A stretch of DNA of 64,000 bases from a virus: positions 1 through 64,000 of the IMG/VR virus record IMGVR_UViG_3300035661_000053. One strand, 5' to 3'. A program made the position numbers and the translations under genes. The notes beneath the pieces are model-generated. The model searched no databases and was not told where the DNA came from. It saw nothing but the letters and a program-made list of their open reading frames with translations. Below, in pieces: positions 1-64,000 of this stretch (the stretch's first letter is position 1; each line of letters starts with the position of its first letter).

Positions 1-127
1 TCGCCGGTACTGCCTCCCTTTTGGGAGGCTTCGCCGGTACTGCCTCCCTTTTGGGAGGCTTCGCCGGTACTGCCTCCCTTTTGGGAGGCTTCGCCGGTAC
101 TGCCTCCCTTTTGGGAGGCTTCGCCGG
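1..127. repeat. Tandem 30-bp hairpin repeat array (4 copies plus 7 bp)
   Basis: Four identical 30-bp units fill 1-120 and a further 7 bp of the unit follow. Each unit carries a perfect 7-bp stem, gcctccc/gggaggc, closed by a tttt loop (first copy 12-18 and 23-29). There are no spacers, so it is not a CRISPR array. All six reading frames through the unit are open because 30 is a multiple of three and the unit has no stop codon. The array begins at the window edge, so its true copy number is unknown and it may also be where an assembly collapsed or ended. Confidence 0.95.
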
Positions 128-155
128 ATGCTCATTATTTATCATTTTCTTACGA

Positions 156-163
156 CAAATATA
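156..163 (-). promoter_or_regulatory. Candidate Bacteroidota -7 element reading toward the repeat array
   Basis: On the minus strand the sequence is TATATTTG, matching the TAnnTTTG -7 consensus of Bacteroidota. The flank TATATAAA...TTCG-TATATTTGT resembles the stronger promoter at 47917-47947. No clear TTTG is seen at -33. It lies downstream of the gene at 199-429 and points at the repeat array and whatever lies beyond the window edge. Confidence 0.35.
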
Positions 164-198
164 CGAAGATTTATATAAATAAAAAATATTTATCTTCT

Positions 199-429
199 TC
201 ATTGTTTCCTCATTTTCTCATCTTCAATCTCGATAATCGCTCGCAATCCAGCGACAATCTTTCGCGCGGTCTCAATGCCAACATCCTTATAATTACCACC
301 TATCCAAAATCGAACTATGTGCAGTTGAGCCAGATGCTCAATTGTCAAATTTGCGAATGGAACCTTACCTCCTTGCAGGGTTCTCGTTTTCCTCGCCTTG
401 AACGAAAGATAGAATCCGGGAAACATCAT
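199..429 (-). CDS. Small hypothetical protein (76 aa)
   Basis: I do not recognise this protein. It is a basic 76-residue polypeptide with a hydrophobic, aromatic N-terminus (MMFPGFYLSF) and a helical, charged C-terminus. Its first ATG overlaps the stop codon of the upstream gene as TAATG at 429-431, so it is probably translated by coupling to that gene. It is the last gene before the repeat array. The overlapping plus-strand frame is judged a shadow because all neighbours are on the minus strand. Confidence 0.55.
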   Translation of the reverse strand: MMFPGFYLSFKARKTRTLQGGKVPFANLTIEHLAQLHIVRFWIGGNYKDVGIETARKIVAGLRAIIEIEDEKMRKQ

Positions 430-959
430 TAGGGTATCACCCTTTCAAGCACGTCCCAAAATTCTATTTCATCGGGGACATTTTCAACTCTGCCATTAGC
501 AATGGTCCTAAGCCTCTCCATTGCAACTTCAATGGCAGTATCCAGAAGTCTTTTCAAGAATGCTTCTGGATTATTAAAGCGATCATGCTCATGTAAATCG
601 GCATACATGTCATCCTTCGTTGTATGCGGTGTTACAAATAATATCAAGCCCTCTAGAGGCGCATTCCTATCCGCGTCTAAGAAGGCCACCGCCGGATGCA
701 TCGACCCACTTACATTAGGTTCGAATATGTATCCAGGGATAGTATCATTGATGAAATTCCTCAACTGCTCTGCTGTGAGATTCCGCCTTATGAATTTTTG
801 GTATATTTTTGGCTCCCTACAGTCCACGGCGTAACCTCTCCAATCTGTCCCTATTTCGTTTTCTTTCATTTCGCCGGCTTCTCTACCCCAATTCTTACGC
901 CTAATTTGGTGGAATTGTTCTTTATTAACACACAAAATAGAATCATAAATAATTTTCAT
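429..959 (-). CDS. Hypothetical protein (176 aa)
   Basis: Unrecognised soluble protein without membrane segments or cysteine clusters. The N-terminal third is basic, and a central stretch is rich in small and hydrophobic residues (AVAFLDADRNAPLEG) followed by an acidic, helical C-terminus. It is preceded by about 160 bp without a gene (960-1121) and its stop overlaps the start of the next small gene. Its position after the lysis module, in a cluster of unrecognised genes, is typical of accessory or early host-interaction genes, but no function can be assigned. Confidence 0.6.
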   Translation of the reverse strand: MKIIYDSILCVNKEQFHQIRRKNWGREAGEMKENEIGTDWRGYAVDCREPKIYQKFIRRNLTAEQLRNFINDTIPGYIFEPNVSGSMHPAVAFLDADRNAPLEGLILFVTPHTTKDDMYADLHEHDRFNNPEAFLKRLLDTAIEVAMERLRTIANGRVENVPDEIEFWDVLERVIP

Positions 960-1121
960 ACTCGTACCTTTTTTAATAAATTTTAGATTTTATCACGTCG
1001 AGATTAGAATGAGACTGCCCGCTGGGAACTTTCCCATGTATGAATTTCCTGCACGCATTTTCGGGTAATCCATTGTGCATCCAGCATTTCTCATTAATAA
1101 TTAGCATTATGAATTCTCCCA

Positions 1122-1394
1122 TTATTTAATGTGTAATTCTGAAAGTATTTTTTGGTGCGCTTCTATTGGCTGCTGTAAAGCTATATCAGCAAGACAAGCT
1201 TTACTTTTGCGGTCACGAAGGGGCTCATTTTTCAAGAAATATATAAAGTCAATCTGATCTTTAGGCTCCATGCCCCGGTATCTTTCGAGAAAATGAATGG
1301 GTCTATCCCCATGTAAAATAAAAAGAGATTCGAACATTTCTGCACGTTCCATTGCTCTTTCATCAATGAGTTCTTTTTTTGATTTATTTGCCAT
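1122..1394 (-). CDS. Small hypothetical protein (90 aa)
   Basis: Unrecognised, highly charged and predicted mostly helical. It starts MANKSKKELIDERA and contains a short segment FLERYRGMEPKDQIDFIYFL. There is no signal peptide or membrane segment. It lies 48 bp downstream of the zinc-finger-like gene at 1443-2606 and is probably co-transcribed with it. Confidence 0.6.
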   Translation of the reverse strand: MANKSKKELIDERAMERAEMFESLFILHGDRPIHFLERYRGMEPKDQIDFIYFLKNEPLRDRKSKACLADIALQQPIEAHQKILSELHIK

Positions 1395-1442
1395 TACTTT
1401 TCTATCCTTTTTTTAATATAATTTTCAGGTGAGTTGAGCATC

Positions 1443-2606
1443 TTAAAAATATCTTTTTAATTCGTTTAATTTCCTCTCCTTTTCGGATAACTGAATGTAT
1501 TCAGCTATCATAGCCGTAATATCCTCTGGGTCATAACCAAAAGAACACATAGTCGTACTATGCACCGTGAGGTCACTTTCAGTTATTAATCCAGCTATAA
1601 TCGCATGGAAAGCTTCGAAAGGATATTTTATCCCAGACTTTTTTGCTTCGCATTCACTCCCAAATACTCGCTCTGGGGGGATCAACATCCTCGTTTCGGC
1701 AGTTTGATTCCGCAAATATTTGCGTGCAACATCCTGCCTACAATCGTAAGGTCTTGCGTATACTGATATTGCCCCACAATAATCACGCACTAAGACTTTT
1801 TTCCGCATCCCAATCGCGGCTTTTATTACCGCGGTTGGAAAATCTCTTTTGGAATTACAATTGCAAATATTGTCCCAACCCACTAAGCTTTCACGCTCGT
1901 AAGGCAGGGCATACATTCTATAGTCCACTGCCTCTGTAGGAACTCCCATTTCAAGGGTTTCCGCACGAAGGCAGGAAACGCAAATTATACCATAAGGAAA
2001 TTCATCCTCCTTTCGGTAATTTAGCACTCCGGGAGTTTCTTCTTCTTTTATTGTGCGGTCGCAAACATCGCACTTAAAGGTGCGATTATTCCTCAACTCT
2101 GCCGCCTCGTCGAAGCATGCTTGGCAACAATAATGCTGCTCTTCAGGCTCCATATAGAAGGCGCCCCTATAAACTTGAAAATTCAAACTATTATTTCCTG
2201 CATACTTAATGCCACAGTTGTAGCAAGTGTAAATTCTCATCTTCTTCTTGTGTTCCTTTTTCGTGACCACCCCCGTTACTCTCAATCTGTCCCCCGTATT
2301 CTCATTGTAATTCTCGACCCATTCTTTAGCTAATAAGAACCCCAATAGAGCCGCCTTCTCCTTACGAAGGGACTCTAATACCTTTTGTTGGTATTGTTCA
2401 CCGAACAAGTTTATTTGTTTGGAGTGGACTACTCCTTCGTATGCCTCTCGCCGCATCTCCATTTCCTCGACCTCCTTAAGTGAGTCTTCGCTCAAAAGAG
2501 AAACCGGCAAAAGAATATCTTTGTATAGTTTATATCGATGCCGGGTGCCAGTCGTTTTAATGGACAAGCAAAGAGCTGTATTTTCAGTATAACCCGCGTA
2601 ATTCAT
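1443..2606 (-). CDS. Cysteine-rich, probably zinc-binding protein (387 aa)
   Basis: No family is recognised, but the protein has several paired-cysteine knuckles that look like zinc ribbons: CYNC followed by CCQAC, then CDVC followed by CVSC, and later isolated CNCN and DYC motifs. The N-terminal 120 residues are charged and helical; the C-terminal 150 residues contain no further cysteine pairs. Zinc ribbons of this kind usually mediate binding to nucleic acid or to host proteins. It is the first gene downstream of the terminator-bounded gap at 2607-2979, so it probably heads its own short transcript with the three genes that follow. Function remains unknown. Confidence 0.65.
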   Translation of the reverse strand: MNYAGYTENTALCLSIKTTGTRHRYKLYKDILLPVSLLSEDSLKEVEEMEMRREAYEGVVHSKQINLFGEQYQQKVLESLRKEKAALLGFLLAKEWVENYNENTGDRLRVTGVVTKKEHKKKMRIYTCYNCGIKYAGNNSLNFQVYRGAFYMEPEEQHYCCQACFDEAAELRNNRTFKCDVCDRTIKEEETPGVLNYRKEDEFPYGIICVSCLRAETLEMGVPTEAVDYRMYALPYERESLVGWDNICNCNSKRDFPTAVIKAAIGMRKKVLVRDYCGAISVYARPYDCRQDVARKYLRNQTAETRMLIPPERVFGSECEAKKSGIKYPFEAFHAIIAGLITESDLTVHSTTMCSFGYDPEDITAMIAEYIQLSEKERKLNELKRYF

Positions 2607-2908
2607 GATAGGACTCCTTTTATTGTTTGAAAGTTTTTAGTTAACAAAGGAATATAAAGAAAAAAGAAATGAGATGAAATAGAGAAGATAAACAATAATA
2701 CTTTGTATAACCCAGTAATTAAATGCTATATAAAAATGGCTTTCATAGAAGCGTTTTAAGCCTCGAGCTGCCTTTTGGAGCCGTATTTGTACCCCCAGAG
2801 CATTTTAGCCCCAAATTACCCCACTCCTCTGCGTAATAGACCCCATTTACGGGGTATCCAATGTGGGCATTTTGGGCAAATTCTGATATACCAGCTATCC
2901 AAAACGCA
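2607..2908. other. Long non-coding gap with G/C-run motifs
   Basis: No gene is seen in this stretch. From about 2735 it carries the element ggctttcat-aga-agcgttttaagc followed by many short runs of C or G (ccccc, gcccc, acccc, cggggt) set in AT-rich spacers. A related element, ggcttcattaga-gccgttttaagc, followed by similar gggg/cccc runs, occurs at 56581-56760. The pair could be origin-like, packaging-related or a transcriptional control region. Nothing in the sequence decides between these. Confidence 0.5.
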
Positions 2909-2945
2909 AAAAGGGCACTCGTACCGAAATACGGGGTGCCCTTTT
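2909..2945 (-). terminator. Strong, probably bidirectional terminator after the lysis cassette
   Basis: Perfect 10-bp stem aaaagggcac (2909-2918) / gtgccctttt (2936-2945), with an inner cgta/tacg stem in the loop. On the minus strand it is followed by five T residues, and it lies 35 bp beyond the endolysin stop codon. It also ends in a short T run on the plus strand. Confidence 0.85.
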
Positions 2946-2979
2946 AGACTGTTGTTTCTGAACTGTACGGAACTGGGTT

Positions 2980-3678
2980 TTACCTAACGAGCTCAACTGG
3001 CTTAATAGCCGCATCTCCATCGCTGGGTTTTTCCGGAATTAAGTATTTTTTTTCTGCCTGCTCAAGCAGATAATCATAGTCATCTAATCTTGTTGGTGTA
3101 TGCTTATCGTACCCAAGTCCATTGTATCTTATAGCAAATCGTTTGAAATTGTGGGAAATCAAATCAGGAGCCATCCCGGATTTAATAATGAAGTACGTGA
3201 ATGCCTGAAGGTGTCTATCCTCGGATATTTTGAAATCATTCAACATTGCTTCAGCAGAAGGGTATCCTGCCAGGTCATGATTAAAACCCATGACTTGAAA
3301 TTTGCCATAAGAGCAAGATTCTTGTGCTGCATTCTTATCGAGTAAAATTGCTGCTTGTACCTTCTGCCATTGTATTCCCGGGTCCCCGTAATGGCAAGCG
3401 TGTATATCCCAATTCCCTGTCAAGGATAATGGATACGTGAAAGTGAACGGGTATTCTTTTCCATGCGCGTCCTTTTTTGTCTGGGTTATGGTTACTGTCT
3501 TGTCCTTATATTTCCCTCCCGTGAGTCTCCCGAAAACATAAGGCTCAAAAAGTATTTTGAGATCACCATTTTCGAGAAAGCCACTTGACCCAGATTCGAC
3601 TTCAGCAACAGCTTTTATTACGCTTACAGCACAACCAATTTGCTTGGCAGAATCTTGAAATGCTTTTTCCGAGATCAT
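2980..3678 (-). CDS. Endolysin, N-acetylmuramidase family (DUF3380-like)
   Basis: This 232-residue protein is the probable peptidoglycan hydrolase that opens the cell wall at the end of infection. The N-terminal half has the N-acetylmuramidase pattern AVAEVESGSSGF...ILFEPYVF (residues 23-48), in which the glutamate at about 26 or 28 is the expected catalytic acid. It continues with SYGKFQVMGFNH and RYNGLGY, both typical of the family. The C-terminus is a short Pro/Lys-rich tail. There is no signal peptide, so release to the periplasm should depend on a holin. Its start overlaps the stop of the holin-like gene at 3675 (ATGA), and a strong terminator follows. Confidence 0.9.
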   Translation of the reverse strand: MISEKAFQDSAKQIGCAVSVIKAVAEVESGSSGFLENGDLKILFEPYVFGRLTGGKYKDKTVTITQTKKDAHGKEYPFTFTYPLSLTGNWDIHACHYGDPGIQWQKVQAAILLDKNAAQESCSYGKFQVMGFNHDLAGYPSAEAMLNDFKISEDRHLQAFTYFIIKSGMAPDLISHNFKRFAIRYNGLGYDKHTPTRLDDYDYLLEQAEKKYLIPEKPSDGDAAIKPVELVR

Positions 3679-4070
3679 GATGCCACTTCTTCAGCGTTTA
3701 CTTGTGATGCCGGGGGATTCACGATAACATTGTTATTTGTTACCGGGGCTGTAACACGGCGAGTATCGAAATACCCCATGACCATTGTTAGGATTGAGCT
3801 AAAGCCCAAAAGTGTGAGTATTATAATAACCCATGTCTCGGGTATTTCCGGGAGTGCCTTCGTAGCTCCTGCAATAGTACCATAATATTTTATGAAGTGC
3901 CCTATAACAAGGAAAGAACCCACACGCCTGAAAGAACCCTTCCCATCTGGCTCAGAAAGAATACTCTTCAGCCATTCCAACTGTGCAACCAGAAAAGACA
4001 CCACCGCGACAATAATAAGCCACACGTTATTAAAGCGTGTAGCCAACCAGTTATATACTTTCGAGATCAT
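3675..4070 (-). CDS. Two-TM membrane protein, holin candidate (131 aa)
   Basis: Two hydrophobic segments are visible, one near residues 17-36 (LIIVAVVSFLVAQLEWL) and one near residues 80-103 (WVIIILTLLGFSSILTMVMGYF). They are separated by a polar loop containing GKGSFRRVGSFLV and followed by a polar tail. Size, topology and direct translational coupling to the endolysin make it the best holin candidate of the cassette. Known holins are too diverse for motif proof, and the one-TM protein at 4615-5043 is an alternative. Two hairpins lie just upstream (4097-4156). Confidence 0.6.
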   Translation of the reverse strand: MISKVYNWLATRFNNVWLIIVAVVSFLVAQLEWLKSILSEPDGKGSFRRVGSFLVIGHFIKYYGTIAGATKALPEIPETWVIIILTLLGFSSILTMVMGYFDTRRVTAPVTNNNVIVNPPASQVNAEEVAS

Positions 4071-4096
4071 ATGTTTACCTTTCTTTTATATAAATA

Positions 4097-4120
4097 AAGC
4101 CTCATGGATACATGAAGCTT
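4097..4120 (-). terminator. Hairpin, possible terminator or attenuator inside the lysis cassette
   Basis: Interrupted stem aagc-tcatg (4097-4106) / catga-gctt (4111-4120) with a gata loop, followed on the minus strand by TATTTATATAAAAG. A second GC-rich hairpin (gcggg/cccgc) lies directly upstream around 4135-4157. Together they separate the 108-aa gene from the holin-like and endolysin genes, and could set their relative expression. Confidence 0.45.
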
Positions 4121-4157
4121 GAGTTTTTCTTTAACGCGGGATACCTTGATAGCCCGC

Positions 4158-4484
4158 TTATCTTACTGTACGTACAGTTTTAGTGAATAATTTCATTGTC
4201 GCGCCAGAAGAGAATCCAGATAGTTTCACAGTACTGACACCTTCAAAGTTCGCGGGGTCGATTACATAGTACTGATTTGCTGTCAATGCCGGGAGGACTA
4301 AAGCCCCGGTAGTATTATTCATGGGGTAGGCATCAGTGCCATCTGTTGAAGCGGATATTGTAACTCCGGCAGAAGCGGTGCCTGTCAAGAGTACGATACC
4401 ACAAAGGAGGTCCTCACCAAGACCCACGTATATGAAATCTTCGCCTGTTTTTACTGTTGCGTTTTTTATATTTTTGAGTGCCAT
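4158..4484 (-). CDS. Small beta-rich hypothetical protein (108 aa)
   Basis: No family is recognised. The sequence is low in charge and rich in Gly, Thr, Val and Ala, with alternating hydrophobic residues (GIVLLTGTASAGVTISAS, YYVIDPANFEGVSTVKLSGF). This suggests an all-beta fold of the kind found in small virion surface or fibre-associated proteins. No signal peptide or membrane segment is seen. It sits among lysis genes but could equally be a structural protein. Confidence 0.6.
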   Translation of the reverse strand: MALKNIKNATVKTGEDFIYVGLGEDLLCGIVLLTGTASAGVTISASTDGTDAYPMNNTTGALVLPALTANQYYVIDPANFEGVSTVKLSGFSSGATMKLFTKTVRTVR

Positions 4485-4614
4485 TTTGTTGCCTTTATAC
4501 TTTATTGATTATCAATGGTCAAATTTACTTGTTTAAGGGCATCACCAGTAAATCCTGAATGATGACCCTGAAAGTACTTGGTACATCGCGTTGTTCTTCT
4601 ATTACAATTATCCT

Positions 4615-5043
4615 CTATTTTTGTTGTTCGCCTATTTCGGCGCTTTTAGCTTTTCCGTTCTCAACATGTATTTGTGCCCTTACTTCTTCTCGCAAAGCCT
4701 TCACCTCATTCGTGAGTTCATTTCTTTGCGAGTTCGCGAATATAGACGATATTGTGGCAAAAATAATAGCCACGAGAGAAGTCACACCTACGATACGCCA
4801 TACAACAGAATCTCCCTGCTTCTCATTGTCGACTTTAACAGAATCAACCGTGATCAATAAATCCTTTTGTATGCCCTCTTTACCGGTGAAGTACTCATTC
4901 GTCTTTCGAGTGGTATCATTTATTTGTGTTAAAGTTTCGAGAACCTTTGTTAGTACCCTGATGAACTCCGCCTGTTGCTCCATGACAACCTTGAGTTCAA
5001 GAATGTCGTTCTTATCAGTAATTGCCACGGGTTGTTTCGACAT
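4615..5043 (-). CDS. Single-TM protein with coiled coils (142 aa)
   Basis: The N-terminal 75 residues form a helical, heptad-like region (LKVVMEQQAEFIRVLTKVLETL). One membrane segment follows near residues 82-101 (WRIVGVTSLVAIIFATISSIF), then a short charged C-terminal coiled coil. The arrangement resembles small phage membrane proteins of the haemolysin XhlA or holin-accessory type, but no motif proves it. Its start codon lies 29 bp inside the 3' end of the receiver-PAS-PAS gene, so the two are translationally linked, making it a plausible membrane partner of that protein. Confidence 0.6.
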   Translation of the reverse strand: MSKQPVAITDKNDILELKVVMEQQAEFIRVLTKVLETLTQINDTTRKTNEYFTGKEGIQKDLLITVDSVKVDNEKQGDSVVWRIVGVTSLVAIIFATISSIFANSQRNELTNEVKALREEVRAQIHVENGKAKSAEIGEQQK

Positions 5044-6220
5044 GCTTCGTGCTCATTTCTAAAAAATTATTCAAAACACTTCGGAGTTCCTTTGAACTAT
5101 TTGTTATTGCCTCGATGCTTTTAGCCCTGCTATAGTATTCTTCCCTTTCCGTTACATCCTGCATGATAGCTATAATCTTTGTCCCGTTGAAAGGGGACAC
5201 TACACATTCCCAGATTTCGTTTTCTACTTTATACTGGAAAATTCTTTTCCGCCTGTTTTGGCTCACGAAAGTAAAATTGGCTATAAACGTGTCCCGTGTC
5301 TCATCATCAAGTATCGTGGCACCTACATGTTGCCCCAAGAATTCTGAGGGCGCCGCGAAGAAATTCTCGGATTGCTCCGGGTAGCATTTCAAGTACTTTA
5401 AGTCATTATCCAAAATAAAGATGAGCGATTTGTTGGCCTCGATGATGCTTTTCAGCTCGATGCCCATTTCCCGCTGCTTCGTGATGTCCGATTTATAGGC
5501 AATAATATGGGTTACTTTGCCTTCTTCTGAATAAGGAACCGCGGTTAGTTCCTCCCAATACAGGGAGCCATCCTTTCTCTTGTTGCAAATTTCATTTTTC
5601 CATGTGCGACCATTAAGAACAGTCTCCCAGAGATTAGTGTAAAAAGTATCCTCATGCAAACCCGATTTGAAAATCCTTGTATGCGCCCCCAATAGTTCTT
5701 CTTTCGTGTATCCGGTTTGTCTTTCCATTTGCTCATTGACATACACGATGTTGCCTTCAATATCAACAATAGTCACACCCATGGGTATCTTTTCCGAGAC
5801 AACCTGGTATTGTAGCATTTCGGCGAACTTATTCAGAGCCCTCGTTGCATTTATTTGCTCTTTTTTTATCGAGTAATAGCTAACAAGCTCATCCCGATTA
5901 TAGGGCTTCAGAAAGAATTTATCAATGCCCATATCAATAAGCTTTATTAGCAATTCATTATTCGTGCTGGCAGTCATTACCGCGATATTTCGGTCTTTAA
6001 CGTTTTCTTGGATAACACGGATAAGATCAAGACCTGTATGCCCGGCACCCAAATTTATATCCACGAGAAAAAGATTTGGATTTTCGATACCTATTTTATC
6101 AACAGCATCATCGAAACCAGCAGCAACAATAATTTCGCTATCTTTCAGGACTTTCAACAGAATCTTCTTGGTAATCCAAACATGTTCTGGGTTGTCTTCA
6201 ACAATAAGCAGCTTACACAT
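5015..6220 (-). CDS. Response-regulator receiver with two PAS domains, no output domain
   Basis: A 401-residue signalling protein. Residues 1-115 are a CheY-like receiver with the acidic pair E8-D9 (LLIVEDN), the phospho-acceptor D54 (LFLVDINLG), a Thr at 83 (AVMTAST) and the conserved K105-P (FFLKPYN). Residues about 135-250 are a canonical PAS/PAC unit (VYVNEQMERQTGYTKEELLG, then AYKSDITKQRE). Residues about 255-360 are a second PAS-like unit ending MQDVTEREE. The last 40 residues are helical. No histidine kinase, GGDEF, EAL or DNA-binding domain follows. I chose the ATG at 6220 because the receiver fold begins there; an in-frame GTG at 6256 is possible. It overlaps genes on both sides. A receiver-PAS protein in a phage lysis cassette is very unusual; a role in sensing when to lyse is inference. 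Confidence 0.9.
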   Translation of the reverse strand: MCKLLIVEDNPEHVWITKKILLKVLKDSEIIVAAGFDDAVDKIGIENPNLFLVDINLGAGHTGLDLIRVIQENVKDRNIAVMTASTNNELLIKLIDMGIDKFFLKPYNRDELVSYYSIKKEQINATRALNKFAEMLQYQVVSEKIPMGVTIVDIEGNIVYVNEQMERQTGYTKEELLGAHTRIFKSGLHEDTFYTNLWETVLNGRTWKNEICNKRKDGSLYWEELTAVPYSEEGKVTHIIAYKSDITKQREMGIELKSIIEANKSLIFILDNDLKYLKCYPEQSENFFAAPSEFLGQHVGATILDDETRDTFIANFTFVSQNRRKRIFQYKVENEIWECVVSPFNGTKIIAIMQDVTEREEYYSRAKSIEAITNSSKELRSVLNNFLEMSTKHVETTRGNY

Positions 6221-6662
6221 GTGAGTACCCGTAAAAGATATATCCAGTAATGCCACACAAGAGAAGCTTTACAACCACCGGGGGAATGTGAAGGCGTTCA
6301 AGCTGAACAATTGTCCAATCAGTTATATCCCAATTCCCGTCTACTGAAGGGAGTGCATCGAAATCCCTTCCACGAAAAAAATCTATAAAGAAGTCATTCC
6401 ACAACCAACGTGATACACCAAGATACACGAAGGCAAAGCATAGACCCTTTACCGTGATGCCCGGGTATACCGCGACAATCATAACAACATGCACGATAGC
6501 TTTTTCAAAAATGTCGGCAACATGCCATACACCGATATTCTTTTTGTACAAAACAGGATTCGTAACCGTTGTACTTTCCATTGCGCGAATAAAACCTACA
6601 TCACGATAGGCTTTCACCCCATAAAAAATAATAACCAGAAGTGTCAAGATTGCTATTGTCAT
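6213..6662 (-). CDS. Three-TM membrane protein (149 aa)
   Basis: Hydrophobic segments are seen at about residues 1-18 (MTIAILTLLVIIFYGVKAY), 58-80 (VHVVMIVAVYPGITVKGLCFAFVYLG) and 127-145 (VVVKLLLCGITGYIFYGY). Between them are aromatic and charged stretches such as WLWNDFFIDFFRGRDF. No family is recognised. Its stop overlaps the start of the receiver-PAS-PAS gene by 8 bp, and its start overlaps the o-spanin-like gene by 4 bp. It could be a holin-like protein or a membrane partner for the sensor. Confidence 0.65.
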   Translation of the reverse strand: MTIAILTLLVIIFYGVKAYRDVGFIRAMESTTVTNPVLYKKNIGVWHVADIFEKAIVHVVMIVAVYPGITVKGLCFAFVYLGVSRWLWNDFFIDFFRGRDFDALPSVDGNWDITDWTIVQLERLHIPPVVVKLLLCGITGYIFYGYSHV

Positions 6663-7051
6663 CGGTTACCTCGTATGATATATCCAACACAAAAACCCGC
6701 GACACCAAAAGCATAAGGACGGACTTTATCCCAAAAAGTAGGCTCGAGTGCATCAGCCTCCTTTTGCTTGAGAAGGAAGTTATCCTCGAGTAATTTTTGT
6801 TTCTGCTGGAGTAAATCAATCTCCTGATTCTGCTTCGCGATCACGAGATTTTTCAAGCTGTCAGCAGAAAAAAGATACTGGTAGTCCGAATAAATTTTTG
6901 TTATGAATTTAAGTTCTTCTTTGGTTACCTTGACTGAAGAGGAATCCAGCTTAGAAACCGATTGGCCGAAGCTTATAGTAGAAATTGATAAGACTATCAA
7001 TGTCAGTAGTATTACTGATGATTTCATTTCGTTGTTCTTTTTCTTTGTCAA
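6659..7051 (-). CDS. Exported coiled-coil protein, spanin-like partner
   Basis: A 130-residue protein with a signal peptide or N-terminal anchor (SSVILLTLIVLSISTISFGQ), a long Gln/Lys/Leu-rich coiled coil (QEIDLLQQKQKLLEDNFLLKQKEAD) and a short hydrophobic C-terminal stretch (AFGVAGFCVGYII). The gene overlaps the next upstream gene by 101 bp in another frame, an arrangement typical of Rz/Rz1 spanin pairs. There is no lipobox cysteine after the signal region, so it is not a classical o-spanin lipoprotein. Spanin function is inferred from context and topology. Confidence 0.6.
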   Translation of the reverse strand: MTKKKNNEMKSSVILLTLIVLSISTISFGQSVSKLDSSSVKVTKEELKFITKIYSDYQYLFSADSLKNLVIAKQNQEIDLLQQKQKLLEDNFLLKQKEADALEPTFWDKVRPYAFGVAGFCVGYIIRGNR

Positions 7052-7277
7052 TTATTTTAATGGTATTCGTGTAGAAAAATACAGAGTCTCTTTTTCGCGC
7101 GATCAGGCTATCGATAGTTGCCATGTACTGCGTGTTCATTTTCACCTGCTTCTCGATTAAGGAAACACTCGTGGTAATGGACTTCATTGCTTCGTGTTGT
7201 TTGTATGCTAAAAAAATCAATAAAAATGCAACCACGATAATGGCTGCTTTTTCCAAATATTTAACCATACCCTTCAA
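6951..7277 (-). CDS. i-spanin-like protein: N-terminal TM plus coiled coil (108 aa)
   Basis: One N-terminal membrane helix (about residues 10-27, AAIIVVAFLLIFLAYK) is followed by a periplasmic-type coiled coil (SITTSVSLIEKQVKMNTQYMATIDSL and further), as in inner-membrane spanins of the Rz type. The 3' third of the gene overlaps the following exported protein by 101 bp in another frame. It is the first gene of the lysis cassette; a second ATG at 7268 is possible. Spanins join the inner and outer membranes for the last step of Gram-negative lysis, in agreement with a Bacteroidota host. Confidence 0.6.
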   Translation of the reverse strand: MKGMVKYLEKAAIIVVAFLLIFLAYKQHEAMKSITTSVSLIEKQVKMNTQYMATIDSLIARKRDSVFFYTNTIKIIDKEKEQRNEIISNTTDIDSLINFYYKLRPIGF

Positions 7278-7296
7278 ACCTTGTTTATTTATTGCT

Positions 7297-7327
7297 CAAA
7301 AATAACCCTATTCCCCCCTTAAAGCAA
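7297..7327 (-). promoter_or_regulatory. Candidate promoter for the lysis cassette
   Basis: Minus-strand TATTTTTG (7297-7304) fits TAnnTTTG, with TTG at 7325-7327 about 20 nt upstream. It lies between the stop of the tail-tip gene and the start of the i-spanin-like gene. The match is weak in the -33 part. Confidence 0.3.
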
Positions 7328-9775
7328 CTATATCCTTGATGAGTTGAGATCAAAGGTTGAACTGCCCAACCATATAGAACCTTCAGAATAATCCTCGCCC
7401 TCAACAGCAACGAGATGAAAGGTGGCTATCTTGGACCATTTATCCAACCGCAGGGATATGATAATGCATTTAACACCATCAACAAGAATTATAGAAGAAG
7501 GCAGCCAATCAAACATTTCCAGCGTGAGAGTGCAGGAGATTTCGTAATAGACATGCTTTTTCCCGTAAAAAGAAAAATATTTTTCAGCGAATGCCTCTGC
7601 AATAACATTAAGAGCATTCTGTTGGTCCGTTAAAACATTCCCGTCTGAATTATACAAGTATCTACTTGCCCGTATAACAATACCCCCTTTTTTCGTGGGA
7701 CCACTCCCCCCGTATATAATTTTGGGGTCTGATCCCGAGTAAGTACCCAGGTACATACCAATGTCCGTGAGCATTTTTTGGGTAACCAAAACATCTTTAC
7801 TCTTAAGATTGTGGGGTGTAATGTCGGGAAAACTATATGCCACCCCCGCACCATCAAGAGCCACATCAGAAATAACGCCATTCAAATCAGTGAGTGTTAT
7901 ACGCATCCATGTTTTCGCTGTAACCTTAAAAGCGTCTGTTAACTTGTCCCAAAATTCTTTCTTCGTACCACTTATGAAATTTATACCATTTAAAGAGAGA
8001 GAACCAATAGGCGTGTCAGTAGAAAGGTTGTCAATCACGGCTAATTTGAAATTGCCGTCATTCGTGACATACAAATACGCGCCGAAAGTATTCACGACAT
8101 ACTTGAGAGCATCAAAAGGATGCTGAAGGAAAGGTTGTTTCATGATCAACTGATTAAAGTAATCGTATGGTAACCTAAAATCCGCGTCAGTAAGAGCACC
8201 TACCGCGTAAGAAATACTCGCGTCACCCCAAGCATAAGAAATGAGAGACTCGAGTATACCAATCAACCTGAAGGCTTTCACGGCGTCCTCGTAGTAATAC
8301 TTGTTTATATACGCGGAGTCTTGTCTTATTTTTTGTTTTGGCTTTTTTATTTCCACGTACGCGACCTTCAAGTCTTTACCATAAACAGCCTGCACGTAGA
8401 ATTGTTTTGGACTCCCAGCAGGAATTGTGAAAGACATATTTTTCGTGATAATGACATTCGCGGTATAAGTTGTGCCATGAGGGTCAGCACAAAGACTTTC
8501 TATAGCAAGCGTTGTACGCACGCCATTAGCAATATCGACATAGCCATATTCATAAGTGCTATCAGGAAAAGTACTGGCCAAAAGAGTGGTCACCTCGTAG
8601 TCGCCTGGTTCCAGAAATTCAGAGACAAGAGCCTGCATACTGGAGAGATCAACATACTCCTTGTTTCTAAATAGCGTTCCCGGTACGAAGTCCGTTATGG
8701 GTGCATCCTCATAAAGTAACGTATTCGAGCCACCCGCGAAATCGTAGAGCTTCCAGAAGGTCTTTCTACCATTGTATTTATTGAAATAACAACCACGAAC
8801 AACAGTTGAAAGAATATCGGTTCTTTCAGTCGTGTCTGTACCCCCGTTAGCAGTATTGTCATACACGTTTATATCAGTATAATCATACATACGGGGTGTC
8901 CATATTTTCGTGTAGTATATGACCCAATCGGTACCCGTGGGAACTCTTGGGAATACTCTTATTTGTTGCCGCATAACCAATTCATATGCCGCGTTCTCCG
9001 TGCCGTAAATAGCGAGAGAGGATTCCCTTGCCTCCAAAACAAGAAGATAAGTACTTGCATCGTCATCAATCTCGGGGTCACCACAATCAGCGGGAGCCTT
9101 TATAATATCGCCCGCCCTGAAGTAAGTTATTAAATTCTCGTGGACTTTGAAAGTATTCAGATGATTTACCATGTCCTCCAAATGATCAGAACCTTGCGTG
9201 GACCAGTAATAAACAATAGTCTCATAGCTCAAAATGCTCGTACCATCCACATCATCCGTCGCGTATACCGTTATCTTTTTGTCTGTACTTGAAATAGGGC
9301 TCATTTGAATTATAGGATTCGCCTTCAATTCCATGTAGTAGCTATCTCTTAATTCTATCTCCCGGAGCATTGCAATACTACTCAGTTTGTCAAGAATATC
9401 AAAAGAGACAATATTTATGATTTCCCCGGTGGCATCCTTCATCAGGGGATACGTGATAGTCATAAAGTCAAGCACGCCATAAAAAATGTTCTTTTGCGTG
9501 GGTACATCTTCAAAAAGATACCAAATGGATAGTCTGAACAAGTACCTTTTCTTTTCATTAAAGGGCTTCCGCAAACGATCACGAACAATGTCCTCATAAC
9601 GAAATGTAACATTATAAGTATCAAAAGCAACAACCCCAATATCAGCAGGATTATCACTTTCGACTTTTTTACTAATTACACCGTCATTCAAAAGCCACGG
9701 TGTCCAGTCAATCCAATTCGCGTCAACGCCGAATTCCATGAACTCTATTTGATACTTGGGTTTTGGTTCACTCAT
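7328..9775 (-). CDS. Tail-tip / baseplate hub candidate (815 aa)
   Basis: The gene begins 4 bp inside the end of the tape measure gene, where siphophages place their distal tail or tail-associated (hub) proteins. The protein is rich in aromatic residues and beta-type alternation; the first 150 residues (WIDWTPWLLND, VTFRYEDIVRDRL, YGVLDFMTITYPL) resemble the beta-domains of hub proteins. The C-terminus returns to a compact beta-rich region (LRLDKWSKIATFHLVAVEGE). No peptidase or hydrolase motif was seen. The assignment rests mainly on gene order. Most of the receptor-binding machinery expected in such a phage is not recognisable here and may lie within this protein or outside the window. Confidence 0.65.
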   Translation of the reverse strand: MSEPKPKYQIEFMEFGVDANWIDWTPWLLNDGVISKKVESDNPADIGVVAFDTYNVTFRYEDIVRDRLRKPFNEKKRYLFRLSIWYLFEDVPTQKNIFYGVLDFMTITYPLMKDATGEIINIVSFDILDKLSSIAMLREIELRDSYYMELKANPIIQMSPISSTDKKITVYATDDVDGTSILSYETIVYYWSTQGSDHLEDMVNHLNTFKVHENLITYFRAGDIIKAPADCGDPEIDDDASTYLLVLEARESSLAIYGTENAAYELVMRQQIRVFPRVPTGTDWVIYYTKIWTPRMYDYTDINVYDNTANGGTDTTERTDILSTVVRGCYFNKYNGRKTFWKLYDFAGGSNTLLYEDAPITDFVPGTLFRNKEYVDLSSMQALVSEFLEPGDYEVTTLLASTFPDSTYEYGYVDIANGVRTTLAIESLCADPHGTTYTANVIITKNMSFTIPAGSPKQFYVQAVYGKDLKVAYVEIKKPKQKIRQDSAYINKYYYEDAVKAFRLIGILESLISYAWGDASISYAVGALTDADFRLPYDYFNQLIMKQPFLQHPFDALKYVVNTFGAYLYVTNDGNFKLAVIDNLSTDTPIGSLSLNGINFISGTKKEFWDKLTDAFKVTAKTWMRITLTDLNGVISDVALDGAGVAYSFPDITPHNLKSKDVLVTQKMLTDIGMYLGTYSGSDPKIIYGGSGPTKKGGIVIRASRYLYNSDGNVLTDQQNALNVIAEAFAEKYFSFYGKKHVYYEISCTLTLEMFDWLPSSIILVDGVKCIIISLRLDKWSKIATFHLVAVEGEDYSEGSIWLGSSTFDLNSSRI

Positions 9776-12700
9776 AATCCGGCTCCACGTTTCATTTCCT
9801 GTATCCCAATACCTGCTATTTCCCCGGCAGTATACTTGTCAATAATAAGTATAGGTCTAACAGGATTCTCGAGATGCTTCGTTAAATTCTTATTCATGTC
9901 TTTCAGTTCACTATGCAGCGCGCTAGTGTTGGCACTAAAATTCATGGCATAGAGATCAGTCTTGATACCACCACCAAACAAACCGCCGTTCGCGAAGCCG
10001 TCATTAATAGCCTGAAGTAAGGGTAAGTGTTTCTTTGTCTGCTGGGCATTAACAATAAATTCGTTGTCACTAAGCAGAACAAGGTTTTTATCATCCTTCT
10101 CACCACCAACACCCCGGAATAAACCCTTTGGCAAATAGCTTATGCCTTTCCCATTTACATTAAGACCGCCTTCAGCAAATTTGGGTGGTGTTTGAGAGGC
10201 TGCTATTGCCAGTTCCGTGGCACCTGTTGCACCAATGATAATAGACAAAGGAATATTGGGGGGAAGCATCGCTAAAGCTGACATCACGCCGATCGCGGTA
10301 TTGGTAACAATTTGTGCCATAGCGAGAGCATGGGAGATTTCCCAGTCCTTTTTCAAAGCAGCATGCTTCCTCTGTTCCGCTTCTTTATCAAGTTGCTGTT
10401 TACGTATTTCAAATTGTTGACGAACCCGCTCCTTTTGATTCTCCGTTGTCGCGAAACGCATCGCGGAGTTTTCCTCGTTCGTAAGAATTACTTCTTGAGC
10501 TTTCTTCCAAGTTTCAACCTCATCAGTAATCTTTTGCTTCTTCCATTCAAAATACGTGTTAAAAGCGGATGTAATTCTATCCAGAAAATCCTTTGTCGTG
10601 TTGAATTTGGAGAGCATACTTTTCTTGTCAACCTTATCCGTTTCCTTATCCTTGTCCTTTGACAAAGCTATAATTTGCGCGTTACGCGCAGCAGTATTCC
10701 TGTCATAAAGATTAGCACGTTTCGTTTCCTCCGGGCTCAAAGGGACACCACTATTGCCTTTTTCGTAGTCTTTTCTCTTCTTGAGAATATCCGCGATACT
10801 CGCCTCTTCTTCTTCTTGCTTTGCTCTTATATCAGCTATTTTTTTGTCATACTGCGCTCTAATAAGAGACTTCTCAGCCTCTATTTTTTCTGTAGCATTA
10901 AACAAATGCTTGTAATCCTGGGAGTCTTCACCCATCGATTCAACGAGTTTAGAAAGCCTATCAATATTTACCTCTGCTTCTATATCAGCCGCTTTTTGTT
11001 CTTCGACCGTGAACAGTTTATTAATTCCCGCCTGGCTGGTATTTTTCAGGTTCTCTAATTCTTTTGCTTTTTGTTCCGGGGTTGTGGCATAATTAGACAA
11101 TATCCTTTCCCGGAGTTTTTCTTTCTTATCCTCTAAAGACTCGTACGCTTTCATTATAGAGTCAGCACTCCCTGAAAGATTTGTTATTTCTGCTTCCAGA
11201 TCAGAAGTTTTCTTTTGCGTGGCAGCATTTTCTTTCAAGTCCTTCGTGAGCATATCATACAAAACTTCTATTTGTACAAAGGAAAAGCCATTCTTCCTAC
11301 CCTCATCAATGAGTTGTCTTATTCTTGCAGTGTGATCTTCTTTTGCCTCCCGATATTTATTCTGCATCTCGATCATTGTCTTCTGTTCGGTAGCCTTTTC
11401 CTCCGGAGTACCCGCGGAGTAAAAACGAATCTCGGCAGCACTAAGGTCTTCTTTCATGCGATTGACCATGTTATCATAAGGAAGCATTTGCAGCTTGAAA
11501 TTTTCTGCTTCTGCTTGCTTTAGCATTTGATCAATCTCATTGGCCTGTCTAAAACCAAAATCCCTATTTGTATTCGCGAGCGCACGTGCTTTGAATTTCT
11601 TCAGTTCTGCTATTTTTTCGAGAACCTTTTTAGAGTAATCCTGAACACCTTCCTTGAAAGTTTTTTCTATTTCTGTCTGGGGAGCGGTGAGCCGTTTAAT
11701 AAGCTGATCGCTATTTCCCAGAGAAGCCATAGAAGCACTCATTTCCATGAGAGTGGAAGCAAGGTGGTTATACTGCTCAGTCATGATAGAAGCTTGTAGC
11801 TTGAATTCTTTCAACTCCTTTGTCAACGGGTCATCGTTGTACTTGTCCTTTGGCACCTTATCCTCGTCATTCGGAACAGTTGGCTTCTCTGCTATCTTCA
11901 CTGAATTTACAAGAGCATTATTCACGGCGATTCTTTTAGACTCAAGCATAGTAACCTGTGCCAAGTCCTTGTTGTACCTGTCAATAATATCTTGCACGTA
12001 GTCAGTTTTTTCAAAGTCCCCAAGAGAACTGATGTCAACAAAATCTACACCGAAAGCTGATTTAATAGCCTCCTTGTACTTGTCCTCGTCAAGCTTACCT
12101 TCCTTCGTGCTATACACGCCACCTAGAAATTGCTTAAAGAGCGATATAATTCCTTTGCTGTTCTCATTATCAATCCTTTTACGAAGGCTTGTAGCGATAG
12201 CGGTTATTTGGTTTGTTACCTGCTCTGGGGTTGCATCAACAGGTATAGCATCAATGTTCTTAATAATTTCAGCATTTATTTCCTGCTGAGGCTTTATGAT
12301 ATTATCAAGTTTGTGTGACAAGTTGGAGTTACTCTCGAATATACCGTATGAGCGTTTGCTTTCACCAATGGCATCCTTGTTTGCTTTTGACTTTGCATAA
12401 GAACGAACGTCCTCAATAGCAAGATCAATCGCGAGACCCGACATTTGAGTCCGCAAATCGATAGCTGTCTGTTTGAGTGCTGCCATTCTTTCGTTAATAA
12501 TGAAAAGCAATCCCGAAGTATTACTTGAAGAGATACCCACGTTATCAATTTGCGCTGCAAGGTCAGGGAAAAGTCTTTTAAGCACATTCGTTTTTTCAAT
12601 GAGTGCAGACTTCGCGGTAATAGCAGCGTTATAAGAGTCTGCCAGATCATTTACCTTAACACGCTGATTCGAAATTTCATTACTGAGTTTCTTTAAAGCA

Positions 12701-15432
12701 TCCGTGTCCAAAGCTGCTGTGGACAAAGTCTTTGCTGAAAGTTTAGCCCTTTTATCCTCGAGGTCTTCAAGTACTTTTACCTCGGCATCATAAAGAGCTT
12801 TTCTTTCTTTAATAGACTGAATGTATTCTCCATCGACCTTTTGGCCTTTATCCCCGGATAGTGCAGCAGCTTGCCGCCTGTCACGTTCCATTGTCATAGC
12901 AATATCACGAGCGTACTCAAGTTGCTTTACCTGCTTCTCAGTTAATTCTGCTTCTTCCTTGTAGTAGTCTATTCTCTGTTTTATAGCATCGGCTGTTGAG
13001 GCTCGCGCTTTTTCTGCTGACTCCTCAGCCTTCTTATCACTCTCTTCCCAGAAGCTCTTCACAGCACTATACACCGTGAGAACACCCGTGAGCAGAGCGA
13101 GCGGGGAAGAAAGAAACATTGCCTTGAGATCAGCCATAAGAGCCTTACCAAAAGACAGCAACCCGTTAAAAGCAGACTGCGCGATAGCAGATAAGGATAT
13201 TTCTTTTGTCTGCATCATAACAGCCGTGGTAATTTCCTCTTGTTGCGCCTTTATTTTATTCAAAACAAGACTCCGTTGTTCCTCAACGAACGAGGCTTCA
13301 ACTTCTTTTGCCGCCTGTTCAGCAACAAGAGACCTTATGCTGCCCTCCCGGTTTGCCCGTTCAGCCAATTGATCGTCATACTTCCGAAGATTCTTTGCGC
13401 CTTTTTCTGTCATCAATGCAGTGGCCTCCCAGCTAAGCGTTCCACGCTCATTTAATGCCTGCGCCTCAGTCATCATCTCAATTTCTTCAGCAATCTGTCG
13501 CAGTTTTGAAATTCGTAATTCAATACCCGCTGCCTCAGTAGCATTACCTTCTTCTAAAAGAATTTCTCTCTCTGTGTCTAAAGCAAGAATGTCAACCTCA
13601 ATAGACTTGACAAATTCTTTCTTTACCGCCTTGCCTATTTCAGCATCAACAATTTGTTCCTGCAATGCAAACTCAGACATAAGCGCCGCGTTGCCTCTTA
13701 TACGTTCAGTAGCCTCCTGCGTGGCAAGTATAAGCTTTTCCTGCATGGCACGAATTTCAGCCTGAGTTGTTCCGACTTGCTGTTCGCCATCAACTAAAAG
13801 TATTTTCTGTCGCTCGACGATCATATTCTGAATAGCCCTTGCTTTTTGGTACAAGGTATTCTTACTTTGTAAAATAGCAAGGTGTTCCTTGTCAATAAAA
13901 AGTTGCTCTTTCATTGTTGTTGGTTTAAGAGTTTCCGCGATATTCTTTTTTATTTGATCGCGAATTTCTGTGGCTTCTTGTAGTTCTTTTTGAAGTTCTT
14001 TTCTCGTCTCTTCATTAGGCTTAAACACGTTTCTTGACAAGAGCCCATTACCACCTATGACATCGTTTTTGAATTGCGCGTTTGCCACGGCTTTATTCGC
14101 GGTAATAAGCAGCTGTCTTTGCCGAATAATCTCATCCACATTATCAGGATTCACACCCGGGATGCCACTATTCATCATACCTGCACGAGTTGGTGTTTGA
14201 CGACCCATGACACCATACATATCTCGTTTTGCCATGCTCTCGATTCTGCTGGACATGTTCGTGGCTTCTTTATTCAAAATGCCCATAGCTTTAGCATGCT
14301 GCATAATTTGAGCAGAGGCAATACCATGCGACTCAGCCCAATTGTCAATTGTATTTTTCATTAGCCTGTTTGACAAAGCTTTACCCGCGGTGAGCATTAG
14401 AAAAGCATTAAGAGAATTCATCATCAAAGAAATAGAATTGTTGACGCCACCAAAAACAGCGGACACCCCTGTGAATAAAGTTTTAATGGGGCTTAGCATA
14501 TGGGACACAAAATTGAGGGAAGTCTCAGAGGTGTGCTTTATCGTGTCAGCAATTTCAATAATTTCTTTCTTATGCTGCTGAACGTAATTGGTCGTCTCGA
14601 TCAAGAATTTCTTTACTTCAGGCATGTAGGTATCACCAACACCCGCCATAACCTGCTGCATGATGTCCCGAAGGTTCTGCATGCGTCCCTGGTAGGTTTC
14701 CATCTGCTTATCCATCATCCCCGCGAAACCTTTTTTCTCGATTATTCGAGGAAGCGCATCAAGCAAGTCCTCAATAGAGGCATCAATTTCCCGTCCCCCT
14801 TTTTTAGTCTTAACATGTAGCTCATCCATGAAATCTTGGTAAGTCACTAGAAGCGTTCTGAACATTCTGAGGGCAATACCCTTCCTTCCTACCGCTAAAG
14901 CCTGAAAAGCAGCCAGAGCCTCCTCCATTGGCTTTCCAGAAGCAGCAGCAAGGTCACCCAGAGACCTCAAGGTATCCAACGAGTACCTACCAACAGCCTG
15001 AAGCTGATTTCCTGCCTCAATAACCTGTGTAACCGAGAAAGGAGTGACCGCAGCGAACTTAACCATTTCCTCAAACCGTTCCCTCGCGAGTTCAGTGTCC
15101 TTGAGCATTACACCAAGAGTTGTCCGGTATTTTTCAAACAGCCCGGAATCATCAAGAGGTGCAGAGATCACGGCCTTAATTTGTGTTACCATGTACAGGA
15201 TACGCTCAAAGGCAATAATGTTAAGAGACCAACCCCTGATATTTGTCTTTATCTCATTTATAAATTTGTTTATTTCAGTGAGATCAGCCTTTGTCTGCGG
15301 GGGGACAACCATATCACGAAGGGCTGAAGCAGAAGTTTGTTTGAGTTCTGTTATTCCGGATTTTATTCTCGTGAAGGCTTGCTCAATATCCTTAATATCA
15401 GCAATGAAACGGACTCCATCCTGTACGGGCAT
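9772..15432 (-). CDS. Tail tape measure protein (1,886 aa)
   Basis: By far the longest gene, placed after the frameshifting tail chaperones and before the tail-tip gene, as in other long-tailed phages. Most of the protein is predicted helical and coiled-coil (long Lys/Glu/Gln/Ala-rich stretches at residues 600-1650). There are hydrophobic segments near residues 760-785 and near 1700-1745 (TAIGVMSALAMLPPNIPLSI). The C-terminal stretch FAEGGLNVNGKG...FIVNAQQTKKHLPLLQAIN is typical of tape measures. At the usual rule of thumb of about 1.5 angstrom per residue, the tail would be roughly 280 nm. The start follows a terminator by about 20 bp, so expression depends on read-through or an unseen promoter. 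Confidence 0.92.
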   Translation of the reverse strand: MPVQDGVRFIADIKDIEQAFTRIKSGITELKQTSASALRDMVVPPQTKADLTEINKFINEIKTNIRGWSLNIIAFERILYMVTQIKAVISAPLDDSGLFEKYRTTLGVMLKDTELARERFEEMVKFAAVTPFSVTQVIEAGNQLQAVGRYSLDTLRSLGDLAAASGKPMEEALAAFQALAVGRKGIALRMFRTLLVTYQDFMDELHVKTKKGGREIDASIEDLLDALPRIIEKKGFAGMMDKQMETYQGRMQNLRDIMQQVMAGVGDTYMPEVKKFLIETTNYVQQHKKEIIEIADTIKHTSETSLNFVSHMLSPIKTLFTGVSAVFGGVNNSISLMMNSLNAFLMLTAGKALSNRLMKNTIDNWAESHGIASAQIMQHAKAMGILNKEATNMSSRIESMAKRDMYGVMGRQTPTRAGMMNSGIPGVNPDNVDEIIRQRQLLITANKAVANAQFKNDVIGGNGLLSRNVFKPNEETRKELQKELQEATEIRDQIKKNIAETLKPTTMKEQLFIDKEHLAILQSKNTLYQKARAIQNMIVERQKILLVDGEQQVGTTQAEIRAMQEKLILATQEATERIRGNAALMSEFALQEQIVDAEIGKAVKKEFVKSIEVDILALDTEREILLEEGNATEAAGIELRISKLRQIAEEIEMMTEAQALNERGTLSWEATALMTEKGAKNLRKYDDQLAERANREGSIRSLVAEQAAKEVEASFVEEQRSLVLNKIKAQQEEITTAVMMQTKEISLSAIAQSAFNGLLSFGKALMADLKAMFLSSPLALLTGVLTVYSAVKSFWEESDKKAEESAEKARASTADAIKQRIDYYKEEAELTEKQVKQLEYARDIAMTMERDRRQAAALSGDKGQKVDGEYIQSIKERKALYDAEVKVLEDLEDKRAKLSAKTLSTAALDTDALKKLSNEISNQRVKVNDLADSYNAAITAKSALIEKTNVLKRLFPDLAAQIDNVGISSSNTSGLLFIINERMAALKQTAIDLRTQMSGLAIDLAIEDVRSYAKSKANKDAIGESKRSYGIFESNSNLSHKLDNIIKPQQEINAEIIKNIDAIPVDATPEQVTNQITAIATSLRKRIDNENSKGIISLFKQFLGGVYSTKEGKLDEDKYKEAIKSAFGVDFVDISSLGDFEKTDYVQDIIDRYNKDLAQVTMLESKRIAVNNALVNSVKIAEKPTVPNDEDKVPKDKYNDDPLTKELKEFKLQASIMTEQYNHLASTLMEMSASMASLGNSDQLIKRLTAPQTEIEKTFKEGVQDYSKKVLEKIAELKKFKARALANTNRDFGFRQANEIDQMLKQAEAENFKLQMLPYDNMVNRMKEDLSAAEIRFYSAGTPEEKATEQKTMIEMQNKYREAKEDHTARIRQLIDEGRKNGFSFVQIEVLYDMLTKDLKENAATQKKTSDLEAEITNLSGSADSIMKAYESLEDKKEKLRERILSNYATTPEQKAKELENLKNTSQAGINKLFTVEEQKAADIEAEVNIDRLSKLVESMGEDSQDYKHLFNATEKIEAEKSLIRAQYDKKIADIRAKQEEEEASIADILKKRKDYEKGNSGVPLSPEETKRANLYDRNTAARNAQIIALSKDKDKETDKVDKKSMLSKFNTTKDFLDRITSAFNTYFEWKKQKITDEVETWKKAQEVILTNEENSAMRFATTENQKERVRQQFEIRKQQLDKEAEQRKHAALKKDWEISHALAMAQIVTNTAIGVMSALAMLPPNIPLSIIIGATGATELAIAASQTPPKFAEGGLNVNGKGISYLPKGLFRGVGGEKDDKNLVLLSDNEFIVNAQQTKKHLPLLQAINDGFANGGLFGGGIKTDLYAMNFSANTSALHSELKDMNKNLTKHLENPVRPILIIDKYTAGEIAGIGIQEMKRGAGL

Positions 15433-15450
15433 TTCTTATGATCTTTCTAT

Positions 15451-15484
15451 AAATAAAAAAAGGGTTATCCTAAGATAACCCTTT
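15451..15484 (-). terminator. Rho-independent terminator between tail chaperones and tape measure
   Basis: Perfect 8-bp stem gggttatc (15462-15469) / gataaccc (15474-15481), extended by three A-T pairs, with a 4-nt loop. On the minus strand it is followed by a run of T. It lies between the end of the long chaperone frame (15503) and the tape measure start (15432), and would lower tape measure expression relative to the tube and chaperones. Confidence 0.85.
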
Positions 15485-15502
15485 GGTGCAACTGAATGCA
15501 AA

Positions 15503-16128
15503 CTAGCTTTTGTACATGTGTATCGAATCATATATCTCGTTGAGCCTTTCGACCTTCTTCAGATATAGGGTGTAGAAGACTTCGCCTACTTTGCTTTTAC
15601 GTATTGCCTGATACTTTGTCACATCACCATCTGATAGTTGGTATAGTAGTTGTCTCGTTGCATTTGCCGCTATTTTTGGTTCGTATACTTCTGGGAGGTC
15701 ACCCTTCTTTTTTAGCTTTAGCTGACCACTCGCTAATTTTATTCGTTCATCAACTTCTTGAAGGAGTTGATTAAAGTTGTTATCAAATCCTTCCTTCCAG
15801 ATAAAAAATCCTGTAGCACGCTTGCTATCGACTTGTCGCCGACCTTCTTGAAATCGTTTTTGCGTAAGTCAGCAAATTCAGGCTCCCACTCCTCGCACAC
15901 GTCATTTTCATCCACGCGTACCAAAAGAATAGCAAGAGCCTGACCTATGACGCCTTGCTGCATGAATTTCATAAAGAGTGCGGTGATTATTTGCCACGCG
16001 TCCGTTATGTCCCCTGAATCCAAAGACAGATCAAGTTTTGTTAGCATTTCGCTGATAGCCGTATATTGCTCCAGAGATATTTCTTCGGGCAGAACGTAAG
16101 TGAAATCTTTTGTTTTAATTTTTTGCAT
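15503..16128 (-). CDS. Tail assembly chaperone, long form by -1 frameshift (208 aa)
   Basis: Reading the short chaperone frame to the slippery heptamer at 15802-15808 and then moving back one base gives 109 + 99 residues without a stop until TAG at 15503-15505. The extension starts IWKEGFDNNFNQLLQ and ends YDSIHMYKS; it is charged and helical. The layout (tube genes, short frame, overlapping -1 frame, tape measure) matches the G/GT-type tail chaperones of long-tailed phages, which bind the tape measure while the tube polymerises. The extension has no ATG near its 5' end, supporting frameshifting rather than separate initiation. Inferred from sequence; not proven. Confidence 0.8.
15739..16128 (-). 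CDS. Tail assembly chaperone, short form (129 aa)
   Basis: A 129-residue, mainly helical protein (MQKIKTKDFTYVLPEEISLEQYTAISEML...) that precedes the tape measure gene by one overlapping frame. This is the normal zero-frame product; the last 20 residues (SGRKDLITT...LMNE) are replaced in the long form. In related phages the short form is made in large excess and coats the tape measure during assembly. It lies 35 bp downstream of the 384-aa tail-tube gene. Confidence 0.8.
   Translation of the reverse strand: MQKIKTKDFTYVLPEEISLEQYTAISEMLTKLDLSLDSGDITDAWQIITALFMKFMQQGVIGQALAILLVRVDENDVCEEWEPEFADLRKNDFKKVGDKSIASVLQDFLSGRKDLITTLINSFKKLMNE
15802..15808 (-). promoter_or_regulatory. Slippery heptamer T TTT TTA for -1 frameshift
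   Basis: Minus-strand reading in the chaperone frame is CAG GAT TTT TTA TCT; the heptamer T-TTT-TTA is in the right phase for the classical X XXY YYZ tandem slip. The -1 frame is open from here to 15503. I could not fold the downstream RNA to look for a stimulating structure. Confidence 0.8.
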
Positions 16129-16163
16129 TGAAAATTGCTCCTAAATAAATGTTGAAATAATTA

Positions 16164-17318
16164 TTATAAGTACTTGTTAAAGTTAACGCCGTTTACTGGA
16201 TACGTTGTGTAATCGGGGTCATATTCACCTGTTAGAGTGAATGATGCTTCCCGCTTGTCATCATCAATCGTGACCTCGCCAATTTTGGTAATACCGTCCC
16301 GGCTGAAGATCAGGTTCTTTGTTCCTGCCGCGGAAGGATCGAGATCAATGATAATATCCGAGCTAAATGTCTCATGCTTCAGGATATTCTGGATACCCAT
16401 ATAGTCCGCACCAGAGCATGTTGCTTTCATTTCAACAGTTATAGCATTCATGAGTGAAGTATTGAAGCCATTTTTGCTGGATTTTGATTTCACGGTGCAC
16501 GAGAAATCCGTGATAAGAGCATCATCAAAATACGCGACGCATGACTGTGGAATGTAAGAGGGGTTTATGAACCCGGCTGATACCTTGCTGTCGTCAATCG
16601 AGGGTATTTTGTTTGCTGAATAACCAATTTGCCGAACACCAGAACCTTTAACAAGTTCAAGACCTGCCTCATAACGCATAGCCCCTTCAAGCGTTAATTT
16701 CAGTACACGCTCCTTGAGGCTAAATGTTAGATCAAAATCAATACCGAGATAACGGTCATAAATGTACGCCGCATCACCTGACATTTGGGAAGGTGCAGTA
16801 TCAACAACGAAAGTGTCCCCACCAACAGTTACACTAATAATATGTCTCCATTGCCCATTCAGAGAAACGGGAGAACCAATAGCATCCCTTGTGAGGCCAT
16901 GATTGATGTCCGTGGTTACCGTGACTCCCGAAGAAGTCCACGCGCCTAAGTTTTTATTTGCATCCTGTCTGAATACAAACAGACCTCCATCAGGAGCCGT
17001 GACAATCGCCGGGGCACCAGACTTCTGGATACCAGAGGACAGAATGGCAACATCACAGCCACCATTTCTGGAAAAAGCGATGATGTCTTGCAGCAAAGTT
17101 AAATCCATGATCTGCATGGTATTAACTTCTGCTTTGAAATTTAACATGTTAGGAAATTTCTTTCCTGTTCTGTCTTGTGTTTCATTGATATGGGTTATTA
17201 CAAGAGAACCATTTTGTCTTGTGCCCATTCCATGTACAGTTGAAGCAGTGAGGTCTGAAAACCCCGTGCCCCTCGGAGCAATGAAAGCCTCCTTGATACC
17301 CGCGGAAATAAAGCTCAT
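16164..17318 (-). CDS. Major tail tube-type protein, copy A (384 aa)
   Basis: Paralogue of the 534-aa protein at 17603-19207. Both begin with a GIKE-F-...GMGTRQ-GS/NFTI-...KFPN/KYPNKM pattern, both have the phrase EVNTMQIMDLTLL / EIGTMQIIDYQLL near residues 65-80, and both end with a domain of the form GITKIGEVTIDDDKREASFTL-GEYDPD. Its place directly before the tail chaperones identifies the family as tail tube or tube-like. Which copy is the main tube protein cannot be told; this copy is shorter and closer to the chaperones. Confidence 0.75.
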   Translation of the reverse strand: MSFISAGIKEAFIAPRGTGFSDLTASTVHGMGTRQNGSLVITHINETQDRTGKKFPNMLNFKAEVNTMQIMDLTLLQDIIAFSRNGGCDVAILSSGIQKSGAPAIVTAPDGGLFVFRQDANKNLGAWTSSGVTVTTDINHGLTRDAIGSPVSLNGQWRHIISVTVGGDTFVVDTAPSQMSGDAAYIYDRYLGIDFDLTFSLKERVLKLTLEGAMRYEAGLELVKGSGVRQIGYSANKIPSIDDSKVSAGFINPSYIPQSCVAYFDDALITDFSCTVKSKSSKNGFNTSLMNAITVEMKATCSGADYMGIQNILKHETFSSDIIIDLDPSAAGTKNLIFSRDGITKIGEVTIDDDKREASFTLTGEYDPDYTTYPVNGVNFNKYL

Positions 17319-17344
17319 ATTCTTTTCCTTTTTAAGTTATTATT

Positions 17345-17590
17345 TTATAAAGTCGCACCAAAAGTAATCACGTCACCAGTAACAGAAATAAGATCAGGGT
17401 CGAATTTACCCGGGAGTATTACAGGAGCCTTTCTCTTATAATCATCAATGGTCGCGTCTCCTAATTTTGCCAGACACTTCTTATCGAAAATTAGGGTAAC
17501 ACCTTCGCCTAAGTCAACAATTAAATTAGCAGAAAGTCCTTCATATTTGCAGAATCGCAAGGGTACTGCTTTTACGAGTACTCCGCCCAT
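17345..17590 (-). CDS. Stand-alone copy of the tail-tube C-terminal domain (81 aa)
   Basis: Its last 50 residues match the end of both neighbouring tube proteins: LIFDKKCLAKLGDATIDDYKRKAP...GKFDPD against LIFSRDGITKIGEVTIDDDKREAS...GEYDPD. The first 30 residues (MGGVLVKAVPLRFCKYEGLSAN) replace the missing large N-terminal part. It has its own ATG and sits between the two full-length copies. It could be a tube cap, a minor tail protein or the remnant of a third tube gene; the intact frame argues for function. Confidence 0.75.
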   Translation of the reverse strand: MGGVLVKAVPLRFCKYEGLSANLIVDLGEGVTLIFDKKCLAKLGDATIDDYKRKAPVILPGKFDPDLISVTGDVITFGATL

Positions 17591-17602
17591 AACTTTTTAC
17601 TT

Positions 17603-19207
17603 TTAAGATACGTATACGTTAAAATAAATAGTGTTTTCTGCATCCGAAGATGCAACAAGATCAACGTCAAAAGTACCACCTAATGTTATGGTTGCTTCTC
17701 GTTTGTCATCATTGACTTCTATGTTCCCTAATTGCGTGAGACCATCCTTGCAGAACACGAGTTTCACCCGTGTACCAGTAACAGACGGAAGTGAAAGAAC
17801 AATATCCTCATGCATGACGTATCGCATAGCCTCTATGAGACCACCCACGTCCAAGCTTGAAGCCGTGGCTTTTAGCTCAACAGTGAAACCACTATACATA
17901 CTGACACCCCACGTATTCTTCTGTGTCTTTGACTTGATACTCCCGGTGAAATCAACAATATTCATTTCCTGAAAGTACACCTCAAGATTATTAGGTATAA
18001 AATCAGGCATGTCAAAAAAAGAGGATACTTTTTTTGAATCAAGCGCGGGAATACTATTAGAAGCAAAGCCCATCCGGGTGTACTGGCTTCCGATTATTTG
18101 AGCGATACCCTGAAGATAAGGCATTTGCCTCTCGAAGTTGAATTTCAAATAACGGTCTTTCAAACCAAAACTAAAATCGACTTCAAACCCCATACGGGAA
18201 TCCGCCGCCGTCATGATACCATTATTGGGTAAAACGTCCTGCGCGATAGGGAAAACCATGTAGGTGTTAGAAACTGCACGAGCCGCCATGTAGTCCGTGT
18301 GTGCCAGGATAGATTTGTTTGTATGAAAATGACAGACGCTATTGACCGGGTCATAGTAGCTATTTGGTGTGGGTGTGTCTCCTGGACCATGACCATAAGA
18401 GCCACGAACCAGCAGCCCTGTTCTCGCGTCAATCAGCTGTATAGCAGTACCCACGTTGACAGTAGGATAGCCCCCACCCTCCAGAGTAGTTGGCATCCAC
18501 GGGGCAACCACAACATAGTACCCTTTAGGAAGAATCACATAGGACTTTCCATTATCATCTGTACTGAAGCCTTCATAAGGTGGGTTCCCTGATTGGTTTC
18601 CTTCAACAGTGAAATTTTGCTTGTACATAACATCATCAACATAGATAACATCACCCGCGCGTAAATTTCTATTCTGCCATGTACCACTAAAAGCGATATT
18701 ATATGGGGTACCTTCAACAAAAATTGGAAGCGTTGGTGAGTTTGCCATATCAGCAAACAGGGTCATACCCCAGAGATAGCCACTATTCTCTGGATTATCA
18801 AACCTGAAGATACCACCTGTGTCCGACGTCATGATTGTCGCGCTCGGTGAGTCAGTGTTACCAGAGGAGACACGATCATTCACAATTTTTTTAAGACCAG
18901 AGGTGAGTATTGCTACTTCCATGCAGTTTTGTTTTGGTTTTGTCGCGAAAACCCTTTTCAACAATTGGTAGTCTATGATCTGCATGGTACCTATTTCAGA
19001 TTTAAAAGACATTTTGTTGGGATACTTTCTACCTTTGTTATCCGTGAACTCATCAACGTTGACTATGGTGAAATTCCCAGATTGCCTGGTACCTAAACCC
19101 ATAACAGGAGAATTTGAATCCTTGCTCAAATTCTCTTGGAGGCTTCTTTCCGAGAAAGCGCCATCACCGAGAAAGCATTCTTTAATACCCGCGTTAACAG
19201 TATTCAT
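17603..19207 (-). CDS. Major tail tube-type protein, copy B (534 aa)
   Basis: Full-length paralogue of the protein at 16164-17318 with about 150 extra residues, mostly in the centre (roughly residues 115-330). This insert is rich in Gly, Pro, Asn and Tyr and looks like an added surface domain. The shared N-terminal (GIKECFLGDG, MGLGTRQSGNF) and C-terminal (GLTQLGNIEVNDDKREATITL) parts are clear. Some siphophages make tubes from two related proteins, one carrying an extra domain exposed on the tail surface; this pair fits that pattern. The start lies 15 bp from the stop of the upstream connector gene. Confidence 0.75.
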   Translation of the reverse strand: MNTVNAGIKECFLGDGAFSERSLQENLSKDSNSPVMGLGTRQSGNFTIVNVDEFTDNKGRKYPNKMSFKSEIGTMQIIDYQLLKRVFATKPKQNCMEVAILTSGLKKIVNDRVSSGNTDSPSATIMTSDTGGIFRFDNPENSGYLWGMTLFADMANSPTLPIFVEGTPYNIAFSGTWQNRNLRAGDVIYVDDVMYKQNFTVEGNQSGNPPYEGFSTDDNGKSYVILPKGYYVVVAPWMPTTLEGGGYPTVNVGTAIQLIDARTGLLVRGSYGHGPGDTPTPNSYYDPVNSVCHFHTNKSILAHTDYMAARAVSNTYMVFPIAQDVLPNNGIMTAADSRMGFEVDFSFGLKDRYLKFNFERQMPYLQGIAQIIGSQYTRMGFASNSIPALDSKKVSSFFDMPDFIPNNLEVYFQEMNIVDFTGSIKSKTQKNTWGVSMYSGFTVELKATASSLDVGGLIEAMRYVMHEDIVLSLPSVTGTRVKLVFCKDGLTQLGNIEVNDDKREATITLGGTFDVDLVASSDAENTIYFNVYVS

Positions 19208-19222
19208 TTTTTTCCTTAAGTT

Positions 19223-19678
19223 TTAGTTATTAATTCTTTGATCAAACACGAGAGTTGCACCACTCATTTGCATTTTGTCATCAAACTCATAGTCATCATA
19301 AGTGAGAGACACGAAATTATAGGCTATGTCTGGCCGATACGCGAAAGCGTACACGAGCTTCTTGACCACGTTGGTTATTCGTGCCTTGTATTCTCGCCAC
19401 GGAGAACCTATGGAGGGGCTTAGAATTTTTAGTCGTATTTGCCGTGTGCCGTATGCTAAATTTCCTTTCGCGCTTATTCCCGTTGGAAAAACGCCGGAGG
19501 CCTCAACAATAATCCCAACCTTAAAAGTATTGTCACCATTATCAAAATCAAAGACCTCGTCGGGGTCTATGGATATAAATGCTTCTGTAGCCGTGATGCT
19601 TGTTTCCAAATATTCTTTCAGATCATCCAATACTGGGACAACATCGACCCAATCAAAAAAACTCATATCTACTGGCAT
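19223..19678 (-). CDS. Probable tail terminator / tail completion protein (151 aa)
   Basis: Located between an HK97 gp10-like gene and the tail-tube genes, the usual position of the tail terminator. The protein starts with a helical region (VVPVLDDLKEYLETSI) and continues as an alpha/beta fold (KVGIIVEASGV, RQIRLKILSPS, ARITNVVKKLVYAFAYRP), ending in a beta strand with YDDYEFDDKMQMSGATLVF. This is consistent with the fold of tail terminators, but the assignment is by position and general shape. Confidence 0.6.
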   Translation of the reverse strand: MPVDMSFFDWVDVVPVLDDLKEYLETSITATEAFISIDPDEVFDFDNGDNTFKVGIIVEASGVFPTGISAKGNLAYGTRQIRLKILSPSIGSPWREYKARITNVVKKLVYAFAYRPDIAYNFVSLTYDDYEFDDKMQMSGATLVFDQRINN

Positions 19679-20205
19679 TATGATATTCCCGTGTAATCCA
19701 AGTTTACTCTTTCTTTAACAAGAGACTCAACCATTTCTTTAATGGGTGGTACAGAGAGCTCAACATAATTAAAAGGTGGAATACCTTTTTTACCAATATG
19801 CCTGCGAATGAGGAAAAGAGTTCTTTGCAAATCCCTTTCATAATCATTCCCGGATTTTCTGCGATAAGACCGCCCATTTATCTTAGCATCATGGCGTATA
19901 ACAATGTGTTTCGCTTTAAGCCAAGCCTCAAGAGCATCAGCAGGTGGCATAGTTGACATAGCACGCCTACCATTAATAATGTTATGACTTTTAGGTAATG
20001 CAGAAAAGATTTCTATGTACACCTGTGACTGACTGAGTAGCCGTATTTCAGACTGTATGGAATTCAACAGCTGTCCCGTGGCTACCTTATGGTTCTCCTC
20101 GATGATTCGCTTTGTTATCGCCACGCCATTATTGGCTATCTTATTAGCCAGTTTACGCATATGATAGACTATTCGTCTTCGTAAAGTTATAGTAACGTCA
20201 GCCAT
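19678..20205 (-). CDS. Probable head-tail joining protein, HK97 gp10-like (175 aa)
   Basis: A very basic protein with the pattern seen in HK97 gp10-like neck proteins: an early long helix (RKLANKIANNGVAITKRIIEEN), then VATGQLLNSIQSEI (compare the TGxLRxSI motif of the family). A beta segment follows and a C-terminal helical arm with many Arg and Lys. Its stop shares one base with the start of the next gene. It is the first gene of the tail module, following a candidate promoter at 20231-20238 and the HNH gene. Confidence 0.65.
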   Translation of the reverse strand: MADVTITLRRRIVYHMRKLANKIANNGVAITKRIIEENHKVATGQLLNSIQSEIRLLSQSQVYIEIFSALPKSHNIINGRRAMSTMPPADALEAWLKAKHIVIRHDAKINGRSYRRKSGNDYERDLQRTLFLIRRHIGKKGIPPFNYVELSVPPIKEMVESLVKERVNLDYTGIS

Positions 20206-20230
20206 GAGTCTTTCTTGTTTTTCGTTATGC

Positions 20231-20261
20231 CAAAGTTACTGCTTTTTAAGCAATTAAATCA
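20231..20261 (-). promoter_or_regulatory. Candidate promoter for the tail module
   Basis: Minus-strand TAACTTTG (20231-20238) fits TAnnTTTG, with a TTGA about 20 nt upstream. It lies in the 60-bp gap between the HNH gene and the first tail gene, where the functional module changes. Confidence 0.4.
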
Positions 20262-20265
20262 ATTT

Positions 20266-21303
20266 TTAACTTTTAGAAGGAACCTTCGCCATATTTAGCA
20301 CTTCAGATACAGGATTCACTACCTCTGCCGCGGGCAATTGCTGAACAGCCACCGGGGCCAGGGCAGACCGTCCTTGCAGGAGATCACCAAATAAAGTGGC
20401 AAGAATACCCGTGCCTTTTGACCCGGTAGCTTTTATCTCGATAGATTGCGTGTTGTCTGAATTTAGATTTTCAACATTAAACATAAGCTGGGATAGTACA
20501 CTTATCTCGTTTGTTAAATTCTTGTCAAGAACGCCACCATCAATTTTCTCATTCAGGACTGCACGCATAACACGCTCCTTTTGGATATTAACAAGAACAC
20601 GCATACCAGTTTTAGTATCACTAAAATCAGTATCCAGCGAAAAATTAAAAACGCAAGATTGATTCACCACAAATTTAGGGCACCGTCCAGCAAGATAGCA
20701 AGTGTTGCAAACAATGAGGTCATCCTGTAATAACGGGTTGGCTTCTATCTTCCGCACCTCGATCGTCTGGGAACCTCCTTGACTTTTAAGCTCACGGGTA
20801 AGCATGTTGAAACAATGATTGTAGAATTGCTTCTTTGTCACGCATAAACCACAGTCACGGGGACAGTCTGTGCCATTTTTTTCATGCGTTGTGAATAGCC
20901 ATTGTCTTGCTTCTTCATTTGAAGGAGAAAGGAAGAAAGATTGTATTTCACCTTCTGTCTGTATCTGATAGAATTCTACTGGATTCACAACGAGTTTATC
21001 AACCTTCTTTTGTATGACAGTATCCTTCTTCCCCTCGTTACAAGAATGACAGAGCGTCTCCAAATTCGTGAGGTCATTTGTCCCTCCAGCTGAAAGCGGC
21101 ACAATGTGATCTATTACCAATTCTACCGTGGGATCAGTTTTTGGAGATGCACCGCAGCGTTTACAACGATGCTGATCTCTTTCAAGAATCTCGAACCTTA
21201 ACTTGTGAGTTATCTCATTACGAAGCTTTTTCTTCTCCTTCGTGGTTAATTTCTTGCTGTCTTCTTCTGCTTGCTTCTTTTTCTGCTCTTTAAGTGTTGC
21301 CAT
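20266..21303 (-). CDS. HNH endonuclease with cysteine-rich extension (345 aa)
   Basis: Residues about 30-95 form a textbook HNH module: C47xxC50, the DH pair at 65-66 (VIDHIVPLSAGG), DLTNLETLCHSC with C85xxC88. A second cysteine cluster follows (CPRDCGLC near residue 145), then CNTCYLAGRCPKF near residue 200 and a helical region (QKERVMRAVLNEKIDGG). The last 60 residues are Ala/Pro-rich. The start at 21303 is the first ATG; it overlaps the DpdA stop by 14 bp, so the gene is the last of the modification operon. It may be a homing-type or packaging-associated nuclease. The C-terminal part recalls small-terminase-like proteins, but I cannot establish this. Confidence 0.75.
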   Translation of the reverse strand: MATLKEQKKKQAEEDSKKLTTKEKKKLRNEITHKLRFEILERDQHRCKRCGASPKTDPTVELVIDHIVPLSAGGTNDLTNLETLCHSCNEGKKDTVIQKKVDKLVVNPVEFYQIQTEGEIQSFFLSPSNEEARQWLFTTHEKNGTDCPRDCGLCVTKKQFYNHCFNMLTRELKSQGGSQTIEVRKIEANPLLQDDLIVCNTCYLAGRCPKFVVNQSCVFNFSLDTDFSDTKTGMRVLVNIQKERVMRAVLNEKIDGGVLDKNLTNEISVLSQLMFNVENLNSDNTQSIEIKATGSKGTGILATLFGDLLQGRSALAPVAVQQLPAAEVVNPVSEVLNMAKVPSKS

Positions 21304-22282
21304 TTTCTTCTTTCTTTTTCTTTCGTCTACCACGTCGGCCTTTCGGCGCAACCTTTGGTGCTACACCGTGCATTACTTCAAGCTCATTTGGTGTACACAT
21401 GTAAAAAGGATTCGTTTTAATGAAATCGCGTTCTGCTTCAGTGAGCCACCATTGTCTATTCAGTGTTCTCCTGTTAAAATTTTTCTCATTCATAAGCCAA
21501 GCATTGATATTGAATTTATTCACCTGCCGAGTATTATCATCCATGAATTTGCCAAAGTCAACACCCCATTTATGGCAGGTACGAAATTGCTGTCTACGAA
21601 TAGCTTCCTTCTTCGTGTAATCAATCGTCTCAAAGAAACTCCCATTCCAGACATATGTGATGCCATATTTACCACCACTAAAATACGTGGTTGAATCAGC
21701 ACTAAACAAGGGAAATTTATCAAATGACACGAAGTTTGTCATAGCGAACCCATGAACCAATTTCCTGTACCTGTAGGAGAGATTGTATACTTGCTCAAAG
21801 TATCCAGTATCAGTTTTTGAATTGATACCACCTGATGCACCTATAAAGTTATAACGATCAAAGTATTCGTAAAGATTCTTGTATGGTAGGCTATAATCGT
21901 GAGTGACATAGCAGACTCGCTGACCTTCTTTCTCCAATTGCTCAAATTCTTTATTCCAATCATAGACCTGTTTGTCCCCCACAAGCAGGTTAACATCATA
22001 GTTAGCGACCCAAAAGAGTCTCCCAATATACTTGGATGCGAAATTGAGATAGTCTGAAAGATATTTGACATGGTTAATTTTCTCGTGATTATCTTGTGCT
22101 TTTGAGAACATGGTGAAAGCCCCAGAATCAAGAACAACGAGAGGAAACATATCGAGAACTTCGTCAAAGGGAACACCCTTGTCAATAATATAGTAATAGG
22201 ACATCAGGACTTTCTTGACTCCCGCGCTATAGCAATCATTCCTGATCTGCCTGTCTTCCACACCCGCGAATATTAATTCCAT
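21290..22282 (-). CDS. dpdA: DpdA-type DNA 7-deazaguanine transglycosylase
   Basis: A 330-residue tRNA-guanine-transglycosylase-like protein of the DpdA group, which exchanges guanine in DNA for a preformed 7-deazaguanine base. The first active-site aspartate lies in LDSGAFTMF (D52) and the second in FPLFSADSTTYFSGGKYG (D196). The FIGASGGI and KLVHGFAMTN segments match the barrel strands of the family. The C-terminal 25 residues are a very basic tail (KGRRGRRKKKKEE), suitable for DNA binding. All precursor-pathway genes (FolE, QueD, QueE, QueC) are present nearby, so the phage should be self-sufficient for preQ0. The subfamily (DpdA1-4) cannot be decided by eye. Confidence 0.85.
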   Translation of the reverse strand: MELIFAGVEDRQIRNDCYSAGVKKVLMSYYYIIDKGVPFDEVLDMFPLVVLDSGAFTMFSKAQDNHEKINHVKYLSDYLNFASKYIGRLFWVANYDVNLLVGDKQVYDWNKEFEQLEKEGQRVCYVTHDYSLPYKNLYEYFDRYNFIGASGGINSKTDTGYFEQVYNLSYRYRKLVHGFAMTNFVSFDKFPLFSADSTTYFSGGKYGITYVWNGSFFETIDYTKKEAIRRQQFRTCHKWGVDFGKFMDDNTRQVNKFNINAWLMNEKNFNRRTLNRQWWLTEAERDFIKTNPFYMCTPNELEVMHGVAPKVAPKGRRGRRKKKKEENGNT

Positions 22283-22286
22283 TTTC

Positions 22287-23261
22287 TCACCCGTGACAAT
22301 CCATAGGATTTATAAGACGTTCGTACACATTTTTTGCTGAGAAATGATTCACCACCATTTCCAAACTAAGAAAGCCTGCCTCATCAGTCCTTTGAGCTTT
22401 ATAAAGATCAGCTTGAAGAATATCCGAGTACAGGAAATTCCGTGGAAACAGATCATGATAAGAACCAACATCTCGGCATAAAGGGATAGTCCCTGTTGCG
22501 ACAGCATCCATAACGGAAAGGCCAAAGGACTCACAAAAGGCTGTGCTCACGATAATCTCGCAAGTGGATGCAAGCTTCTGGTATTCCTCCGAAGTAAGTC
22601 CCACGTGTAACTCCATATTAGGATGTTCCTTTGCTAGAGTTTCCGCCACGGATAAGGGTATTCGTCTCGTGCAAACATGAAATTCAAAATCAGGAAATTC
22701 ACGCATTAGTTTTTGAAAATCAGGAAATCCTTTTACAGGATTGTTAATATCATTTCCTGCCCAAATAACCGTCTTGCTTCTTTTAATAGAGGCATTCTGA
22801 AAAGGAAGCAAGGGGCAACCAATAGACCTATATTGTGATTCATGCAAACCATAAGATAAAGCTGTTGAAGAAGTTGACACGAGCATCGGTGTACAAAGAG
22901 AATTTTGCTTATAGTACGCTGGAGCGTGCACATAATCTTGATAATCCTTTGACACGTGCACGTATATCTCAAAAGGAATTTCCCTATCAAGACCAATCAT
23001 TTGTTGGAAGGGCAATTGCATAGAATCCAAGAAAATTATTTTCTCGATGTTCTCATGCCCGATCATTTCTACTTTCCCACGCAATTCAAGCATTGATTTA
23101 TAACCATAATAAGCAAGGTTTTCAAACAACGTTGAGTTGCTCAAAACGGAGATAGGCTCCCCATAAAAAAGGACACGATTATCCGCGACAGCCTCAAGAC
23201 GTTCCTGAAAATCCTTGCTCCAAGAATCAGCAGTCTTATGCAACCTGTTTATTAAAATCAT
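22287..23261 (-). CDS. GT-B glycosyltransferase (family 4-like)
   Basis: The C-terminal half has the signature of family 4 GT-B enzymes: VIWAGNDINNPVKGFPDF, a Rossmann region ending MELHVGLTSEEYQKLASTCEIIVSTAFCESFGLSVMDA, with the E-x7-E-like motif FCESFGLSVMDAVATG and then PLCRDVGS. The N-terminal half is the acceptor-binding domain. It starts 4 bp inside the small gene at 23258 and ends 4 bp before dpdA. Inside this operon the natural inference is transfer of a sugar to the modified base in DNA, but glycosylation of a virion protein is also possible. Confidence 0.8.
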   Translation of the reverse strand: MILINRLHKTADSWSKDFQERLEAVADNRVLFYGEPISVLSNSTLFENLAYYGYKSMLELRGKVEMIGHENIEKIIFLDSMQLPFQQMIGLDREIPFEIYVHVSKDYQDYVHAPAYYKQNSLCTPMLVSTSSTALSYGLHESQYRSIGCPLLPFQNASIKRSKTVIWAGNDINNPVKGFPDFQKLMREFPDFEFHVCTRRIPLSVAETLAKEHPNMELHVGLTSEEYQKLASTCEIIVSTAFCESFGLSVMDAVATGTIPLCRDVGSYHDLFPRNFLYSDILQADLYKAQRTDEAGFLSLEMVVNHFSAKNVYERLINPMDCHG

Positions 23262-23395
23262 TCAGCCACCTCACCCACCCCGGCATTTGGCTCCAGGTAC
23301 TCTAAAGTAACATGGGGGTCACCATTGGAAGAACCACGTGCACGTATGAATTTTATCCTTTTACCTTCAAGTTTATCTTCTTTTTTCTCGTCCAT
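23258..23395 (-). CDS. Small conserved-looking operon protein (45 aa)
   Basis: A 45-residue charged polypeptide (MDEKKEDKLEGKRIKFIRARG...GEVAE) that starts within the queC 3' end and overlaps the glycosyltransferase start by 4 bp. The double overlap suggests a real, co-translated gene. No motif is recognised; it could be a subunit or regulator of the flanking enzymes. Confidence 0.55.
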   Translation of the reverse strand: MDEKKEDKLEGKRIKFIRARGSSNGDPHVTLEYLEPNAGVGEVAE

Positions 23396-24140
23396 GCGTA
23401 ATTTCTTTCGTAATAAATAGTCGTGTTTTCTTAGCAATAGCATCCTTTATGCGGTGCTGTCTTTTCTCGCTATACTTATTTAGGTTCTCCAAGTAAGTAC
23501 GCGCCGTGGTTGACTCAGCAGGATTCACCGCGAAATTTCCTGTAATATCATTGTTTGCCAGAGCAACAAATTTTCGAAAGCAAGCCGGGCAATTACCACA
23601 TTCAATAAAACCCGAGTTACTACGAACCGGGCTATAGCAAGAATGTGTACTCACGAGCGAAGCTATGCCAGACTTGCCATAATTTTCAATGTACCAATGA
23701 ACCATGTCTGTTTTGTCCATGTGCACGAAAGGAGACTCCACGATGATATTTTTCCCGGACAGACTTGTAAGAAGCGTGCTCATGTTCATCATAAATTCTT
23801 GTGTCCTGTCAGGGATACTCATTTCATCCTCCTGAACAATAAGAGCAATCATGTAGCTGTTTGCTGCCGGGTATTCACGAAGTGCCATACTCGTTGCAAC
23901 ATGGCAAAGATAAGAATTCCGAAGGGGGATTTCAGCGTCATTTTTTTCGAATGCCCCAATGTGCATGCCCGGGGCATAATGTATTTTTCCTACATGATTT
24001 GTCCTCATAATGGACTTCATCTCAGCTTCCTGGTACCTATGCCCAAGAGGAACGTATACCCGCATATCGGGTTTCAAGTAAGCAGAAGCAATAAAGGAGT
24101 CAAGACCACCACTATACAGTAGGACTTTCTTTGGCTTCAT
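23373..24140 (-). CDS. queC: 7-cyano-7-deazaguanine (preQ0) synthase QueC
   Basis: A 255-residue PP-loop ATPase. The nucleotide-binding SGGLDS is at residues 10-15 and the zinc site is formed by C168 (HSCYSP), C181, C184 and C187 (CGNCPAC), exactly as in QueC. It converts carboxy-deazaguanine to preQ0 with ATP and ammonia. The start at 24140 places the PP-loop at the usual distance from the N-terminus; it overlaps the upstream glycosyltransferase by 29 bp. The C-terminal 50 residues extend beyond the zinc site and are basic. Confidence 0.9.
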   Translation of the reverse strand: MKPKKVLLYSGGLDSFIASAYLKPDMRVYVPLGHRYQEAEMKSIMRTNHVGKIHYAPGMHIGAFEKNDAEIPLRNSYLCHVATSMALREYPAANSYMIALIVQEDEMSIPDRTQEFMMNMSTLLTSLSGKNIIVESPFVHMDKTDMVHWYIENYGKSGIASLVSTHSCYSPVRSNSGFIECGNCPACFRKFVALANNDITGNFAVNPAESTTARTYLENLNKYSEKRQHRIKDAIAKKTRLFITKEITHGREKRR

Positions 24141-24900
24141 AATAATCACTAACCTCCTTCCGCATACCTTTCCAATGCTCGTTAAAAAAAGGCTCATAGC
24201 AACCTATATGCCACGCGGTCGCCTGACCCAATTGCACCCGTTTATCCTCCGGTATACTCAAGAATAATTCCGTGTCATAACCACGTTCACCTTTTTTATA
24301 GGCTATGAATGACTCGTAGAGAGCTAAAAAGCAATCTCTTTTTATAATATACGTACCCGAGACACCATACGCCGGACCAACATGATCAAAACGAACCTTG
24401 CCATACATCTTAAGTGGAATGTCCTTCCTCAAAATAATGTCGGTACCATCGGGGTTTGAAAAAACCTTGTCCGTGTAATCCGGGAAGCCACGTGCATTCT
24501 CGACATCAACCGTGGATATGACTATCATATCAGGGGTACATTTTTTGTCACTATCCAATTTTTCCATTGCTTCGACTATTTTCTGAAAGTCATTTTGAGC
24601 GATCAAAACATCGTCATCAAGCACGAGAAAAACGTCATACCCCTCGTGCGACAGAGCCCATCGTGCTTTCGCCGCGGGCATGGAGACATCATGAGAAACA
24701 AGGTGCACGTCAATAAGGTGTTTGTTTCGTTTAGCAATTGCGAATTCCGTTTTGAAGAATTTCGCGAAATCCATCGAGTACGTGAGAATTTCCCACTCTA
24801 TACTTATGCTCGTCGTGTTCAACAAGAGATTCGTCATAACCTTTGAGAACATGGCAAAGCGATCCTCCCGAACCATCGTTAAAATTTTAGCTGTTTGCAT
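24112..24900 (-). CDS. GT-A-type glycosyltransferase (262 aa)
   Basis: The protein begins with a short nucleotide-sugar-binding strand (MQTAKILTMVREDRF). It has the metal-binding DxD-type motif in GYDVFLVLDDDVLIA (about residues 88-102) and the later segment GVSGTYIIKRDCFLALYE followed by YDTELFLSIPED, typical of GT-A folds. It is a different fold family from the GT-B enzyme three genes downstream. It overlaps the PP-loop gene by 22 bp and queC by 29 bp, so it is embedded in the deazaguanine operon. The nucleotide-sugar donor and the acceptor are unknown. Confidence 0.75.
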   Translation of the reverse strand: MQTAKILTMVREDRFAMFSKVMTNLLLNTTSISIEWEILTYSMDFAKFFKTEFAIAKRNKHLIDVHLVSHDVSMPAAKARWALSHEGYDVFLVLDDDVLIAQNDFQKIVEAMEKLDSDKKCTPDMIVISTVDVENARGFPDYTDKVFSNPDGTDIILRKDIPLKMYGKVRFDHVGPAYGVSGTYIIKRDCFLALYESFIAYKKGERGYDTELFLSIPEDKRVQLGQATAWHIGCYEPFFNEHWKGMRKEVSDYYEAKESPTV

Positions 24901-25931
24901 GTATTAATTTTCCTTAAAAATTCCAGTAAAGCAGGTTTATCAGAATAATGCTGAAGGAGTGATGCTTCAACACTTGCCCCGTCTTCTTCCCTCGTTACTT
25001 CCTTGTACATTTTTCTGTCAAAACCATGCAATTTTTTATTCGCGCCCATCAAGTAAAGAGTATCACATTTGAAGCAGTGATAGCAAAAATCCATGAAGTC
25101 TTCACTATTACAATGAGCGAAGTCTACCTTCATCTTCTTGAGGGTCTCCAGAATAGTCAAAGAATCCATGTGACTTATTGGAGAAGCAACATGCTTACCC
25201 GCGTGGGAAAGAGAATTATAATAAGCTTTCATATCAAAGCCTTGAACAAGAATTAGATTATCCCAAACCTCCTTTTCATAGCCAACAAGAATATTTTGTC
25301 CGTTATAAAAAATAGGATACGCAAATTCAACGAGCACTTCTTTATAATATCTGTCATCCCCAAGAGCCCTTCTAAGTAATGAAAACATACTCCCCTCTAT
25401 AACAAAGTCACTCCTTCTTCTATCAGTTACCCCGAAAAACTCCGCGTACATAACTCTTATGCTTTCTGGTACGTTTGAATTGAGGTAAGAAATCATGGTG
25501 CTATCCTTACCACCAGAATACATTACCAAAAAAGGATAGACACTTTTTGTAGAGTCCTCAATGTTCAAACCATGATAAGAGACCTCCTTAAAAATTATTT
25601 TTTTATCCCGATTTTGTAATATTTCCAAATAGCTAATAACAACAGAAAACATTCTTTTATTCAGAAAATAAGGAACCTCAATCTCTGCCTCATCATAAAC
25701 GTAAAGGCAATACAGTAGAACATAATTGAGTTTATTCAAAAAAGGAGAGGTCTTGTGGTAAATAGCCTCTATTGATTTGAAGCCATCCTCATGCGAAACT
25801 ATAACACGAGTCAACTCTGGATTAGAGCCGAAGTCCAAGCGTACGTGCTTCAAAGTTTTATCCGAAATTATGTAACAAATATTAGTGTAATATACTGTTT
25901 TTATTTTATACAAAAAATACTCTTTGGGCAT
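24879..25931 (-). CDS. Second PP-loop enzyme with QueC-like zinc site (350 aa)
   Basis: Residues 1-130 are an unrecognised alpha/beta domain. The PP-loop SGGKDS is at 139-144. C274, C283, C286 and C289 (AHCNSEDFMDFCYHCFKC) repeat the C-xn-CxxCxxC arrangement of QueC. The overall sequence is otherwise unlike queC next door, so this is a divergent QueC/ExsB-type enzyme rather than a recent duplicate. PP-loop enzymes activate a carboxyl or carbonyl group as an adenylate and then amidate or thiolate it, so a further step on a deazaguanine precursor is plausible. The ATG at 25931 was chosen because a terminator hairpin lies directly upstream; an in-frame ATG at 25970 would place the hairpin inside the gene. 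Confidence 0.75.
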   Translation of the reverse strand: MPKEYFLYKIKTVYYTNICYIISDKTLKHVRLDFGSNPELTRVIVSHEDGFKSIEAIYHKTSPFLNKLNYVLLYCLYVYDEAEIEVPYFLNKRMFSVVISYLEILQNRDKKIIFKEVSYHGLNIEDSTKSVYPFLVMYSGGKDSTMISYLNSNVPESIRVMYAEFFGVTDRRRSDFVIEGSMFSLLRRALGDDRYYKEVLVEFAYPIFYNGQNILVGYEKEVWDNLILVQGFDMKAYYNSLSHAGKHVASPISHMDSLTILETLKKMKVDFAHCNSEDFMDFCYHCFKCDTLYLMGANKKLHGFDRKMYKEVTREEDGASVEASLLQHYSDKPALLEFLRKINTCKQLKF

Positions 25932-25958
25932 TAAAAAACCCGCCATAACAGCGGGTTT
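25932..25958 (-). terminator. Terminator between the basic-protein gene and the PP-loop gene
   Basis: Stem aaacccgc (25936-25943) / gcgggttt (25951-25958), followed on the minus strand by a run of six T directly before the ATG at 25931. It partly separates folE-queE and the basic protein from the downstream PP-loop/GT/queC/dpdA genes. Confidence 0.8.
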
Positions 25959-25987
25959 GAGAAGAAGCATAGGAAATTTTGGGAGGC

Positions 25988-26119
25988 TTATTTGCCGCGT
26001 GCCCTTTTACCTACTTTAGGATTGGACTTGCTATTTACTTTGCCGCCCCGTGCCGGAGTGGCTTTGCCTTTCGCGGCAATCATCTTTCCTGCCGGTTTGC
26101 CTTTCGCGGAGTTACCCAT
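25988..26119 (-). CDS. Very basic 43-aa protein, histone-tail-like
   Basis: The translated 43 residues start MGNSAKGKPAGKMIAAKG and end KVGKRARGK. The composition is almost only Lys, Arg, Gly, Ala, Pro, Ser and Asn, with no acidic residue. Such tails bind nucleic acids non-specifically. It ends 30 bp before a terminator and lies between queE and the PP-loop gene. It is too short for standard gene callers, but the frame, composition and flanking terminator support it. Confidence 0.65.
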   Translation of the reverse strand: MGNSAKGKPAGKMIAAKGKATPARGGKVNSKSNPKVGKRARGK

Positions 26120-26182
26120 TTTCGTGACCTTTCATGTTAGAGATTAAGTTATTTTTTGCACTGCACAAAATTACCATGAACG

Positions 26183-26938
26183 TTACTTTAAATCAAGTGT
26201 TTTGTGCATCTGAGTGGATAATCGAACATTTGGAAAATCTTCAAGAAACAACAATAATTTATTTATCAATGTTTTATCTTTCTGAAAAACGTAGTAATCG
26301 GGTTGTATAAAGATTAGAGTATTCAATTTGAAGCCTTTACAAGTTGCAAAAATATTTCGCAAATCCCTTAAATCAGCATCAGTACCAACAACGAATTTCA
26401 ATTGCACATTAAAAGTCATATCAGGAGATAACCAAAATTCTACAACCTCCTTCGCGCGAGCAAGAGATGCATCTATTTTAGCCGAACCTTTTGTAGCTGA
26501 AGAAAGCTTTGGTGATACAGAAAAGAAAACATTATCATTAAGCATATCGAATAAAACTTTCCTGTCCGGGAAGGGATACCCGGAGGTCTCAACAGAAATA
26601 TAATCATAGCCATTCTTATGAAGCTTGCCAATCAGCCAATGTACTGATTCTGCTTGTTCCATAGGTTCACCCCCAGTTATGCAAATCCAAGCGTTCTTAT
26701 TCCAGCCCTCAACTATTCTTTTGTAAACATCAGCACAGAGCACTTTGAATTTTTTATTTTGTCTCCAAGAATTTTTAGTGTCACACCAAGCACAACCAAC
26801 AGTGCAACCATTCGTTCTGACAAACCTTGTCAAGAAACCACTTAAGAGACCTTCACCTTGTATAGAATCAAAAATTTCTTGCACATACAGCGAAGCAATA
26901 TTGCTATTAATCCCACTACGTCTCCTTTTCACGATCAT
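26183..26938 (-). CDS. queE: 7-carboxy-7-deazaguanine synthase QueE (radical SAM)
   Basis: A 251-residue radical SAM enzyme. The iron-sulfur cluster cysteines are C45, C49 and C52 (NGCTVGCAWCDTK), preceded by the QueE phrase EIFDSIQGEGLLSG. The glycine-rich ITGGEPMEQ and the YISVETSGYPFP segment complete the pattern. It converts 6-carboxytetrahydropterin, made by QueD, into carboxy-deazaguanine for QueC. It lies 15 bp downstream of folE, in the order of an operon. Confidence 0.9.
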   Translation of the reverse strand: MIVKRRRSGINSNIASLYVQEIFDSIQGEGLLSGFLTRFVRTNGCTVGCAWCDTKNSWRQNKKFKVLCADVYKRIVEGWNKNAWICITGGEPMEQAESVHWLIGKLHKNGYDYISVETSGYPFPDRKVLFDMLNDNVFFSVSPKLSSATKGSAKIDASLARAKEVVEFWLSPDMTFNVQLKFVVGTDADLRDLRNIFATCKGFKLNTLIFIQPDYYVFQKDKTLINKLLLFLEDFPNVRLSTQMHKTLDLK

Positions 26939-26953
26939 CCTGGTATCTACATT

Positions 26954-27511
26954 TTATTGAAAAAATTGTTTGTTACTTTGTAAAAGATTAAGAGCCTCCG
27001 CCTTATCAATGTCACCAAGCATACAAGATGTTGTCGTGACACTCCCGATACTTTTAACACCCCGTATTGTCATGCAAAGATGCTCCGCTGAACACACCAC
27101 GAAAATACCTTTTGGCTGAAGGCGTTTCATTATGTCTTCTGCTATATCCGCGGTAAGGTTCTCTTGCACCTGTGGTTTAGCAGAGTGGTATCCTATTATT
27201 CTCGCGATTTTGGAAAGACCTACAATGGTGCGATTACTGCAATGATATACAACACCAACCTTGCCAAAAAAGGGCAACAAATGATGCGCGCAATAAGAAG
27301 TGAAATTTATATTCGATACTGCCACATACCCATCCTTACCCTCGAACGTGGTTATCTTGGGTGGGTTCTTATACAGCCCGGAGAAAAGCTCCAGGTACAT
27401 TTTAGCAACCCTTTTTGGTGTGTCTTTCGTGTGCCCGTCAACAGGTAATTGAAGCCAAGCAAGCAGATCACCAATTATTTTCTCCCCTTCAGCTATATTT
27501 GGCTTTTTCAT
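26954..27511 (-). CDS. folE: GTP cyclohydrolase I
   Basis: A 185-residue GTP cyclohydrolase I, the first step from GTP toward deazaguanines. The zinc ligands are visible in SYCAHHLLPFFGKVGVVY and in CSAEHLCMTIRGV. GLSKIARIIGYHSAKPQVQENLT is nearly invariant in the family. One oddity is CAHHLLPF where most members have CEHHLLPF, replacing a usually conserved Glu with Ala. Length and remaining motifs are normal. It follows the 85-aa gene closely and precedes queE. Confidence 0.9.
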   Translation of the reverse strand: MKKPNIAEGEKIIGDLLAWLQLPVDGHTKDTPKRVAKMYLELFSGLYKNPPKITTFEGKDGYVAVSNINFTSYCAHHLLPFFGKVGVVYHCSNRTIVGLSKIARIIGYHSAKPQVQENLTADIAEDIMKRLQPKGIFVVCSAEHLCMTIRGVKSIGSVTTTSCMLGDIDKAEALNLLQSNKQFFQ

Positions 27512-27513
27512 TT

Positions 27514-27771
27514 TTAATCCAAGAAGCTGAAGCTTGCTTTGTTATGGTCATTAATAATAAAAGTATGATCTTTTGAAATTCTCGACGGTATACGGCTATT
27601 GAAGAACTTGAAAGTGTTTGTAGCCTTATCATAACTTATGAGTTTACTGTTATGTAAATTATAGAAATTATAAGTGCCACCTACCTTCATTTCCCGTCCA
27701 TGAATAGAAGCCGTTGTTTGGAAGCTTTCCTTTTGCTTTCCTGATGAGCGATTCGCCCTTGAGCCACCCAT
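27514..27771 (-). CDS. Small hypothetical protein in the deazaguanine operon (85 aa)
   Basis: A basic, Ser/Asn-rich N-terminus (MGGSRANRSSGKQKESF) leads into a beta-rich region (MKVGGTYNFYNLHNSKLISYDKATNTFKFF). No family is recognised. The ATG at 27771 lies 1 bp beyond the stop of the upstream gene, and the stop is 2 bp before folE; an upstream in-frame ATG at 27840 would overlap the previous gene by 68 bp and is less likely. Confidence 0.6.
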   Translation of the reverse strand: MGGSRANRSSGKQKESFQTTASIHGREMKVGGTYNFYNLHNSKLISYDKATNTFKFFNSRIPSRISKDHTFIINDHNKASFSFLD

Positions 27772-27772
27772 G

Positions 27773-28858
27773 TTATTTGATTCCTTTCTTTGCCAATTCT
27801 TTTCTAAAATTAGCGGCGTTTTCCATAAAGATGTCATCACTCAAATAAAATTGATCTGTCGAGTATCTACTTTCCTTCACGCCCCAGATCAAACGGCGGG
27901 AGGATATAACAGGTATATAAGAGTTCATGTACAAGGCGTTCTTGTCAATCGCGTGATACTGCACGATACGACTAACTGTAGAGGCACCAACGACAATTAT
28001 CTTAACACTGGGGTTCAGCAAAGACCTGATCAGCTTGAATTGTTTCACCGCGTAATCATGGTAAACTTCTTGACGTGCCATTTGAATTGGAAAATAGACA
28101 TGGGAAAAACCCGTCTTGTTAATCCAATTCGCGAAAGCTTTTGCATCACTCTCCCAAAGATACAAAAAACAAGGTATTGTTGGGAAACCATTATCAACCA
28201 AATCCTTGATAAACTTATAACTAAGGAGCCTATTCTGAACAGTTGAGCAAGCAGGTTGATTAAAGAAAAAGCTTACCGTGGGAGACATAACATATTCAAA
28301 TCCCTTCTCCCTAAAAGGCTTTGTCCAATCCCTTTGCAAGTACGCGTAAGTAGGGCTTGCAATGTTCATACCCTCGTTATTATAGACACCAAGATACTGC
28401 TCATTACTTTGAAAGACTTCTTTGCCGAATAACCAACTAAGCAAAGATTTATCATCATCTGACATGAGCAACCCTAAAGAGCATTGACGTGACTTTGCAA
28501 GATTCGTCAATCGTTTCTCCATACCCATTGAAAGCTTTGACAAAGGAAAGGTGAGTACTTTTTCGTGCGCGTCAATTTTCTGGTGGGTCACGAAAGATAC
28601 CTTTGGAAAGTCCACGGGTATTTCTGCAAGCTTGCCTAACCGGGGTGCACGATACTTTTCAATGTCAGGGAACATGGTTGCTATCGCGTAAGGGTTATCA
28701 GGAAAGAATTGTTTCGCATCCGCATGCTCGAAAGGTGCTTTAACAACAACTGTTTTTTCACAGTGCTTCTTATAATTGCAAGTAGAGCAATAAAAGTTCT
28801 CATCCTCAAGAGAAAAGTATTTTTCAGGAGAAATGATCATTTTTCTATCTTTAGCCAT
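27773..28858 (-). CDS. Unrecognised 361-aa protein in the deazaguanine block (DUF4417-like?)
   Basis: The N-terminus has a short cysteine cluster (FYCSTCNYKKHC, residues 23-34). The central and C-terminal parts alternate strands and helices (YVMSPTVSFFF, GFPTIPCFLYLWE, VKIIVVGASTV), compatible with a TIM-barrel. The phrase SPTVSFFFNQPACSTVQNRLLSYKF followed by NGFPTIPCFLYLW is reminiscent of DUF4417 proteins, but I cannot verify this. Its place between queD and folE with short gaps suggests a role in making, inserting or further modifying the deazaguanine base. Confidence 0.6.
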   Translation of the reverse strand: MAKDRKMIISPEKYFSLEDENFYCSTCNYKKHCEKTVVVKAPFEHADAKQFFPDNPYAIATMFPDIEKYRAPRLGKLAEIPVDFPKVSFVTHQKIDAHEKVLTFPLSKLSMGMEKRLTNLAKSRQCSLGLLMSDDDKSLLSWLFGKEVFQSNEQYLGVYNNEGMNIASPTYAYLQRDWTKPFREKGFEYVMSPTVSFFFNQPACSTVQNRLLSYKFIKDLVDNGFPTIPCFLYLWESDAKAFANWINKTGFSHVYFPIQMARQEVYHDYAVKQFKLIRSLLNPSVKIIVVGASTVSRIVQYHAIDKNALYMNSYIPVISSRRLIWGVKESRYSTDQFYLSDDIFMENAANFRKELAKKGIK

Positions 28859-28872
28859 AAAAGTTCCTTAGA

Positions 28873-29310
28873 TTATTCTTCATAACGTGCGCTACTCGTG
28901 GGAGTCTCGCACCATTCTACAAATTTTACTTTCGCAAAGCCATTGAATTTTTCTTTCAAAATTTGAAAACATAGCTTAGCAAGATTCTCCGCAGTGGGTG
29001 TTTCCTCAACACGCAAGATATTCTGAAAGACACCCGCGTGAGATAAAAGCATATTCAATCTTTCATCATCCTTGCACAAAATTAATTTATGATCAAATGT
29101 TTCCTCGATACTCTCCTTCAGGAAAGCTTTCACGGTGCCATAATCAAGAACCATACCCTCCATAGCTGTGCCTTTCATAATAGGTGAGGGTGTGCCTTCC
29201 AGGGCTATCGTGATACGAGCAGTATGACCATGTATACCCCTGCATCTACCATTATGCAGATGCAGAGCATGGCCATAGTCAACGGTTATCGTTTTCGTTA
29301 TCGTTGTCAT
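28873..29310 (-). CDS. queD: 6-carboxy-5,6,7,8-tetrahydropterin synthase QueD
   Basis: A 145-residue QueD. The zinc-binding and catalytic region is DYGHALHLHNGRCRGIHGHTARI, with the catalytic cysteine in GRCRGIHGH. GMVLDYGTVK, FDHKLIL, PTAENLAKLC and the C-terminal WCETPTSSARY are all typical. It converts dihydroneopterin triphosphate into carboxytetrahydropterin for QueE. The start overlaps the previous gene by 32 bp. Confidence 0.92.
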   Translation of the reverse strand: MTTITKTITVDYGHALHLHNGRCRGIHGHTARITIALEGTPSPIMKGTAMEGMVLDYGTVKAFLKESIEETFDHKLILCKDDERLNMLLSHAGVFQNILRVEETPTAENLAKLCFQILKEKFNGFAKVKFVEWCETPTSSARYEE

Positions 29311-29587
29311 TCGTAGGTTCTTTGTTTATTCGTTTAATAATTGACACTAATTGCGCGTTTACTTCTTTTGGCCCCGGGGTTATTTTACCAAACCATTCTA
29401 TCCTGCCATAAAGTAAAAACAACTCAAGCATTTTATCGTCATCCAAAGTAAGCAGAGACAAAGACTCGTCATCCATCATGCCTATGACACCTGTCATAAT
29501 ATCATCATTGTCCATTTTGGCAATAGCATGATCGCCTACTTTTAAGTATTTTCGAAAATACCGTTCATCCATTAGGATAGCCTGCAA
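29279..29587 (-). CDS. Hypothetical acidic protein (102 aa)
   Basis: Unrecognised. It contains an acidic core (KMDNDDIMTGVIGMMDDESLSLLTLDDDKM) that may be a small beta-barrel, and an Asn/Asp-rich tail (NDNDNENDNR). The gene overlaps the SpoVS-like gene by 16 bp and queD by 32 bp, so it is part of the same transcription unit. Confidence 0.6.
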   Translation of the reverse strand: MQAILMDERYFRKYLKVGDHAIAKMDNDDIMTGVIGMMDDESLSLLTLDDDKMLELFLLYGRIEWFGKITPGPKEVNAQLVSIIKRINKEPTNDNDNENDNR

Positions 29588-29856
29588 GTGAAGATAATTG
29601 CTGTCCTTATGTCCCCTGAGATAGATACCTCCGTGAAACCGATTCGGGTGTTTATCGTTTTAGCCTTTTGACCGCATAAACCACCTGCTATAGCGATAGC
29701 TTTAACCGTTTGGTTTATTGACTGAAGACCTATTGCTGTTAGTGTTATGCACTTGAAGTTGTTGAATTCTGAAAAAATTGCTATAGCCAACTCTTTCGCG
29801 TTCGTGCTTCCCGCGACGCGCATTTCTTTTATTACTTCTTCTTTAACGTCTGACAT
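29572..29856 (-). CDS. SpoVS-like (Alba-superfamily) protein (94 aa)
   Basis: The sequence follows the SpoVS pattern: MRVAGSTNAKELAIAIFSEF (compare the family's lrVsaxSxpnxVAgAIA), then ITLTAIGLQSINQTVKAIAIAGGL (compare AIGagAvNQAvKAiAiARg), and finally VSISGDIRTAIIF at the C-terminus. In Bacillus SpoVS acts in sporulation and is thought to bind nucleic acid. Here it is the first gene before the queD block and may act as a DNA- or RNA-binding factor. The family assignment is by motif recognition. Confidence 0.75.
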   Translation of the reverse strand: MSDVKEEVIKEMRVAGSTNAKELAIAIFSEFNNFKCITLTAIGLQSINQTVKAIAIAGGLCGQKAKTINTRIGFTEVSISGDIRTAIIFTCRLS

Positions 29857-29880
29857 GTGATACTTTCAATTTTTGTTTCT

Positions 29881-29888
29881 CAAATATA
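29881..29888 (-). promoter_or_regulatory. Candidate -7 element upstream of the SpoVS-like gene
   Basis: Minus-strand TATATTTG lies 25 bp before the ATG at 29856, in a 45-bp intergenic gap. No good TTTG is seen at the -33 distance, so the call is weak. Confidence 0.3.
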
Positions 29889-29901
29889 CAACAGATTTTC
29901 A

Positions 29902-30405
29902 TTATAGCTCTTTTATTCCCAATCTAACAGTCAATATTCTGCTTGCCAATTTGTAAGCCCTGTCGCAAGACTCGAATATAGATTTCAGCATGATATACCG
30001 GCCATTGGCTTTATTGTAGACTTCTTCTGCCTGCCTGTACTTATCGCTCGCCCTCACGGCATCCTTTCGCTCGTTCAGCGTCCCATCCTTCGTACCCATG
30101 AGAACAGAGGTTGTATGAGCAAGTTGTGAGTCAGCCACACCCCTGATAATTTCCATTTGCGCAAGTAAGCTACCATAAAAATTCTGGTAACCAATAAAAA
30201 TTGTCATGCATTTCTCAAGATACTGCAAGTCCCTTTGATACATGGTAGCAACGTGGTTCAAAAAATACGCGATCTCAATAGTAGGCTTAGAAATGAAATC
30301 AAGCTGATTCATCGCGGAAACAACCTCCTCTTGCTTGTGTAAGTCCTCGTAGGATCGAACAACTACAATAGGTTTTGGTATTTGTGACACACCTTGTACT
30401 TTCAT
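29902..30405 (-). CDS. Hypothetical helical protein (167 aa)
   Basis: Unrecognised and largely helical (YFLNHVATMYQRDLQYLEKCM, KYRQAEEVYNKANGRYIMLKSIFES). No catalytic motif or membrane segment is visible. Its start overlaps the stop of the Cas4-like nuclease gene by 4 bp, linking it to the recombination module. Confidence 0.6.
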   Translation of the reverse strand: MKVQGVSQIPKPIVVVRSYEDLHKQEEVVSAMNQLDFISKPTIEIAYFLNHVATMYQRDLQYLEKCMTIFIGYQNFYGSLLAQMEIIRGVADSQLAHTTSVLMGTKDGTLNERKDAVRASDKYRQAEEVYNKANGRYIMLKSIFESCDRAYKLASRILTVRLGIKEL

Positions 30406-31211
30406 ACAGTTCCTTTCGTAATTTTTTTAATAGCATCCAATGTTTTGCACTTCATACAGTGAATAGCATAGGGGCAGTCCAGGTACATACCTTCCCCCGC
30501 GAGGCATTCCTGAAGAATTTTCACGTACGTTTTCCCGTTTATAAAATCTGTCGCCGTCTTTGCCAGAGCCAACATAGCATTCACGATTTTCATATCCGGC
30601 TTATCAAAAAAGAACTCCTTCATCGACTGATCATTCTTGTTAAAGAAAAGGATACAACCACGAACCTTTAGTGCGTACATGTATAAATTTATTTGCCCAA
30701 TATATTTAGGGCTTATATCCGCAATAGTATTCGTACTGCGGAATTTCTCCGTTCGCTGTGTCTTGTAGTCAATAACATACAAGTTACCATCCTGCAAGCG
30801 GATAACCTGATCCGCCGTACCACCAATATTGTAATCTTTCAAGGACTCAATAGGAACATCACATTTAGCAGTACTATCATAATTACGCATATAGCTTTCT
30901 TGAATTAACGCGTGAATAACATGACCAACATCAAAGATAAGCTCCAGTTTAGAGTCCTTCCGACTTTCCTTTTTCAAATCCATGTGTCGCAATTTCCCAC
31001 GTTCATCAGCCAAGCCGAATCCCATTTTTCTGGGACAGTCCCCATACATGCTAGAAGGATGAAAACCTTTAAAGGAACCCCGGTTAATACTAAAAGAAAA
31101 AGGTTGTATCTTATCTCGATTTTCGAGATACGTGTAGATTAATCTGATCATTGACACGTTTGATGATCTCGCTGATTTTGGATTCGTTGTTAGAAGGTCT
31201 GATAATGCCAT
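30402..31211 (-). CDS. Cas4/RecB-like PD-(D/E)XK nuclease with Fe-S cysteines
   Basis: Residues about 55-150 give the nuclease core: CPRKMGF (C59), GHVIHALIQ, GGTADQVIRL (D134) and VIDYKTQR (D148, K150). The C-terminal cysteines C246, C252 and C255 with C59 would form the 4Fe-4S site of Cas4-like exonucleases. This type of enzyme processes DNA ends in phage recombination. The ATG at 31211 overlaps the upstream gene by 101 bp; an alternative ATG at 31151 reduces this to 41 bp and removes only residues 1-20, which carry no motif. Confidence 0.8.
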   Translation of the reverse strand: MALSDLLTTNPKSARSSNVSMIRLIYTYLENRDKIQPFSFSINRGSFKGFHPSSMYGDCPRKMGFGLADERGKLRHMDLKKESRKDSKLELIFDVGHVIHALIQESYMRNYDSTAKCDVPIESLKDYNIGGTADQVIRLQDGNLYVIDYKTQRTEKFRSTNTIADISPKYIGQINLYMYALKVRGCILFFNKNDQSMKEFFFDKPDMKIVNAMLALAKTATDFINGKTYVKILQECLAGEGMYLDCPYAIHCMKCKTLDAIKKITKGTV

Positions 31212-31404
31212 CTTTTGTTATCTCTGTTATTGTTAAAACTTTTTTTGGTTTATTCTTTTCGCTGATTAAAGCGCGTAGAATAGCGTCCACTATTAGGTCC
31301 AATTCTTGAAAGGAATATTTCTGCAAACGAAGTACTAATACCTGCTCAACCCTCAGGGACACCATGTACTTTACTTGTAGGTATATCGCGTCTGATCGTC
31401 CCAT
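31111..31404 (-). CDS. Small hypothetical protein (97 aa)
   Basis: Unrecognised; predicted alpha-rich with basic ends (MGRSDAIYLQVKYMVSLRVEQVL; KVLTITEITKDGIIRPSNNE). It ends inside the 5' part of the Cas4-like gene and starts 4 bp after the ligase stop, which suggests a real co-translated gene in the ligase/nuclease cluster. Confidence 0.5.
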   Translation of the reverse strand: MGRSDAIYLQVKYMVSLRVEQVLVLRLQKYSFQELDLIVDAILRALISEKNKPKKVLTITEITKDGIIRPSNNESKISEIIKRVNDQINLHVSRKSR

Positions 31405-31407
31405 ATG

Positions 31408-32514
31408 TTACCCTTCTTTTATTTGCCGTAGAGTGCAACGCTTTAGTAATTTGTCATCCCGAAACCCAACACTATTATCAATTCGGGGGTGGAAAAGTTT
31501 CTCACCTGTCCAGTGCTTGTACTTTACTGTTATTATTCGCCCCAAGTACGCGTTAGGGTGGTTAGTCATGTCGAGTCTGCGGTCGTTATCTATGCCCGCC
31601 ACATTACCAACGCTAATAATTTGCTCCTGCTTTATTAGACGCTTTACTTCACTAGGTGTTATATAAGTTCTGTTATCAAGAACCCTTGCTGCCTCCTTAG
31701 TTAACACGCCTATTTGAATAGCACCCACCTGTCCAGTATACTTGTTCTTCCCGGGTGTGAATCCTGTGATAATAACATCAATGTTTCTTTGCTTCAAGAC
31801 CTTTAGTGAAAGCCGGCTATTCAAATCCTTCACGACAAAGCCCTCGTACTTGAATTTAGGAGAATCCACAATCTCCTGAAGAGCAGCAAAGTAATCACCA
31901 GTAATACTTTTTGATTTACCAAATGCGTTTAGCACCGACGCGACAGGTTGTGAGCTAACTATTGCAAGCGTACCCTTAATGCTTTTCAATTTATCACCAA
32001 AGAAGCCTGCTATGGGTAGTGGGCTATTCTGAAGATTGTCATTCAAAAGACCCAGATGATTCTCAACATCACCATAAGTCCTGGACATGAAGGATTTACC
32101 CTCGAAATAAAGAATATCGTGCACGACAAGTTTAAGACCATGACCATAGGGAAATTTTTCAGCAAGAGTCTTTGCGCTACTGTTCATGATGCCCGCAACG
32201 AAGCCACAGATGACACCTTGCTCCTTGCCTAAGTGTTCCGCAACAGCCTCGGCAACAAGTATGGTCTCTTTCGTGCAGGGTATAGTTTCTTTTTTTAAGG
32301 TGGGAAAGCAGGATAGCTTCTCGTTTAAACCAGTAGTTTTTTTAGATTCACGTTTACTCGTAAGCCCGTATACTCTTTCATTTTCAACGTGAACATGGTA
32401 AAGAGCCCCGTTGTACTTCAAATTTACAACAAGATCATCTATCGCGTATTTTGTGTAGTCCGGGGTGAGACCACCCACGCCACCAAAAATTATTTGTCGT
32501 ATTTTACGCGCCAT
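31408..32514 (-). CDS. ATP-dependent DNA ligase-like protein, variant motif I
   Basis: A 368-residue nucleotidyltransferase. The nucleotidyl-acceptor lysine motif is LKYNGALYH (K33), where DNA ligases normally have K-x-D-G-x-R; here Asn replaces Asp and Leu replaces Arg. Motif III-like LVVHDILYF, motif IV YEGFVVKD and motif V SLKVLK follow. An OB-fold with DVIITGFTPGKNKYTGQVGAIQIGV and a C-terminal VKYKHWTGEKLFHPR complete a ligase layout. The start ATG at 32514 is preceded by a candidate promoter. It may seal DNA nicks or, given the variant motif, be an RNA-ligase-like or inactive relative. Confidence 0.75.
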   Translation of the reverse strand: MARKIRQIIFGGVGGLTPDYTKYAIDDLVVNLKYNGALYHVHVENERVYGLTSKRESKKTTGLNEKLSCFPTLKKETIPCTKETILVAEAVAEHLGKEQGVICGFVAGIMNSSAKTLAEKFPYGHGLKLVVHDILYFEGKSFMSRTYGDVENHLGLLNDNLQNSPLPIAGFFGDKLKSIKGTLAIVSSQPVASVLNAFGKSKSITGDYFAALQEIVDSPKFKYEGFVVKDLNSRLSLKVLKQRNIDVIITGFTPGKNKYTGQVGAIQIGVLTKEAARVLDNRTYITPSEVKRLIKQEQIISVGNVAGIDNDRRLDMTNHPNAYLGRIITVKYKHWTGEKLFHPRIDNSVGFRDDKLLKRCTLRQIKEG

Positions 32515-32555
32515 GAAAATTTCTCCGAATTTGTTTGTAGTGAATTTTAGTACCT

Positions 32556-32587
32556 CAAATATAAGAATATTGAGGCAAATAATCAAA
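32556..32587 (-). promoter_or_regulatory. Candidate promoter for the ligase gene
   Basis: Minus-strand TATATTTG (-7 type, 32556-32563) and TTTG (32584-32587) are 20 nt apart, upstream of the ligase ATG at 32514. The -33 part overlaps the 3' end region of the preceding gene. Confidence 0.4.
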
Positions 32588-32589
32588 AG

Positions 32590-32868
32590 TTATACCTTGA
32601 AATCAAAGACCATTTGTAGGTTATCCCGGATACCCTGCAAAGCTGTTCTTGTTGCAACCAGAGTAGCGAGTTGAAACCTCAATTCTGCCGCCTTTGATTC
32701 ATTCCCCTCATTCTGAGACAAAGCCACCAGTTTGCTTTCTGCCATAGAAAGATTGTCCACGATATTCACAGCAAGAAGGCTGTCAAATTGCTTAACGTGA
32801 TACTTTACAACTTTATCAGTCATTTTACTTTCATCTATTGCAAAAAATTTGACCATTTCTTGCATCAT
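32590..32868 (-). CDS. Small helical hypothetical protein (92 aa)
   Basis: Unrecognised, helical and charged (MMQEMVKFFAIDESKMTDKVVKYHV; ESKAAELRFQLATLVATRTAL). It has the heptad character of small dimeric phage proteins. It lies between the terminator at 32879-32910 and the ligase promoter. Confidence 0.55.
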   Translation of the reverse strand: MMQEMVKFFAIDESKMTDKVVKYHVKQFDSLLAVNIVDNLSMAESKLVALSQNEGNESKAAELRFQLATLVATRTALQGIRDNLQMVFDFKV

Positions 32869-32878
32869 TTGTTAAAAA

Positions 32879-32910
32879 ATAAAAGGGAAGAAGAAATTCT
32901 CCTTCCCTTC
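32879..32910 (-). terminator. Rho-independent terminator
   Basis: Stem aagggaag / cttccctt with an 11-nt loop, followed on the minus strand by TTTTATTTTTT. It ends the transcript of the 50-aa gene just upstream. Confidence 0.75.
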
Positions 32911-32925
32911 ATCAAGGTATGGGTA

Positions 32926-33078
32926 TTACGTGGAGAGTTTCGCGATTGCTTTCGCGTTTCTTTCAAGAGCTTTTGTTACCATCTTGATAGACTTTTCGAG
33001 CCTTTTCTTTTCAGCGTTAAGCTCTTTGAGTTTCGCTTTTGTTTCCGCGGGTGTTAGTTTTTTAGGCATATTTGCCAT
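32926..33078 (-). CDS. Small coiled-coil protein (50 aa)
   Basis: The 50 residues (MANMPKKLTPAETKAKLKEL ... ERNAKAIAKLST) form one long, basic helix with heptads. A Shine-Dalgarno-like AGAAAGG lies directly before the ATG at 33078, and a terminator follows the stop. Too short for standard gene callers but well supported by context. Function unknown. Confidence 0.7.
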   Translation of the reverse strand: MANMPKKLTPAETKAKLKELNAEKKRLEKSIKMVTKALERNAKAIAKLST

Positions 33079-33120
33079 CCTTTCTGTTTGTATGATTATA
33101 GAACTCCTGCTACATGCAGT

Positions 33121-33315
33121 TTATAAACCTTCATCCTTCTTGTAGCCGTGGCATGATGACTTGATATACTTCCCATATTGCATATCATGTTTTTTTGTCC
33201 AAACACCAGGGCGTATTTTGAGATCACAATTTATTTTTGGTTTATTAATACCCTTAAAAGTCTTATTTGCCAACACCAAAACATACTCACAATCCAAGCA
33301 ATCAATATTTGCCAT
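33121..33315 (-). CDS. Small cysteine-containing protein (64 aa)
   Basis: The protein starts MANIDCLDCEYVLVLANKTF and has further cysteines at about residues 30 and 55 (INCDLKIRPG, KSSCHGYK). The C-D-C, single C, C-H pattern could bind one zinc ion. Its ATG shares one base with the stop of the MazG-like gene. Unrecognised. Confidence 0.6.
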   Translation of the reverse strand: MANIDCLDCEYVLVLANKTFKGINKPKINCDLKIRPGVWTKKHDMQYGKYIKSSCHGYKKDEGL

Positions 33316-33974
33316 TAAAAGAGTCTCCCATGCTTATTTGGTCTTGTTTGATTGTACCAATGCTTAATCTCAAAGACCTTCGTTATAGGGAAATAACCCT
33401 CCATGTTTGTGCTTATGTTATCGATAAGTTTACAAAAGCCATTTATTTGTGCAATTGCTGAAGTCCTTGAAATAGGGACTATATTAAGATCAATAAGCTG
33501 CCGGGTTATTGACAGCATGAAGGAACTTAAATCAGCAACAGTAAACTTTAAGTAATTCCTGCTGAAAGGTACTTGCTTTTCCATCAGGATGCCAAGTTTG
33601 CGTATGTTATCAATGGCTTGCTCCTCAATGCCGAATTTATCGAGCAGATAACCAAGAAGACCGAGCAACCTCACTTGTATATCAACAATTTCTTCTTCAA
33701 CAGTTCCCTTAACATGCATAGTGTAACCACGTACGCAGTATTCTTCCGGGGTGGCACCTAATTCATGCTCATCGTCAAGAAAATTCTTAAGACGTTCCAA
33801 GTCCAAATAAGAGCCACGCCGCATTGCCTCAACAACCTCACCAACCTCAGTGAGAACGAGGCATAGATGAAGATCAGGAATCATATCCTCCGGAGCTAAG
33901 AAGCCCTTTTCCCGCAAACCTGCATAAACCATTTTCGTGGCTTGATAAATATTTAGTGTATTAGGCTTGTCCAT
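33315..33974 (-). CDS. MazG-like nucleotide pyrophosphohydrolase (219 aa)
   Basis: The N-terminal half has the MazG-type metal-binding helices LCLVLTEVGEVVEAMRRG (E-V-G-E-x2-E) and, after an insert, VEEEIVDIQVRLLGLLGYL (E-E-E-I-x-D). The C-terminal half repeats a helical region and ends HWYNQTRPNKHGRLF. Enzymes of this group hydrolyse nucleoside triphosphates, and phage versions can remodel nucleotide or alarmone pools during infection. The start overlaps the previous gene by 14 bp. Confidence 0.75.
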   Translation of the reverse strand: MDKPNTLNIYQATKMVYAGLREKGFLAPEDMIPDLHLCLVLTEVGEVVEAMRRGSYLDLERLKNFLDDEHELGATPEEYCVRGYTMHVKGTVEEEIVDIQVRLLGLLGYLLDKFGIEEQAIDNIRKLGILMEKQVPFSRNYLKFTVADLSSFMLSITRQLIDLNIVPISRTSAIAQINGFCKLIDNISTNMEGYFPITKVFEIKHWYNQTRPNKHGRLF

Positions 33975-34392
33975 TTACCCGTTCTTTCCGGGCTTGCCGC
34001 CGCATTTTTCTTTCGTTGAGGTATCGTTCGTCTTTTACAAGTTTAATTGGTGAATAGAGAGACTTAAGATACTGTTCTTCTTTCTTGTACTCCAAGACAA
34101 TTCTATCACTTCTCCTGTTATCAATTTCGGAAAGAATCAAGCGTGGCTGCTGTAGAAAGTACCTTATACACGCGCGCAGTTCCCGGTAAATACGAAAAAT
34201 CAAAAGTTCATCATTGCCATAACGCCCAATCGCGTACCCATCACGAGATCGCTTATATCGATCTAAGATAGAAGCTTTATACTGTCTGCCAATGACGACC
34301 TTAGCAGTCCCTTCCCGGACGCTATCGCTGTACTGTTTGAATATCTCATCTAAAGGCTGAACGCCTACTGTTTCTATAGCTTTTGTTTGCAT
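33961..34392 (-). CDS. Hypothetical basic protein (143 aa)
   Basis: Unrecognised. It has a strongly basic C-terminus (RYLNERKMRRQARKERVNGQA) and a helical centre (IFRIYRELRACIRYFLQQPRLIL). The start at 34392 (MQTKAIETVG) avoids a 22-bp overlap with the nuclease-like gene. Basic charge and neighbours suggest nucleic-acid binding. Confidence 0.6.
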   Translation of the reverse strand: MQTKAIETVGVQPLDEIFKQYSDSVREGTAKVVIGRQYKASILDRYKRSRDGYAIGRYGNDELLIFRIYRELRACIRYFLQQPRLILSEIDNRRSDRIVLEYKKEEQYLKSLYSPIKLVKDERYLNERKMRRQARKERVNGQA

Positions 34393-34403
34393 TGAAAAGA
34401 ACC

Positions 34404-34748
34404 TTATATTGTTTGAAGTGACCACATCTTGTGAATTAAACCTTTTGCATGAGGAAAGTTTAAGAGTAGTATAGGAATCTTACCAACACGTATAGCATCC
34501 TGCTCTAACTTAACAAGCATATCAACGGTTATAGTTATTGAATTCGTGGTGAGAGCAGATTTAATATCCATAACCTGATCGCCTTTTATCATATCGCCTT
34601 TAAGGAAAGGAGTTGAACCTGAATTAGGTGTCTGTTTCGCGCCTAGCTTTTTTGCAATAATTTTCTCTTGCTTATTTGCCTGCTTTTTAATGCTATCCCT
34701 ATCGGATAGACTGAAGAGTTTTTTTTCTTTTTTTGGTGTGGGTATCAT
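34404..34748 (-). CDS. Small PD-(D/E)XK nuclease-like protein, possible resolvase
   Basis: A 114-residue protein with KQANKQEKIIAKKLGAKQTPNSGSTPFLKGD followed by QVMDIKSALTTNSITITVDMLVKLEQDA. Together these resemble small PD-(D/E)XK endonucleases, with the catalytic GD and DIK parts, and a later strand KIPILLLNF. It could resolve branched DNA or act as a recombination endonuclease. Its ATG overlaps the recombinase stop as ATGA, placing it in the recombination operon. Confidence 0.6.
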   Translation of the reverse strand: MIPTPKKEKKLFSLSDRDSIKKQANKQEKIIAKKLGAKQTPNSGSTPFLKGDMIKGDQVMDIKSALTTNSITITVDMLVKLEQDAIRVGKIPILLLNFPHAKGLIHKMWSLQTI

Positions 34749-36046
34749 GTTGCCGCCTGTTCTACTTTTGTAAAGCATTGTTCCATCAGGGCAGCTGCCA
34801 AATCAGGGCGCTCGTCAAGAGCCTTTGCAAATTTGTCTGCACCCTGAAAACGATCATTCTTGTAAGTATACCACGCTCCCGCCTGCTTCACAATGCCAAG
34901 CTCAACGGAGACGTGCACAACGCTTAAGTTATTTACGATGTCATCCTTCAATATAGAATAGAAGAACTTTCCATATTGCCACGGCTTCCCGGTTTTGTTT
35001 TTAAGAATAGTGAAATTTATCCAGATACCCTCGATGAGTCTTTTCTCCTGACTTATCCAAACCTTTTCTCCGGCAGTGAAATCTATCGTGGTTGAGGAAC
35101 CATACTTAAGACCACCACCCCCACCCATAACACGAGAGTCACCATATGCGCCGATTTTCTCGCGCCATTGCTGAATGACAACAAGGATAGGCTCCGCCTG
35201 CTTCCGCACCTCAACCATCTTACCCTCCTTATCACGATACACGAAATCAAACCTACTATTAAGACGAGAAGTAAGCACACGAACAATCTTGTTCCATATG
35301 CGTGCCTGCAAACCTTGCTGGTAATCCTCAAGAGACTTTTCAGATTCCTCCTTACCACCTATTGCATCCACCGAATCAACACCAACGAAAGTAACTCGCC
35401 CGGTGTTAAGAGCCTCACGCATGACATCACCAACCTGCTGACTGTGTTCAGGATTAAACAAAACTACATTGTTATGCACGACACCGAATTTAGTCGCCCA
35501 TTCTCTTGTATAGTTATGTTCAGAATCGACAAGAAAAAATAAGGAATAAGACGGCTCACTACAATGTGAACATTCAATGTCATACTCGAGAGCATAAAAA
35601 GGCTTCTTGTGGTGGAATTTTTGATTGGGGCAATAGATGTTCTTCTTCTGGTGATTAGCGTAGTACTTCTTGGAGATGACAGTCGCGGGGTCAACAACAA
35701 CCTTCTTGAAATTCTTCTCCGTAATATGCCCCTCAAGGCAGGTGCCACAGATTCTTTGAGCTATTCCAGCGCCTATGTACATTGTTGTGGATTTTGTACT
35801 GCTCGCGGCTCCTACCAAAATATGCCAACGACCCCTCGTGTACCCACCTATCTTTATATCAATGGCAAAAATCCCCGTTCGAGACTTGACCATTTTAATG
35901 TCAGAGCCCACGCGTATAACCTCATCCTTGTAGGCGAGATTAACCGTATTCATGAGTCTGTTTTTAACATCCTCCGTGGTTTCTGTCTTTAATTCGTCTT
36001 TCTTTCCCGCCGTTGCGGGTTTTTTGCCTTCTATCTTCTTCGCCAT
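34745..36046 (-). CDS. RecA/UvsX-like recombinase with a cysteine-rich insert (433 aa)
   Basis: Walker A is HILVGAASSTKSTTM (residues about 79-87); the variant with TKS instead of GKT is tolerated in phage recombinases (T4 UvsX has SFKS). Directly behind it is an unusual insert of about 70 residues with C100, C103, C139, C159 and C162 (ICGTC ... IYC ... ECSHC), likely a zinc knuckle. The core resumes with FFLVDSEHNYTREWATKFG, VTFVGVDSVDAIGG, and PILVVIQQWREKIG. The protein should catalyse strand exchange with the ssDNA-binding protein encoded upstream. A GTG at 36058 is an alternative start. Confidence 0.8.
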   Translation of the reverse strand: MAKKIEGKKPATAGKKDELKTETTEDVKNRLMNTVNLAYKDEVIRVGSDIKMVKSRTGIFAIDIKIGGYTRGRWHILVGAASSTKSTTMYIGAGIAQRICGTCLEGHITEKNFKKVVVDPATVISKKYYANHQKKNIYCPNQKFHHKKPFYALEYDIECSHCSEPSYSLFFLVDSEHNYTREWATKFGVVHNNVVLFNPEHSQQVGDVMREALNTGRVTFVGVDSVDAIGGKEESEKSLEDYQQGLQARIWNKIVRVLTSRLNSRFDFVYRDKEGKMVEVRKQAEPILVVIQQWREKIGAYGDSRVMGGGGGLKYGSSTTIDFTAGEKVWISQEKRLIEGIWINFTILKNKTGKPWQYGKFFYSILKDDIVNNLSVVHVSVELGIVKQAGAWYTYKNDRFQGADKFAKALDERPDLAAALMEQCFTKVEQAAT

Positions 36047-36054
36047 GATTTTCT

Positions 36055-36177
36055 TCACTTATAAGTTAATAAAAAGACAACCTCTGCATCAGATGTTAGC
36101 ACATTCGCGTGACTATTGTGAAATATTCGCGTGGCCTTTATCCTGACAACGTATTCCCGAAGAAATTGCTTCTCCAC
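36055..36177 (-). CDS. Small protein (40 aa) between the ssDNA-binding and recombinase genes
   Basis: A GTG-initiated 40-residue frame (MEKQFLREYVVRIKATRIFH ... EVVFLLTYK) fills the 144-bp gap and ends where the GTG of the recombinase frame begins (GTGA overlap at 36055-36058). The composition, alternating basic and hydrophobic, looks coding. No ATG is available, so confidence is moderate. Confidence 0.45.
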   Translation of the reverse strand: MEKQFLREYVVRIKATRIFHNSHANVLTSDAEVVFLLTYK

Positions 36178-36202
36178 GTTTCCAGAGGTCTCTATTTACA
36201 TA

Positions 36203-37570
36203 TTAGTCACGTTCTTCAAGGAAGGTCACCTTTTTCTGTAGGGCACCTTGCGTAAGCGGAGCAAGGTCTTCAGATAATTTCTGAATAGTGCCTTCTGCTT
36301 TTTGCTCCGGGGTTAATTTAACCCGACCTTCAAAAGTGAAGATGTCCCCAGTTGCGTAGGATTTCTCACCTGTTGTGCGTTTAATGCGGAATTTCAAACC
36401 TTCGAAATTTATGTTCTCCTCACCTCTAAGAGCGGCGGAAGCGACTTCCTTCAAAAATTCGTAATTCTGCTTAAAAACCATAAGCCGAATAGAATCAGTT
36501 ATAGTTTTGTTGTCCTTATTCTTATACGGCGTATGATCAATTACCTTGAACGCACGAGCAACATAAGCACGAGAAGTTCCGGCTTCACAGATAGGACAAC
36601 GCTTGCCCATCGGGGTGATGCAGGTCAACGTGTCATATTTACCGCCTATTTTAACAGAGTGCTCCTTAAAAACAAGCGGTTTTGGAGATATAATCGTGAT
36701 ATGCTTAACACCGCCTTTTTCGAGCCATGTACGGAAAGCTTTACGCTGTTCCTTGTTGTCCTCAACAAAAGTGTCTTCTTCTTCACCTGTGGCGAACCAG
36801 CTGCTCGTTTCGGTATTGTATTCTTCGTCATCACCACCTTGTACACCGGGTGTTCCAAAAGGGTCTGTATCCTCATCCTGCTTCTCACCACCGCCCTGGA
36901 GAGCTTCTTCAATTGCGTCACGGAGTTGCTCGTCTGTCATTCTCGCGATACCAACAATATCAAGCTCGTTATCAGAAACGAAAGCTTTGAGTTGCGCGCG
37001 ATCAAGGAGAGATAGATCAACGGGTTCGGGTTCCTGCTCCTCATCCTTATCCTCCTCCGGGGATTCGGGGGTCATGGCTGCACGAATAGCGGCACGAAGT
37101 TCATCCTCATCCATTTTTGCAATACCAGTAATTTCCAATTCCTTATCTATGATAAAAGCCTTGAGACCTTTTTTGTCCAGATCGTCAAGGTTGTCTGCTT
37201 CTGGTTCCAGCTCATCATCTAACTCCTCGTGATTCATGGTATCGGGATCAATGATGTCATCGTCTGAAGGCTCAAAACTATCAACCTCAACAGGGAAATC
37301 ATCAGCATCAAGCTCTTCCTTTTTGCCTTTGGTTTTCTTTTCGGGTTCAGGTTCTTTCACCTTTGATTTAGTGGGTGTCCCCGCAGCAGTCTTCTTGCTA
37401 AATGTTGTGGCATCAGCAAGGGTGTTAAGCTTGACTTGTTGCACAGAACCATCAGCCTCCCATTGCACCTTTGCAACCTTGCCAACAACGGCAAGTACTT
37501 TGCCGTAAATGACCTTTTTCTTCCCATCCAAAATGCCTACACGTGTACCTTTTTTAATATCATTAGCCAT
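36203..37570 (-). CDS. ssDNA-binding protein with duplicated SAP-like motifs (455 aa)
   Basis: Residues 1-55 look like a small SH3/KOW-type barrel (GTRVGILDGKKKVIYGKVLAVVG). A long acidic linker contains two copies of a helix-extended-helix motif, at about 128-166 (LKAFIIDKELEITGIAKMDE) and 186-224 (LKAFVSDNELDIVGIARMTDE), resembling SAP/HeH DNA-binding modules. The C-terminal 190 residues contain CITPMGKRCPICEAG and resemble phage gp32-type ssDNA-binding cores with a metal-binding cysteine site. The gene heads the recombination cluster. Confidence 0.7.
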   Translation of the reverse strand: MANDIKKGTRVGILDGKKKVIYGKVLAVVGKVAKVQWEADGSVQQVKLNTLADATTFSKKTAAGTPTKSKVKEPEPEKKTKGKKEELDADDFPVEVDSFEPSDDDIIDPDTMNHEELDDELEPEADNLDDLDKKGLKAFIIDKELEITGIAKMDEDELRAAIRAAMTPESPEEDKDEEQEPEPVDLSLLDRAQLKAFVSDNELDIVGIARMTDEQLRDAIEEALQGGGEKQDEDTDPFGTPGVQGGDDEEYNTETSSWFATGEEEDTFVEDNKEQRKAFRTWLEKGGVKHITIISPKPLVFKEHSVKIGGKYDTLTCITPMGKRCPICEAGTSRAYVARAFKVIDHTPYKNKDNKTITDSIRLMVFKQNYEFLKEVASAALRGEENINFEGLKFRIKRTTGEKSYATGDIFTFEGRVKLTPEQKAEGTIQKLSEDLAPLTQGALQKKVTFLEERD

Positions 37571-37575
37571 GTTCC

Positions 37576-37800
37576 TTATCCTTCTTTGTGTGAGTTTATA
37601 TTTTTGCGTTTTACACGCATTAGTTTATCAATCTCAGGTTTCATTTGTGTCTCCACGAATGCTTTCGCACGCAGAGCGGCTTGCTGCGGGGTCTCCCCCA
37701 ATTTGCAATCCGTTGCATAAGCTATCTCTATGTTGACAGGTTCATACTGTGTAACTTGTATCTTTTGTCCAAACGTTACACTAACTCTATCGGCGGGCAT
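37576..37800 (-). CDS. Small hypothetical protein (74 aa)
   Basis: Unrecognised. A beta strand region (DRVSVTFGQKIQVTQYEPVNIEIAYA) is followed by a helix (TPQQAALRAKAFVETQMKPEIDKLM). It lies 5 bp before the ssDNA-binding gene and overlaps the previous gene by 14 bp, so it is in the same operon. Confidence 0.6.
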   Translation of the reverse strand: MPADRVSVTFGQKIQVTQYEPVNIEIAYATDCKLGETPQQAALRAKAFVETQMKPEIDKLMRVKRKNINSHKEG

Positions 37801-38293
37801 TATCTTCTTCCTTCTTCTGCTTAATTTTCAAAATAGCCCACTCTTTTCTGAGTGTTTCAAAAAATACCGGCAAGTCCCTGTTTGTTCGGACAATTTTAGT
37901 CCAAACCCTTTGAATGAGGATTACTTGCGCTTTCGTGTAATATCTCATTTTGTTGTAGATTACAGGCTTCGGGAAACTGTTACTTTTCTCCCAAAGCTTG
38001 ATTGTCGCGGGTGTCCTATCTATGAGCATAGCTACATATGATATTTTCGCGCATTGGTGAACAATCCCATTTATACGCAATTTTCTCCAAATACGCTTTT
38101 CCTGCTTGTATATCTTGCGAAGTGCTCGCTTCTCATCCTGCTTCCTTCGCGTGTTTTCACTTACGCGCTTTTTTTGCGCGTCACGAAAAATGGGATCAGT
38201 CCTATAACGCATTCTCGCGCGGGCAAGAATCTTATGTTTATTCTTGTCATAATAGGTTGTCTCAGAGCCCTTTGAGGTATTCAGTTGGGGCAT
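37787..38293 (-). CDS. Helix-turn-helix protein, MerR-like (168 aa)
   Basis: The first 85 residues are extremely basic and helical. A MerR/excisionase-type winged helix follows: ISYVAMLIDRTPATIKLWEKSNSFPKPVIYNKMRYYTKAQVILIQRVW, in which the helix-turn-helix is followed by the wing with the RYYT turn. It is probably a DNA-binding regulator of the early or replication genes. The start overlaps the upstream gene by 32 bp. Confidence 0.7.
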   Translation of the reverse strand: MPQLNTSKGSETTYYDKNKHKILARARMRYRTDPIFRDAQKKRVSENTRRKQDEKRALRKIYKQEKRIWRKLRINGIVHQCAKISYVAMLIDRTPATIKLWEKSNSFPKPVIYNKMRYYTKAQVILIQRVWTKIVRTNRDLPVFFETLRKEWAILKIKQKKEEDNARR

Positions 38294-38780
38294 TTGACAC
38301 CATCCTATGGAGTTGTTTTTCTGTTAATTTTGCTCGATTCGCGAAAGCCTCAAAATTTGAGGCTGTAAGTTTACGCTTAACGGTTAAGCACCCAGAAGCA
38401 ATGAGGTTTTTTCGTAATTTAGGGGACAAGCTTTCCATATCTACTATATACGTTAAGTCATAGACCTCAGAATCCTCGAGTCCTTTCTTCTTGAGATACT
38501 CGTCAATTTCTGGCTCATCAAACGTGTAGTTATTACGAACACTCAGGGTTATATGGCCTGAATCTGCTTCAATAACACCTTTCGATTTTTTAGCCCTACG
38601 TATGAGTTCTTCTTTCGCTATTCCCTCATACAAATCAATGAAAGTTCGCATTTTATGAAGTGTGTCAACGATGCTATCAGCGGTAGCTCTTTTAACCGCC
38701 TGTTGCATCTGATCTTTAGTCTGCTTGAGGAAATCGAGAGAGAATACCTGTCTAACAATAGTTGACATTTTTTTTGTCAT
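38262..38780 (-). CDS. Hypothetical replication-module protein (172 aa)
   Basis: Unrecognised. It has a helical N-terminus and a C-terminal alpha/beta part (GHITLSVRNNYTFDEPEIDEYLKKKGLED, LSPKLRKNLIASGCLTVKRKL). An AGGAGC Shine-Dalgarno-like site lies 7 bp before the ATG at 38780. About 100 bp of AT-rich sequence separates it from the helicase gene. Confidence 0.6.
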   Translation of the reverse strand: MTKKMSTIVRQVFSLDFLKQTKDQMQQAVKRATADSIVDTLHKMRTFIDLYEGIAKEELIRRAKKSKGVIEADSGHITLSVRNNYTFDEPEIDEYLKKKGLEDSEVYDLTYIVDMESLSPKLRKNLIASGCLTVKRKLTASNFEAFANRAKLTEKQLHRMVSNAPTEYLKGL

Positions 38781-38884
38781 TAGAAGCTCCTATGAAATAA
38801 ATGAAATAATGATACAAAAGTGGTTAATTTTGTTTATTAAACATAGTACTTTTTTAAATACTATCCAAATAAAAAATTAAAAAA

Positions 38885-40300
38885 TTAAAAATAATCTACT
38901 TTATACCCCCATTTCCTGTACATGGTATACCTTTTGTCCGCCATACCTTCTAGCATACGTATGCCCTTGTCCGCGAAATCCACAACAAAAGGTTCCTTTC
39001 CCTGCATTAATCGTTGCACCCTGCCAATTGTCTGCTCAAGCATTACTTTTGAGGAGAAAGGCATCGCTAAAATAAGCCCCTCCAGGGTTTCCACATTCAG
39101 ACCAAGACTGGCTTTCTGGTATGTCGCGAATAGTATATCAGCCGAATCCATCTCTATCTGTGTGGGTGTAGGAATTATTTCTTGTTTCATTCCTTGCGCC
39201 CTCTGCTTCTTTGTGAGTTTCTTTGCACCATACATTCTACAAACTTTCTTATTCGGGAATTCCCGACGATACTGAGCAGCCATAAAATCCAGCTGTGCTA
39301 TGCGATCAGACAGAACTACCATTTTCTTTGATGCCAATTTTACAATGTATGAGAAAATAAACATATTTCGATCAACGTTCTTCTCCAAATACATCTTGAG
39401 ACCAACAAGATATGGTAGATACGACGGTATATATGGCTTATCGGAGTGCACAAATTCTGCAATGCCAACCTCAACAGGCATGTTCCGCACATTCTCATGC
39501 ATTACCAGATTTGAAGACAAATGCAAGTAAGAGTACCTTTCCATCCCATCCTCTCTCTTTGGGGTAGCTGTCAACCCTAAAGATGCTATCCTGTTGAACC
39601 TCGTGAAAGATCGCAAGAACATTCTCGTTGGCAAAGTATGTACCTCATCAACGACGATAAAATCAAAAAGATTATTTATTTCCTTTCCAAATGTTGATGT
39701 CATCAAAGATTGGAAAGTCCCTATTACTACTTTGCCATCCTTGAATTTACCGTTACGCAGGGTGCCTATTTCGTTATCCTCAAGACCAAGCACCTCCTTC
39801 AACTCCTTGCGCCATTGCTCCGCGAGAAAATCCTTGTGCACCAGAATAAGGGTCTTCATTTTCAGGTGCGCGATAATATTGCATCCCATGAAAGTCTTCC
39901 CCTCAGCAGGTTTCGCGACAATCACCGAACCACCAAACTTTTTAATGTTTGCCAATGATGCATTGATTGTTTTCTCCTGCTGAGGCGACGGGGTTTTTTC
40001 TTTAGCAATTTGAAAATCTATGGTATTACATTTCAGCATTCTGGAAGTAACAAATTCTTCTATCCTTGTTACTGAAGGCTCAAAGAAATAGCGAGGCACC
40101 GCGTAACCAGACAACCCTTGTTTATTCTTTACAGGGTAATAAAGCTTTATGTCAAAATTCTCATCCTCATCCACGGGGATGCCCATGCGTATTTTCGCGC
40201 GTATCATGTCCGAAGCAGTGATTGTGAGCTCCTGCTTTTCCATTTTTGTAAGATAGCTAACAATAAAATCTTTGCTAAACCCGTATGCTGTTCTAATCAT
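38885..40300 (-). CDS. SF2 DNA helicase, UvsW-like (471 aa)
   Basis: All main helicase motifs are visible: Walker A VIVAKPAEGKTFMG (about residues 128-138), motif II FIVVDEVHTLP, motif III SLGLTATPKR, and the C-terminal ADILFATYQKASLGLNV and MLEQTIGRVQRLM (motif VI). N-terminal residues 1-110 are a separate domain. Such enzymes remodel forks and recombination intermediates in large phages. The ATG overlaps the stop of the small upstream gene (ATGA). Confidence 0.85.
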   Translation of the reverse strand: MIRTAYGFSKDFIVSYLTKMEKQELTITASDMIRAKIRMGIPVDEDENFDIKLYYPVKNKQGLSGYAVPRYFFEPSVTRIEEFVTSRMLKCNTIDFQIAKEKTPSPQQEKTINASLANIKKFGGSVIVAKPAEGKTFMGCNIIAHLKMKTLILVHKDFLAEQWRKELKEVLGLEDNEIGTLRNGKFKDGKVVIGTFQSLMTSTFGKEINNLFDFIVVDEVHTLPTRMFLRSFTRFNRIASLGLTATPKREDGMERYSYLHLSSNLVMHENVRNMPVEVGIAEFVHSDKPYIPSYLPYLVGLKMYLEKNVDRNMFIFSYIVKLASKKMVVLSDRIAQLDFMAAQYRREFPNKKVCRMYGAKKLTKKQRAQGMKQEIIPTPTQIEMDSADILFATYQKASLGLNVETLEGLILAMPFSSKVMLEQTIGRVQRLMQGKEPFVVDFADKGIRMLEGMADKRYTMYRKWGYKVDYF

Positions 40301-40455
40301 AGCTTATGATCACTTCTGTCCCGATTAATTAAATACATGAGTTCCTCATCGTCATCACGAAGAAGTATTTCGATAATGCCAAGTTGTACTTGATATTCTT
40401 TTCCCTTGTTTTTATCTCGCGCATTTGTTTTGTTCCTTAATGTACTTCTCTCCAA
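40297..40455 (-). CDS. Small acidic protein (52 aa), TTG start
   Basis: A 52-codon frame from TTG at 40455 to TGA at 40297 encodes a protein with the segment EYQVQLGIIEILLRDDDEELMYLINRDR. It looks like real protein. The stop overlaps the helicase ATG (ATGA) and the start lies inside the polymerase 3' end. A competing ATG frame in the same gap gives a poorer 31-residue peptide. No ATG exists in the chosen frame near the 5' end. Confidence 0.45.
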   Translation of the reverse strand: MERSTLRNKTNARDKNKGKEYQVQLGIIEILLRDDDEELMYLINRDRSDHKL

Positions 40456-42431
40456 GACATGCCGATATTCGGCTCGACCTTGAATTTTATGTTTTTAATA
40501 ATGTGTGACAGGGACGTTTCCATTTCCTTCTTTATGATAGGAACGAAACCTTCCGCCTTGTCCTCGTCTACCTCAAGCAAAAGCTCATCATGTATCTGAA
40601 GAACGATTCTACAGCTATCTCCCTGGCATATTTGTTGCCAAATATTTATCATGGATTGCTTAACCAAGTCACCCGCGGAGCCTTGAATAACAGTAGATAC
40701 TGCGGCGTTCTTCGCGTTGTTATGCCGCCACCAGTTTCCCCTGTCCATATCCCGAATGCCCATAGATAATAGACAGCGTCTTCTGCCGAGTATTGTGCAT
40801 ACCCAACCTGTTCTTATAGCGCTCGAATGCACGCGTTCAACAAAAGCACCCACGACCTTCAATTCTTCTTTCCAAGCCCTCACCAGTTTCTCCGCGAGGT
40901 CTTCTGCTATTCGAAGCTTGCGAGCAAAAGTCTTGTACCACATACCATACAACAAGCTAAAATTGGATTCCTTCGCTTTCCACCTTTCAATAGGTATACC
41001 AATTCTGGCAGTCATATTGTCAGCCATTCGCTGATGCACATCGCGATCATTGTTATACGCATCCAGAAGAAAAGGGTCGTTTGAATACGCGCCCATCATT
41101 CTCAATTCCAGCTGGCTTTCATCAGCACCTATGAATACTTTGCCGGGCATTGGAATGAAAATAGATCGCATGTCAATGAAATAAGGCTTAAGAATAGCTT
41201 TTAATTGCGCCTGTCTTTTCGGGGACTGTTTTGCAATTATATCTTTTACTTCTTTCTCCGTAATAAATAAAGCCTTTGTTTTTAGAAGACCTAATTTTAT
41301 AAGCTTTCGTGTTATGAGTATCAACATTGGAGTAGGGTCACGGGGCTGATTTTGCATATTAGGGTGGGTGCTTGAAAGTCTCCCGGTTCTGGTGCCTATT
41401 TGATTGAAATTGTACCCGGTGAGAACAAAAATACCTTTATCAACCTCTACTATCTGATCTTCAATGCCTTGAATGAAAGTGCTGTTTAGCGTCATTAAGC
41501 TACGCCTGTGCAGTATCAGTTCTATAATCAAGCCACCCTGCTTCTCCTGAAGCTCATCAAGAGCATCCTCATCAAGAGTGTAGTTTCCTTCCGCGGTCAT
41601 TCCTTTTTTCTCCGCCTGCTTAATCATGAATTCAGTTGGCTTTTTTCTTTTTATTTTGTAGCCGTGGCGAGATAAAGCATCTCCCAGTTGCTTCTGTGAA
41701 TCAAAATTTATTTCCCCTAAAATATCCGTGAGTTTGGTTGTTATAATGTCTATCTCATCAAAAAGATTTCGTGCGAACGCATCATACAAAGGTTTATCTA
41801 TTCGTATATAATTCCTCTCTACATTCATGTCCCGCATAACCTCCATGAGCGGAAGATCATGCTTATAATAAAGGTCTTTCACCCTCGGTAACTTGTCAAG
41901 CTTTGATTGGAGATCAAGATAGAGCTTCATTGTATTTATAGCGTCATCCTCACCATACTGGGAGAATACTGCAAACCCAGCCTTCTCAGCCTCCTTATAC
42001 TTTACAGTGTCCTCCTTGCCGTATTCATCTATCATTATAGATTTTAGCCCATGTAAGCGCTCCGTGTTTATAGCGTGGTGAGCAAGTATGGTGTCCTCAA
42101 CCTTATCAATAGGAATATTTATGCCAATTTTCTTCAAAACGCTTGTGTCAAATATAGCGTTATGAAAAACAACTTTTTCTGACCTCTGGATTAATTTTTC
42201 CAGAACAGCATTAGCCGCATTATAAGGGAGATTCCGGTACTCAGTCTTTTCTATCATGTTGAATTCATGACTAACAGGTACATAACAAGCGATAAGTTTA
42301 CCACTTTTGGCTTTATAGCATATTGACCAACCTTTTGGCAACATATTGGGGTGGGTTTCGAAATCGAGACTAAAGACTGACGGCACCTTTGCCGCGAAAT
42401 CCCGCAAGTCTGTCATAGATTGTATAAGCAT
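40437..42431 (-). CDS. Family A DNA polymerase with 3'-5' exonuclease (664 aa)
   Basis: The N-terminal exonuclease has its first motif at SLDFETHPNM (D23, E25) and continues with KVVFHNAIFD and TILAHHAIN. The polymerase has motif A FIGADESQLELRMMGAYSND, in which Glu replaces the usual Tyr after the catalytic Asp. It has the O-helix region WKAKESNFSLLYGMWY and motif C RIVLQIHDELLLEV with the catalytic His-Asp. No 5' nuclease domain is present. This is the phage replicative polymerase. An alternative in-frame start (MTDLRDF) exists five codons later. Confidence 0.92.
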   Translation of the reverse strand: MLIQSMTDLRDFAAKVPSVFSLDFETHPNMLPKGWSICYKAKSGKLIACYVPVSHEFNMIEKTEYRNLPYNAANAVLEKLIQRSEKVVFHNAIFDTSVLKKIGINIPIDKVEDTILAHHAINTERLHGLKSIMIDEYGKEDTVKYKEAEKAGFAVFSQYGEDDAINTMKLYLDLQSKLDKLPRVKDLYYKHDLPLMEVMRDMNVERNYIRIDKPLYDAFARNLFDEIDIITTKLTDILGEINFDSQKQLGDALSRHGYKIKRKKPTEFMIKQAEKKGMTAEGNYTLDEDALDELQEKQGGLIIELILHRRSLMTLNSTFIQGIEDQIVEVDKGIFVLTGYNFNQIGTRTGRLSSTHPNMQNQPRDPTPMLILITRKLIKLGLLKTKALFITEKEVKDIIAKQSPKRQAQLKAILKPYFIDMRSIFIPMPGKVFIGADESQLELRMMGAYSNDPFLLDAYNNDRDVHQRMADNMTARIGIPIERWKAKESNFSLLYGMWYKTFARKLRIAEDLAEKLVRAWKEELKVVGAFVERVHSSAIRTGWVCTILGRRRCLLSMGIRDMDRGNWWRHNNAKNAAVSTVIQGSAGDLVKQSMINIWQQICQGDSCRIVLQIHDELLLEVDEDKAEGFVPIIKKEMETSLSHIIKNIKFKVEPNIGMSWREVH

Positions 42432-42496
42432 AAAAATTCTCCAAAATTTTGCAATGAATGCTATAATATAAATAATTTTTTTCTATATAAAAATAC

Positions 42497-43480
42497 TCAA
42501 ACAATACTTTTATACAGCGTAACGCCTTCCAATACGTGAGCTAATGTCTTAGCTGTGGGTATCTTAGCGGGGTCTTGATAATCATACCGGGCACGCCATA
42601 TAAGGGGCACCTGCTTTGAAAGCCTCGTGTATATTCTCTTCTCCATATCTATACCCGCTTGATCGTTGTCTCCCATGAGTATTAATTGCGCGAATTTTTT
42701 TCTCATGGCAGACACTTGATGTAAGCCCACATTGCTGCCGAAACAACCAACAACAGAAAACCTTTCAAGTAATTTTAATTGCTTCAGGAACATGTAGATG
42801 CGAAGGGCATCATACATACCTTCCACAACAATAGCTGTCTTTGCTTTACTCAGCCAACCCAGATATAAATAAGACTCAGTATTGAAGTTATTCGCATACT
42901 TTGGGAGTCTCCCATCAATATAATGTGACACGTACCCAACAAGTTTACCATTATCAATTTGAGGAAAAACCGTTTGCTTATTCTTCATGTCATAGAGCAA
43001 ATTCGCGTCAACAAGAATATCCTTAGTTAAGCCCCTCTTGTTTAAGTTATAGTCTAAGAACTCTTTACTATTGGCATCAAAGTGCTTCACAGCTTCTTCA
43101 ATAGACTCAGTCCTCGTTTCATCCGGTGCAACATCTATTCTTTCATTGTATCTCGGAAAAACAACCTTGAAGGAATTCTGTATTTGATAGGGATTACCAA
43201 TAGTCTTTACAAGGCCCTCTTTTTGAAGTTCGAGCATAAAAGCAACGAACGTTCTGAAAGAGCGTTTACAAGTAAAGCAATGTGCCTTGAAACCCTCATC
43301 TGTCATCTTGATTCCGAAAGAGGGCTTCGAGTCAATAGAGTTCCTGTGACCGCTTACCGGGGCAAAAGGGCACCCGAACATGATATTCCCGGAAGAAGAG
43401 CGTGTAGTGCCTATTCTGATGCCAACACCCCTCAAATATTCAAGTATTTGAGACTGCAAAGCCTCATTATTGTCAATCAT
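42497..43480 (-). CDS. DnaG-like primase (zinc finger + Toprim, 327 aa)
   Basis: The N-terminal zinc finger is formed by C37, H45, C68 and C71 (FGCPFAPVSGHRN ... HCFTCKRSF). The Toprim domain has the glutamate motif AIVVEGMYDALRIY and the Asp-x-Asp motif LILMGDNDQAG. No helicase domain is fused; the helicase is encoded next door. It synthesises RNA primers for the polymerase. The stop is followed by about 65 bp before the polymerase. Confidence 0.88.
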   Translation of the reverse strand: MIDNNEALQSQILEYLRGVGIRIGTTRSSSGNIMFGCPFAPVSGHRNSIDSKPSFGIKMTDEGFKAHCFTCKRSFRTFVAFMLELQKEGLVKTIGNPYQIQNSFKVVFPRYNERIDVAPDETRTESIEEAVKHFDANSKEFLDYNLNKRGLTKDILVDANLLYDMKNKQTVFPQIDNGKLVGYVSHYIDGRLPKYANNFNTESYLYLGWLSKAKTAIVVEGMYDALRIYMFLKQLKLLERFSVVGCFGSNVGLHQVSAMRKKFAQLILMGDNDQAGIDMEKRIYTRLSKQVPLIWRARYDYQDPAKIPTAKTLAHVLEGVTLYKSIV

Positions 43481-43595
43481 GGGAAACTAAACTCCTTTTT
43501 GCTGACCTTGTAGATTCCACAATAGCAAAGCAACCTTCTTCCTTGAAATGCTTCCGCTTCATATTCCCATCACAATAAAAAGCTGACTCACCCAT
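43473..43595 (-). CDS. Small protein (40 aa)
   Basis: The ATG at 43595 is preceded by a strong GGAGGATAGCTTTA ribosome-binding site and overlaps the helicase stop by 8 bp. The product starts MGESAFYCDGNMKRKHFKEE, with C8, C23 and His residues suggesting possible metal binding. It overlaps the primase start by 8 bp. Longer in-frame starts within the helicase gene are unlikely. Confidence 0.6.
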   Translation of the reverse strand: MGESAFYCDGNMKRKHFKEEGCFAIVESTRSAKRSLVSHD

Positions 43596-44823
43596 TAAAG
43601 CTATCCTCCGTGTACTGTCCACCCTCATTTTCTGGAATCTCTTCAAAATTCCAGTTCTCGAAGTCCCAAACGTTAAGACCCTTCGCCCCATTACGCGCCA
43701 TTCTTGTCTTTAGAAATTCAAAACCCATCAAAGGTGGAACATTCATAAGCATGGCCTGACTCTGATAAATCTTGAGTAAAATGTCAACGTCCTGCCGGAC
43801 AGATTTTGCATAAGCAATATCCCCATCAGCGTTAAACTGAAAGGTTCCTATGAAGGGCGTTTTATACTTCTTTGTTAACGCTTGTATTTTTCGTGAAGCA
43901 ATCATAGTATCCTTGAATAAATCCTTCCCTGTCTCTACTGACAGATAAACACCGTCTATGAAGACAGCCGCAGGCTCAAGCCTGATCATTTCGAGCTCAA
44001 TGTCATCAATACTTTTCCCCGCCCCGGATATAACATGAACCTTGCCCATTTGCGTGTACAAGCTTGACAGTTGCCTAAGCCTGCTCTCCTCCTCAGCATT
44101 GAGCCTGCCTTCACGATACTTTGTCGCGGAAAATTCCCCCACAATAGAATCACACCTTGTACTTATATCCTCAACGGACATTTCGTTTGTAACAATAAGA
44201 ATACACCCGTCTACTTGTGCCGCATAATTCATAGCTACACGCAGAAAGAAATACGTCTTACCTACACCTGAAGTACCTATGATGCCTATGTATTCCGTGC
44301 GTATACCCCCAACAACCTTGTCGAAGAACTCAAAGCCTGTTTGCACGCCTATAACACCTTCATTCGCCTTCGTGCGTTCATACAGGGCTATCCGTTCTTC
44401 CAGGGAAGCGTCTACCGTTTCCGAATCAGCCATTTGAACCTCGGATAGACCTATCCTTAAATCCTGAAGACTTTTCTCCGCCTTTGCAAGGTCCATGCTG
44501 AAAAGCTGATTCTGCATGGTTGCTAGATATGTAGTGAACAGTTGATATTTTCTGCGCCCGTATAACTCGTCAATGTAGTATGACAAAGCATCCTGTGGGC
44601 GGGTGAGTTTTAATTGTGGAAACTTTAGGGAAAGAGCTGTTTTAGAAGGAAGTTCACCTTTTGATTTCTTATAGTAATCAAGGATAAAAGTATAAGCGAG
44701 TCTTTCTTCGCCCTCTAGTAAATCTACGGGTACCTTTTTTATTGCCTGTGTGAATTCCTCTTTTGTTGATGCTAATATTCCACCTAAAAATTCATTGTCA
44801 ATGTTTTGTGAAATTTCTGCCAT
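43588..44823 (-). CDS. DnaB-like replicative helicase (411 aa)
   Basis: The N-terminal 150 residues form the helical domain typical of DnaB. The RecA-like core has Walker A IIGTSGVGKTYFFLR (183-190 region), Walker B PAAVFIDGVYL, and a helicase-loop segment TPFIGTFQFNADGD. It unwinds the fork together with the primase next to it and is probably loaded by the DnaC-like protein at 46032-46631. Confidence 0.85.
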   Translation of the reverse strand: MAEISQNIDNEFLGGILASTKEEFTQAIKKVPVDLLEGEERLAYTFILDYYKKSKGELPSKTALSLKFPQLKLTRPQDALSYYIDELYGRRKYQLFTTYLATMQNQLFSMDLAKAEKSLQDLRIGLSEVQMADSETVDASLEERIALYERTKANEGVIGVQTGFEFFDKVVGGIRTEYIGIIGTSGVGKTYFFLRVAMNYAAQVDGCILIVTNEMSVEDISTRCDSIVGEFSATKYREGRLNAEEESRLRQLSSLYTQMGKVHVISGAGKSIDDIELEMIRLEPAAVFIDGVYLSVETGKDLFKDTMIASRKIQALTKKYKTPFIGTFQFNADGDIAYAKSVRQDVDILLKIYQSQAMLMNVPPLMGFEFLKTRMARNGAKGLNVWDFENWNFEEIPENEGGQYTEDSFNG

Positions 44824-44831
44824 GATAACCC

Positions 44832-45260
44832 TTACATGAAATATTTTTTGAAATCATCGTCAAGCAAGATAGCCTGCCTACAGATGTACCGTTTCTCTAA
44901 CGTTGTGAAATGCATCGAAGGATTCGTAACCAAAAGCCATTTCTTCAGCATGTCTTCCGAGCTCATAAAAAGAACATCGAAGGGCAGACCGAAGGTATCA
45001 TTTATAATTTCTTTTATCTTGCTCGCATGATCATTGCACACAATAACAACACGGTCAATATTCCCATTCGTTAAATGACCCTTCAAAGTATTGAAGACTG
45101 TGTGCGCGTGCTTAGATAATTCAAGCGTTGTCTTTTTCCAGAATAACCACTTTTTAGTGGTTGCGCGTATGAAAAGAGCATCAGCATCAATGCTAATCAC
45201 CAAAAGTTCTGGCCAGACGTCCTGTGACAAATCATTGTTACGCATCATTCGACCCGTCAT
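44832..45260 (-). CDS. Hypothetical protein (142 aa)
   Basis: Unrecognised. It has an alpha/beta pattern (PELLVISIDADALFIRATT, DRVVIVCNDHASKIKEII) with a C-terminal basic helix. ATG codons at 45260, 45248 and 45245 are all possible starts, overlapping the previous gene by up to 23 bp. The location directly before dnaB suggests a replication role. Confidence 0.55.
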   Translation of the reverse strand: MTGRMMRNNDLSQDVWPELLVISIDADALFIRATTKKWLFWKKTTLELSKHAHTVFNTLKGHLTNGNIDRVVIVCNDHASKIKEIINDTFGLPFDVLFMSSEDMLKKWLLVTNPSMHFTTLEKRYICRQAILLDDDFKKYFM

Positions 45261-45543
45261 AATGAAATATGCTATTTTGGCTATAACGGGGGAACAAAAG
45301 AGGTTCGTCTTTTACAAGACCAAATAAAACCCTTGATGAACCCAGCTGCACCAAGTTAAGGGTAACCCGAAAGGGATTCGCATTAGAAATTCTGGCAGAC
45401 AAGAAAACATTGTTCTTTACCGCGTCCCGGATAATATCCGTGAAGCGTATCTTTGTGAGGTTATCATTAAATAAAAGAATGATCTCCGTGTTGTTGTCCT
45501 GCAAGTGTTGAACCACACCTTGCACGCCCATTGTCTGTTTCAT
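45238..45543 (-). CDS. Hypothetical protein (101 aa)
   Basis: Unrecognised. A beta-rich pattern (NTEIILLFNDNLTKIRF, VFLSARISNANPFRVTLNLVQLG) with no motif. It overlaps both neighbours by a few bases, consistent with a tightly packed replication operon. Confidence 0.55.
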   Translation of the reverse strand: MKQTMGVQGVVQHLQDNNTEIILLFNDNLTKIRFTDIIRDAVKNNVFLSARISNANPFRVTLNLVQLGSSRVLFGLVKDEPLLFPRYSQNSIFHYDGSNDA

Positions 45544-45806
45544 CTCTTTTCTTTCTTTTTTAATCTTTTATTCGCGAAAAAAAGTGCTATACTACCTAAA
45601 AAAGTAGTTCGTAATTCTGATATAATCCGTTCATTCTCAACACCTTTAAGCAAGGTCGCGTAAGCTGTCTGTATGTTATCCCGAACAACAGTCCCCAGGT
45701 AAGCGCCTACCGTTTTTAATAAGCGTGCCTCCAAGTCAAGGATTGCCTGCAAATAGTTGCTGCCTGTTTCTTTTTCCGTTGCCGTTTCTTCAAGCTGTTC
45801 TGCCAT
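45540..45806 (-). CDS. Small helical protein (88 aa)
   Basis: Unrecognised. It starts MAEQLEETATEKETG and ends with a basic stretch (FFANKRLKKKEKR); the centre is helical with a mildly hydrophobic part (TTFLGSIALFFAN) that could touch a membrane or another protein. Its first 91 bp overlap the 3' end of the 117-aa gene in another frame. Confidence 0.5.
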   Translation of the reverse strand: MAEQLEETATEKETGSNYLQAILDLEARLLKTVGAYLGTVVRDNIQTAYATLLKGVENERIISELRTTFLGSIALFFANKRLKKKEKR

Positions 45807-46069
45807 GTTATAACCCAATCAAATTCGTCTATTAAAATATCACTAAAAATATGGGTGCAAATAATTATATAACCCTTATGATAAAAAGAACCTCTATGTC
45901 TCTTGACACCTAAACGTTTCATTTCACGTATGAAAGAAACGAGTTCATTTGCCGGACTCACGAGAAGGATAGCATTGCCTTTTCTACAGAGGTTAAGAAC
46001 CTCAAGTGTTCTTTCCTCAACGTCGCTACAGTCAATTTCTCTTTCTAATTTCATCAACCTTCTCATCAC
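45716..46069 (-). CDS. Hypothetical protein (117 aa)
   Basis: Residues 1-80 look like a compact alpha/beta domain (GNAILLVSPANELVSFIREMKRLG, KGYIIICTHIFSDILIDEFDWVIT). The last 30 residues are low-complexity and basic and are encoded in the stretch that overlaps the next gene. It overlaps the DnaC-like gene by 38 bp. Unrecognised. Confidence 0.5.
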   Translation of the reverse strand: MMRRLMKLEREIDCSDVEERTLEVLNLCRKGNAILLVSPANELVSFIREMKRLGVKRHRGSFYHKGYIIICTHIFSDILIDEFDWVITWQNSLKKRQRKKKQAATICRQSLTWRHAY

Positions 46070-46631
46070 GTATTATAGAGCTCATATTCTTGCCCTCCAA
46101 ATGATAGATGATGTACTCATTACTTATGAAATTTTGAAGGGATAAACTGTACATATCGCCTATCGTTGAGGTGGAACCATTCGTGCAAATTATGGTTACT
46201 TTTTTATTATTGAACCTGTACCGTAGTAAATTCTCAAATTTTGTCTCAACGAAACCAGATTTTGAGCCCCTATATTCTTGTCCAAAGTCATCAATAACAA
46301 GTATGCGTACTGAACCGAGATACTCAACCCAAAGGACACTATCGTCTTTTCTTGCCTGCGTGTTGAAATAACCTTGCAAAGTCGGGGCATCAATGAAATG
46401 CACATAGGGCTCCTTCAAATCATTCTTGAAGAAATTTAAAATCGCATGGCAAATCCAAGTTTTGCCTACGCGATAATCGCCGTAGATATAATAAGAAAGG
46501 CTATCCTTGTAGAGAGTCTCCTTGCTCAATCTACGAAAGAACCCTACCAATTTCTGGAGGGACGGTGAAGCCTCCTCATGAAGAGTATCAAAGGAGGCAT
46601 CCGCGTATCGCGCGAGCATACCATTAGCCAT
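46032..46631 (-). CDS. DnaC-like AAA+ helicase loader (199 aa)
   Basis: Walker A is YIYGDYRVGKTWICHAIL (GDYRVGKT at 51-58) and Walker B is VRILVIDDFGQEY (DDFG at 114-117), followed by the sensor-1 strand KVTIICTNGS. Length and motif spacing fit DnaC/IstB-type ATPases, which load the replicative helicase. The ATG at 46631 overlaps the stop of the preceding small gene as TAATG. Confidence 0.8.
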   Translation of the reverse strand: MANGMLARYADASFDTLHEEASPSLQKLVGFFRRLSKETLYKDSLSYYIYGDYRVGKTWICHAILNFFKNDLKEPYVHFIDAPTLQGYFNTQARKDDSVLWVEYLGSVRILVIDDFGQEYRGSKSGFVETKFENLLRYRFNNKKVTIICTNGSTSTIGDMYSLSLQNFISNEYIIYHLEGKNMSSIIRDEKVDEIRKRN

Positions 46632-46819
46632 TAGATGTTCTCCTTCACCATGAGAGGAATAATGGAACCAAAAATACAAGCTCGAAGAGCAAGAGCAAGG
46701 CGACCTCCTTCTTGCTCCCCATGTATGCTACTCCTTAATAAGCTTGTGCCCTCCGATTTAAGAAAATCAAAATCAAGGGCATACACCTTAAAAGTTGTCA
46801 CCACTGAATGGTGTTGCAT
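46631..46819 (-). CDS. Small hypothetical protein (62 aa)
   Basis: Unrecognised (MQHHSVVTTFKVYALDFDFL ... IIPLMVKENI). Alpha/beta-like with a charged centre. It is coupled to the DnaC-like gene by a TAATG overlap and follows the RusA-like gene by 16 bp. Confidence 0.55.
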   Translation of the reverse strand: MQHHSVVTTFKVYALDFDFLKSEGTSLLRSSIHGEQEGGRLALALRACIFGSIIPLMVKENI

Positions 46820-46835
46820 TTTGTGACCTTTCTAC

Positions 46836-47258
46836 TTATGCTTGATAGATTGTTACTATTGTTCGTGGTGTTACCTTATCCAGAATGGAAGCATCCACAC
46901 TATACCTTCGTATATTATTGTCGTTCGTGATCAGCCCATTATGCTGAAAAATATCAAAAAGAATTTCGATACTCGCGTCCGAGAGAGGGTTCTCATAACC
47001 AATATCAAAATGCCAATGATAAGTGCGTATGTCTAAAGGAAAAATCTTATGCCGTTCTTTGAGCCTACGAATTTGTTTCTCAACAAGAGTGACATATGAT
47101 CGTGCTTCCTTTCCCAGAACAAAAGAAGACCCGGTGAAAGACCTTTGGTTCTTCATACTTGCCGGGGAGCCATACAAGACAAATCGCAAGATAATATCCT
47201 TATCCGATAAGTTTAGAGCCGGACTCAGAATCGGTTGTGTTAGGTCTTTTATATTCAA
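46836..47258 (-). CDS. RusA-like Holliday junction resolvase (140 aa)
   Basis: The N-terminus has the RusA-type start IILRFVLYGSPASMKNQRSF. The C-terminal half follows the family plan: a beta strand HWHFDIGY, then an Asp-rich SDASIEILFDIFQHNGLITNDNNIRRYSVD, where several acidic residues would bind metal. It resolves branched DNA during recombination and packaging. It overlaps the previous gene by 59 bp. Confidence 0.7.
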   Translation of the reverse strand: MNIKDLTQPILSPALNLSDKDIILRFVLYGSPASMKNQRSFTGSSFVLGKEARSYVTLVEKQIRRLKERHKIFPLDIRTYHWHFDIGYENPLSDASIEILFDIFQHNGLITNDNNIRRYSVDASILDKVTPRTIVTIYQA

Positions 47259-47556
47259 CAGAACTCCTCGTCTTTCTGCTCTTAGTAAAGTAATCGAAAA
47301 AACTCATTCGAAAACCAAAAATAATGGCCATTGTCGGGTACGTGCTGATGATGTTGAAATCATCTTTAATACTCGACCATTTCTTGCATGTTTGATCAAT
47401 GAGATTCTTGCACTCGGACAATGAATACTCGGAGAGCATATTTTTACAAAGAGTGACGTCTTTTATCGTTCGGTTAATTCGTCTGCCGAAATAAAAGTCA
47501 ATTTGCTCCTTATAATAAATAAATAATTCTACAGAAGGGGCGTATTGCTTAGACAT
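47200..47556 (-). CDS. Hypothetical replication-module protein (118 aa)
   Basis: Unrecognised. Helical N-terminus (SVELFIYYKEQIDFYFGRRINRTIKDV) and a central SLSECKNLIDQTCKKWSSI helix; the C-terminus is basic and Ser-rich. It overlaps the RusA-like gene by 59 bp and the first gene of the operon by 8 bp. Confidence 0.55.
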   Translation of the reverse strand: MSKQYAPSVELFIYYKEQIDFYFGRRINRTIKDVTLCKNMLSEYSLSECKNLIDQTCKKWSSIKDDFNIISTYPTMAIIFGFRMSFFDYFTKSRKTRSSVEYKRPNTTDSESGSKLIG

Positions 47557-47878
47557 TTGCTACCTTTCGGGGAATTATTTTCACAGCTGTCTTTTTGTTT
47601 TTAAAGTAGGCTTGTTCCTTGCCATTTACTTTGATGATACACTTTTCCAAAAGTGCATCGAACATCTCTTTCGTGCCGCCTTTCGCGATAAAATCCTTCT
47701 CGAGTTGCTCTTTAACAGCTGGCAAACCCTTTTGGAAGAACATTTGGTACGTCGCGTCCTTACTGTGAAGGATTCGTGCACCTAATTCCACGATAGCCAG
47801 AACTATCTCACCATTTACCTTTTTGGGTATCGTGATAGTCCTTTTTATAGTCATAGTATCCTGATATACTACAGGCAT
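47549..47878 (-). CDS. First gene of the replication operon, hypothetical (109 aa)
   Basis: Unrecognised basic alpha/beta protein (MTIKRTITIPKKVNGEIVLAIVELGARIL; KKTAVKIIPRKVANV). A good ribosome-binding site (AAGGAG) lies 8 bp before the ATG, and the best promoter of the window lies 40-70 bp upstream. As the first early-type gene it may be a DNA-binding regulator, but no motif shows this. Confidence 0.65.
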   Translation of the reverse strand: MPVVYQDTMTIKRTITIPKKVNGEIVLAIVELGARILHSKDATYQMFFQKGLPAVKEQLEKDFIAKGGTKEMFDALLEKCIIKVNGKEQAYFKNKKTAVKIIPRKVANV

Positions 47879-47916
47879 TTTGAGACTCCTTTTTAAGTGA
47901 TTGAATTTTGTGGGAA

Positions 47917-47947
47917 CAAATATACGAGTTTTTATATAAAAAACAAA
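47917..47947 (-). promoter_or_regulatory. Bacteroidota-type promoter of the replication operon
   Basis: Minus-strand TTTG (47944-47947), 19 nt of AT-rich spacer, then TATATTTG (47917-47924). This matches the -33 TTTG / -7 TAnnTTTG pattern of the Bacteroidota primary sigma factor. It lies 40 bp upstream of the first replication gene, in the 120-bp gap that follows the head module. Confidence 0.75.
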
Positions 47948-48000
47948 ATTATTTTATATAATTTTTTAACAGCCTATAGAGCCATTATAAACGTATTTTG

Positions 48001-48429
48001 TTAGATATTTGAGGTTCTGCTGAAAGCAGAAAGAGACGTGACAAAAAAGTCTATGAACATAGCCATATTGTAATTGTTTACAAGTTGAACATTGCTATCA
48101 ACATAGTCTATCTCACTGATAGAGTAAGAGACACCACCAAGAACAATCTTGTCCTTTAATTTTGGAATATCGTGATCATTGAACATTAAAGCTGGACAGA
48201 CAATATGCGTCTCATGCTTTGTCCGCAAGTATCCAAAAATAGATAGATACCCTTCTACCTCCACCAAACCCCGGATAGGGAAGCTATGCTCAACAGAATG
48301 CACGCCATTCACCGCGCTGAAATAAACGGCATCATGGCCTTCATTCTTTATAAGGCTTATAACGTCTTGCTGGGCGAGGGACATTGTTTTTGCATCCGAA
48401 GTACGCAGAAGGATATTATCTAATCTCAT
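48001..48429 (-). CDS. Hypothetical virion protein, last of the head module (142 aa)
   Basis: Unrecognised. A mixed alpha/beta composition with a repeated beta-type pattern (VEVEGYLSIFGYLRTKHETHIVCPALMF, DKIVLGGVSYSISEIDYV) suggests a small capsid or head-completion protein. The position at the 3' end of the capsid gene cluster supports this. The start overlaps the previous gene by 4 bp. Confidence 0.5.
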   Translation of the reverse strand: MRLDNILLRTSDAKTMSLAQQDVISLIKNEGHDAVYFSAVNGVHSVEHSFPIRGLVEVEGYLSIFGYLRTKHETHIVCPALMFNDHDIPKLKDKIVLGGVSYSISEIDYVDSNVQLVNNYNMAMFIDFFVTSLSAFSRTSNI

Positions 48430-49190
48430 ATACTTATCGACTTCTTTACGCTTGATTGCACGCCGTTGTAATTTTCAACGATCACGTTGTACCCGTAAGT
48501 CTTACCTGGAGTAACATTTGCATCAATAAATTCCGTCTGTGATAAATCCGTTTCGCTTGCAAACAAGTTAACAGTATCGTCGACAATTTTTTGAATATAT
48601 AATGCAGAAAAATCGGGGAAGAAACCAAGCAGCAATGTTAGCGTTATTGTGTGCGCAGTAGCGTCATAAGCGAGACTAAAATTAATCTTGCCTTTATCAG
48701 GGGCTTTATTGAATTCATAAGGCTCATTTGCACCAGTCCTATCATCCTTCTTGAACATGACAGACTGTGTTACGTTAGACACCGCGAGATCATCACCAGA
48801 GTCATCAATTAATTTTGACAAGGTTACTGTTAGGTACCTCGCGATATTAACCCATTCTGATGGTGGCAACCTTTCGATGTTAGCCTCACGCATGTTATAC
48901 TTGGCATAGCGAGCAGAGTTGATAGAAAGAACAGTAGCAAGCTCAATCCGTGCATGAAGCAAGATAATTATTTGCTGTATGGCATTGCACATTTCAATAC
49001 TTGGTATCTTTCCTTTATAAACTGTAGCAAGTGACATTGTCAGCTCGTTAAGCAATTCATCATCAGACCAAACCTGAAGAGACGTGTCAGGTACAAGGGA
49101 ACCCTCAATCGCGCCGGGCTTTGTAGGATTATCACCTATTTTTTGCCGCAGGAGATCAACAAGCTTTTCTGATATTGTTTGCGTTGCCAT
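48426..49190 (-). CDS. Probable head-tail connector / head protein (254 aa)
   Basis: Residues 1-120 are helical (KLVDLLRQKIGDN, CNAIQQIIILLHARIELATVL). The C-terminal 100 residues are beta-rich and resemble an Ig-like or fibronectin type III module (FIDANVTPGKTYGYNVIVENYNGVQSSVKKSI). A helical adaptor with a surface domain fits a connector or decoration protein downstream of the major capsid protein. Assignment by position and shape only. Confidence 0.5.
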   Translation of the reverse strand: MATQTISEKLVDLLRQKIGDNPTKPGAIEGSLVPDTSLQVWSDDELLNELTMSLATVYKGKIPSIEMCNAIQQIIILLHARIELATVLSINSARYAKYNMREANIERLPPSEWVNIARYLTVTLSKLIDDSGDDLAVSNVTQSVMFKKDDRTGANEPYEFNKAPDKGKINFSLAYDATAHTITLTLLLGFFPDFSALYIQKIVDDTVNLFASETDLSQTEFIDANVTPGKTYGYNVIVENYNGVQSSVKKSISI

Positions 49191-49564
49191 TATAGCGCGT
49201 CGCCTGATTCTCTAAGAATCCTCGCGAGTGACTGTGGTACCTTGTGAATTTTTTTCTCATGCAAGAAGCGAACGACACCCGCATAAAAATGACGGCCAAC
49301 ATCTTTTTTCATGAGAATAGCTTCCATAGGTTCTCCGTCTGTGAAATCGTCCACGGAAGCTTCCTGGACATCAGGAATCTTATCTTGTTTAGATTCAATA
49401 ACAGTTGCTACTTCTGGGGTGACAACCTCCTCTGAAACAGCGTCTTCTTGTACTTCAGGAGCATCGTCCTGAGTGGTAAGAGTTCCGTCTTCCAGCTGAA
49501 CATCATCGGTAAGTTCTTTTCCCACGGCGTATTTCCCGTCTTTTCCATTCTTATCTTTACCCAT
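49190..49564 (-). CDS. Acidic, probably disordered head-module protein (124 aa)
   Basis: The first 80 residues are rich in Asp, Glu, Val and Pro (LTTQDDAPEVQEDAVSEE) and probably disordered. The last 45 residues are a compact, basic helical part (HFYAGVVRFLHEKKIHKVPQSLARILRESG). It is the first gene after the terminator beyond the major capsid protein, and its stop shares one base with the next start. Function unknown. Confidence 0.55.
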   Translation of the reverse strand: MGKDKNGKDGKYAVGKELTDDVQLEDGTLTTQDDAPEVQEDAVSEEVVTPEVATVIESKQDKIPDVQEASVDDFTDGEPMEAILMKKDVGRHFYAGVVRFLHEKKIHKVPQSLARILRESGDAL

Positions 49565-49611
49565 TGTGGTAATCCTTTATGTTATTCTTGTAATAAAAAT
49601 ATTGTGTTAAA

Positions 49612-49667
49612 TAAAAAAGGTGCTCCTTGTGGCTACCTTGCTTACAGGTAAACACAAGTAGCACCTT
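49612..49667 (-). terminator. Long terminator after the major capsid gene
   Basis: Outer stem aaggtgct (49617-49624) / agcacctt (49660-49667), inner stem ttgtg/cacaa and a top stem acct/aggt, followed on the minus strand by six T. It lies about 190 bp beyond the capsid stop codon. Confidence 0.75.
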
Positions 49668-49857
49668 AAAAGTCAGGGGTGCAGTCCCGAAGTGGCTTCA
49701 CCCCCTCCTTGCGGATTATGCCCTCAGCACTGAGCATCAGGCAGTCCTCCTTCCAAAGGTTCGGAGAGTCTGACCACGAAGTCCCACTCTCCTCTCCTAC
49801 ACGGAACCAGAACCAACAGCCGAACTGACGAATCCGGTTCAATGTGTTGAATAGCTT
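49666..49857 (-). other. GC-rich structured block between capsid gene and terminator
   Basis: The 190 bp here are clearly more GC-rich than the surroundings. On the minus strand several stems are visible: ggagag/ctctcc, gggtg/caccc with an inner gaag/cttc, and gaacc/ggttc. The same stretch also stays open for 63 codons in the +1 frame of the capsid gene, ending at TAA 49666-49668, and would encode a Trp- and Cys-rich peptide (QFGCWFWFRVGEESGTSW ...). A TTG at its fifth codon (ACA-TTG) could also start it. It may be a structured RNA, a small gene or a +1 frameshift extension of the capsid protein; the sequence alone does not decide. Confidence 0.5.
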
Positions 49858-50887
49858 ACGCTGTTTCTATAACAATAATTTCCTCATTGTTAATTTTCCC
49901 GGCACCTTGAATTGTATAATACGCGATCGCGCGTTTACGACCAAAGGATGAATAGGAAGGGTCTTCCCGGAGTTCAACCTCATACGCGATAGCCCAACCA
50001 TAAGCGCGAGCCGAAATAAGAGCCGCCTTGTAAATAAACGGGGTGCTGAGTGATCCAGTTGCAGCCTTGTTCAGAGCGGCAGCATAGCTTGAGTCAGTAG
50101 GGTCAGCAGCTCCGTTAGGAGTGTTGGTAGTCTCGATGAAGCGTACTCCATTGTACTCCCCTATCTCGCCCTTGAATATCATTTCAGGATAAGCATATTG
50201 TTTAATAGAGTTAAGAGCATTTTTAAGAGCACGAGCCTGATGAGGATGAACAAAGCAAATGTAGAACTCCCCGTTCGCATCAGCAAACTTGAGCACATTT
50301 GCAGTATTCATTTGCTCAACAGCGGTATCAATATCATCCAGTGACAAGGTATTGACGACAGCATTTCTGTTCGCCGCTTTGTTAGCATAGATAACCTGTG
50401 TGCCAGAGAAAACGGCATCACGAAGCATATCATCAGTAACACGAGCATAGTCACGACCGAGGGAGATAGACGCGATGCTCATCTCATCCATGAAGGACAA
50501 AGAAAGCATTTTGCCTGTAACGCCTGCGGCGTTCATGTACTCCGTAACCTGAATAGGAACGGTAGTTTTGCTAAGTGACTTGATGACAACATCAGAATCT
50601 TCAGCAATTGCACCGCCACGGGCGAGGTTATTGTACTTGCTGAACACAATAGTGTCGCCGGGCTGCGCGATAAGGTCTTTTTTCAAAACAGCAAACTGAT
50701 CATACTTCAATGCAGGAGCAGCACTAAATAGGAGCTCATTCGTGTGCACCTTCAGGATGTTAGCTGGAATACCGGTCATGTTATTTCCATCAGCGGTAGC
50801 CGTGTAACCCTGACGCATTGCAGGAGCCACCATTTTCATGAAGAGTTTTTCAGCACTTTTTCCGTGCTTCTTAGAAATCAAGGACAT
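49856..50887 (-). CDS. Major capsid protein, N4-gp56 family (343 aa)
   Basis: The phrase YICFVHPHQARALKNAL, followed by AYPEMIFKGEIGEYNGVRFIETTNTP, is typical of the N4-gp56 group of HK97-fold capsid proteins. The N-terminal AEKLFMKMVAPAMRQGY and GDTIVFSKYNNLARGGAIAED fit as well. It lies downstream of a separate scaffold gene, the expected order. The stop codon at 49856-49858 is followed by the GC-rich block described above. Confidence 0.9.
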   Translation of the reverse strand: MSLISKKHGKSAEKLFMKMVAPAMRQGYTATADGNNMTGIPANILKVHTNELLFSAAPALKYDQFAVLKKDLIAQPGDTIVFSKYNNLARGGAIAEDSDVVIKSLSKTTVPIQVTEYMNAAGVTGKMLSLSFMDEMSIASISLGRDYARVTDDMLRDAVFSGTQVIYANKAANRNAVVNTLSLDDIDTAVEQMNTANVLKFADANGEFYICFVHPHQARALKNALNSIKQYAYPEMIFKGEIGEYNGVRFIETTNTPNGAADPTDSSYAAALNKAATGSLSTPFIYKAALISARAYGWAIAYEVELREDPSYSSFGRKRAIAYYTIQGAGKINNEEIIVIETA

Positions 50888-51006
50888 GTTATTTTCCTTT
50901 AAGTTATTTTAAGATGTTATAGATATTTTTTAGTAGCTATAACTTAAAGGACATTGAAATTTAGCGTGAATACTTTACTATGAACAGTTTTGCTAATTTT
51001 AAGTTT

Positions 51007-51777
51007 TTAATTCTGTTTTAATTTTGCTCGTTCTGCTTCGTATACCTTGCTGAGCTCAGACTGCTTGCGTTGCTGATAATCGAAGCCATTACGCAGTTTG
51101 CTAATGTCGAGCCGCTCAATGACCACAGGTGCTGGAGGTTCTTCACCACCTGGTACCTTTACTTCTGGGGCAATTTTCAAATTCGAACGTATGGTTGCCT
51201 CCATTTCAGAGTAACGGCTTTTCGCATTTTCAGCACTTGCCATAATTTCGGCTTCCGTATTTCCCTGAATAAGTTCTGGGAATATTTTTCCCTGCGCCTG
51301 CGCGATAACCGTCTGCTTCAAGGTCTCCAATTTCTGCTGATCAAATGCCTTCTTAAGATTTTCGTTCTCAATTTTTGTTTCCGTGAAGGCATCCTCTAGA
51401 GCAGCAAGTTTCGCGTTCATTTCTCTGGTAGAAGCTTCAATAGCTTCAGACGTTTTCTTGTCGAGCCCTTCTGTCTTCTTCTGTACCTCATACGCGTTAA
51501 GCTTTTCAGCAAGGTCTTTCTTTTCCTGCTCAAGAGCTGCTACCTTAGCATCAGACTCATTCTTTTTTTGAGCGAGATTGTCTCGTTCTGCTTGAGCAGC
51601 CTGCGCTTCCTGTTGAGCCTTCTCAATATCAGTATGCAACTGAGATTTTGTCTGCGTTGCCGCTGTCTTCATTGCCTCCGTTGCGAGGTTGCGCACCTTT
51701 ACGAGGTCCTCAGGTGTTACTTTCTCATCATCATACGAGTAATCAATACCTGCAATTTTTTCTGTCTTGATAGCCAT
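51007..51777 (-). CDS. Capsid scaffold protein (256 aa)
   Basis: Residues 30-175 are one long coiled coil rich in Ala, Glu, Lys and Gln (AQQEAQAAQAERDNLAQ, VAALEQEKKDLAEKLNAY). The C-terminal domain is short and basic (GFDYQQRKQSELSKVYEAERAKLKQ), as usual for scaffold proteins that bind the capsid subunit through the C-terminus. The place between portal and major capsid genes supports the role. No protease gene was recognised nearby. Confidence 0.8.
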   Translation of the reverse strand: MAIKTEKIAGIDYSYDDEKVTPEDLVKVRNLATEAMKTAATQTKSQLHTDIEKAQQEAQAAQAERDNLAQKKNESDAKVAALEQEKKDLAEKLNAYEVQKKTEGLDKKTSEAIEASTREMNAKLAALEDAFTETKIENENLKKAFDQQKLETLKQTVIAQAQGKIFPELIQGNTEAEIMASAENAKSRYSEMEATIRSNLKIAPEVKVPGGEEPPAPVVIERLDISKLRNGFDYQQRKQSELSKVYEAERAKLKQN

Positions 51778-51837
51778 GTTACTTTTCCTGCGAATTTTAA
51801 GTTATTGAATGATTGTTTAGATTAAAAATATTCTACA

Positions 51838-51879
51838 AATAAAAAAAGGTGTGCATTAATGCAATCATCAATGCACGCC
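51838..51879 (-). terminator. Terminator between the 71-aa gene and the scaffold gene
   Basis: Stem ggtgtgcatt (51848-51857) / aatgcacgcc (51870-51879) with one imperfect pair, followed on the minus strand by seven T residues. It separates terminase/portal transcription from scaffold/capsid transcription. Confidence 0.75.
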
Positions 51880-51888
51880 CAAGAAGAA

Positions 51889-52104
51889 TCAGGAAACACC
51901 GAGATTCTGGGAAGTACCTGCTGGTTGCTTGTTGTATGGCGTAGGAATTGCCCGGAGATCATCATTTTTTCCCTGCGGCATAGATTTCGTGGGAACACTT
52001 GCTAAATTGTTTTTCGTAACACCGCCGGTTACAGTTCTTGCTGCACCAACTGCATTAGGCGTGCCAGTTTCCTGAACCTTAAAAACTGAAAAATCTTTCT
52101 CCAT
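51889..52104 (-). CDS. Small Pro/Gly/Thr-rich protein (71 aa)
   Basis: Unrecognised and probably largely disordered (GTPNAVGAARTVTGGVTKNN, TPYNKQPAGTSQNLGVS). It lies after the portal gene and directly before a terminator, so it is likely a small head-module protein. Confidence 0.55.
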   Translation of the reverse strand: MEKDFSVFKVQETGTPNAVGAARTVTGGVTKNNLASVPTKSMPQGKNDDLRAIPTPYNKQPAGTSQNLGVS

Positions 52105-52211
52105 GACTTGTCCTTTTTATTTGAGTTGTTAATATTTTCAAAGCAATAATAAGCTATAAAGTTTTATTAACGCAAATAAAAAAATAGCTTACATAATTTT
52201 AAGCGCATGCC

Positions 52212-53891
52212 CTACTTCATCATGTTCTTCATCGCGTTATCATAAGTTTGCTGACTATGCACATCAGGATTTGTATTCATATTGGGTTCCTGCGTTTTTC
52301 TTGTTGCATTCGTGACAACAGTGTCACCCGCGAGAGAAGCCGCTTGTGCCATATCGTCACGAATTTCTTTTTCAATTTCCTTAGACTCAATATCAGTGAT
52401 ACCAATGTATGCACGAGCATAACGAGTAGACCACAAGCCTCCCGCAACCATATTTATCGCCATGTCAGCATCTAACTTTTCATCTCTTGGCATGGGGTTC
52501 TGCCACGTGATATAAGACTCGTATAACTCCGTGGGTATATCGTCATCTTGTATCATAGCAAGAGAATCATACTGAGTAAGATTGTCTTCTTCTATTGGAC
52601 TTTCAAAAGGATAATTCTGTTTTCTCGTTATCTCATCATAATTGCTGTAAGCTTTATTGAATTGGTCAAGAGCCTCTTTTATTATAGCTCCCGGCTTTAG
52701 TGTACCCTTCAAAAAAGCAATTTTCAGAATTGTCTTATTCATTTCAAGAAAGCCTGCCCCGTAAGTAATTCTCTTTTGCTCCATGACTTCAATCATGGGC
52801 ATATACTGAAGAGCCACCGCGATACCTGCCGTGTTAGAGATACTCGTGGGATTGCGCACTGCAATGGAAGGTATTCTTGCTTGCGAAAGAATAGCTTCTT
52901 CGAGTCTTGCAAGATGCGCAGACGCCGCTTCGAGATCAGAGTTAAGCATGAGGTTATTTATCGTTGCTCCCGCGGGTAACGACCACACGCGATTAGCCCC
53001 CCTTTGCAGGTCAGAGGCTTTTGCACCAATAATCACAGTTACGGGAGAAGCGTGATACTCGATAGTTTGCTGGATATTCTGGAGGGCTTCATCGTATTTC
53101 TTGCTGAGATCATTTGAACCAACGAGATCAGAGACACCAAAATAATCAAAAGCGAGGGGACTGTTCCTGAAATGCACAATAGGAATATTTGGTAGCACGT
53201 AACTCTCTGGGTCACTTGCAGGTTTATCCTCCATCAATTGCTGTCTCGCTCCAGGAGTATAGTAATACCCCGTTTGCAATTCCCCGTATTCAGAAAAACC
53301 AAAATTTGCTTTCGTGACAATTTCCTCGGTACCATAATAGAGGAAAGAGTGTAATTTGCCACGATCTAAAATGGGAAAGCATTTCAAGGGGTTCAGCAAT
53401 TCAAACAAAACGTCCTTCTGGTCTTCAAGTATCAATATCCAACCATCACCAGTGATACCTCCAACAAGACCGAGCTCCAAACCCAATTCATTATTTTCAC
53501 GATTGCCGAGTTTGTTTCTCTTGTACTGCCTTTGTAACCAGCGTTCTGTCGAGGGAAAATCCGTCGCCACGAGGAAACCTTTATTCATGAGGAAAGCAAG
53601 ATGCTTGTCAACAATAATTTTAGAGTAATTCTTCTCAATAAACCTGTTTTTGTACGTGACACCTCGAGCCTCTATCTGATTCCAATGATGCCCTATATAC
53701 ATGTTAAAATTTTCCACGTACGAGTTGAGCCGTTGTTGGTGTCGTTGCACGAGTTGCTGATATAGAGTTTTTGAAACCTCCGTGTCAACCTCCATATTCT
53801 GTGCCTTCATAAACGTGGAATTACGGAAATCAAAACCACGACTCATGACATTTGGGTAATCGGTTAGTCTCTTAGCTAAACCTCTTAGCAT
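52212..53891 (-). CDS. Portal protein (559 aa)
   Basis: The gene follows the large terminase by 3 bp. The sequence has the portal pattern: an N-terminal helical region, GGITGDGWILIL followed by LLNPLKCFPILD, then IPIVHFRNSPLAFDYFGVSDLVGSNDLSKKYDEALQNIQQTIEY and ATINNLMLNSDLEAASAHLARLEEAILSQARIPSIAV, which correspond to wing, stem and clip regions of siphophage portals. The last 40 residues are Asn/Thr-rich. Confidence 0.85.
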   Translation of the reverse strand: MLRGLAKRLTDYPNVMSRGFDFRNSTFMKAQNMEVDTEVSKTLYQQLVQRHQQRLNSYVENFNMYIGHHWNQIEARGVTYKNRFIEKNYSKIIVDKHLAFLMNKGFLVATDFPSTERWLQRQYKRNKLGNRENNELGLELGLVGGITGDGWILILEDQKDVLFELLNPLKCFPILDRGKLHSFLYYGTEEIVTKANFGFSEYGELQTGYYYTPGARQQLMEDKPASDPESYVLPNIPIVHFRNSPLAFDYFGVSDLVGSNDLSKKYDEALQNIQQTIEYHASPVTVIIGAKASDLQRGANRVWSLPAGATINNLMLNSDLEAASAHLARLEEAILSQARIPSIAVRNPTSISNTAGIAVALQYMPMIEVMEQKRITYGAGFLEMNKTILKIAFLKGTLKPGAIIKEALDQFNKAYSNYDEITRKQNYPFESPIEEDNLTQYDSLAMIQDDDIPTELYESYITWQNPMPRDEKLDADMAINMVAGGLWSTRYARAYIGITDIESKEIEKEIRDDMAQAASLAGDTVVTNATRKTQEPNMNTNPDVHSQQTYDNAMKNMMK

Positions 53892-53894
53892 CTT

Positions 53895-55541
53895 TTATCT
53901 CCAAAAATTTTTATCAAATTGGCTTACGGAATATATGGAATCTTGTGTCTCTAAAGCTATATCATCTATTTTTGTCTCAACACCATACACTGCCAAAGCA
54001 AGTGAATCAGGGTAGTCATCATGACCCTGCTCGGATGAATGATTCACTACAAGATAACCGTTCTTCACATTCTTTGTCATATTTGAAAGTTGTGTTATAA
54101 AATTTTTCCATTTCCGCAATTGCTTCGCGCCTGAAGAATTTGGAAAGGTTAACCTTTTGGCAAGAAGCTCCTTATACAACAACGAGTACATGGTTGACTT
54201 TGACTGCGTGCTGAAAACAAAAGGCATCACATTTTTCGAGCTATACTTATTCTTCAGCCTGTCAAACATGGGAGCACCAACACCCGTGGCATCAACAACA
54301 AGGGTGTCCCATTTATAGTTATCTATGAATTCACAAATTTGATAGAACTGCGCGTCATAATCGTCACCACTAAGCTCCAACCAGTTCTTTATTTTTTTAT
54401 CATGGCGCAAAAGCCTGCTATCAGAGTCAATGAGTATAGGGTTATCCCAATCAACCTCCAGAACAGTTACGACAGTGCTATCAAACTTTTTAGCAATGTC
54501 AACACCGATAACGTGTACTTTTTTGCGATCAAAAGGGGCAGTATAAAAGTCGCCACCTAAAGAAAGCAAGTACTCCTCGGTAACAAACATACCAGACTCG
54601 ATGAGCCATTTCAAACAGTAGCTCATTTGAAACTCATCAGAAAATTCACCAAGCTTTTCTTTTTCCTTCTCCACGTACCTGCGATAATACTTGTTGTATT
54701 TCCCGGCGAGAATATAATCAACCTCGTAATGATTCTTATGCGCGCGCTTTTTATTCATATCCTTGTCTTTATTCATTTTTATGATGTCATAAAAATAAGA
54801 CTTCTCAGTATGCACAGAGCCAAGATGTACAGTAGTTCCCAATGTTGAAGAGAGCATGGGTGAAATGGATTTCTTCAATATCGTGTCATTCATCAATTGA
54901 GTTTCATCAGTAACAACCAAATGATACGTGTCACCTTCAATAGCAACACGGGGGTCTGCGGATTTTACTTTGATAATAGAATTGTGCGGGAGCGCGGACA
55001 AATAATAGCTAAGCCTTTCTGGAAAACGCATACCAATATCAGGGTCAGAAAGTATTTCCCGTGCCTCATCCCTCTTGAAGATATTATTCACCTTGTTGCC
55101 GATAATAGCTGAACGGTCATAGTCAGGGGCGTACACGCCCGTGAAGAATCCCTTTTCAAATCTTATTATATGTGTTCTGATTTCCTGCTCACGAAATAAC
55201 CTTCCCAAAATAGGGAAAAGAACACTCATGGCGACTATTAAGCCGGATATGCCTGTACTTTTGCCGGACTGCCGAGAGAACAATTGCGTGATAGTTTCGC
55301 CATCAGCAATAATCAAAGAGTAAAGAATCCTTTGGTTAACCTCACGTTGATAGGGGTAAAAAGGAAAACCTTGAAGCAACTCCGCGAATTTTATAATAGC
55401 GTCAACTATCTTTTGCATGGTTAAGCGATCAAGCTTTAAGGCATTAATTTTCGCCTTATCAAGTATCTCCTCATCACTCAATTTTTGAGAAAAGGAGGAT
55501 TCCATTTTCTGCGCGTCAGGTGTTTTTGATGTTTTAGCCAT
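53895..55541 (-). CDS. terL: Terminase large subunit (548 aa)
   Basis: The ATPase has its Walker A at FSRQSGKSTGIS (residues about 88-98) and Walker B at HLVVTDETQLMND. The RNase H-like nuclease follows with the acidic motifs VIGVDIAKKFDS, TLVVDATGVGAP and HDDYPDSLALAVYG. It packages DNA into the prohead through the portal. A small subunit is not recognised next to it; the 80-aa gene upstream has no helix-turn-helix. Confidence 0.9.
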   Translation of the reverse strand: MAKTSKTPDAQKMESSFSQKLSDEEILDKAKINALKLDRLTMQKIVDAIIKFAELLQGFPFYPYQREVNQRILYSLIIADGETITQLFSRQSGKSTGISGLIVAMSVLFPILGRLFREQEIRTHIIRFEKGFFTGVYAPDYDRSAIIGNKVNNIFKRDEAREILSDPDIGMRFPERLSYYLSALPHNSIIKVKSADPRVAIEGDTYHLVVTDETQLMNDTILKKSISPMLSSTLGTTVHLGSVHTEKSYFYDIIKMNKDKDMNKKRAHKNHYEVDYILAGKYNKYYRRYVEKEKEKLGEFSDEFQMSYCLKWLIESGMFVTEEYLLSLGGDFYTAPFDRKKVHVIGVDIAKKFDSTVVTVLEVDWDNPILIDSDSRLLRHDKKIKNWLELSGDDYDAQFYQICEFIDNYKWDTLVVDATGVGAPMFDRLKNKYSSKNVMPFVFSTQSKSTMYSLLYKELLAKRLTFPNSSGAKQLRKWKNFITQLSNMTKNVKNGYLVVNHSSEQGHDDYPDSLALAVYGVETKIDDIALETQDSIYSVSQFDKNFWR

Positions 55542-55556
55542 TATTTTATTTTTTTG

Positions 55557-55799
55557 TTATATATAAATATAACAAAATTTCTGTAGAACTGGATACTGAT
55601 TTATCGTGTCATAGTATTTTTTATGCTCCAAGCATTCCCTTTTCAAAAGAAAGTTCACGTCATCAATTTCACAACCGAGGACACCCACGGAACCCTGAAC
55701 GTAATCCACCTTCTCCAAAATAGCATGGTCTTTCTTCTTGGGATGTCTGAGGAGTTTTCTACCTCGGCAATTCTCTTGTGATTTTATCATTAGCATCAT
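55557..55799 (-). CDS. Small hypothetical protein (80 aa)
   Basis: Unrecognised. The N-terminus is basic (SQENCRGRKLLRHPKKKDH) and the C-terminus aromatic (YYDTINQYPVLQKFCYIYI), with four Cys residues. It immediately precedes the large terminase; a small-terminase role is possible only by position. Confidence 0.45.
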   Translation of the reverse strand: MMLMIKSQENCRGRKLLRHPKKKDHAILEKVDYVQGSVGVLGCEIDDVNFLLKRECLEHKKYYDTINQYPVLQKFCYIYI

Positions 55800-55893
55800 T
55801 CGTTATTGCTGCGGGGTAAATTGTTGCGAAATGTATTCGCTTATTTAATCCCTAAATTTAGTCTCAAATACCTTCAGAAACGTCGGCGAAGCC

Positions 55894-56026
55894 TCTGATT
55901 TTTTCGGCAGAAAAAATCAGACCTCAAAACCATGTTTTCAGCATTAATACGTAGTATTAATGCGTTATTATTATTATAAGTAATTAATAGTTGCAGGTTT
56001 CCCGTAAACGGAAAACCCGTTTACGG
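55894..56026. promoter_or_regulatory. Three consecutive perfect hairpins
   Basis: Stem 1 (55894-55921): tctgatttttt / aaaaaatcaga, 11 bp. Stem 2 (55941-55963): gcattaatac / gtattaatgc, 10 bp with a 3-nt loop. Stem 3 (56002-56026): ccgtaaacgg / ccgtttacgg, 10 bp, containing the stop codon of the winged-helix gene. On the minus strand the first is followed by no T run of its own, so simple termination is not the obvious role for all. They fill the 220-bp gap between the accessory and head modules and may include operators, a terminator or a packaging/origin signal. Confidence 0.6.
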
Positions 56027-56356
56027 CTTATGTTTTTCATGTTGTGGAACCTCGAAAATTGTATAGTTATAACCGTTGAATTTGTTCTGGCTCGTTCTTA
56101 GTTGTTTTCTTTGCATGTAACCGAGATCAATTAATTCATTTATCGCGCTTAGTATACTTTCCCTGCCATCACGGAAATGCTTTTGTAGTTCCGATACATA
56201 GAGTACCCAAGTGTCAGGCAAAGACATACAATAGCAGTGTAGTCCCTTTGCTTTAAGAGAGAGACGGTTATCCCGTAGAGCATGGTTATTAATAATCGAA
56301 AAGCCTTCTGTGTGCTTTACCCGGATAATAGTTTTCCCTTTATTAATTTTTTTCAT
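56021..56356 (-). CDS. Winged-helix protein, replication-initiator-like (111 aa)
   Basis: The sequence follows the winged-helix N-terminal domain of plasmid and phage replication organisers: GFSIINNHALRDNRLSLKAKGLHCYCMSLPDTW, then ELQKHFRDGRESILSAINELIDLGYMQRKQLRT and a wing FNGYNYTIFEVPQHE. No second domain follows, so it may act as a DNA-binding regulator or initiator. It is coupled to the small upstream gene by an ATGA overlap, and its stop lies in the third hairpin. Confidence 0.75.
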   Translation of the reverse strand: MKKINKGKTIIRVKHTEGFSIINNHALRDNRLSLKAKGLHCYCMSLPDTWVLYVSELQKHFRDGRESILSAINELIDLGYMQRKQLRTSQNKFNGYNYTIFEVPQHEKHKP

Positions 56357-56481
56357 CTCTTGTTCTCCATAATCCGTGCAAAAACAAGACCACCATTAAG
56401 AACGTGGGTGTATTCTTCAGGTTGATACATTAGGAGAAGAGGAATAAGCTGGAAGTGTAGTTCGTTAATTTCTTTCTGCAT
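56353..56481 (-). CDS. Small protein (42 aa) coupled to the winged-helix gene
   Basis: The 42 residues (MQKEINELHFQLIPLLLMYQ ... RIMENKR) are helical. A Shine-Dalgarno-like AAAGGAG lies before the ATG at 56481, and its stop overlaps the next start (ATGA). Too short for standard gene callers. Confidence 0.65.
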   Translation of the reverse strand: MQKEINELHFQLIPLLLMYQPEEYTHVLNGGLVFARIMENKR

Positions 56482-56540
56482 AAGATAGCTCCTTTGAAAA
56501 GTGTTAGTGAATTCTTATCGAAGTATGGTTGCTAATATAA

Positions 56541-56575
56541 TAAAAGTCCCTCCCAATCCAAAAGTAGGGAGGGAC
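56541..56575 (-). terminator. Strong terminator
   Basis: Perfect 9-bp stem gtccctccc (56546-56554) / gggagggac (56567-56575), followed on the minus strand by TTTTATTATA. It separates the accessory genes to the right from the winged-helix genes. Confidence 0.8.
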
Positions 56576-56781
56576 AAAAAGGCTTCATTAGAGCCGTTTT
56601 AAGCGAGGAAAAGGATTTTTTGGGGTATTTCCTCGCCTGAGCCTTTTTTAGGGGCTTTTTGCCCCATAAATGGTCGTTTTACGGGCATTTAAGAGGGCTA
56701 TTTGAGGTACTTTTTGCCAGATAGACCGGAAAACGTGCCATAACGTGCTTTTTATATAGAAAAATATATATAATTTCTTAT
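56576..56781. other. Non-coding gap with G/C-run motifs, related to 2735-2908
   Basis: No gene is seen. The gap starts with ggcttcattaga-gccgttttaagc, close to an element at 2739-2763, and continues with spaced runs such as ggggta, ggggctttttgcccc and acgggca embedded in T-rich sequence. A small cgaggaaa/tttcctcg stem is included. Candidate origin, regulatory or packaging region. Confidence 0.45.
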
Positions 56782-56952
56782 TCACGATGCCATCAGATAA
56801 GGAGCAAAAAAACAACCTTGTCTAATGGCTTTGTAGCCCGATAAATTAGCAGCCACAGTAATAACAGCGCAGCCTAAAAGATAAGTTGCTTTGGCATCGT
56901 TTGATGCGCGCTCCGCGATGCCACGCGTTTTATTAGCTATAGAAATAATCAT
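56782..56952 (-). CDS. Small hypothetical protein (56 aa)
   Basis: Starts MIISIANKTRGIAERASNDA and contains a moderately hydrophobic stretch (TYLLGCAVITVAANL) that could be one membrane segment. The ATG at 56952 overlaps the previous stop by 20 bp. Unrecognised. Confidence 0.5.
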   Translation of the reverse strand: MIISIANKTRGIAERASNDAKATYLLGCAVITVAANLSGYKAIRQGCFFAPYLMAS

Positions 56953-57172
56953 GTCTTTGTTTTCTTTCTTTTGCTTTCTTTCTTCCACGCGCGACTGCTT
57001 CCTTGTTAGCAATTTTTTTGCAATCATTGCAGTATTTACTTTTTACATCACCAGTGCAACTTTTTCTGCATATTGCACATTTGTATTCTACTGACCGATC
57101 AGTTTTCAGAGTAATTTGCATAGAAACCTTAGTATTATTTGGTAGGATATTGAGAACCATTTGTACTGCCAT
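56933..57172 (-). CDS. Small zinc-ribbon protein (79 aa)
   Basis: A CAICRKSC ... KYCNDCKKIANKEA arrangement (C-x2-C and C-x2-C) forms a probable zinc ribbon, followed by a very basic tail (ARGRKKAKERKQRHDY). The start at 57172 (MAVQMVLNIL) overlaps the previous gene by 67 bp. Likely nucleic-acid binding. Confidence 0.6.
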   Translation of the reverse strand: MAVQMVLNILPNNTKVSMQITLKTDRSVEYKCAICRKSCTGDVKSKYCNDCKKIANKEAVARGRKKAKERKQRHDYFYS

Positions 57173-57483
57173 TCCGAGTACATAATTTCTAAAAACCAAG
57201 AGGCGCACTCAAAATAAATGACCCACCATTTCCAAGCACCATTTGAATCATGCATAAAGAAGTCTTGTCCTATATGCAAGTTCCAGAGTGGTATCCAATA
57301 GCAGTACCAAGTGTGATGAGCCCATTTGTAAAATCTATCCCAATCTTTTGGGTCTTTTTGAAAGAGCCTTCCTAAGTCCGGGGTCATAGATATAACACAA
57401 GCAACACCCAGTATAAGAATGTTGCTTGTGAATAGACGAGTTAGCAGGAGTCCTTGTACCCCGTGCTGCGGCGTTGATGCCAT
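57106..57483 (-). CDS. Aromatic-rich membrane-associated protein (125 aa)
   Basis: One clear membrane helix at the N-terminus (SNILILGVACVISM) and a strikingly Trp- and Tyr-rich remainder (WAHHTWYCYWIPLWN, WKWWVIYFECASWFLEIMYSEWQYKWF), which may add one or two membrane or interfacial helices. No family is recognised. It lies downstream of the exported nuclease, from which it is separated by a 17-bp tandem duplication. Confidence 0.55.
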   Translation of the reverse strand: MASTPQHGVQGLLLTRLFTSNILILGVACVISMTPDLGRLFQKDPKDWDRFYKWAHHTWYCYWIPLWNLHIGQDFFMHDSNGAWKWWVIYFECASWFLEIMYSEWQYKWFSISYQIILRFLCKLL

Positions 57484-57499
57484 TAGTTTATTGATGCCA

Positions 57500-58342
57500 T
57501 TAGTTTATTGGTGGCGTACTTGATACATCAGGTGGCTTTATCATCGGGGTAGGGGGTGGAGCAGTCGCAGCACCATTTCCTTTTATTTCCACTGGTGAAG
57601 TATTAACTGGATGATGAACCGGTCGTTTCGTGGGTGCGGTTTTTGTTGAGTCAACCTGCATTGCTTGTGGTACGGGTATTTTTTTTGTTTTTACTGGCAT
57701 TGTTGGTGTTCCTTGTAATGGTATTTGACAACCGAGCAATCGCTGAATATTTGTTATATCTGTTTCTGTTTTACGCGTCTGTTTTGTATTGTCATAGATT
57801 GTACAGTGTAATATAGCATTATTTGACAACGATTGCACTACTCTCCAATAATGTCTTGGAAGGAGAATTCGTATGTCACTATAATAATATGTAAGGATGC
57901 AATCTTGGTAGCTTATTCCAGCAATGATCCATAAACTATCAGATTGACTTTCTTGCCGATTTAGAGATTCATCAAGTTTCCATATTATTCGGTTAAGGTT
58001 TGGTGTTAGAGGCACCGCATCGTAGTATTTAAAAGTGCTATTCGTTAAAGCGCATGAGTCTGCAAAATCCTGAATGCCTGCTAAATGACCCCTATCATAG
58101 CCGAGGATTGCGCGGTTTATATTTGCTGCGATGTAAGTATTCGTGTCTACTTGAAAGCCCATAGTATCACGGTTACATGAGTCGCTCGCGTGCCAAAGCT
58201 TGAAGGTTACGAAAACTGGAATTTGGTATTTCCTGTTGTAATAGGATTTGTAGCTGCCCCGGTCGATCACCGTATCATAGGGTGCTTGCGCGAATGCGCT
58301 GAACAGCAAGAGGATTGAGAAAATGAATGTTTGGAGTTTCAT
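57500..58342 (-). CDS. Exported DNA/RNA non-specific endonuclease (NUC1 family)
   Basis: A signal peptide (residues 1-20, FIFSILLLFSAFAQA) precedes the nuclease domain. The catalytic motif is GYDRGHLAGIQDF (DRGH at 83-86), followed by the metal-binding Asn in DAVPLTPNLNRIIWK. From about residue 210 the protein is a Pro/Thr/Lys-rich tail, probably disordered. Enzymes of this family degrade DNA and RNA outside the cytoplasm. In a phage this could destroy incoming DNA of competitors or digest extracellular nucleic acid after lysis. Confidence 0.85.
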   Translation of the reverse strand: MKLQTFIFSILLLFSAFAQAPYDTVIDRGSYKSYYNRKYQIPVFVTFKLWHASDSCNRDTMGFQVDTNTYIAANINRAILGYDRGHLAGIQDFADSCALTNSTFKYYDAVPLTPNLNRIIWKLDESLNRQESQSDSLWIIAGISYQDCILTYYYSDIRILLPRHYWRVVQSLSNNAILHCTIYDNTKQTRKTETDITNIQRLLGCQIPLQGTPTMPVKTKKIPVPQAMQVDSTKTAPTKRPVHHPVNTSPVEIKGNGAATAPPPTPMIKPPDVSSTPPIN

Positions 58343-58385
58343 AGAGTTTCCTTTTATTTATTGAATAAGCTCATTAGAACCAAAA

Positions 58386-58592
58386 TTAAAGATCAAGAAT
58401 TTTCGTGGATACAAACAAGGCATCAAATTTTTCCCGGGTGACAGGTATTTTATCGAGGGTGGAAAAAGTAAGAATGCCTGTCTTCGAAGTAACCTTGTTA
58501 TCATAATGAACAAAAGAGTTTTTAGTTATTGCAAAATAACCTTTTCTTTCGCGCATAACAACAGGATTTTCGTGGAAAGCAACGTTTTTCAT
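58386..58592 (-). CDS. Small hypothetical protein (68 aa)
   Basis: Starts MKNVAFHENPVVMRERKGYF and shows a beta-type pattern (FAITKNSFVHYD, GILTFSTLDKIPVT). It lies upstream of the exported nuclease. Unrecognised. The more distal ATG at 58655 is unlikely. Confidence 0.5.
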   Translation of the reverse strand: MKNVAFHENPVVMRERKGYFAITKNSFVHYDNKVTSKTGILTFSTLDKIPVTREKFDALFVSTKILDL

Positions 58593-58676
58593 AATTGATC
58601 CTAAACATTTTAGTATCGTTTTTTGAATACTTCTGGATTGAAAAAGATTTGGCATTTTATTTCTTCTTCAATTTTA

Positions 58677-58853
58677 CTAATAGCATCCCGGTGCGCACGT
58701 TTTAACTACAGCACCGTTTTCTTTTTTCTTTTGCTCAAAAGAAGGCGAATCGAGTTTTTCACCGCTATCAAGATGAATAGGCGTGATAGCCTGAAACTCA
58801 AAGTAGACAATTTTCTTTTCATTTCTGCCATATTGCAATTGAGTTTGCTTCAT
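58677..58853 (-). CDS. Small hypothetical protein (58 aa)
   Basis: The 58 residues begin MKQTQLQYGRNEKKIVYFEF, pass through ITPIHLDSGEKL and end with CAPGCY. The beta-like start and the two C-terminal cysteines are its only notable traits. Not reported by a 60-codon cut-off, but the frame is clean from ATG to TAG. Confidence 0.55.
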   Translation of the reverse strand: MKQTQLQYGRNEKKIVYFEFQAITPIHLDSGEKLDSPSFEQKKKENGAVVKTCAPGCY

Positions 58854-58884
58854 TTTTAATCATCTGCCTTAATGAAAATGTTGC

Positions 58885-58965
58885 TTAATAATCTGCCGTT
58901 CTTTCTCTTTTAATAAACGTGCAACTTACGAAATCTATTTTTGTAGCAGTTTCATTTTTATTCAT
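58885..58965 (-). CDS. Possible very small peptide (26 aa)
   Basis: An ATG inside the last codons of the methyltransferase gene opens a 26-residue frame (MNKNETATKIDFVSCTFIKR ...). The coupled start is the only support; it may be noise. Confidence 0.25.
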   Translation of the reverse strand: MNKNETATKIDFVSCTFIKRERTADY

Positions 58966-59806
58966 TATCATCTCCGTCCATAAATGATAATGTGTCATTA
59001 TTATTCACGGGTAAATAATTAGTCCAAAGAGCTTCTCTTTTTTCTGCTTTTGAAGAATTTATCTTTTTTAATGGACCAAACGAGACATTCCAGTCTCCGT
59101 ATAGCTCCGACATTAAGTCACACTCATAACCAGAAACAGCAACCTTTCCTTTAGCTGAATGCAAAGCTTTTGATAACTCTTTATGGTCGGGATTCTTCAT
59201 TTCATATTTATAAGCATTTGAATCTGATCTTGATTCGTGAGGGTATGGTGGGTCGCAATAAAAAAGAGTATCCGGGCTATCAAATCTTTCTATAACTTCG
59301 AGCGCGGGTCTATGTTCGATTTGAACTCTTAGTAATCTTTGTGAAATTTCTGATAAACCCTCAACACTTCCAAGCCATCTAGAAACAGCACCCGCCATTC
59401 CCGCTCTACTAGTCAAAAGACAGTGCGCCCATCGACCACCACTTGCCTTTTGAGCGAGTCCGGTTCTGACCTGTCTGGCTCTAATAAAAAATCGTCTAGC
59501 CCTCTCCATTTCGCTTATATCAGCATCTATCGTTGAGGAAAGTTCAAATTCTTCTCTAGAAAAAGGAGTCAGTCCAATTTTTTCTATTAATTCATCCTTA
59601 TGGTCACGCAACACTTCAAAAAAATTTGTTATGTCGCTGTCTAGATCATTAAAGGTTTCAATCGGGGAGGGCATTCTATTTAAAATAACAGCGGCTGAAC
59701 CACCAAATGGTTCACAATAGTGGAGTGTTTTTGGTAATAATGGTAATAGCCACTCCAAATGACTGAATTTGCCACCGTACCAACCAAAAGCTATTTTTTT
59801 TGTCAT
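58958..59806 (-). CDS. D12-class N6-adenine DNA methyltransferase (Dam-like, 282 aa)
   Basis: SAM-binding motif I is HYCEPFGGSAAVILN (residues 30-43) and the catalytic motif IV is LFYCDPPYPHES (DPPY at 185-188). The N-terminal FGWYGGKFSH and DLDSDITNFFEVLRDH complete the D12 pattern. The target is probably a short adenine-containing site, GATC being the most common for this class but not established here. It can protect phage DNA from restriction. It lies 128 bp downstream of the Type III Res gene. Confidence 0.88.
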   Translation of the reverse strand: MTKKIAFGWYGGKFSHLEWLLPLLPKTLHYCEPFGGSAAVILNRMPSPIETFNDLDSDITNFFEVLRDHKDELIEKIGLTPFSREEFELSSTIDADISEMERARRFFIRARQVRTGLAQKASGGRWAHCLLTSRAGMAGAVSRWLGSVEGLSEISQRLLRVQIEHRPALEVIERFDSPDTLFYCDPPYPHESRSDSNAYKYEMKNPDHKELSKALHSAKGKVAVSGYECDLMSELYGDWNVSFGPLKKINSSKAEKREALWTNYLPVNNNDTLSFMDGDDNE

Positions 59807-59933
59807 AAAACTCCTAAAATTAAATACAAATACAACCTTTTAAGAAAAATAAGTTAAAAACAAGAATATTTGACAGTTTTTTATCATGTATAAAATGAAT
59901 TTACAAGGGACAGAAAACAGTACCATTGGTTAA

Positions 59934-62522
59934 TCAAAAAACTCGATTGTCCATTTTCGAATATATGGTACTACCAATCAGAGTGGTCGCCTTTTCGCTA
60001 TTGATGAGTCTTGATACCTCCCTTATAAAACTCTCTGGATTTATCCTGAAATTCGCGAACGTTGATTTTTTTATTCCCTGCAAAATCTTCACAACTGTTT
60101 TGCGGGTTAAATTGGTTTCCTTGACAATTTTGGTGATAAGATCATATTTAAGAGCACCCAGTAAAGACCCCGTTCTTTTGACAACGTTTTTCTTTTTCGT
60201 CATGCTTTCGCCTGATTTTAGACTGGATTCATCAATCTGATCTTTTTGTTCTCCTTCTGTAATTATTACAAGAGCCTCTTTCACTTCTAATTTGGTATCA
60301 AGCGCGTTAATAACCTTTTCAATCAGTTCTTCGCTATTAAAATCAACCTCATAAATTGTTTTTGCTTCAATCCTGTTCCATAAGTCTTGGGATTCCTTCT
60401 TCACGAAGTTAGAGTTAGCTTGTAATGCCACTTCATTAATGTTGTTTTCTTTCTCGTTATCAGCAGCCTTAAAATTAGCCGTGGTATAAATACTTTGTAT
60501 TAAGTCAATTACTGCCTCTTTGAAGTCCATTAATTCTTCAGGAAGTTCGACTCTATCCACTTCAACGTCTTCAATAAATTGGTCAGTAATTTTGTATTCT
60601 TTATCCACGTACCCCTTTATCCTGAAGGTAAGAATCAAATCCATTGCCTTCTGATTGTCAAATACAAGTTTTTTTCCTTCCCTATTCTTCAGAATATGAC
60701 CAACCAATATACCTGTGGTTAATTTAGTGGGTCTCTCGGAAAGAGATTCCACAATTTCCTTTTGCAGATCACGGGCGAAACTATCATAAGACTCACTGGC
60801 AATAACGGTAAGCGTGTTAAAATTGAAAAATTCGTGCCCTAATACAGAATAATCCATTCGTTCCCCGGTATTATTGACACAAATTCGCAAGCCCCTGCCT
60901 ATTTCCTGCCTCTTACTAATCGTGGACTGGCTATGCTTAAGTGTGCAAATTTGGAATATATTCGGGTTGTCCCAGCCCTCCCGAAGAGCAGAATGAGAAA
61001 AGATAAATCTTGTTGGCTCACCCAAGCTTAACAACCGCTCTTTGTTCTTCATTATCAGTTCGTAGGCGCCCCCATCGTCACTTCCACCTTCGGTTTTCTT
61101 TTCGGTAGAGTCAATAAATTGTCCTTTTTTATCAATTGAGAAATATCCCTCGTGTATTTCTTCTACAGAATGAAGATTCAGGTAATCATTATAATCTTTT
61201 TCAAACGGGCTTTGCTCTTGTATCGCCTTTCTGTATTCATCTTCAAATATCAACGCGTATTCACCCTTTAACGGGTTGTTATTATCATCATAGGCCCGGT
61301 ATTTGGCTACTTCATCAATGAAGAATAATGACAATACCTTAATCCCCTTCCGGTAGAGCATTCTTTCTTTTTCGATATGAGATTTTATCGTTTCCCGTAT
61401 CTGGATTCTTCTCACGTGTTCCTCGTCAACATCTCCAATGGTTTGCCCTGCATGAATTTCAACCCCGTTGGTAAACACGACCCTGTTTTTCAGCCCATTA
61501 ATTTCTCTAACAATAAAACCCTTGTATTGAGCTAATTTACCAGAGTGCTGATATAAGTCATCCTTTTCCGAAATATGCTTAATTACTTTTTTTATCCCAG
61601 TTTTTTGATTAACCTCCATTTCAATGAATGCGGTTGGATAATGCTTTGAACTTATTTGTACCCGATCCAGAAACAGATAACTGTTTGTGCCACTATTCCT
61701 TATGACTTCAATCCCTTTTACGTTTATCCTTTTCACAAGTTTCTGATTATACGCGTCAATTGCATCGAGGCGGTAAATTTTATTGTAATCTCTTTTATGT
61801 GTAGCGGAATAGCGAAGATTAAAGAGCGGGTTAAATTCATGAAGAAGCGATTCCGCTTTGTCTCCAAAGCGCTGTGGCTCATCAATAATAAGTATCGGGC
61901 GAGCCCTTTTGATTATATCTATCGGTTTTTCAGACTGAATACTATCTAACTTTTGATAGATTTTCCGAGATTCTTTGCTTTTCGTGGCAAATGCCTGGTA
62001 ATTCATTATAATTACTTCTATGTTAGAAGTATTAGCAAAGTTCTTGATATTCACCAGGTTGGATTTGTTCCGCGCGTTGTAAATAGTAAAGCGAATCTTT
62101 TTCCCGTAAATTTCCTGAAAATGATCGGCTGTAATTTCCAGAGACTTATGAACGCCCTCTCGAATTGCAATAGAAGGAACCATTATGATGAATTTACTCC
62201 ATCCGTAATGAGCATTTAATTCATACATGGTTTTGGTGTAGACATAAGTTTTACCCGTCCCGGTCTCCATTTCAATGGTGAAGTTCATCCCCTCTAATGC
62301 CTTATTGACCTTTAACCCCTGATCCTTCTGAACCTCCCGAATGTTTTTAAGTAGTTCCTCGGGGGTTAGATTCAGTTTTTTATTTGAAAATATTTCATCG
62401 CCGAATAACCCGTGTCTTCTGACAAGTTCTTCGCGTTTCCCTTTGGACTGACCAATGAAACAGTTAACTACTGCCATTGTTGCATCAAACTGATATTGTT
62501 GCTGCTTGAATTTTAATTTCAT
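59934..62522 (-). CDS. Type III restriction enzyme Res subunit, C-terminal nuclease missing
   Basis: An SF2 translocase with Walker A IEMETGTGKTYVY (GTGKT at 88-92), motif II ILIIDEPQRFG (214-217), FSHSALREGWDNPNIFQ and motif VI QEIGRGLRICVN. The N-terminus MKLKFKQQQYQFDA is a normal Res start. Type III Res proteins usually run to about 950-1,000 residues and end in a PD-(D/E)XK nuclease; this one has 862 residues and stops (SKMDNRVF) just after the helical FIREVSRLINSEKAT region. No nuclease frame continues in the 128 bp behind it. It starts 1 bp after the mod stop. Confidence 0.85.
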   Translation of the reverse strand: MKLKFKQQQYQFDATMAVVNCFIGQSKGKREELVRRHGLFGDEIFSNKKLNLTPEELLKNIREVQKDQGLKVNKALEGMNFTIEMETGTGKTYVYTKTMYELNAHYGWSKFIIMVPSIAIREGVHKSLEITADHFQEIYGKKIRFTIYNARNKSNLVNIKNFANTSNIEVIIMNYQAFATKSKESRKIYQKLDSIQSEKPIDIIKRARPILIIDEPQRFGDKAESLLHEFNPLFNLRYSATHKRDYNKIYRLDAIDAYNQKLVKRINVKGIEVIRNSGTNSYLFLDRVQISSKHYPTAFIEMEVNQKTGIKKVIKHISEKDDLYQHSGKLAQYKGFIVREINGLKNRVVFTNGVEIHAGQTIGDVDEEHVRRIQIRETIKSHIEKERMLYRKGIKVLSLFFIDEVAKYRAYDDNNNPLKGEYALIFEDEYRKAIQEQSPFEKDYNDYLNLHSVEEIHEGYFSIDKKGQFIDSTEKKTEGGSDDGGAYELIMKNKERLLSLGEPTRFIFSHSALREGWDNPNIFQICTLKHSQSTISKRQEIGRGLRICVNNTGERMDYSVLGHEFFNFNTLTVIASESYDSFARDLQKEIVESLSERPTKLTTGILVGHILKNREGKKLVFDNQKAMDLILTFRIKGYVDKEYKITDQFIEDVEVDRVELPEELMDFKEAVIDLIQSIYTTANFKAADNEKENNINEVALQANSNFVKKESQDLWNRIEAKTIYEVDFNSEELIEKVINALDTKLEVKEALVIITEGEQKDQIDESSLKSGESMTKKKNVVKRTGSLLGALKYDLITKIVKETNLTRKTVVKILQGIKKSTFANFRINPESFIREVSRLINSEKATTLIGSTIYSKMDNRVF

Positions 62523-62523
62523 T

Positions 62524-64000
62524 CTATATCACCATAATGACTGTTTCCGGAGAAAGTCTTTTGAAGCGTTTTTCTACATTAATTTTATCCTTGTCATACG
62601 CAAAACACGCGTCCTTAAAGACCATTTTGGAAGGTTTCATATCAGCAATCACGTTCACTATACTAAAATTAATGTTGTCATCAAAACACGCTACAAGAGC
62701 GTTTTCCTGAACGACAAGCACACTATTTCCAAGAATTTCACGCTTATCGATCGATAAAGATAATTCCAGACCAAGATCAAGCATCACCTGGGTAAGTAAA
62801 TCTTCCGGTGTTCTGTCTTCCTTAATATTGCTCTCGAATGCCGATAGTTGTTCTTGTGTTATATCCATCGGGTGATAAAAAGCATCCTTCATGTTGCTTG
62901 AATCAGTCTTGTATACTCGGAACCCAATATCGAGATTTTTAATGTGCTCAATTTTTAATTCGAGTTCTGACTTCTTTTCCCTCAGTTCTTCGCTCCCAGC
63001 TAAGGTTTTGTATTTTAATTCACGATTGATTTTCGTGAGTTCGATTTCACGCTCTTTCAAGTATTCATCTTTTATTCTCCTCCCCGCGCGTCGAATTCTT
63101 TCTTTGCCTATCTCTGATACATTTGTTGGTTTTCCCAGAGAATTTAGAAATTTAATGCTGGCTAATATTCTCTTCTTCTCGTTCGCATCCCTCGCCTTTT
63201 TTTCGTCAAGTTCTTCCTGTAGTTGCACTAAAATATATTTCAACTTTGAATGATTCTCAATATTGAACTGATAAACCGCCTCCGCGGTCGTTGCTGATCC
63301 GGCAAAGAAATCAAGAACTATATCATTTTGTTTGCAAACAAAATTTATCAAGTATTTTATTAAGCTAACTGGTTTTGGGTAATCAAAATAATATCCACCA
63401 AGCAGCTCAATTAACTCACTTGATGCATTTTCATTAGTGCCCACACCATTCTCTTTCTTATTTATAAGAGGAGATGTGTATTTTTCCTTGATATAATTCG
63501 TTGGTCGCTTATACCCTTCTTCATCTCTAATAAATCTAATTGATAGTTTTTCGGATTTTATTAAAAATTTTGTTCCTTTCTGTATCTCGGCATTAAGGAA
63601 ATCCTGTGTCCACTTAAACTCACCCTCTAAAATAAAATCGCTCTTTGAATAGCCGTCATGAATAATAATGTCCTCGCTCAATGTTACTCTATCATACAGC
63701 CCGGCTGCTAATTTCCCATTAGGAAATTTATCTTTTCTAAAATAAACTGATTCTTTTGGAAATTTCAGAGCAACAACTGAATTCCCAGAATTTAATAGTG
63801 GCTGGTCTCCTCCATCCAATAATTCTCCGTTATATTTTTGGGAATTTTTATATTTTTCATAACACAGTATGTATTCATTTGTCTTTCTTGATTTAGTTGA
63901 AAGTGCGGGTGGAGTTGAGGTCTTAACCCAAGAGAATATTTCGACAAAATTTTCCTCCCCGAATGTTTCGTCAAGAATTGCTTTTAAATTTTTAAGCTCT
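62524..64000 (-). CDS. Type III DNA methyltransferase Mod, 5' end beyond window
   Basis: About 491 C-terminal residues are visible; the frame is open to the window edge with no ATG needed inside. The segments EENFVEIFSWVKTSTPPAL, LDGGDQPLLNSGN and FPKESVYF are standard Mod text. SAM motif I is DIVLDFFAGSATTAEAV, which in beta-class enzymes follows the DPPY motif that should lie just outside. A long coiled coil (residues encoded near 63000) and C-terminal PEDLLTQVMLDLGLELSL complete the family pattern. With Res it forms a Type III restriction-modification operon; Mod alone methylates adenine and fixes sequence specificity. Confidence 0.85.
   Translation of the reverse strand, partial: ELKNLKAILDETFGEENFVEIFSWVKTSTPPALSTKSRKTNEYILCYEKYKNSQKYNGELLDGGDQPLLNSGNSVVALKFPKESVYFRKDKFPNGKLAAGLYDRVTLSEDIIIHDGYSKSDFILEGEFKWTQDFLNAEIQKGTKFLIKSEKLSIRFIRDEEGYKRPTNYIKEKYTSPLINKKENGVGTNENASSELIELLGGYYFDYPKPVSLIKYLINFVCKQNDIVLDFFAGSATTAEAVYQFNIENHSKLKYILVQLQEELDEKKARDANEKKRILASIKFLNSLGKPTNVSEIGKERIRRAGRRIKDEYLKEREIELTKINRELKYKTLAGSEELREKKSELELKIEHIKNLDIGFRVYKTDSSNMKDAFYHPMDITQEQLSAFESNIKEDRTPEDLLTQVMLDLGLELSLSIDKREILGNSVLVVQENALVACFDDNINFSIVNVIADMKPSKMVFKDACFAYDKDKINVEKRFKRLSPETVIMVI

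Follow-up and report, generated by a model that had tools for sequence, protein, structure and literature searches.

What does a Type III restriction-modification locus do for a phage when its restriction subunit ends ahead of the nuclease? The question is raised by IMGVR_UViG_3300035661_000053, a viral record of 72,277 bp, the first 64,000 nucleotides of which form the window. An earlier note on this DNA had read one long ORF as a Type III Res with a complete ATPase/translocase that stops 100-130 residues early, and had offered two functions for the locus, a methylation-only remnant or a translocase with a new role. This ORF, whose product we call window Res, is listed with the other features in Table 1.

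Table 1. Features of the locus and its record, in window coordinates unless marked.
Feature	Position	Strand	Length and evidence
Type III Res without nuclease domain (window Res)	59934..62522	-	862 aa; ORF, profile ends, alignments, model
Window Res, RecA-like motor	residues ~1-600
Window Res, helical spacer	residues ~601-850
Window Res, short non-homologous tail	after residue 858		NRVF
Type III Mod	62524..64000, on to record position 64614	-	696 aa; PADLOC MTase_III, Pfam N6_N4_Mtase
Gap, expected site of nuclease-coding DNA	59807..59933	.	127 bp; no homology to nuclease domain
D12-class (Dam-like) DNA adenine methyltransferase, next gene downstream	58958..59806	-	282 aa; Pfam MethyltransfD12
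DNA/RNA non-specific endonuclease, downstream of Dam-type gene	57500-58342		Pfam Endonuclease_NS; apparent N-terminal signal sequence (by eye)
ORF with N-terminal HNH endonuclease region	20266-21351		C-terminal stretch matches phrog_887 (queuine tRNA-ribosyltransferase)
EcoRI-type methyltransferase, just beyond the window	record 64722-65687 (L056:9723-10688)
Two adjoining genes, alike by eye	record 69737-70994 (L056:14738-15469, 15411-15995)		one with a weak YfbR-like 5'-deoxynucleotidase match, below curated cut-off
ORF cut by the record end	record 71825-72277 (L056:16826-17278)	+	PDFVLFD...IELKLKNW, PD-(D/E)XK-like by eye; no Pfam or PHROG match

The claim of a complete motor was borne out. 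The 862-codon ORF contains neither a stop nor a frameshift, and in alignments all motor motifs are intact (METGTGKT, DEPQ, SATH, RQEIGRGLR), with Walker A/B and motif VI of an SF2 helicase-like ATPase present together with the helical spacer. Pfam detected ResIII and DEAD. NCBIfam NF012027 matched residues 1-859 over profile positions 1-825 of 986, and PADLOC REase_III matched residues 1-860 over positions 1-841 of 989; both profiles are covered from position 1, and the missing part is therefore C-terminal only. In a phmmer search of the PDB, window Res matched EcoP15I Res (4ZCF chain C, E=3e-64), and the same chain was the best fold match (E=1.3e-32) of an AlphaFold model of medium confidence (mean pLDDT 72), in which the last helix spans residues 829-850 and confidence is very low over residues 852-862.

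Homology of the relatives to window Res ceases near residue 858. Those with an intact Res, 53-80% identical, extend 141-149 aa beyond its end, and these extra residues include GNYNPDWAIV...YFIAETKG, the PD-(D/E)XK signature. The early stop claimed by the note thus stands, although the deficit is slightly larger than it had estimated. Alignment with the EcoP1I Res of phage P1 placed window residue 858 at EcoP1I 848 and the last window residue at 852, and in this alignment the PD and ETK motif residues (D898, E916 and K918 in EcoP1I) fall beyond the end of window Res. In the EcoP15I crystal structure, RecA1 spans residues 7-269, RecA2 366-594 and the helical spacer 620-810, and the endonuclease domain, disordered in the crystal, follows the spacer (PMC4490356). 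Taken together, the EcoP1I alignment and the EcoP15I domain limits indicate that window Res consists of motor and spacer and ends in the linker. A divergent nuclease inside the 862 aa was not found, as motor and spacer account for the whole of the 858 homologous residues. Judged from these alignments, window Res stops at the spacer/nuclease junction, a truncation exactly on a domain boundary.

Could the nuclease be encoded nearby? Neither the 127-bp gap nor the 72,277-bp record yielded a match to the nuclease tails of ten relatives by tblastn, a tail HMM or short-word blastn. In a genome search, the tail of the closest relative of window Res (L002) matched neither this record nor that of a second nuclease-less case described below (L167); as a positive control, the same query found matches in two control records. 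The gap holds neither a frame nor DNA resembling the domain, in agreement with the earlier note, and a Res-type tail encoded by a different gene in the record was rejected on the same searches. We also considered a frameshifted end, since by eye the tail GTTTTTTGATTAA could have arisen when one base slipped within a run of T. This was ruled out: the other frame hits TAA at once, and no nuclease DNA lies beyond. The defining C-terminal PD-(D/E)XK nuclease of Type III Res is thus absent from the protein, the gap and the whole record, and because of this absence the pair is an incomplete Type III restriction system. ATP-dependent cleavage at two inverted unmethylated sites is not expected without the domain, and on its predicted domain content the mod-res pair is a restriction-deficient variant of a Type III restriction-modification system.

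The partner subunit is full length. PADLOC MTase_III covers residues 1-693 of the 696 of Mod, and motif alignment identified the catalytic motifs DPPYNTG and FFAGSATT (FxGxG-like). The genes lie in the order mod then res on the same strand, with the mod stop ending at 62524, 1 nt ahead of the res start codon at 62522. Similarly tight spacing occurs in L055, a locus with a complete Res and the closest Mod (66%); similarity of Mod to most other relatives is about 50%. Upstream of mod are genes for an EcoRI-type methyltransferase, an N6/N4 methyltransferase and an SNF2-like helicase, and with the Dam-type gene the record holds three further DNA methyltransferase genes beside Mod. The record is viral, with terminase, portal and major head protein genes and replication genes for a DNA polymerase, primase, DnaB-like helicase and UvsX-like recombinase; a search of it for a tyrosine integrase found none.

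A second contig, IMGVR_UViG_3300036715_003265 (L054, which recurs as L107 in the viral scan), has the same Res end with the exact junction. Its match to the window's record spans 10.5 kb, within which mod, res, dam and the gap are free of any difference, and 61 differences lie elsewhere, 60 clustered at record 64977-65469 and one at 57674. Since the junction is identical in a contig that differs elsewhere, a simple assembly error is unlikely. As a separate observation, the 60 clustered differences (36 synonymous, 24 nonsynonymous) all fall in the EcoRI-type methyltransferase gene, as if one allele had been exchanged; an error at the contig end would be another possible cause, the gene being close to where L054 starts. 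Terminase and Mod queries for relatives of the phage itself returned only this twin contig.

How common is such a loss? We scanned the viral collection by three alignment searches, taking the best 80 matches of each. The first gave 79 loci, 6 of them too close to a contig end (L113, L142, L143, L160, L162 and L172); among the matches listed, 71 of the 73 judgeable loci had a nuclease tail, the two exceptions being the twin contig and L167. Among the matches listed in the second scan were 5 more contigs, all with the tail, and the third listed 25 more P1-like contigs in which the P1 Res match runs through the catalytic residues, the tail being read here from match ranges and not by HMM. Altogether about 103 viral contigs were judgeable among the best 80 of each scan, and the nuclease was absent only in the twin and L167. 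The genome collection gave 52 loci with relatives, up to 80% identical and including bacterial assemblies: the tail was present in 48, two loci end with the contig, and two (L018 and L027) are broken within the spacer. The latter two are the same element, a bacterial Type III Res that breaks near residue 736, with unrelated sequence beyond. A literature search for phage Type III Res proteins lacking the nuclease found no report, which, with partial coverage, is weak evidence.

L167 (IMGVR_UViG_3300020213_000041, 49,874 bp) encodes a Mod of 694 aa and a Res of 836 aa, which ends in RTKRLALVDDMRDKERA, a few residues ahead of the window Res break point and at the same domain boundary. In L150, the nearest relative of L167 (76%), the nuclease is complete. 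The two truncated proteins are only about 36% identical and each has closer nuclease-bearing relatives, and we therefore regard the losses as independent. L167 Res also lacks 13 spacer residues, including an otherwise conserved Trp, and its last residues resemble the stretch of L150 just past the ETK motif (15 bp at 93%, E=0.17), which would fit an internal deletion but does not prove one. On its record we found genes for an integrase, a DNA polymerase, a primase and helicases but, within the part read, none for a structural protein, and it may therefore be a prophage or a mobile element of another kind.

We also looked for altered constraint in the truncated proteins. Compared among nine sequences, window Res differed at 15 of the 108 spacer columns that are otherwise invariant, whereas the others did so at 2-5%. 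With 20 sequences, this spacer excess did not reach significance (Fisher p=0.075), and the window Res tip branch had a spacer/motor ratio of 1.79, no more extreme than the values of relatives; we dropped the idea of a relaxed spacer on this result. For L167, this test showed no excess (p=0.55). In the motor, the tip branch of window Res does not differ in length from those of relatives that have the nuclease, and is close to the longer among them. In dN/dS comparisons, synonymous sites proved saturated with every relative, and mod, res and dam are identical in the two near-identical contigs. In the 20-sequence tree, with synonymous sites saturated, we saw no signs of a decaying pseudogene in the truncated res, and likewise none of functional retention since the truncation. 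The ORF may be young rather than useless.

Based upon these results, we favour, at a probability of about two in three, a module that only methylates and so protects phage DNA, beside a Res remnant presumably unable to cut. A tailed phage would have taken up the mod and res genes of a bacterial Type III system, and the nuclease domain would have been lost through a deletion where spacer and nuclease meet. Mod dimers would then modify the phage DNA at an asymmetric site, methylating one strand only, and host restriction enzymes of the same specificity would spare this DNA. The truncated Res may still bind Mod but would not cut, and the module would leave both the phage DNA and the host unrestricted. 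In this reading the res ORF would be a tolerated remnant, possibly still forming complexes. We prefer this reading because Mod is intact, the record has three other methyltransferase genes, a second contig shows the same loss, and the Mod of EcoP15I/EcoPI is a stable dimer that works as an independent methyltransferase without Res (PMC4005696). The independent loss in L167, the bacterial cases of res inactivation with mod retained (PMC2667262) and a truncation at the boundary, ahead of the catalytic residues, count for it too. Against it, an 862-codon ORF with an intact motor exceeds what methylation needs.

That intact motor leads to the best-surviving alternative, an unlikely one, in which Mod2Res1 is still active without the nuclease. 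Such a complex would bind at unmethylated sites and, driven by ATP hydrolysis, translocate briefly, evicting proteins or blocking incoming DNA uncut, somewhat in the manner of BREX. Window Res retains all motor motifs on a motor branch of ordinary length, and in two unrelated lineages the cut fell after motor and spacer, so that both retain them. However, a 2024 model of EcoP15I makes the nuclease lobe part of the DNA clamp for sliding (PMC11142916), and the window complex may therefore hydrolyse ATP without sliding. In addition, the loss of 13 spacer residues with the conserved Trp in L167 looks like decay, and nothing points to an old truncation. It is correspondingly improbable that phages keep nuclease-free Mod-Res as an ATP-driven DNA-remodelling methyltransferase, for example one that clears bound proteins so that methylation is easier, or one that excludes competing phage DNA uncut. 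The earlier note's new-function translocase thus found no positive support, and its methylation-only remnant is the better supported of the two.

Highly improbable is a poison subunit, a truncated Res that occupies the Mod of a similar host Type III system and blocks restriction. Mod does stabilise Res (PMC3874151; PMC4005696), and bacterial assemblies do contain intact relatives of up to 80% identity, but the phage's own Mod would bind the truncated Res first, and Mod is only about 50% similar to most relatives. Finally, the nuclease end could have been lost in assembly or be encoded outside a record that, as a virus contig, may be a fragment; we give this very little credence, given the junction shared with the otherwise differing twin, the gap running directly into the Dam gene in both contigs, and the lack of any split Res in our survey of Res loci.

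If the methylation-only reading is right, a single deletion can turn a defence system into a device by which a phage marks its own DNA. In window Res, nature has separated the Type III motor from the nuclease, and a phage Res that ends exactly ahead of the nuclease lobe is material for testing the EcoP15I clamp model (PMC11142916). The nuclease-less Res is cleanly delimited, repeated once and functionally modest.

Among known systems, the locus shares with EcoP15I and EcoP1I a Mod with DPPY adjoining Res on the same strand, and a Res with an SF2 motor and helical spacer. Phage P1 too carries its Type III system, but its Res, of 970 aa, includes the catalytic residues that lie past the end of window Res. 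Phage orphan DNA methyltransferases likewise modify without restriction, and the locus resembles them in being carried by a phage with several other methyltransferase genes, but here a motor-bearing Res remnant stands beside the methyltransferase. BREX combines a site-specific methyltransferase with a probable DNA motor and does not need cutting (review PMC12707154); no homologous gene set was seen in the window's record, and the likeness is one of principle only. The nearest precedent is bacterial, the phasevarion mod genes of Haemophilus and Neisseria, in which res function is lost, in one case by a 250-aa in-frame deletion, and mod is kept (PMC2667262). Those genes are bacterial and have a proposed role in gene regulation, whereas the pair described here is phage-borne and its loss falls exactly at the nuclease boundary.
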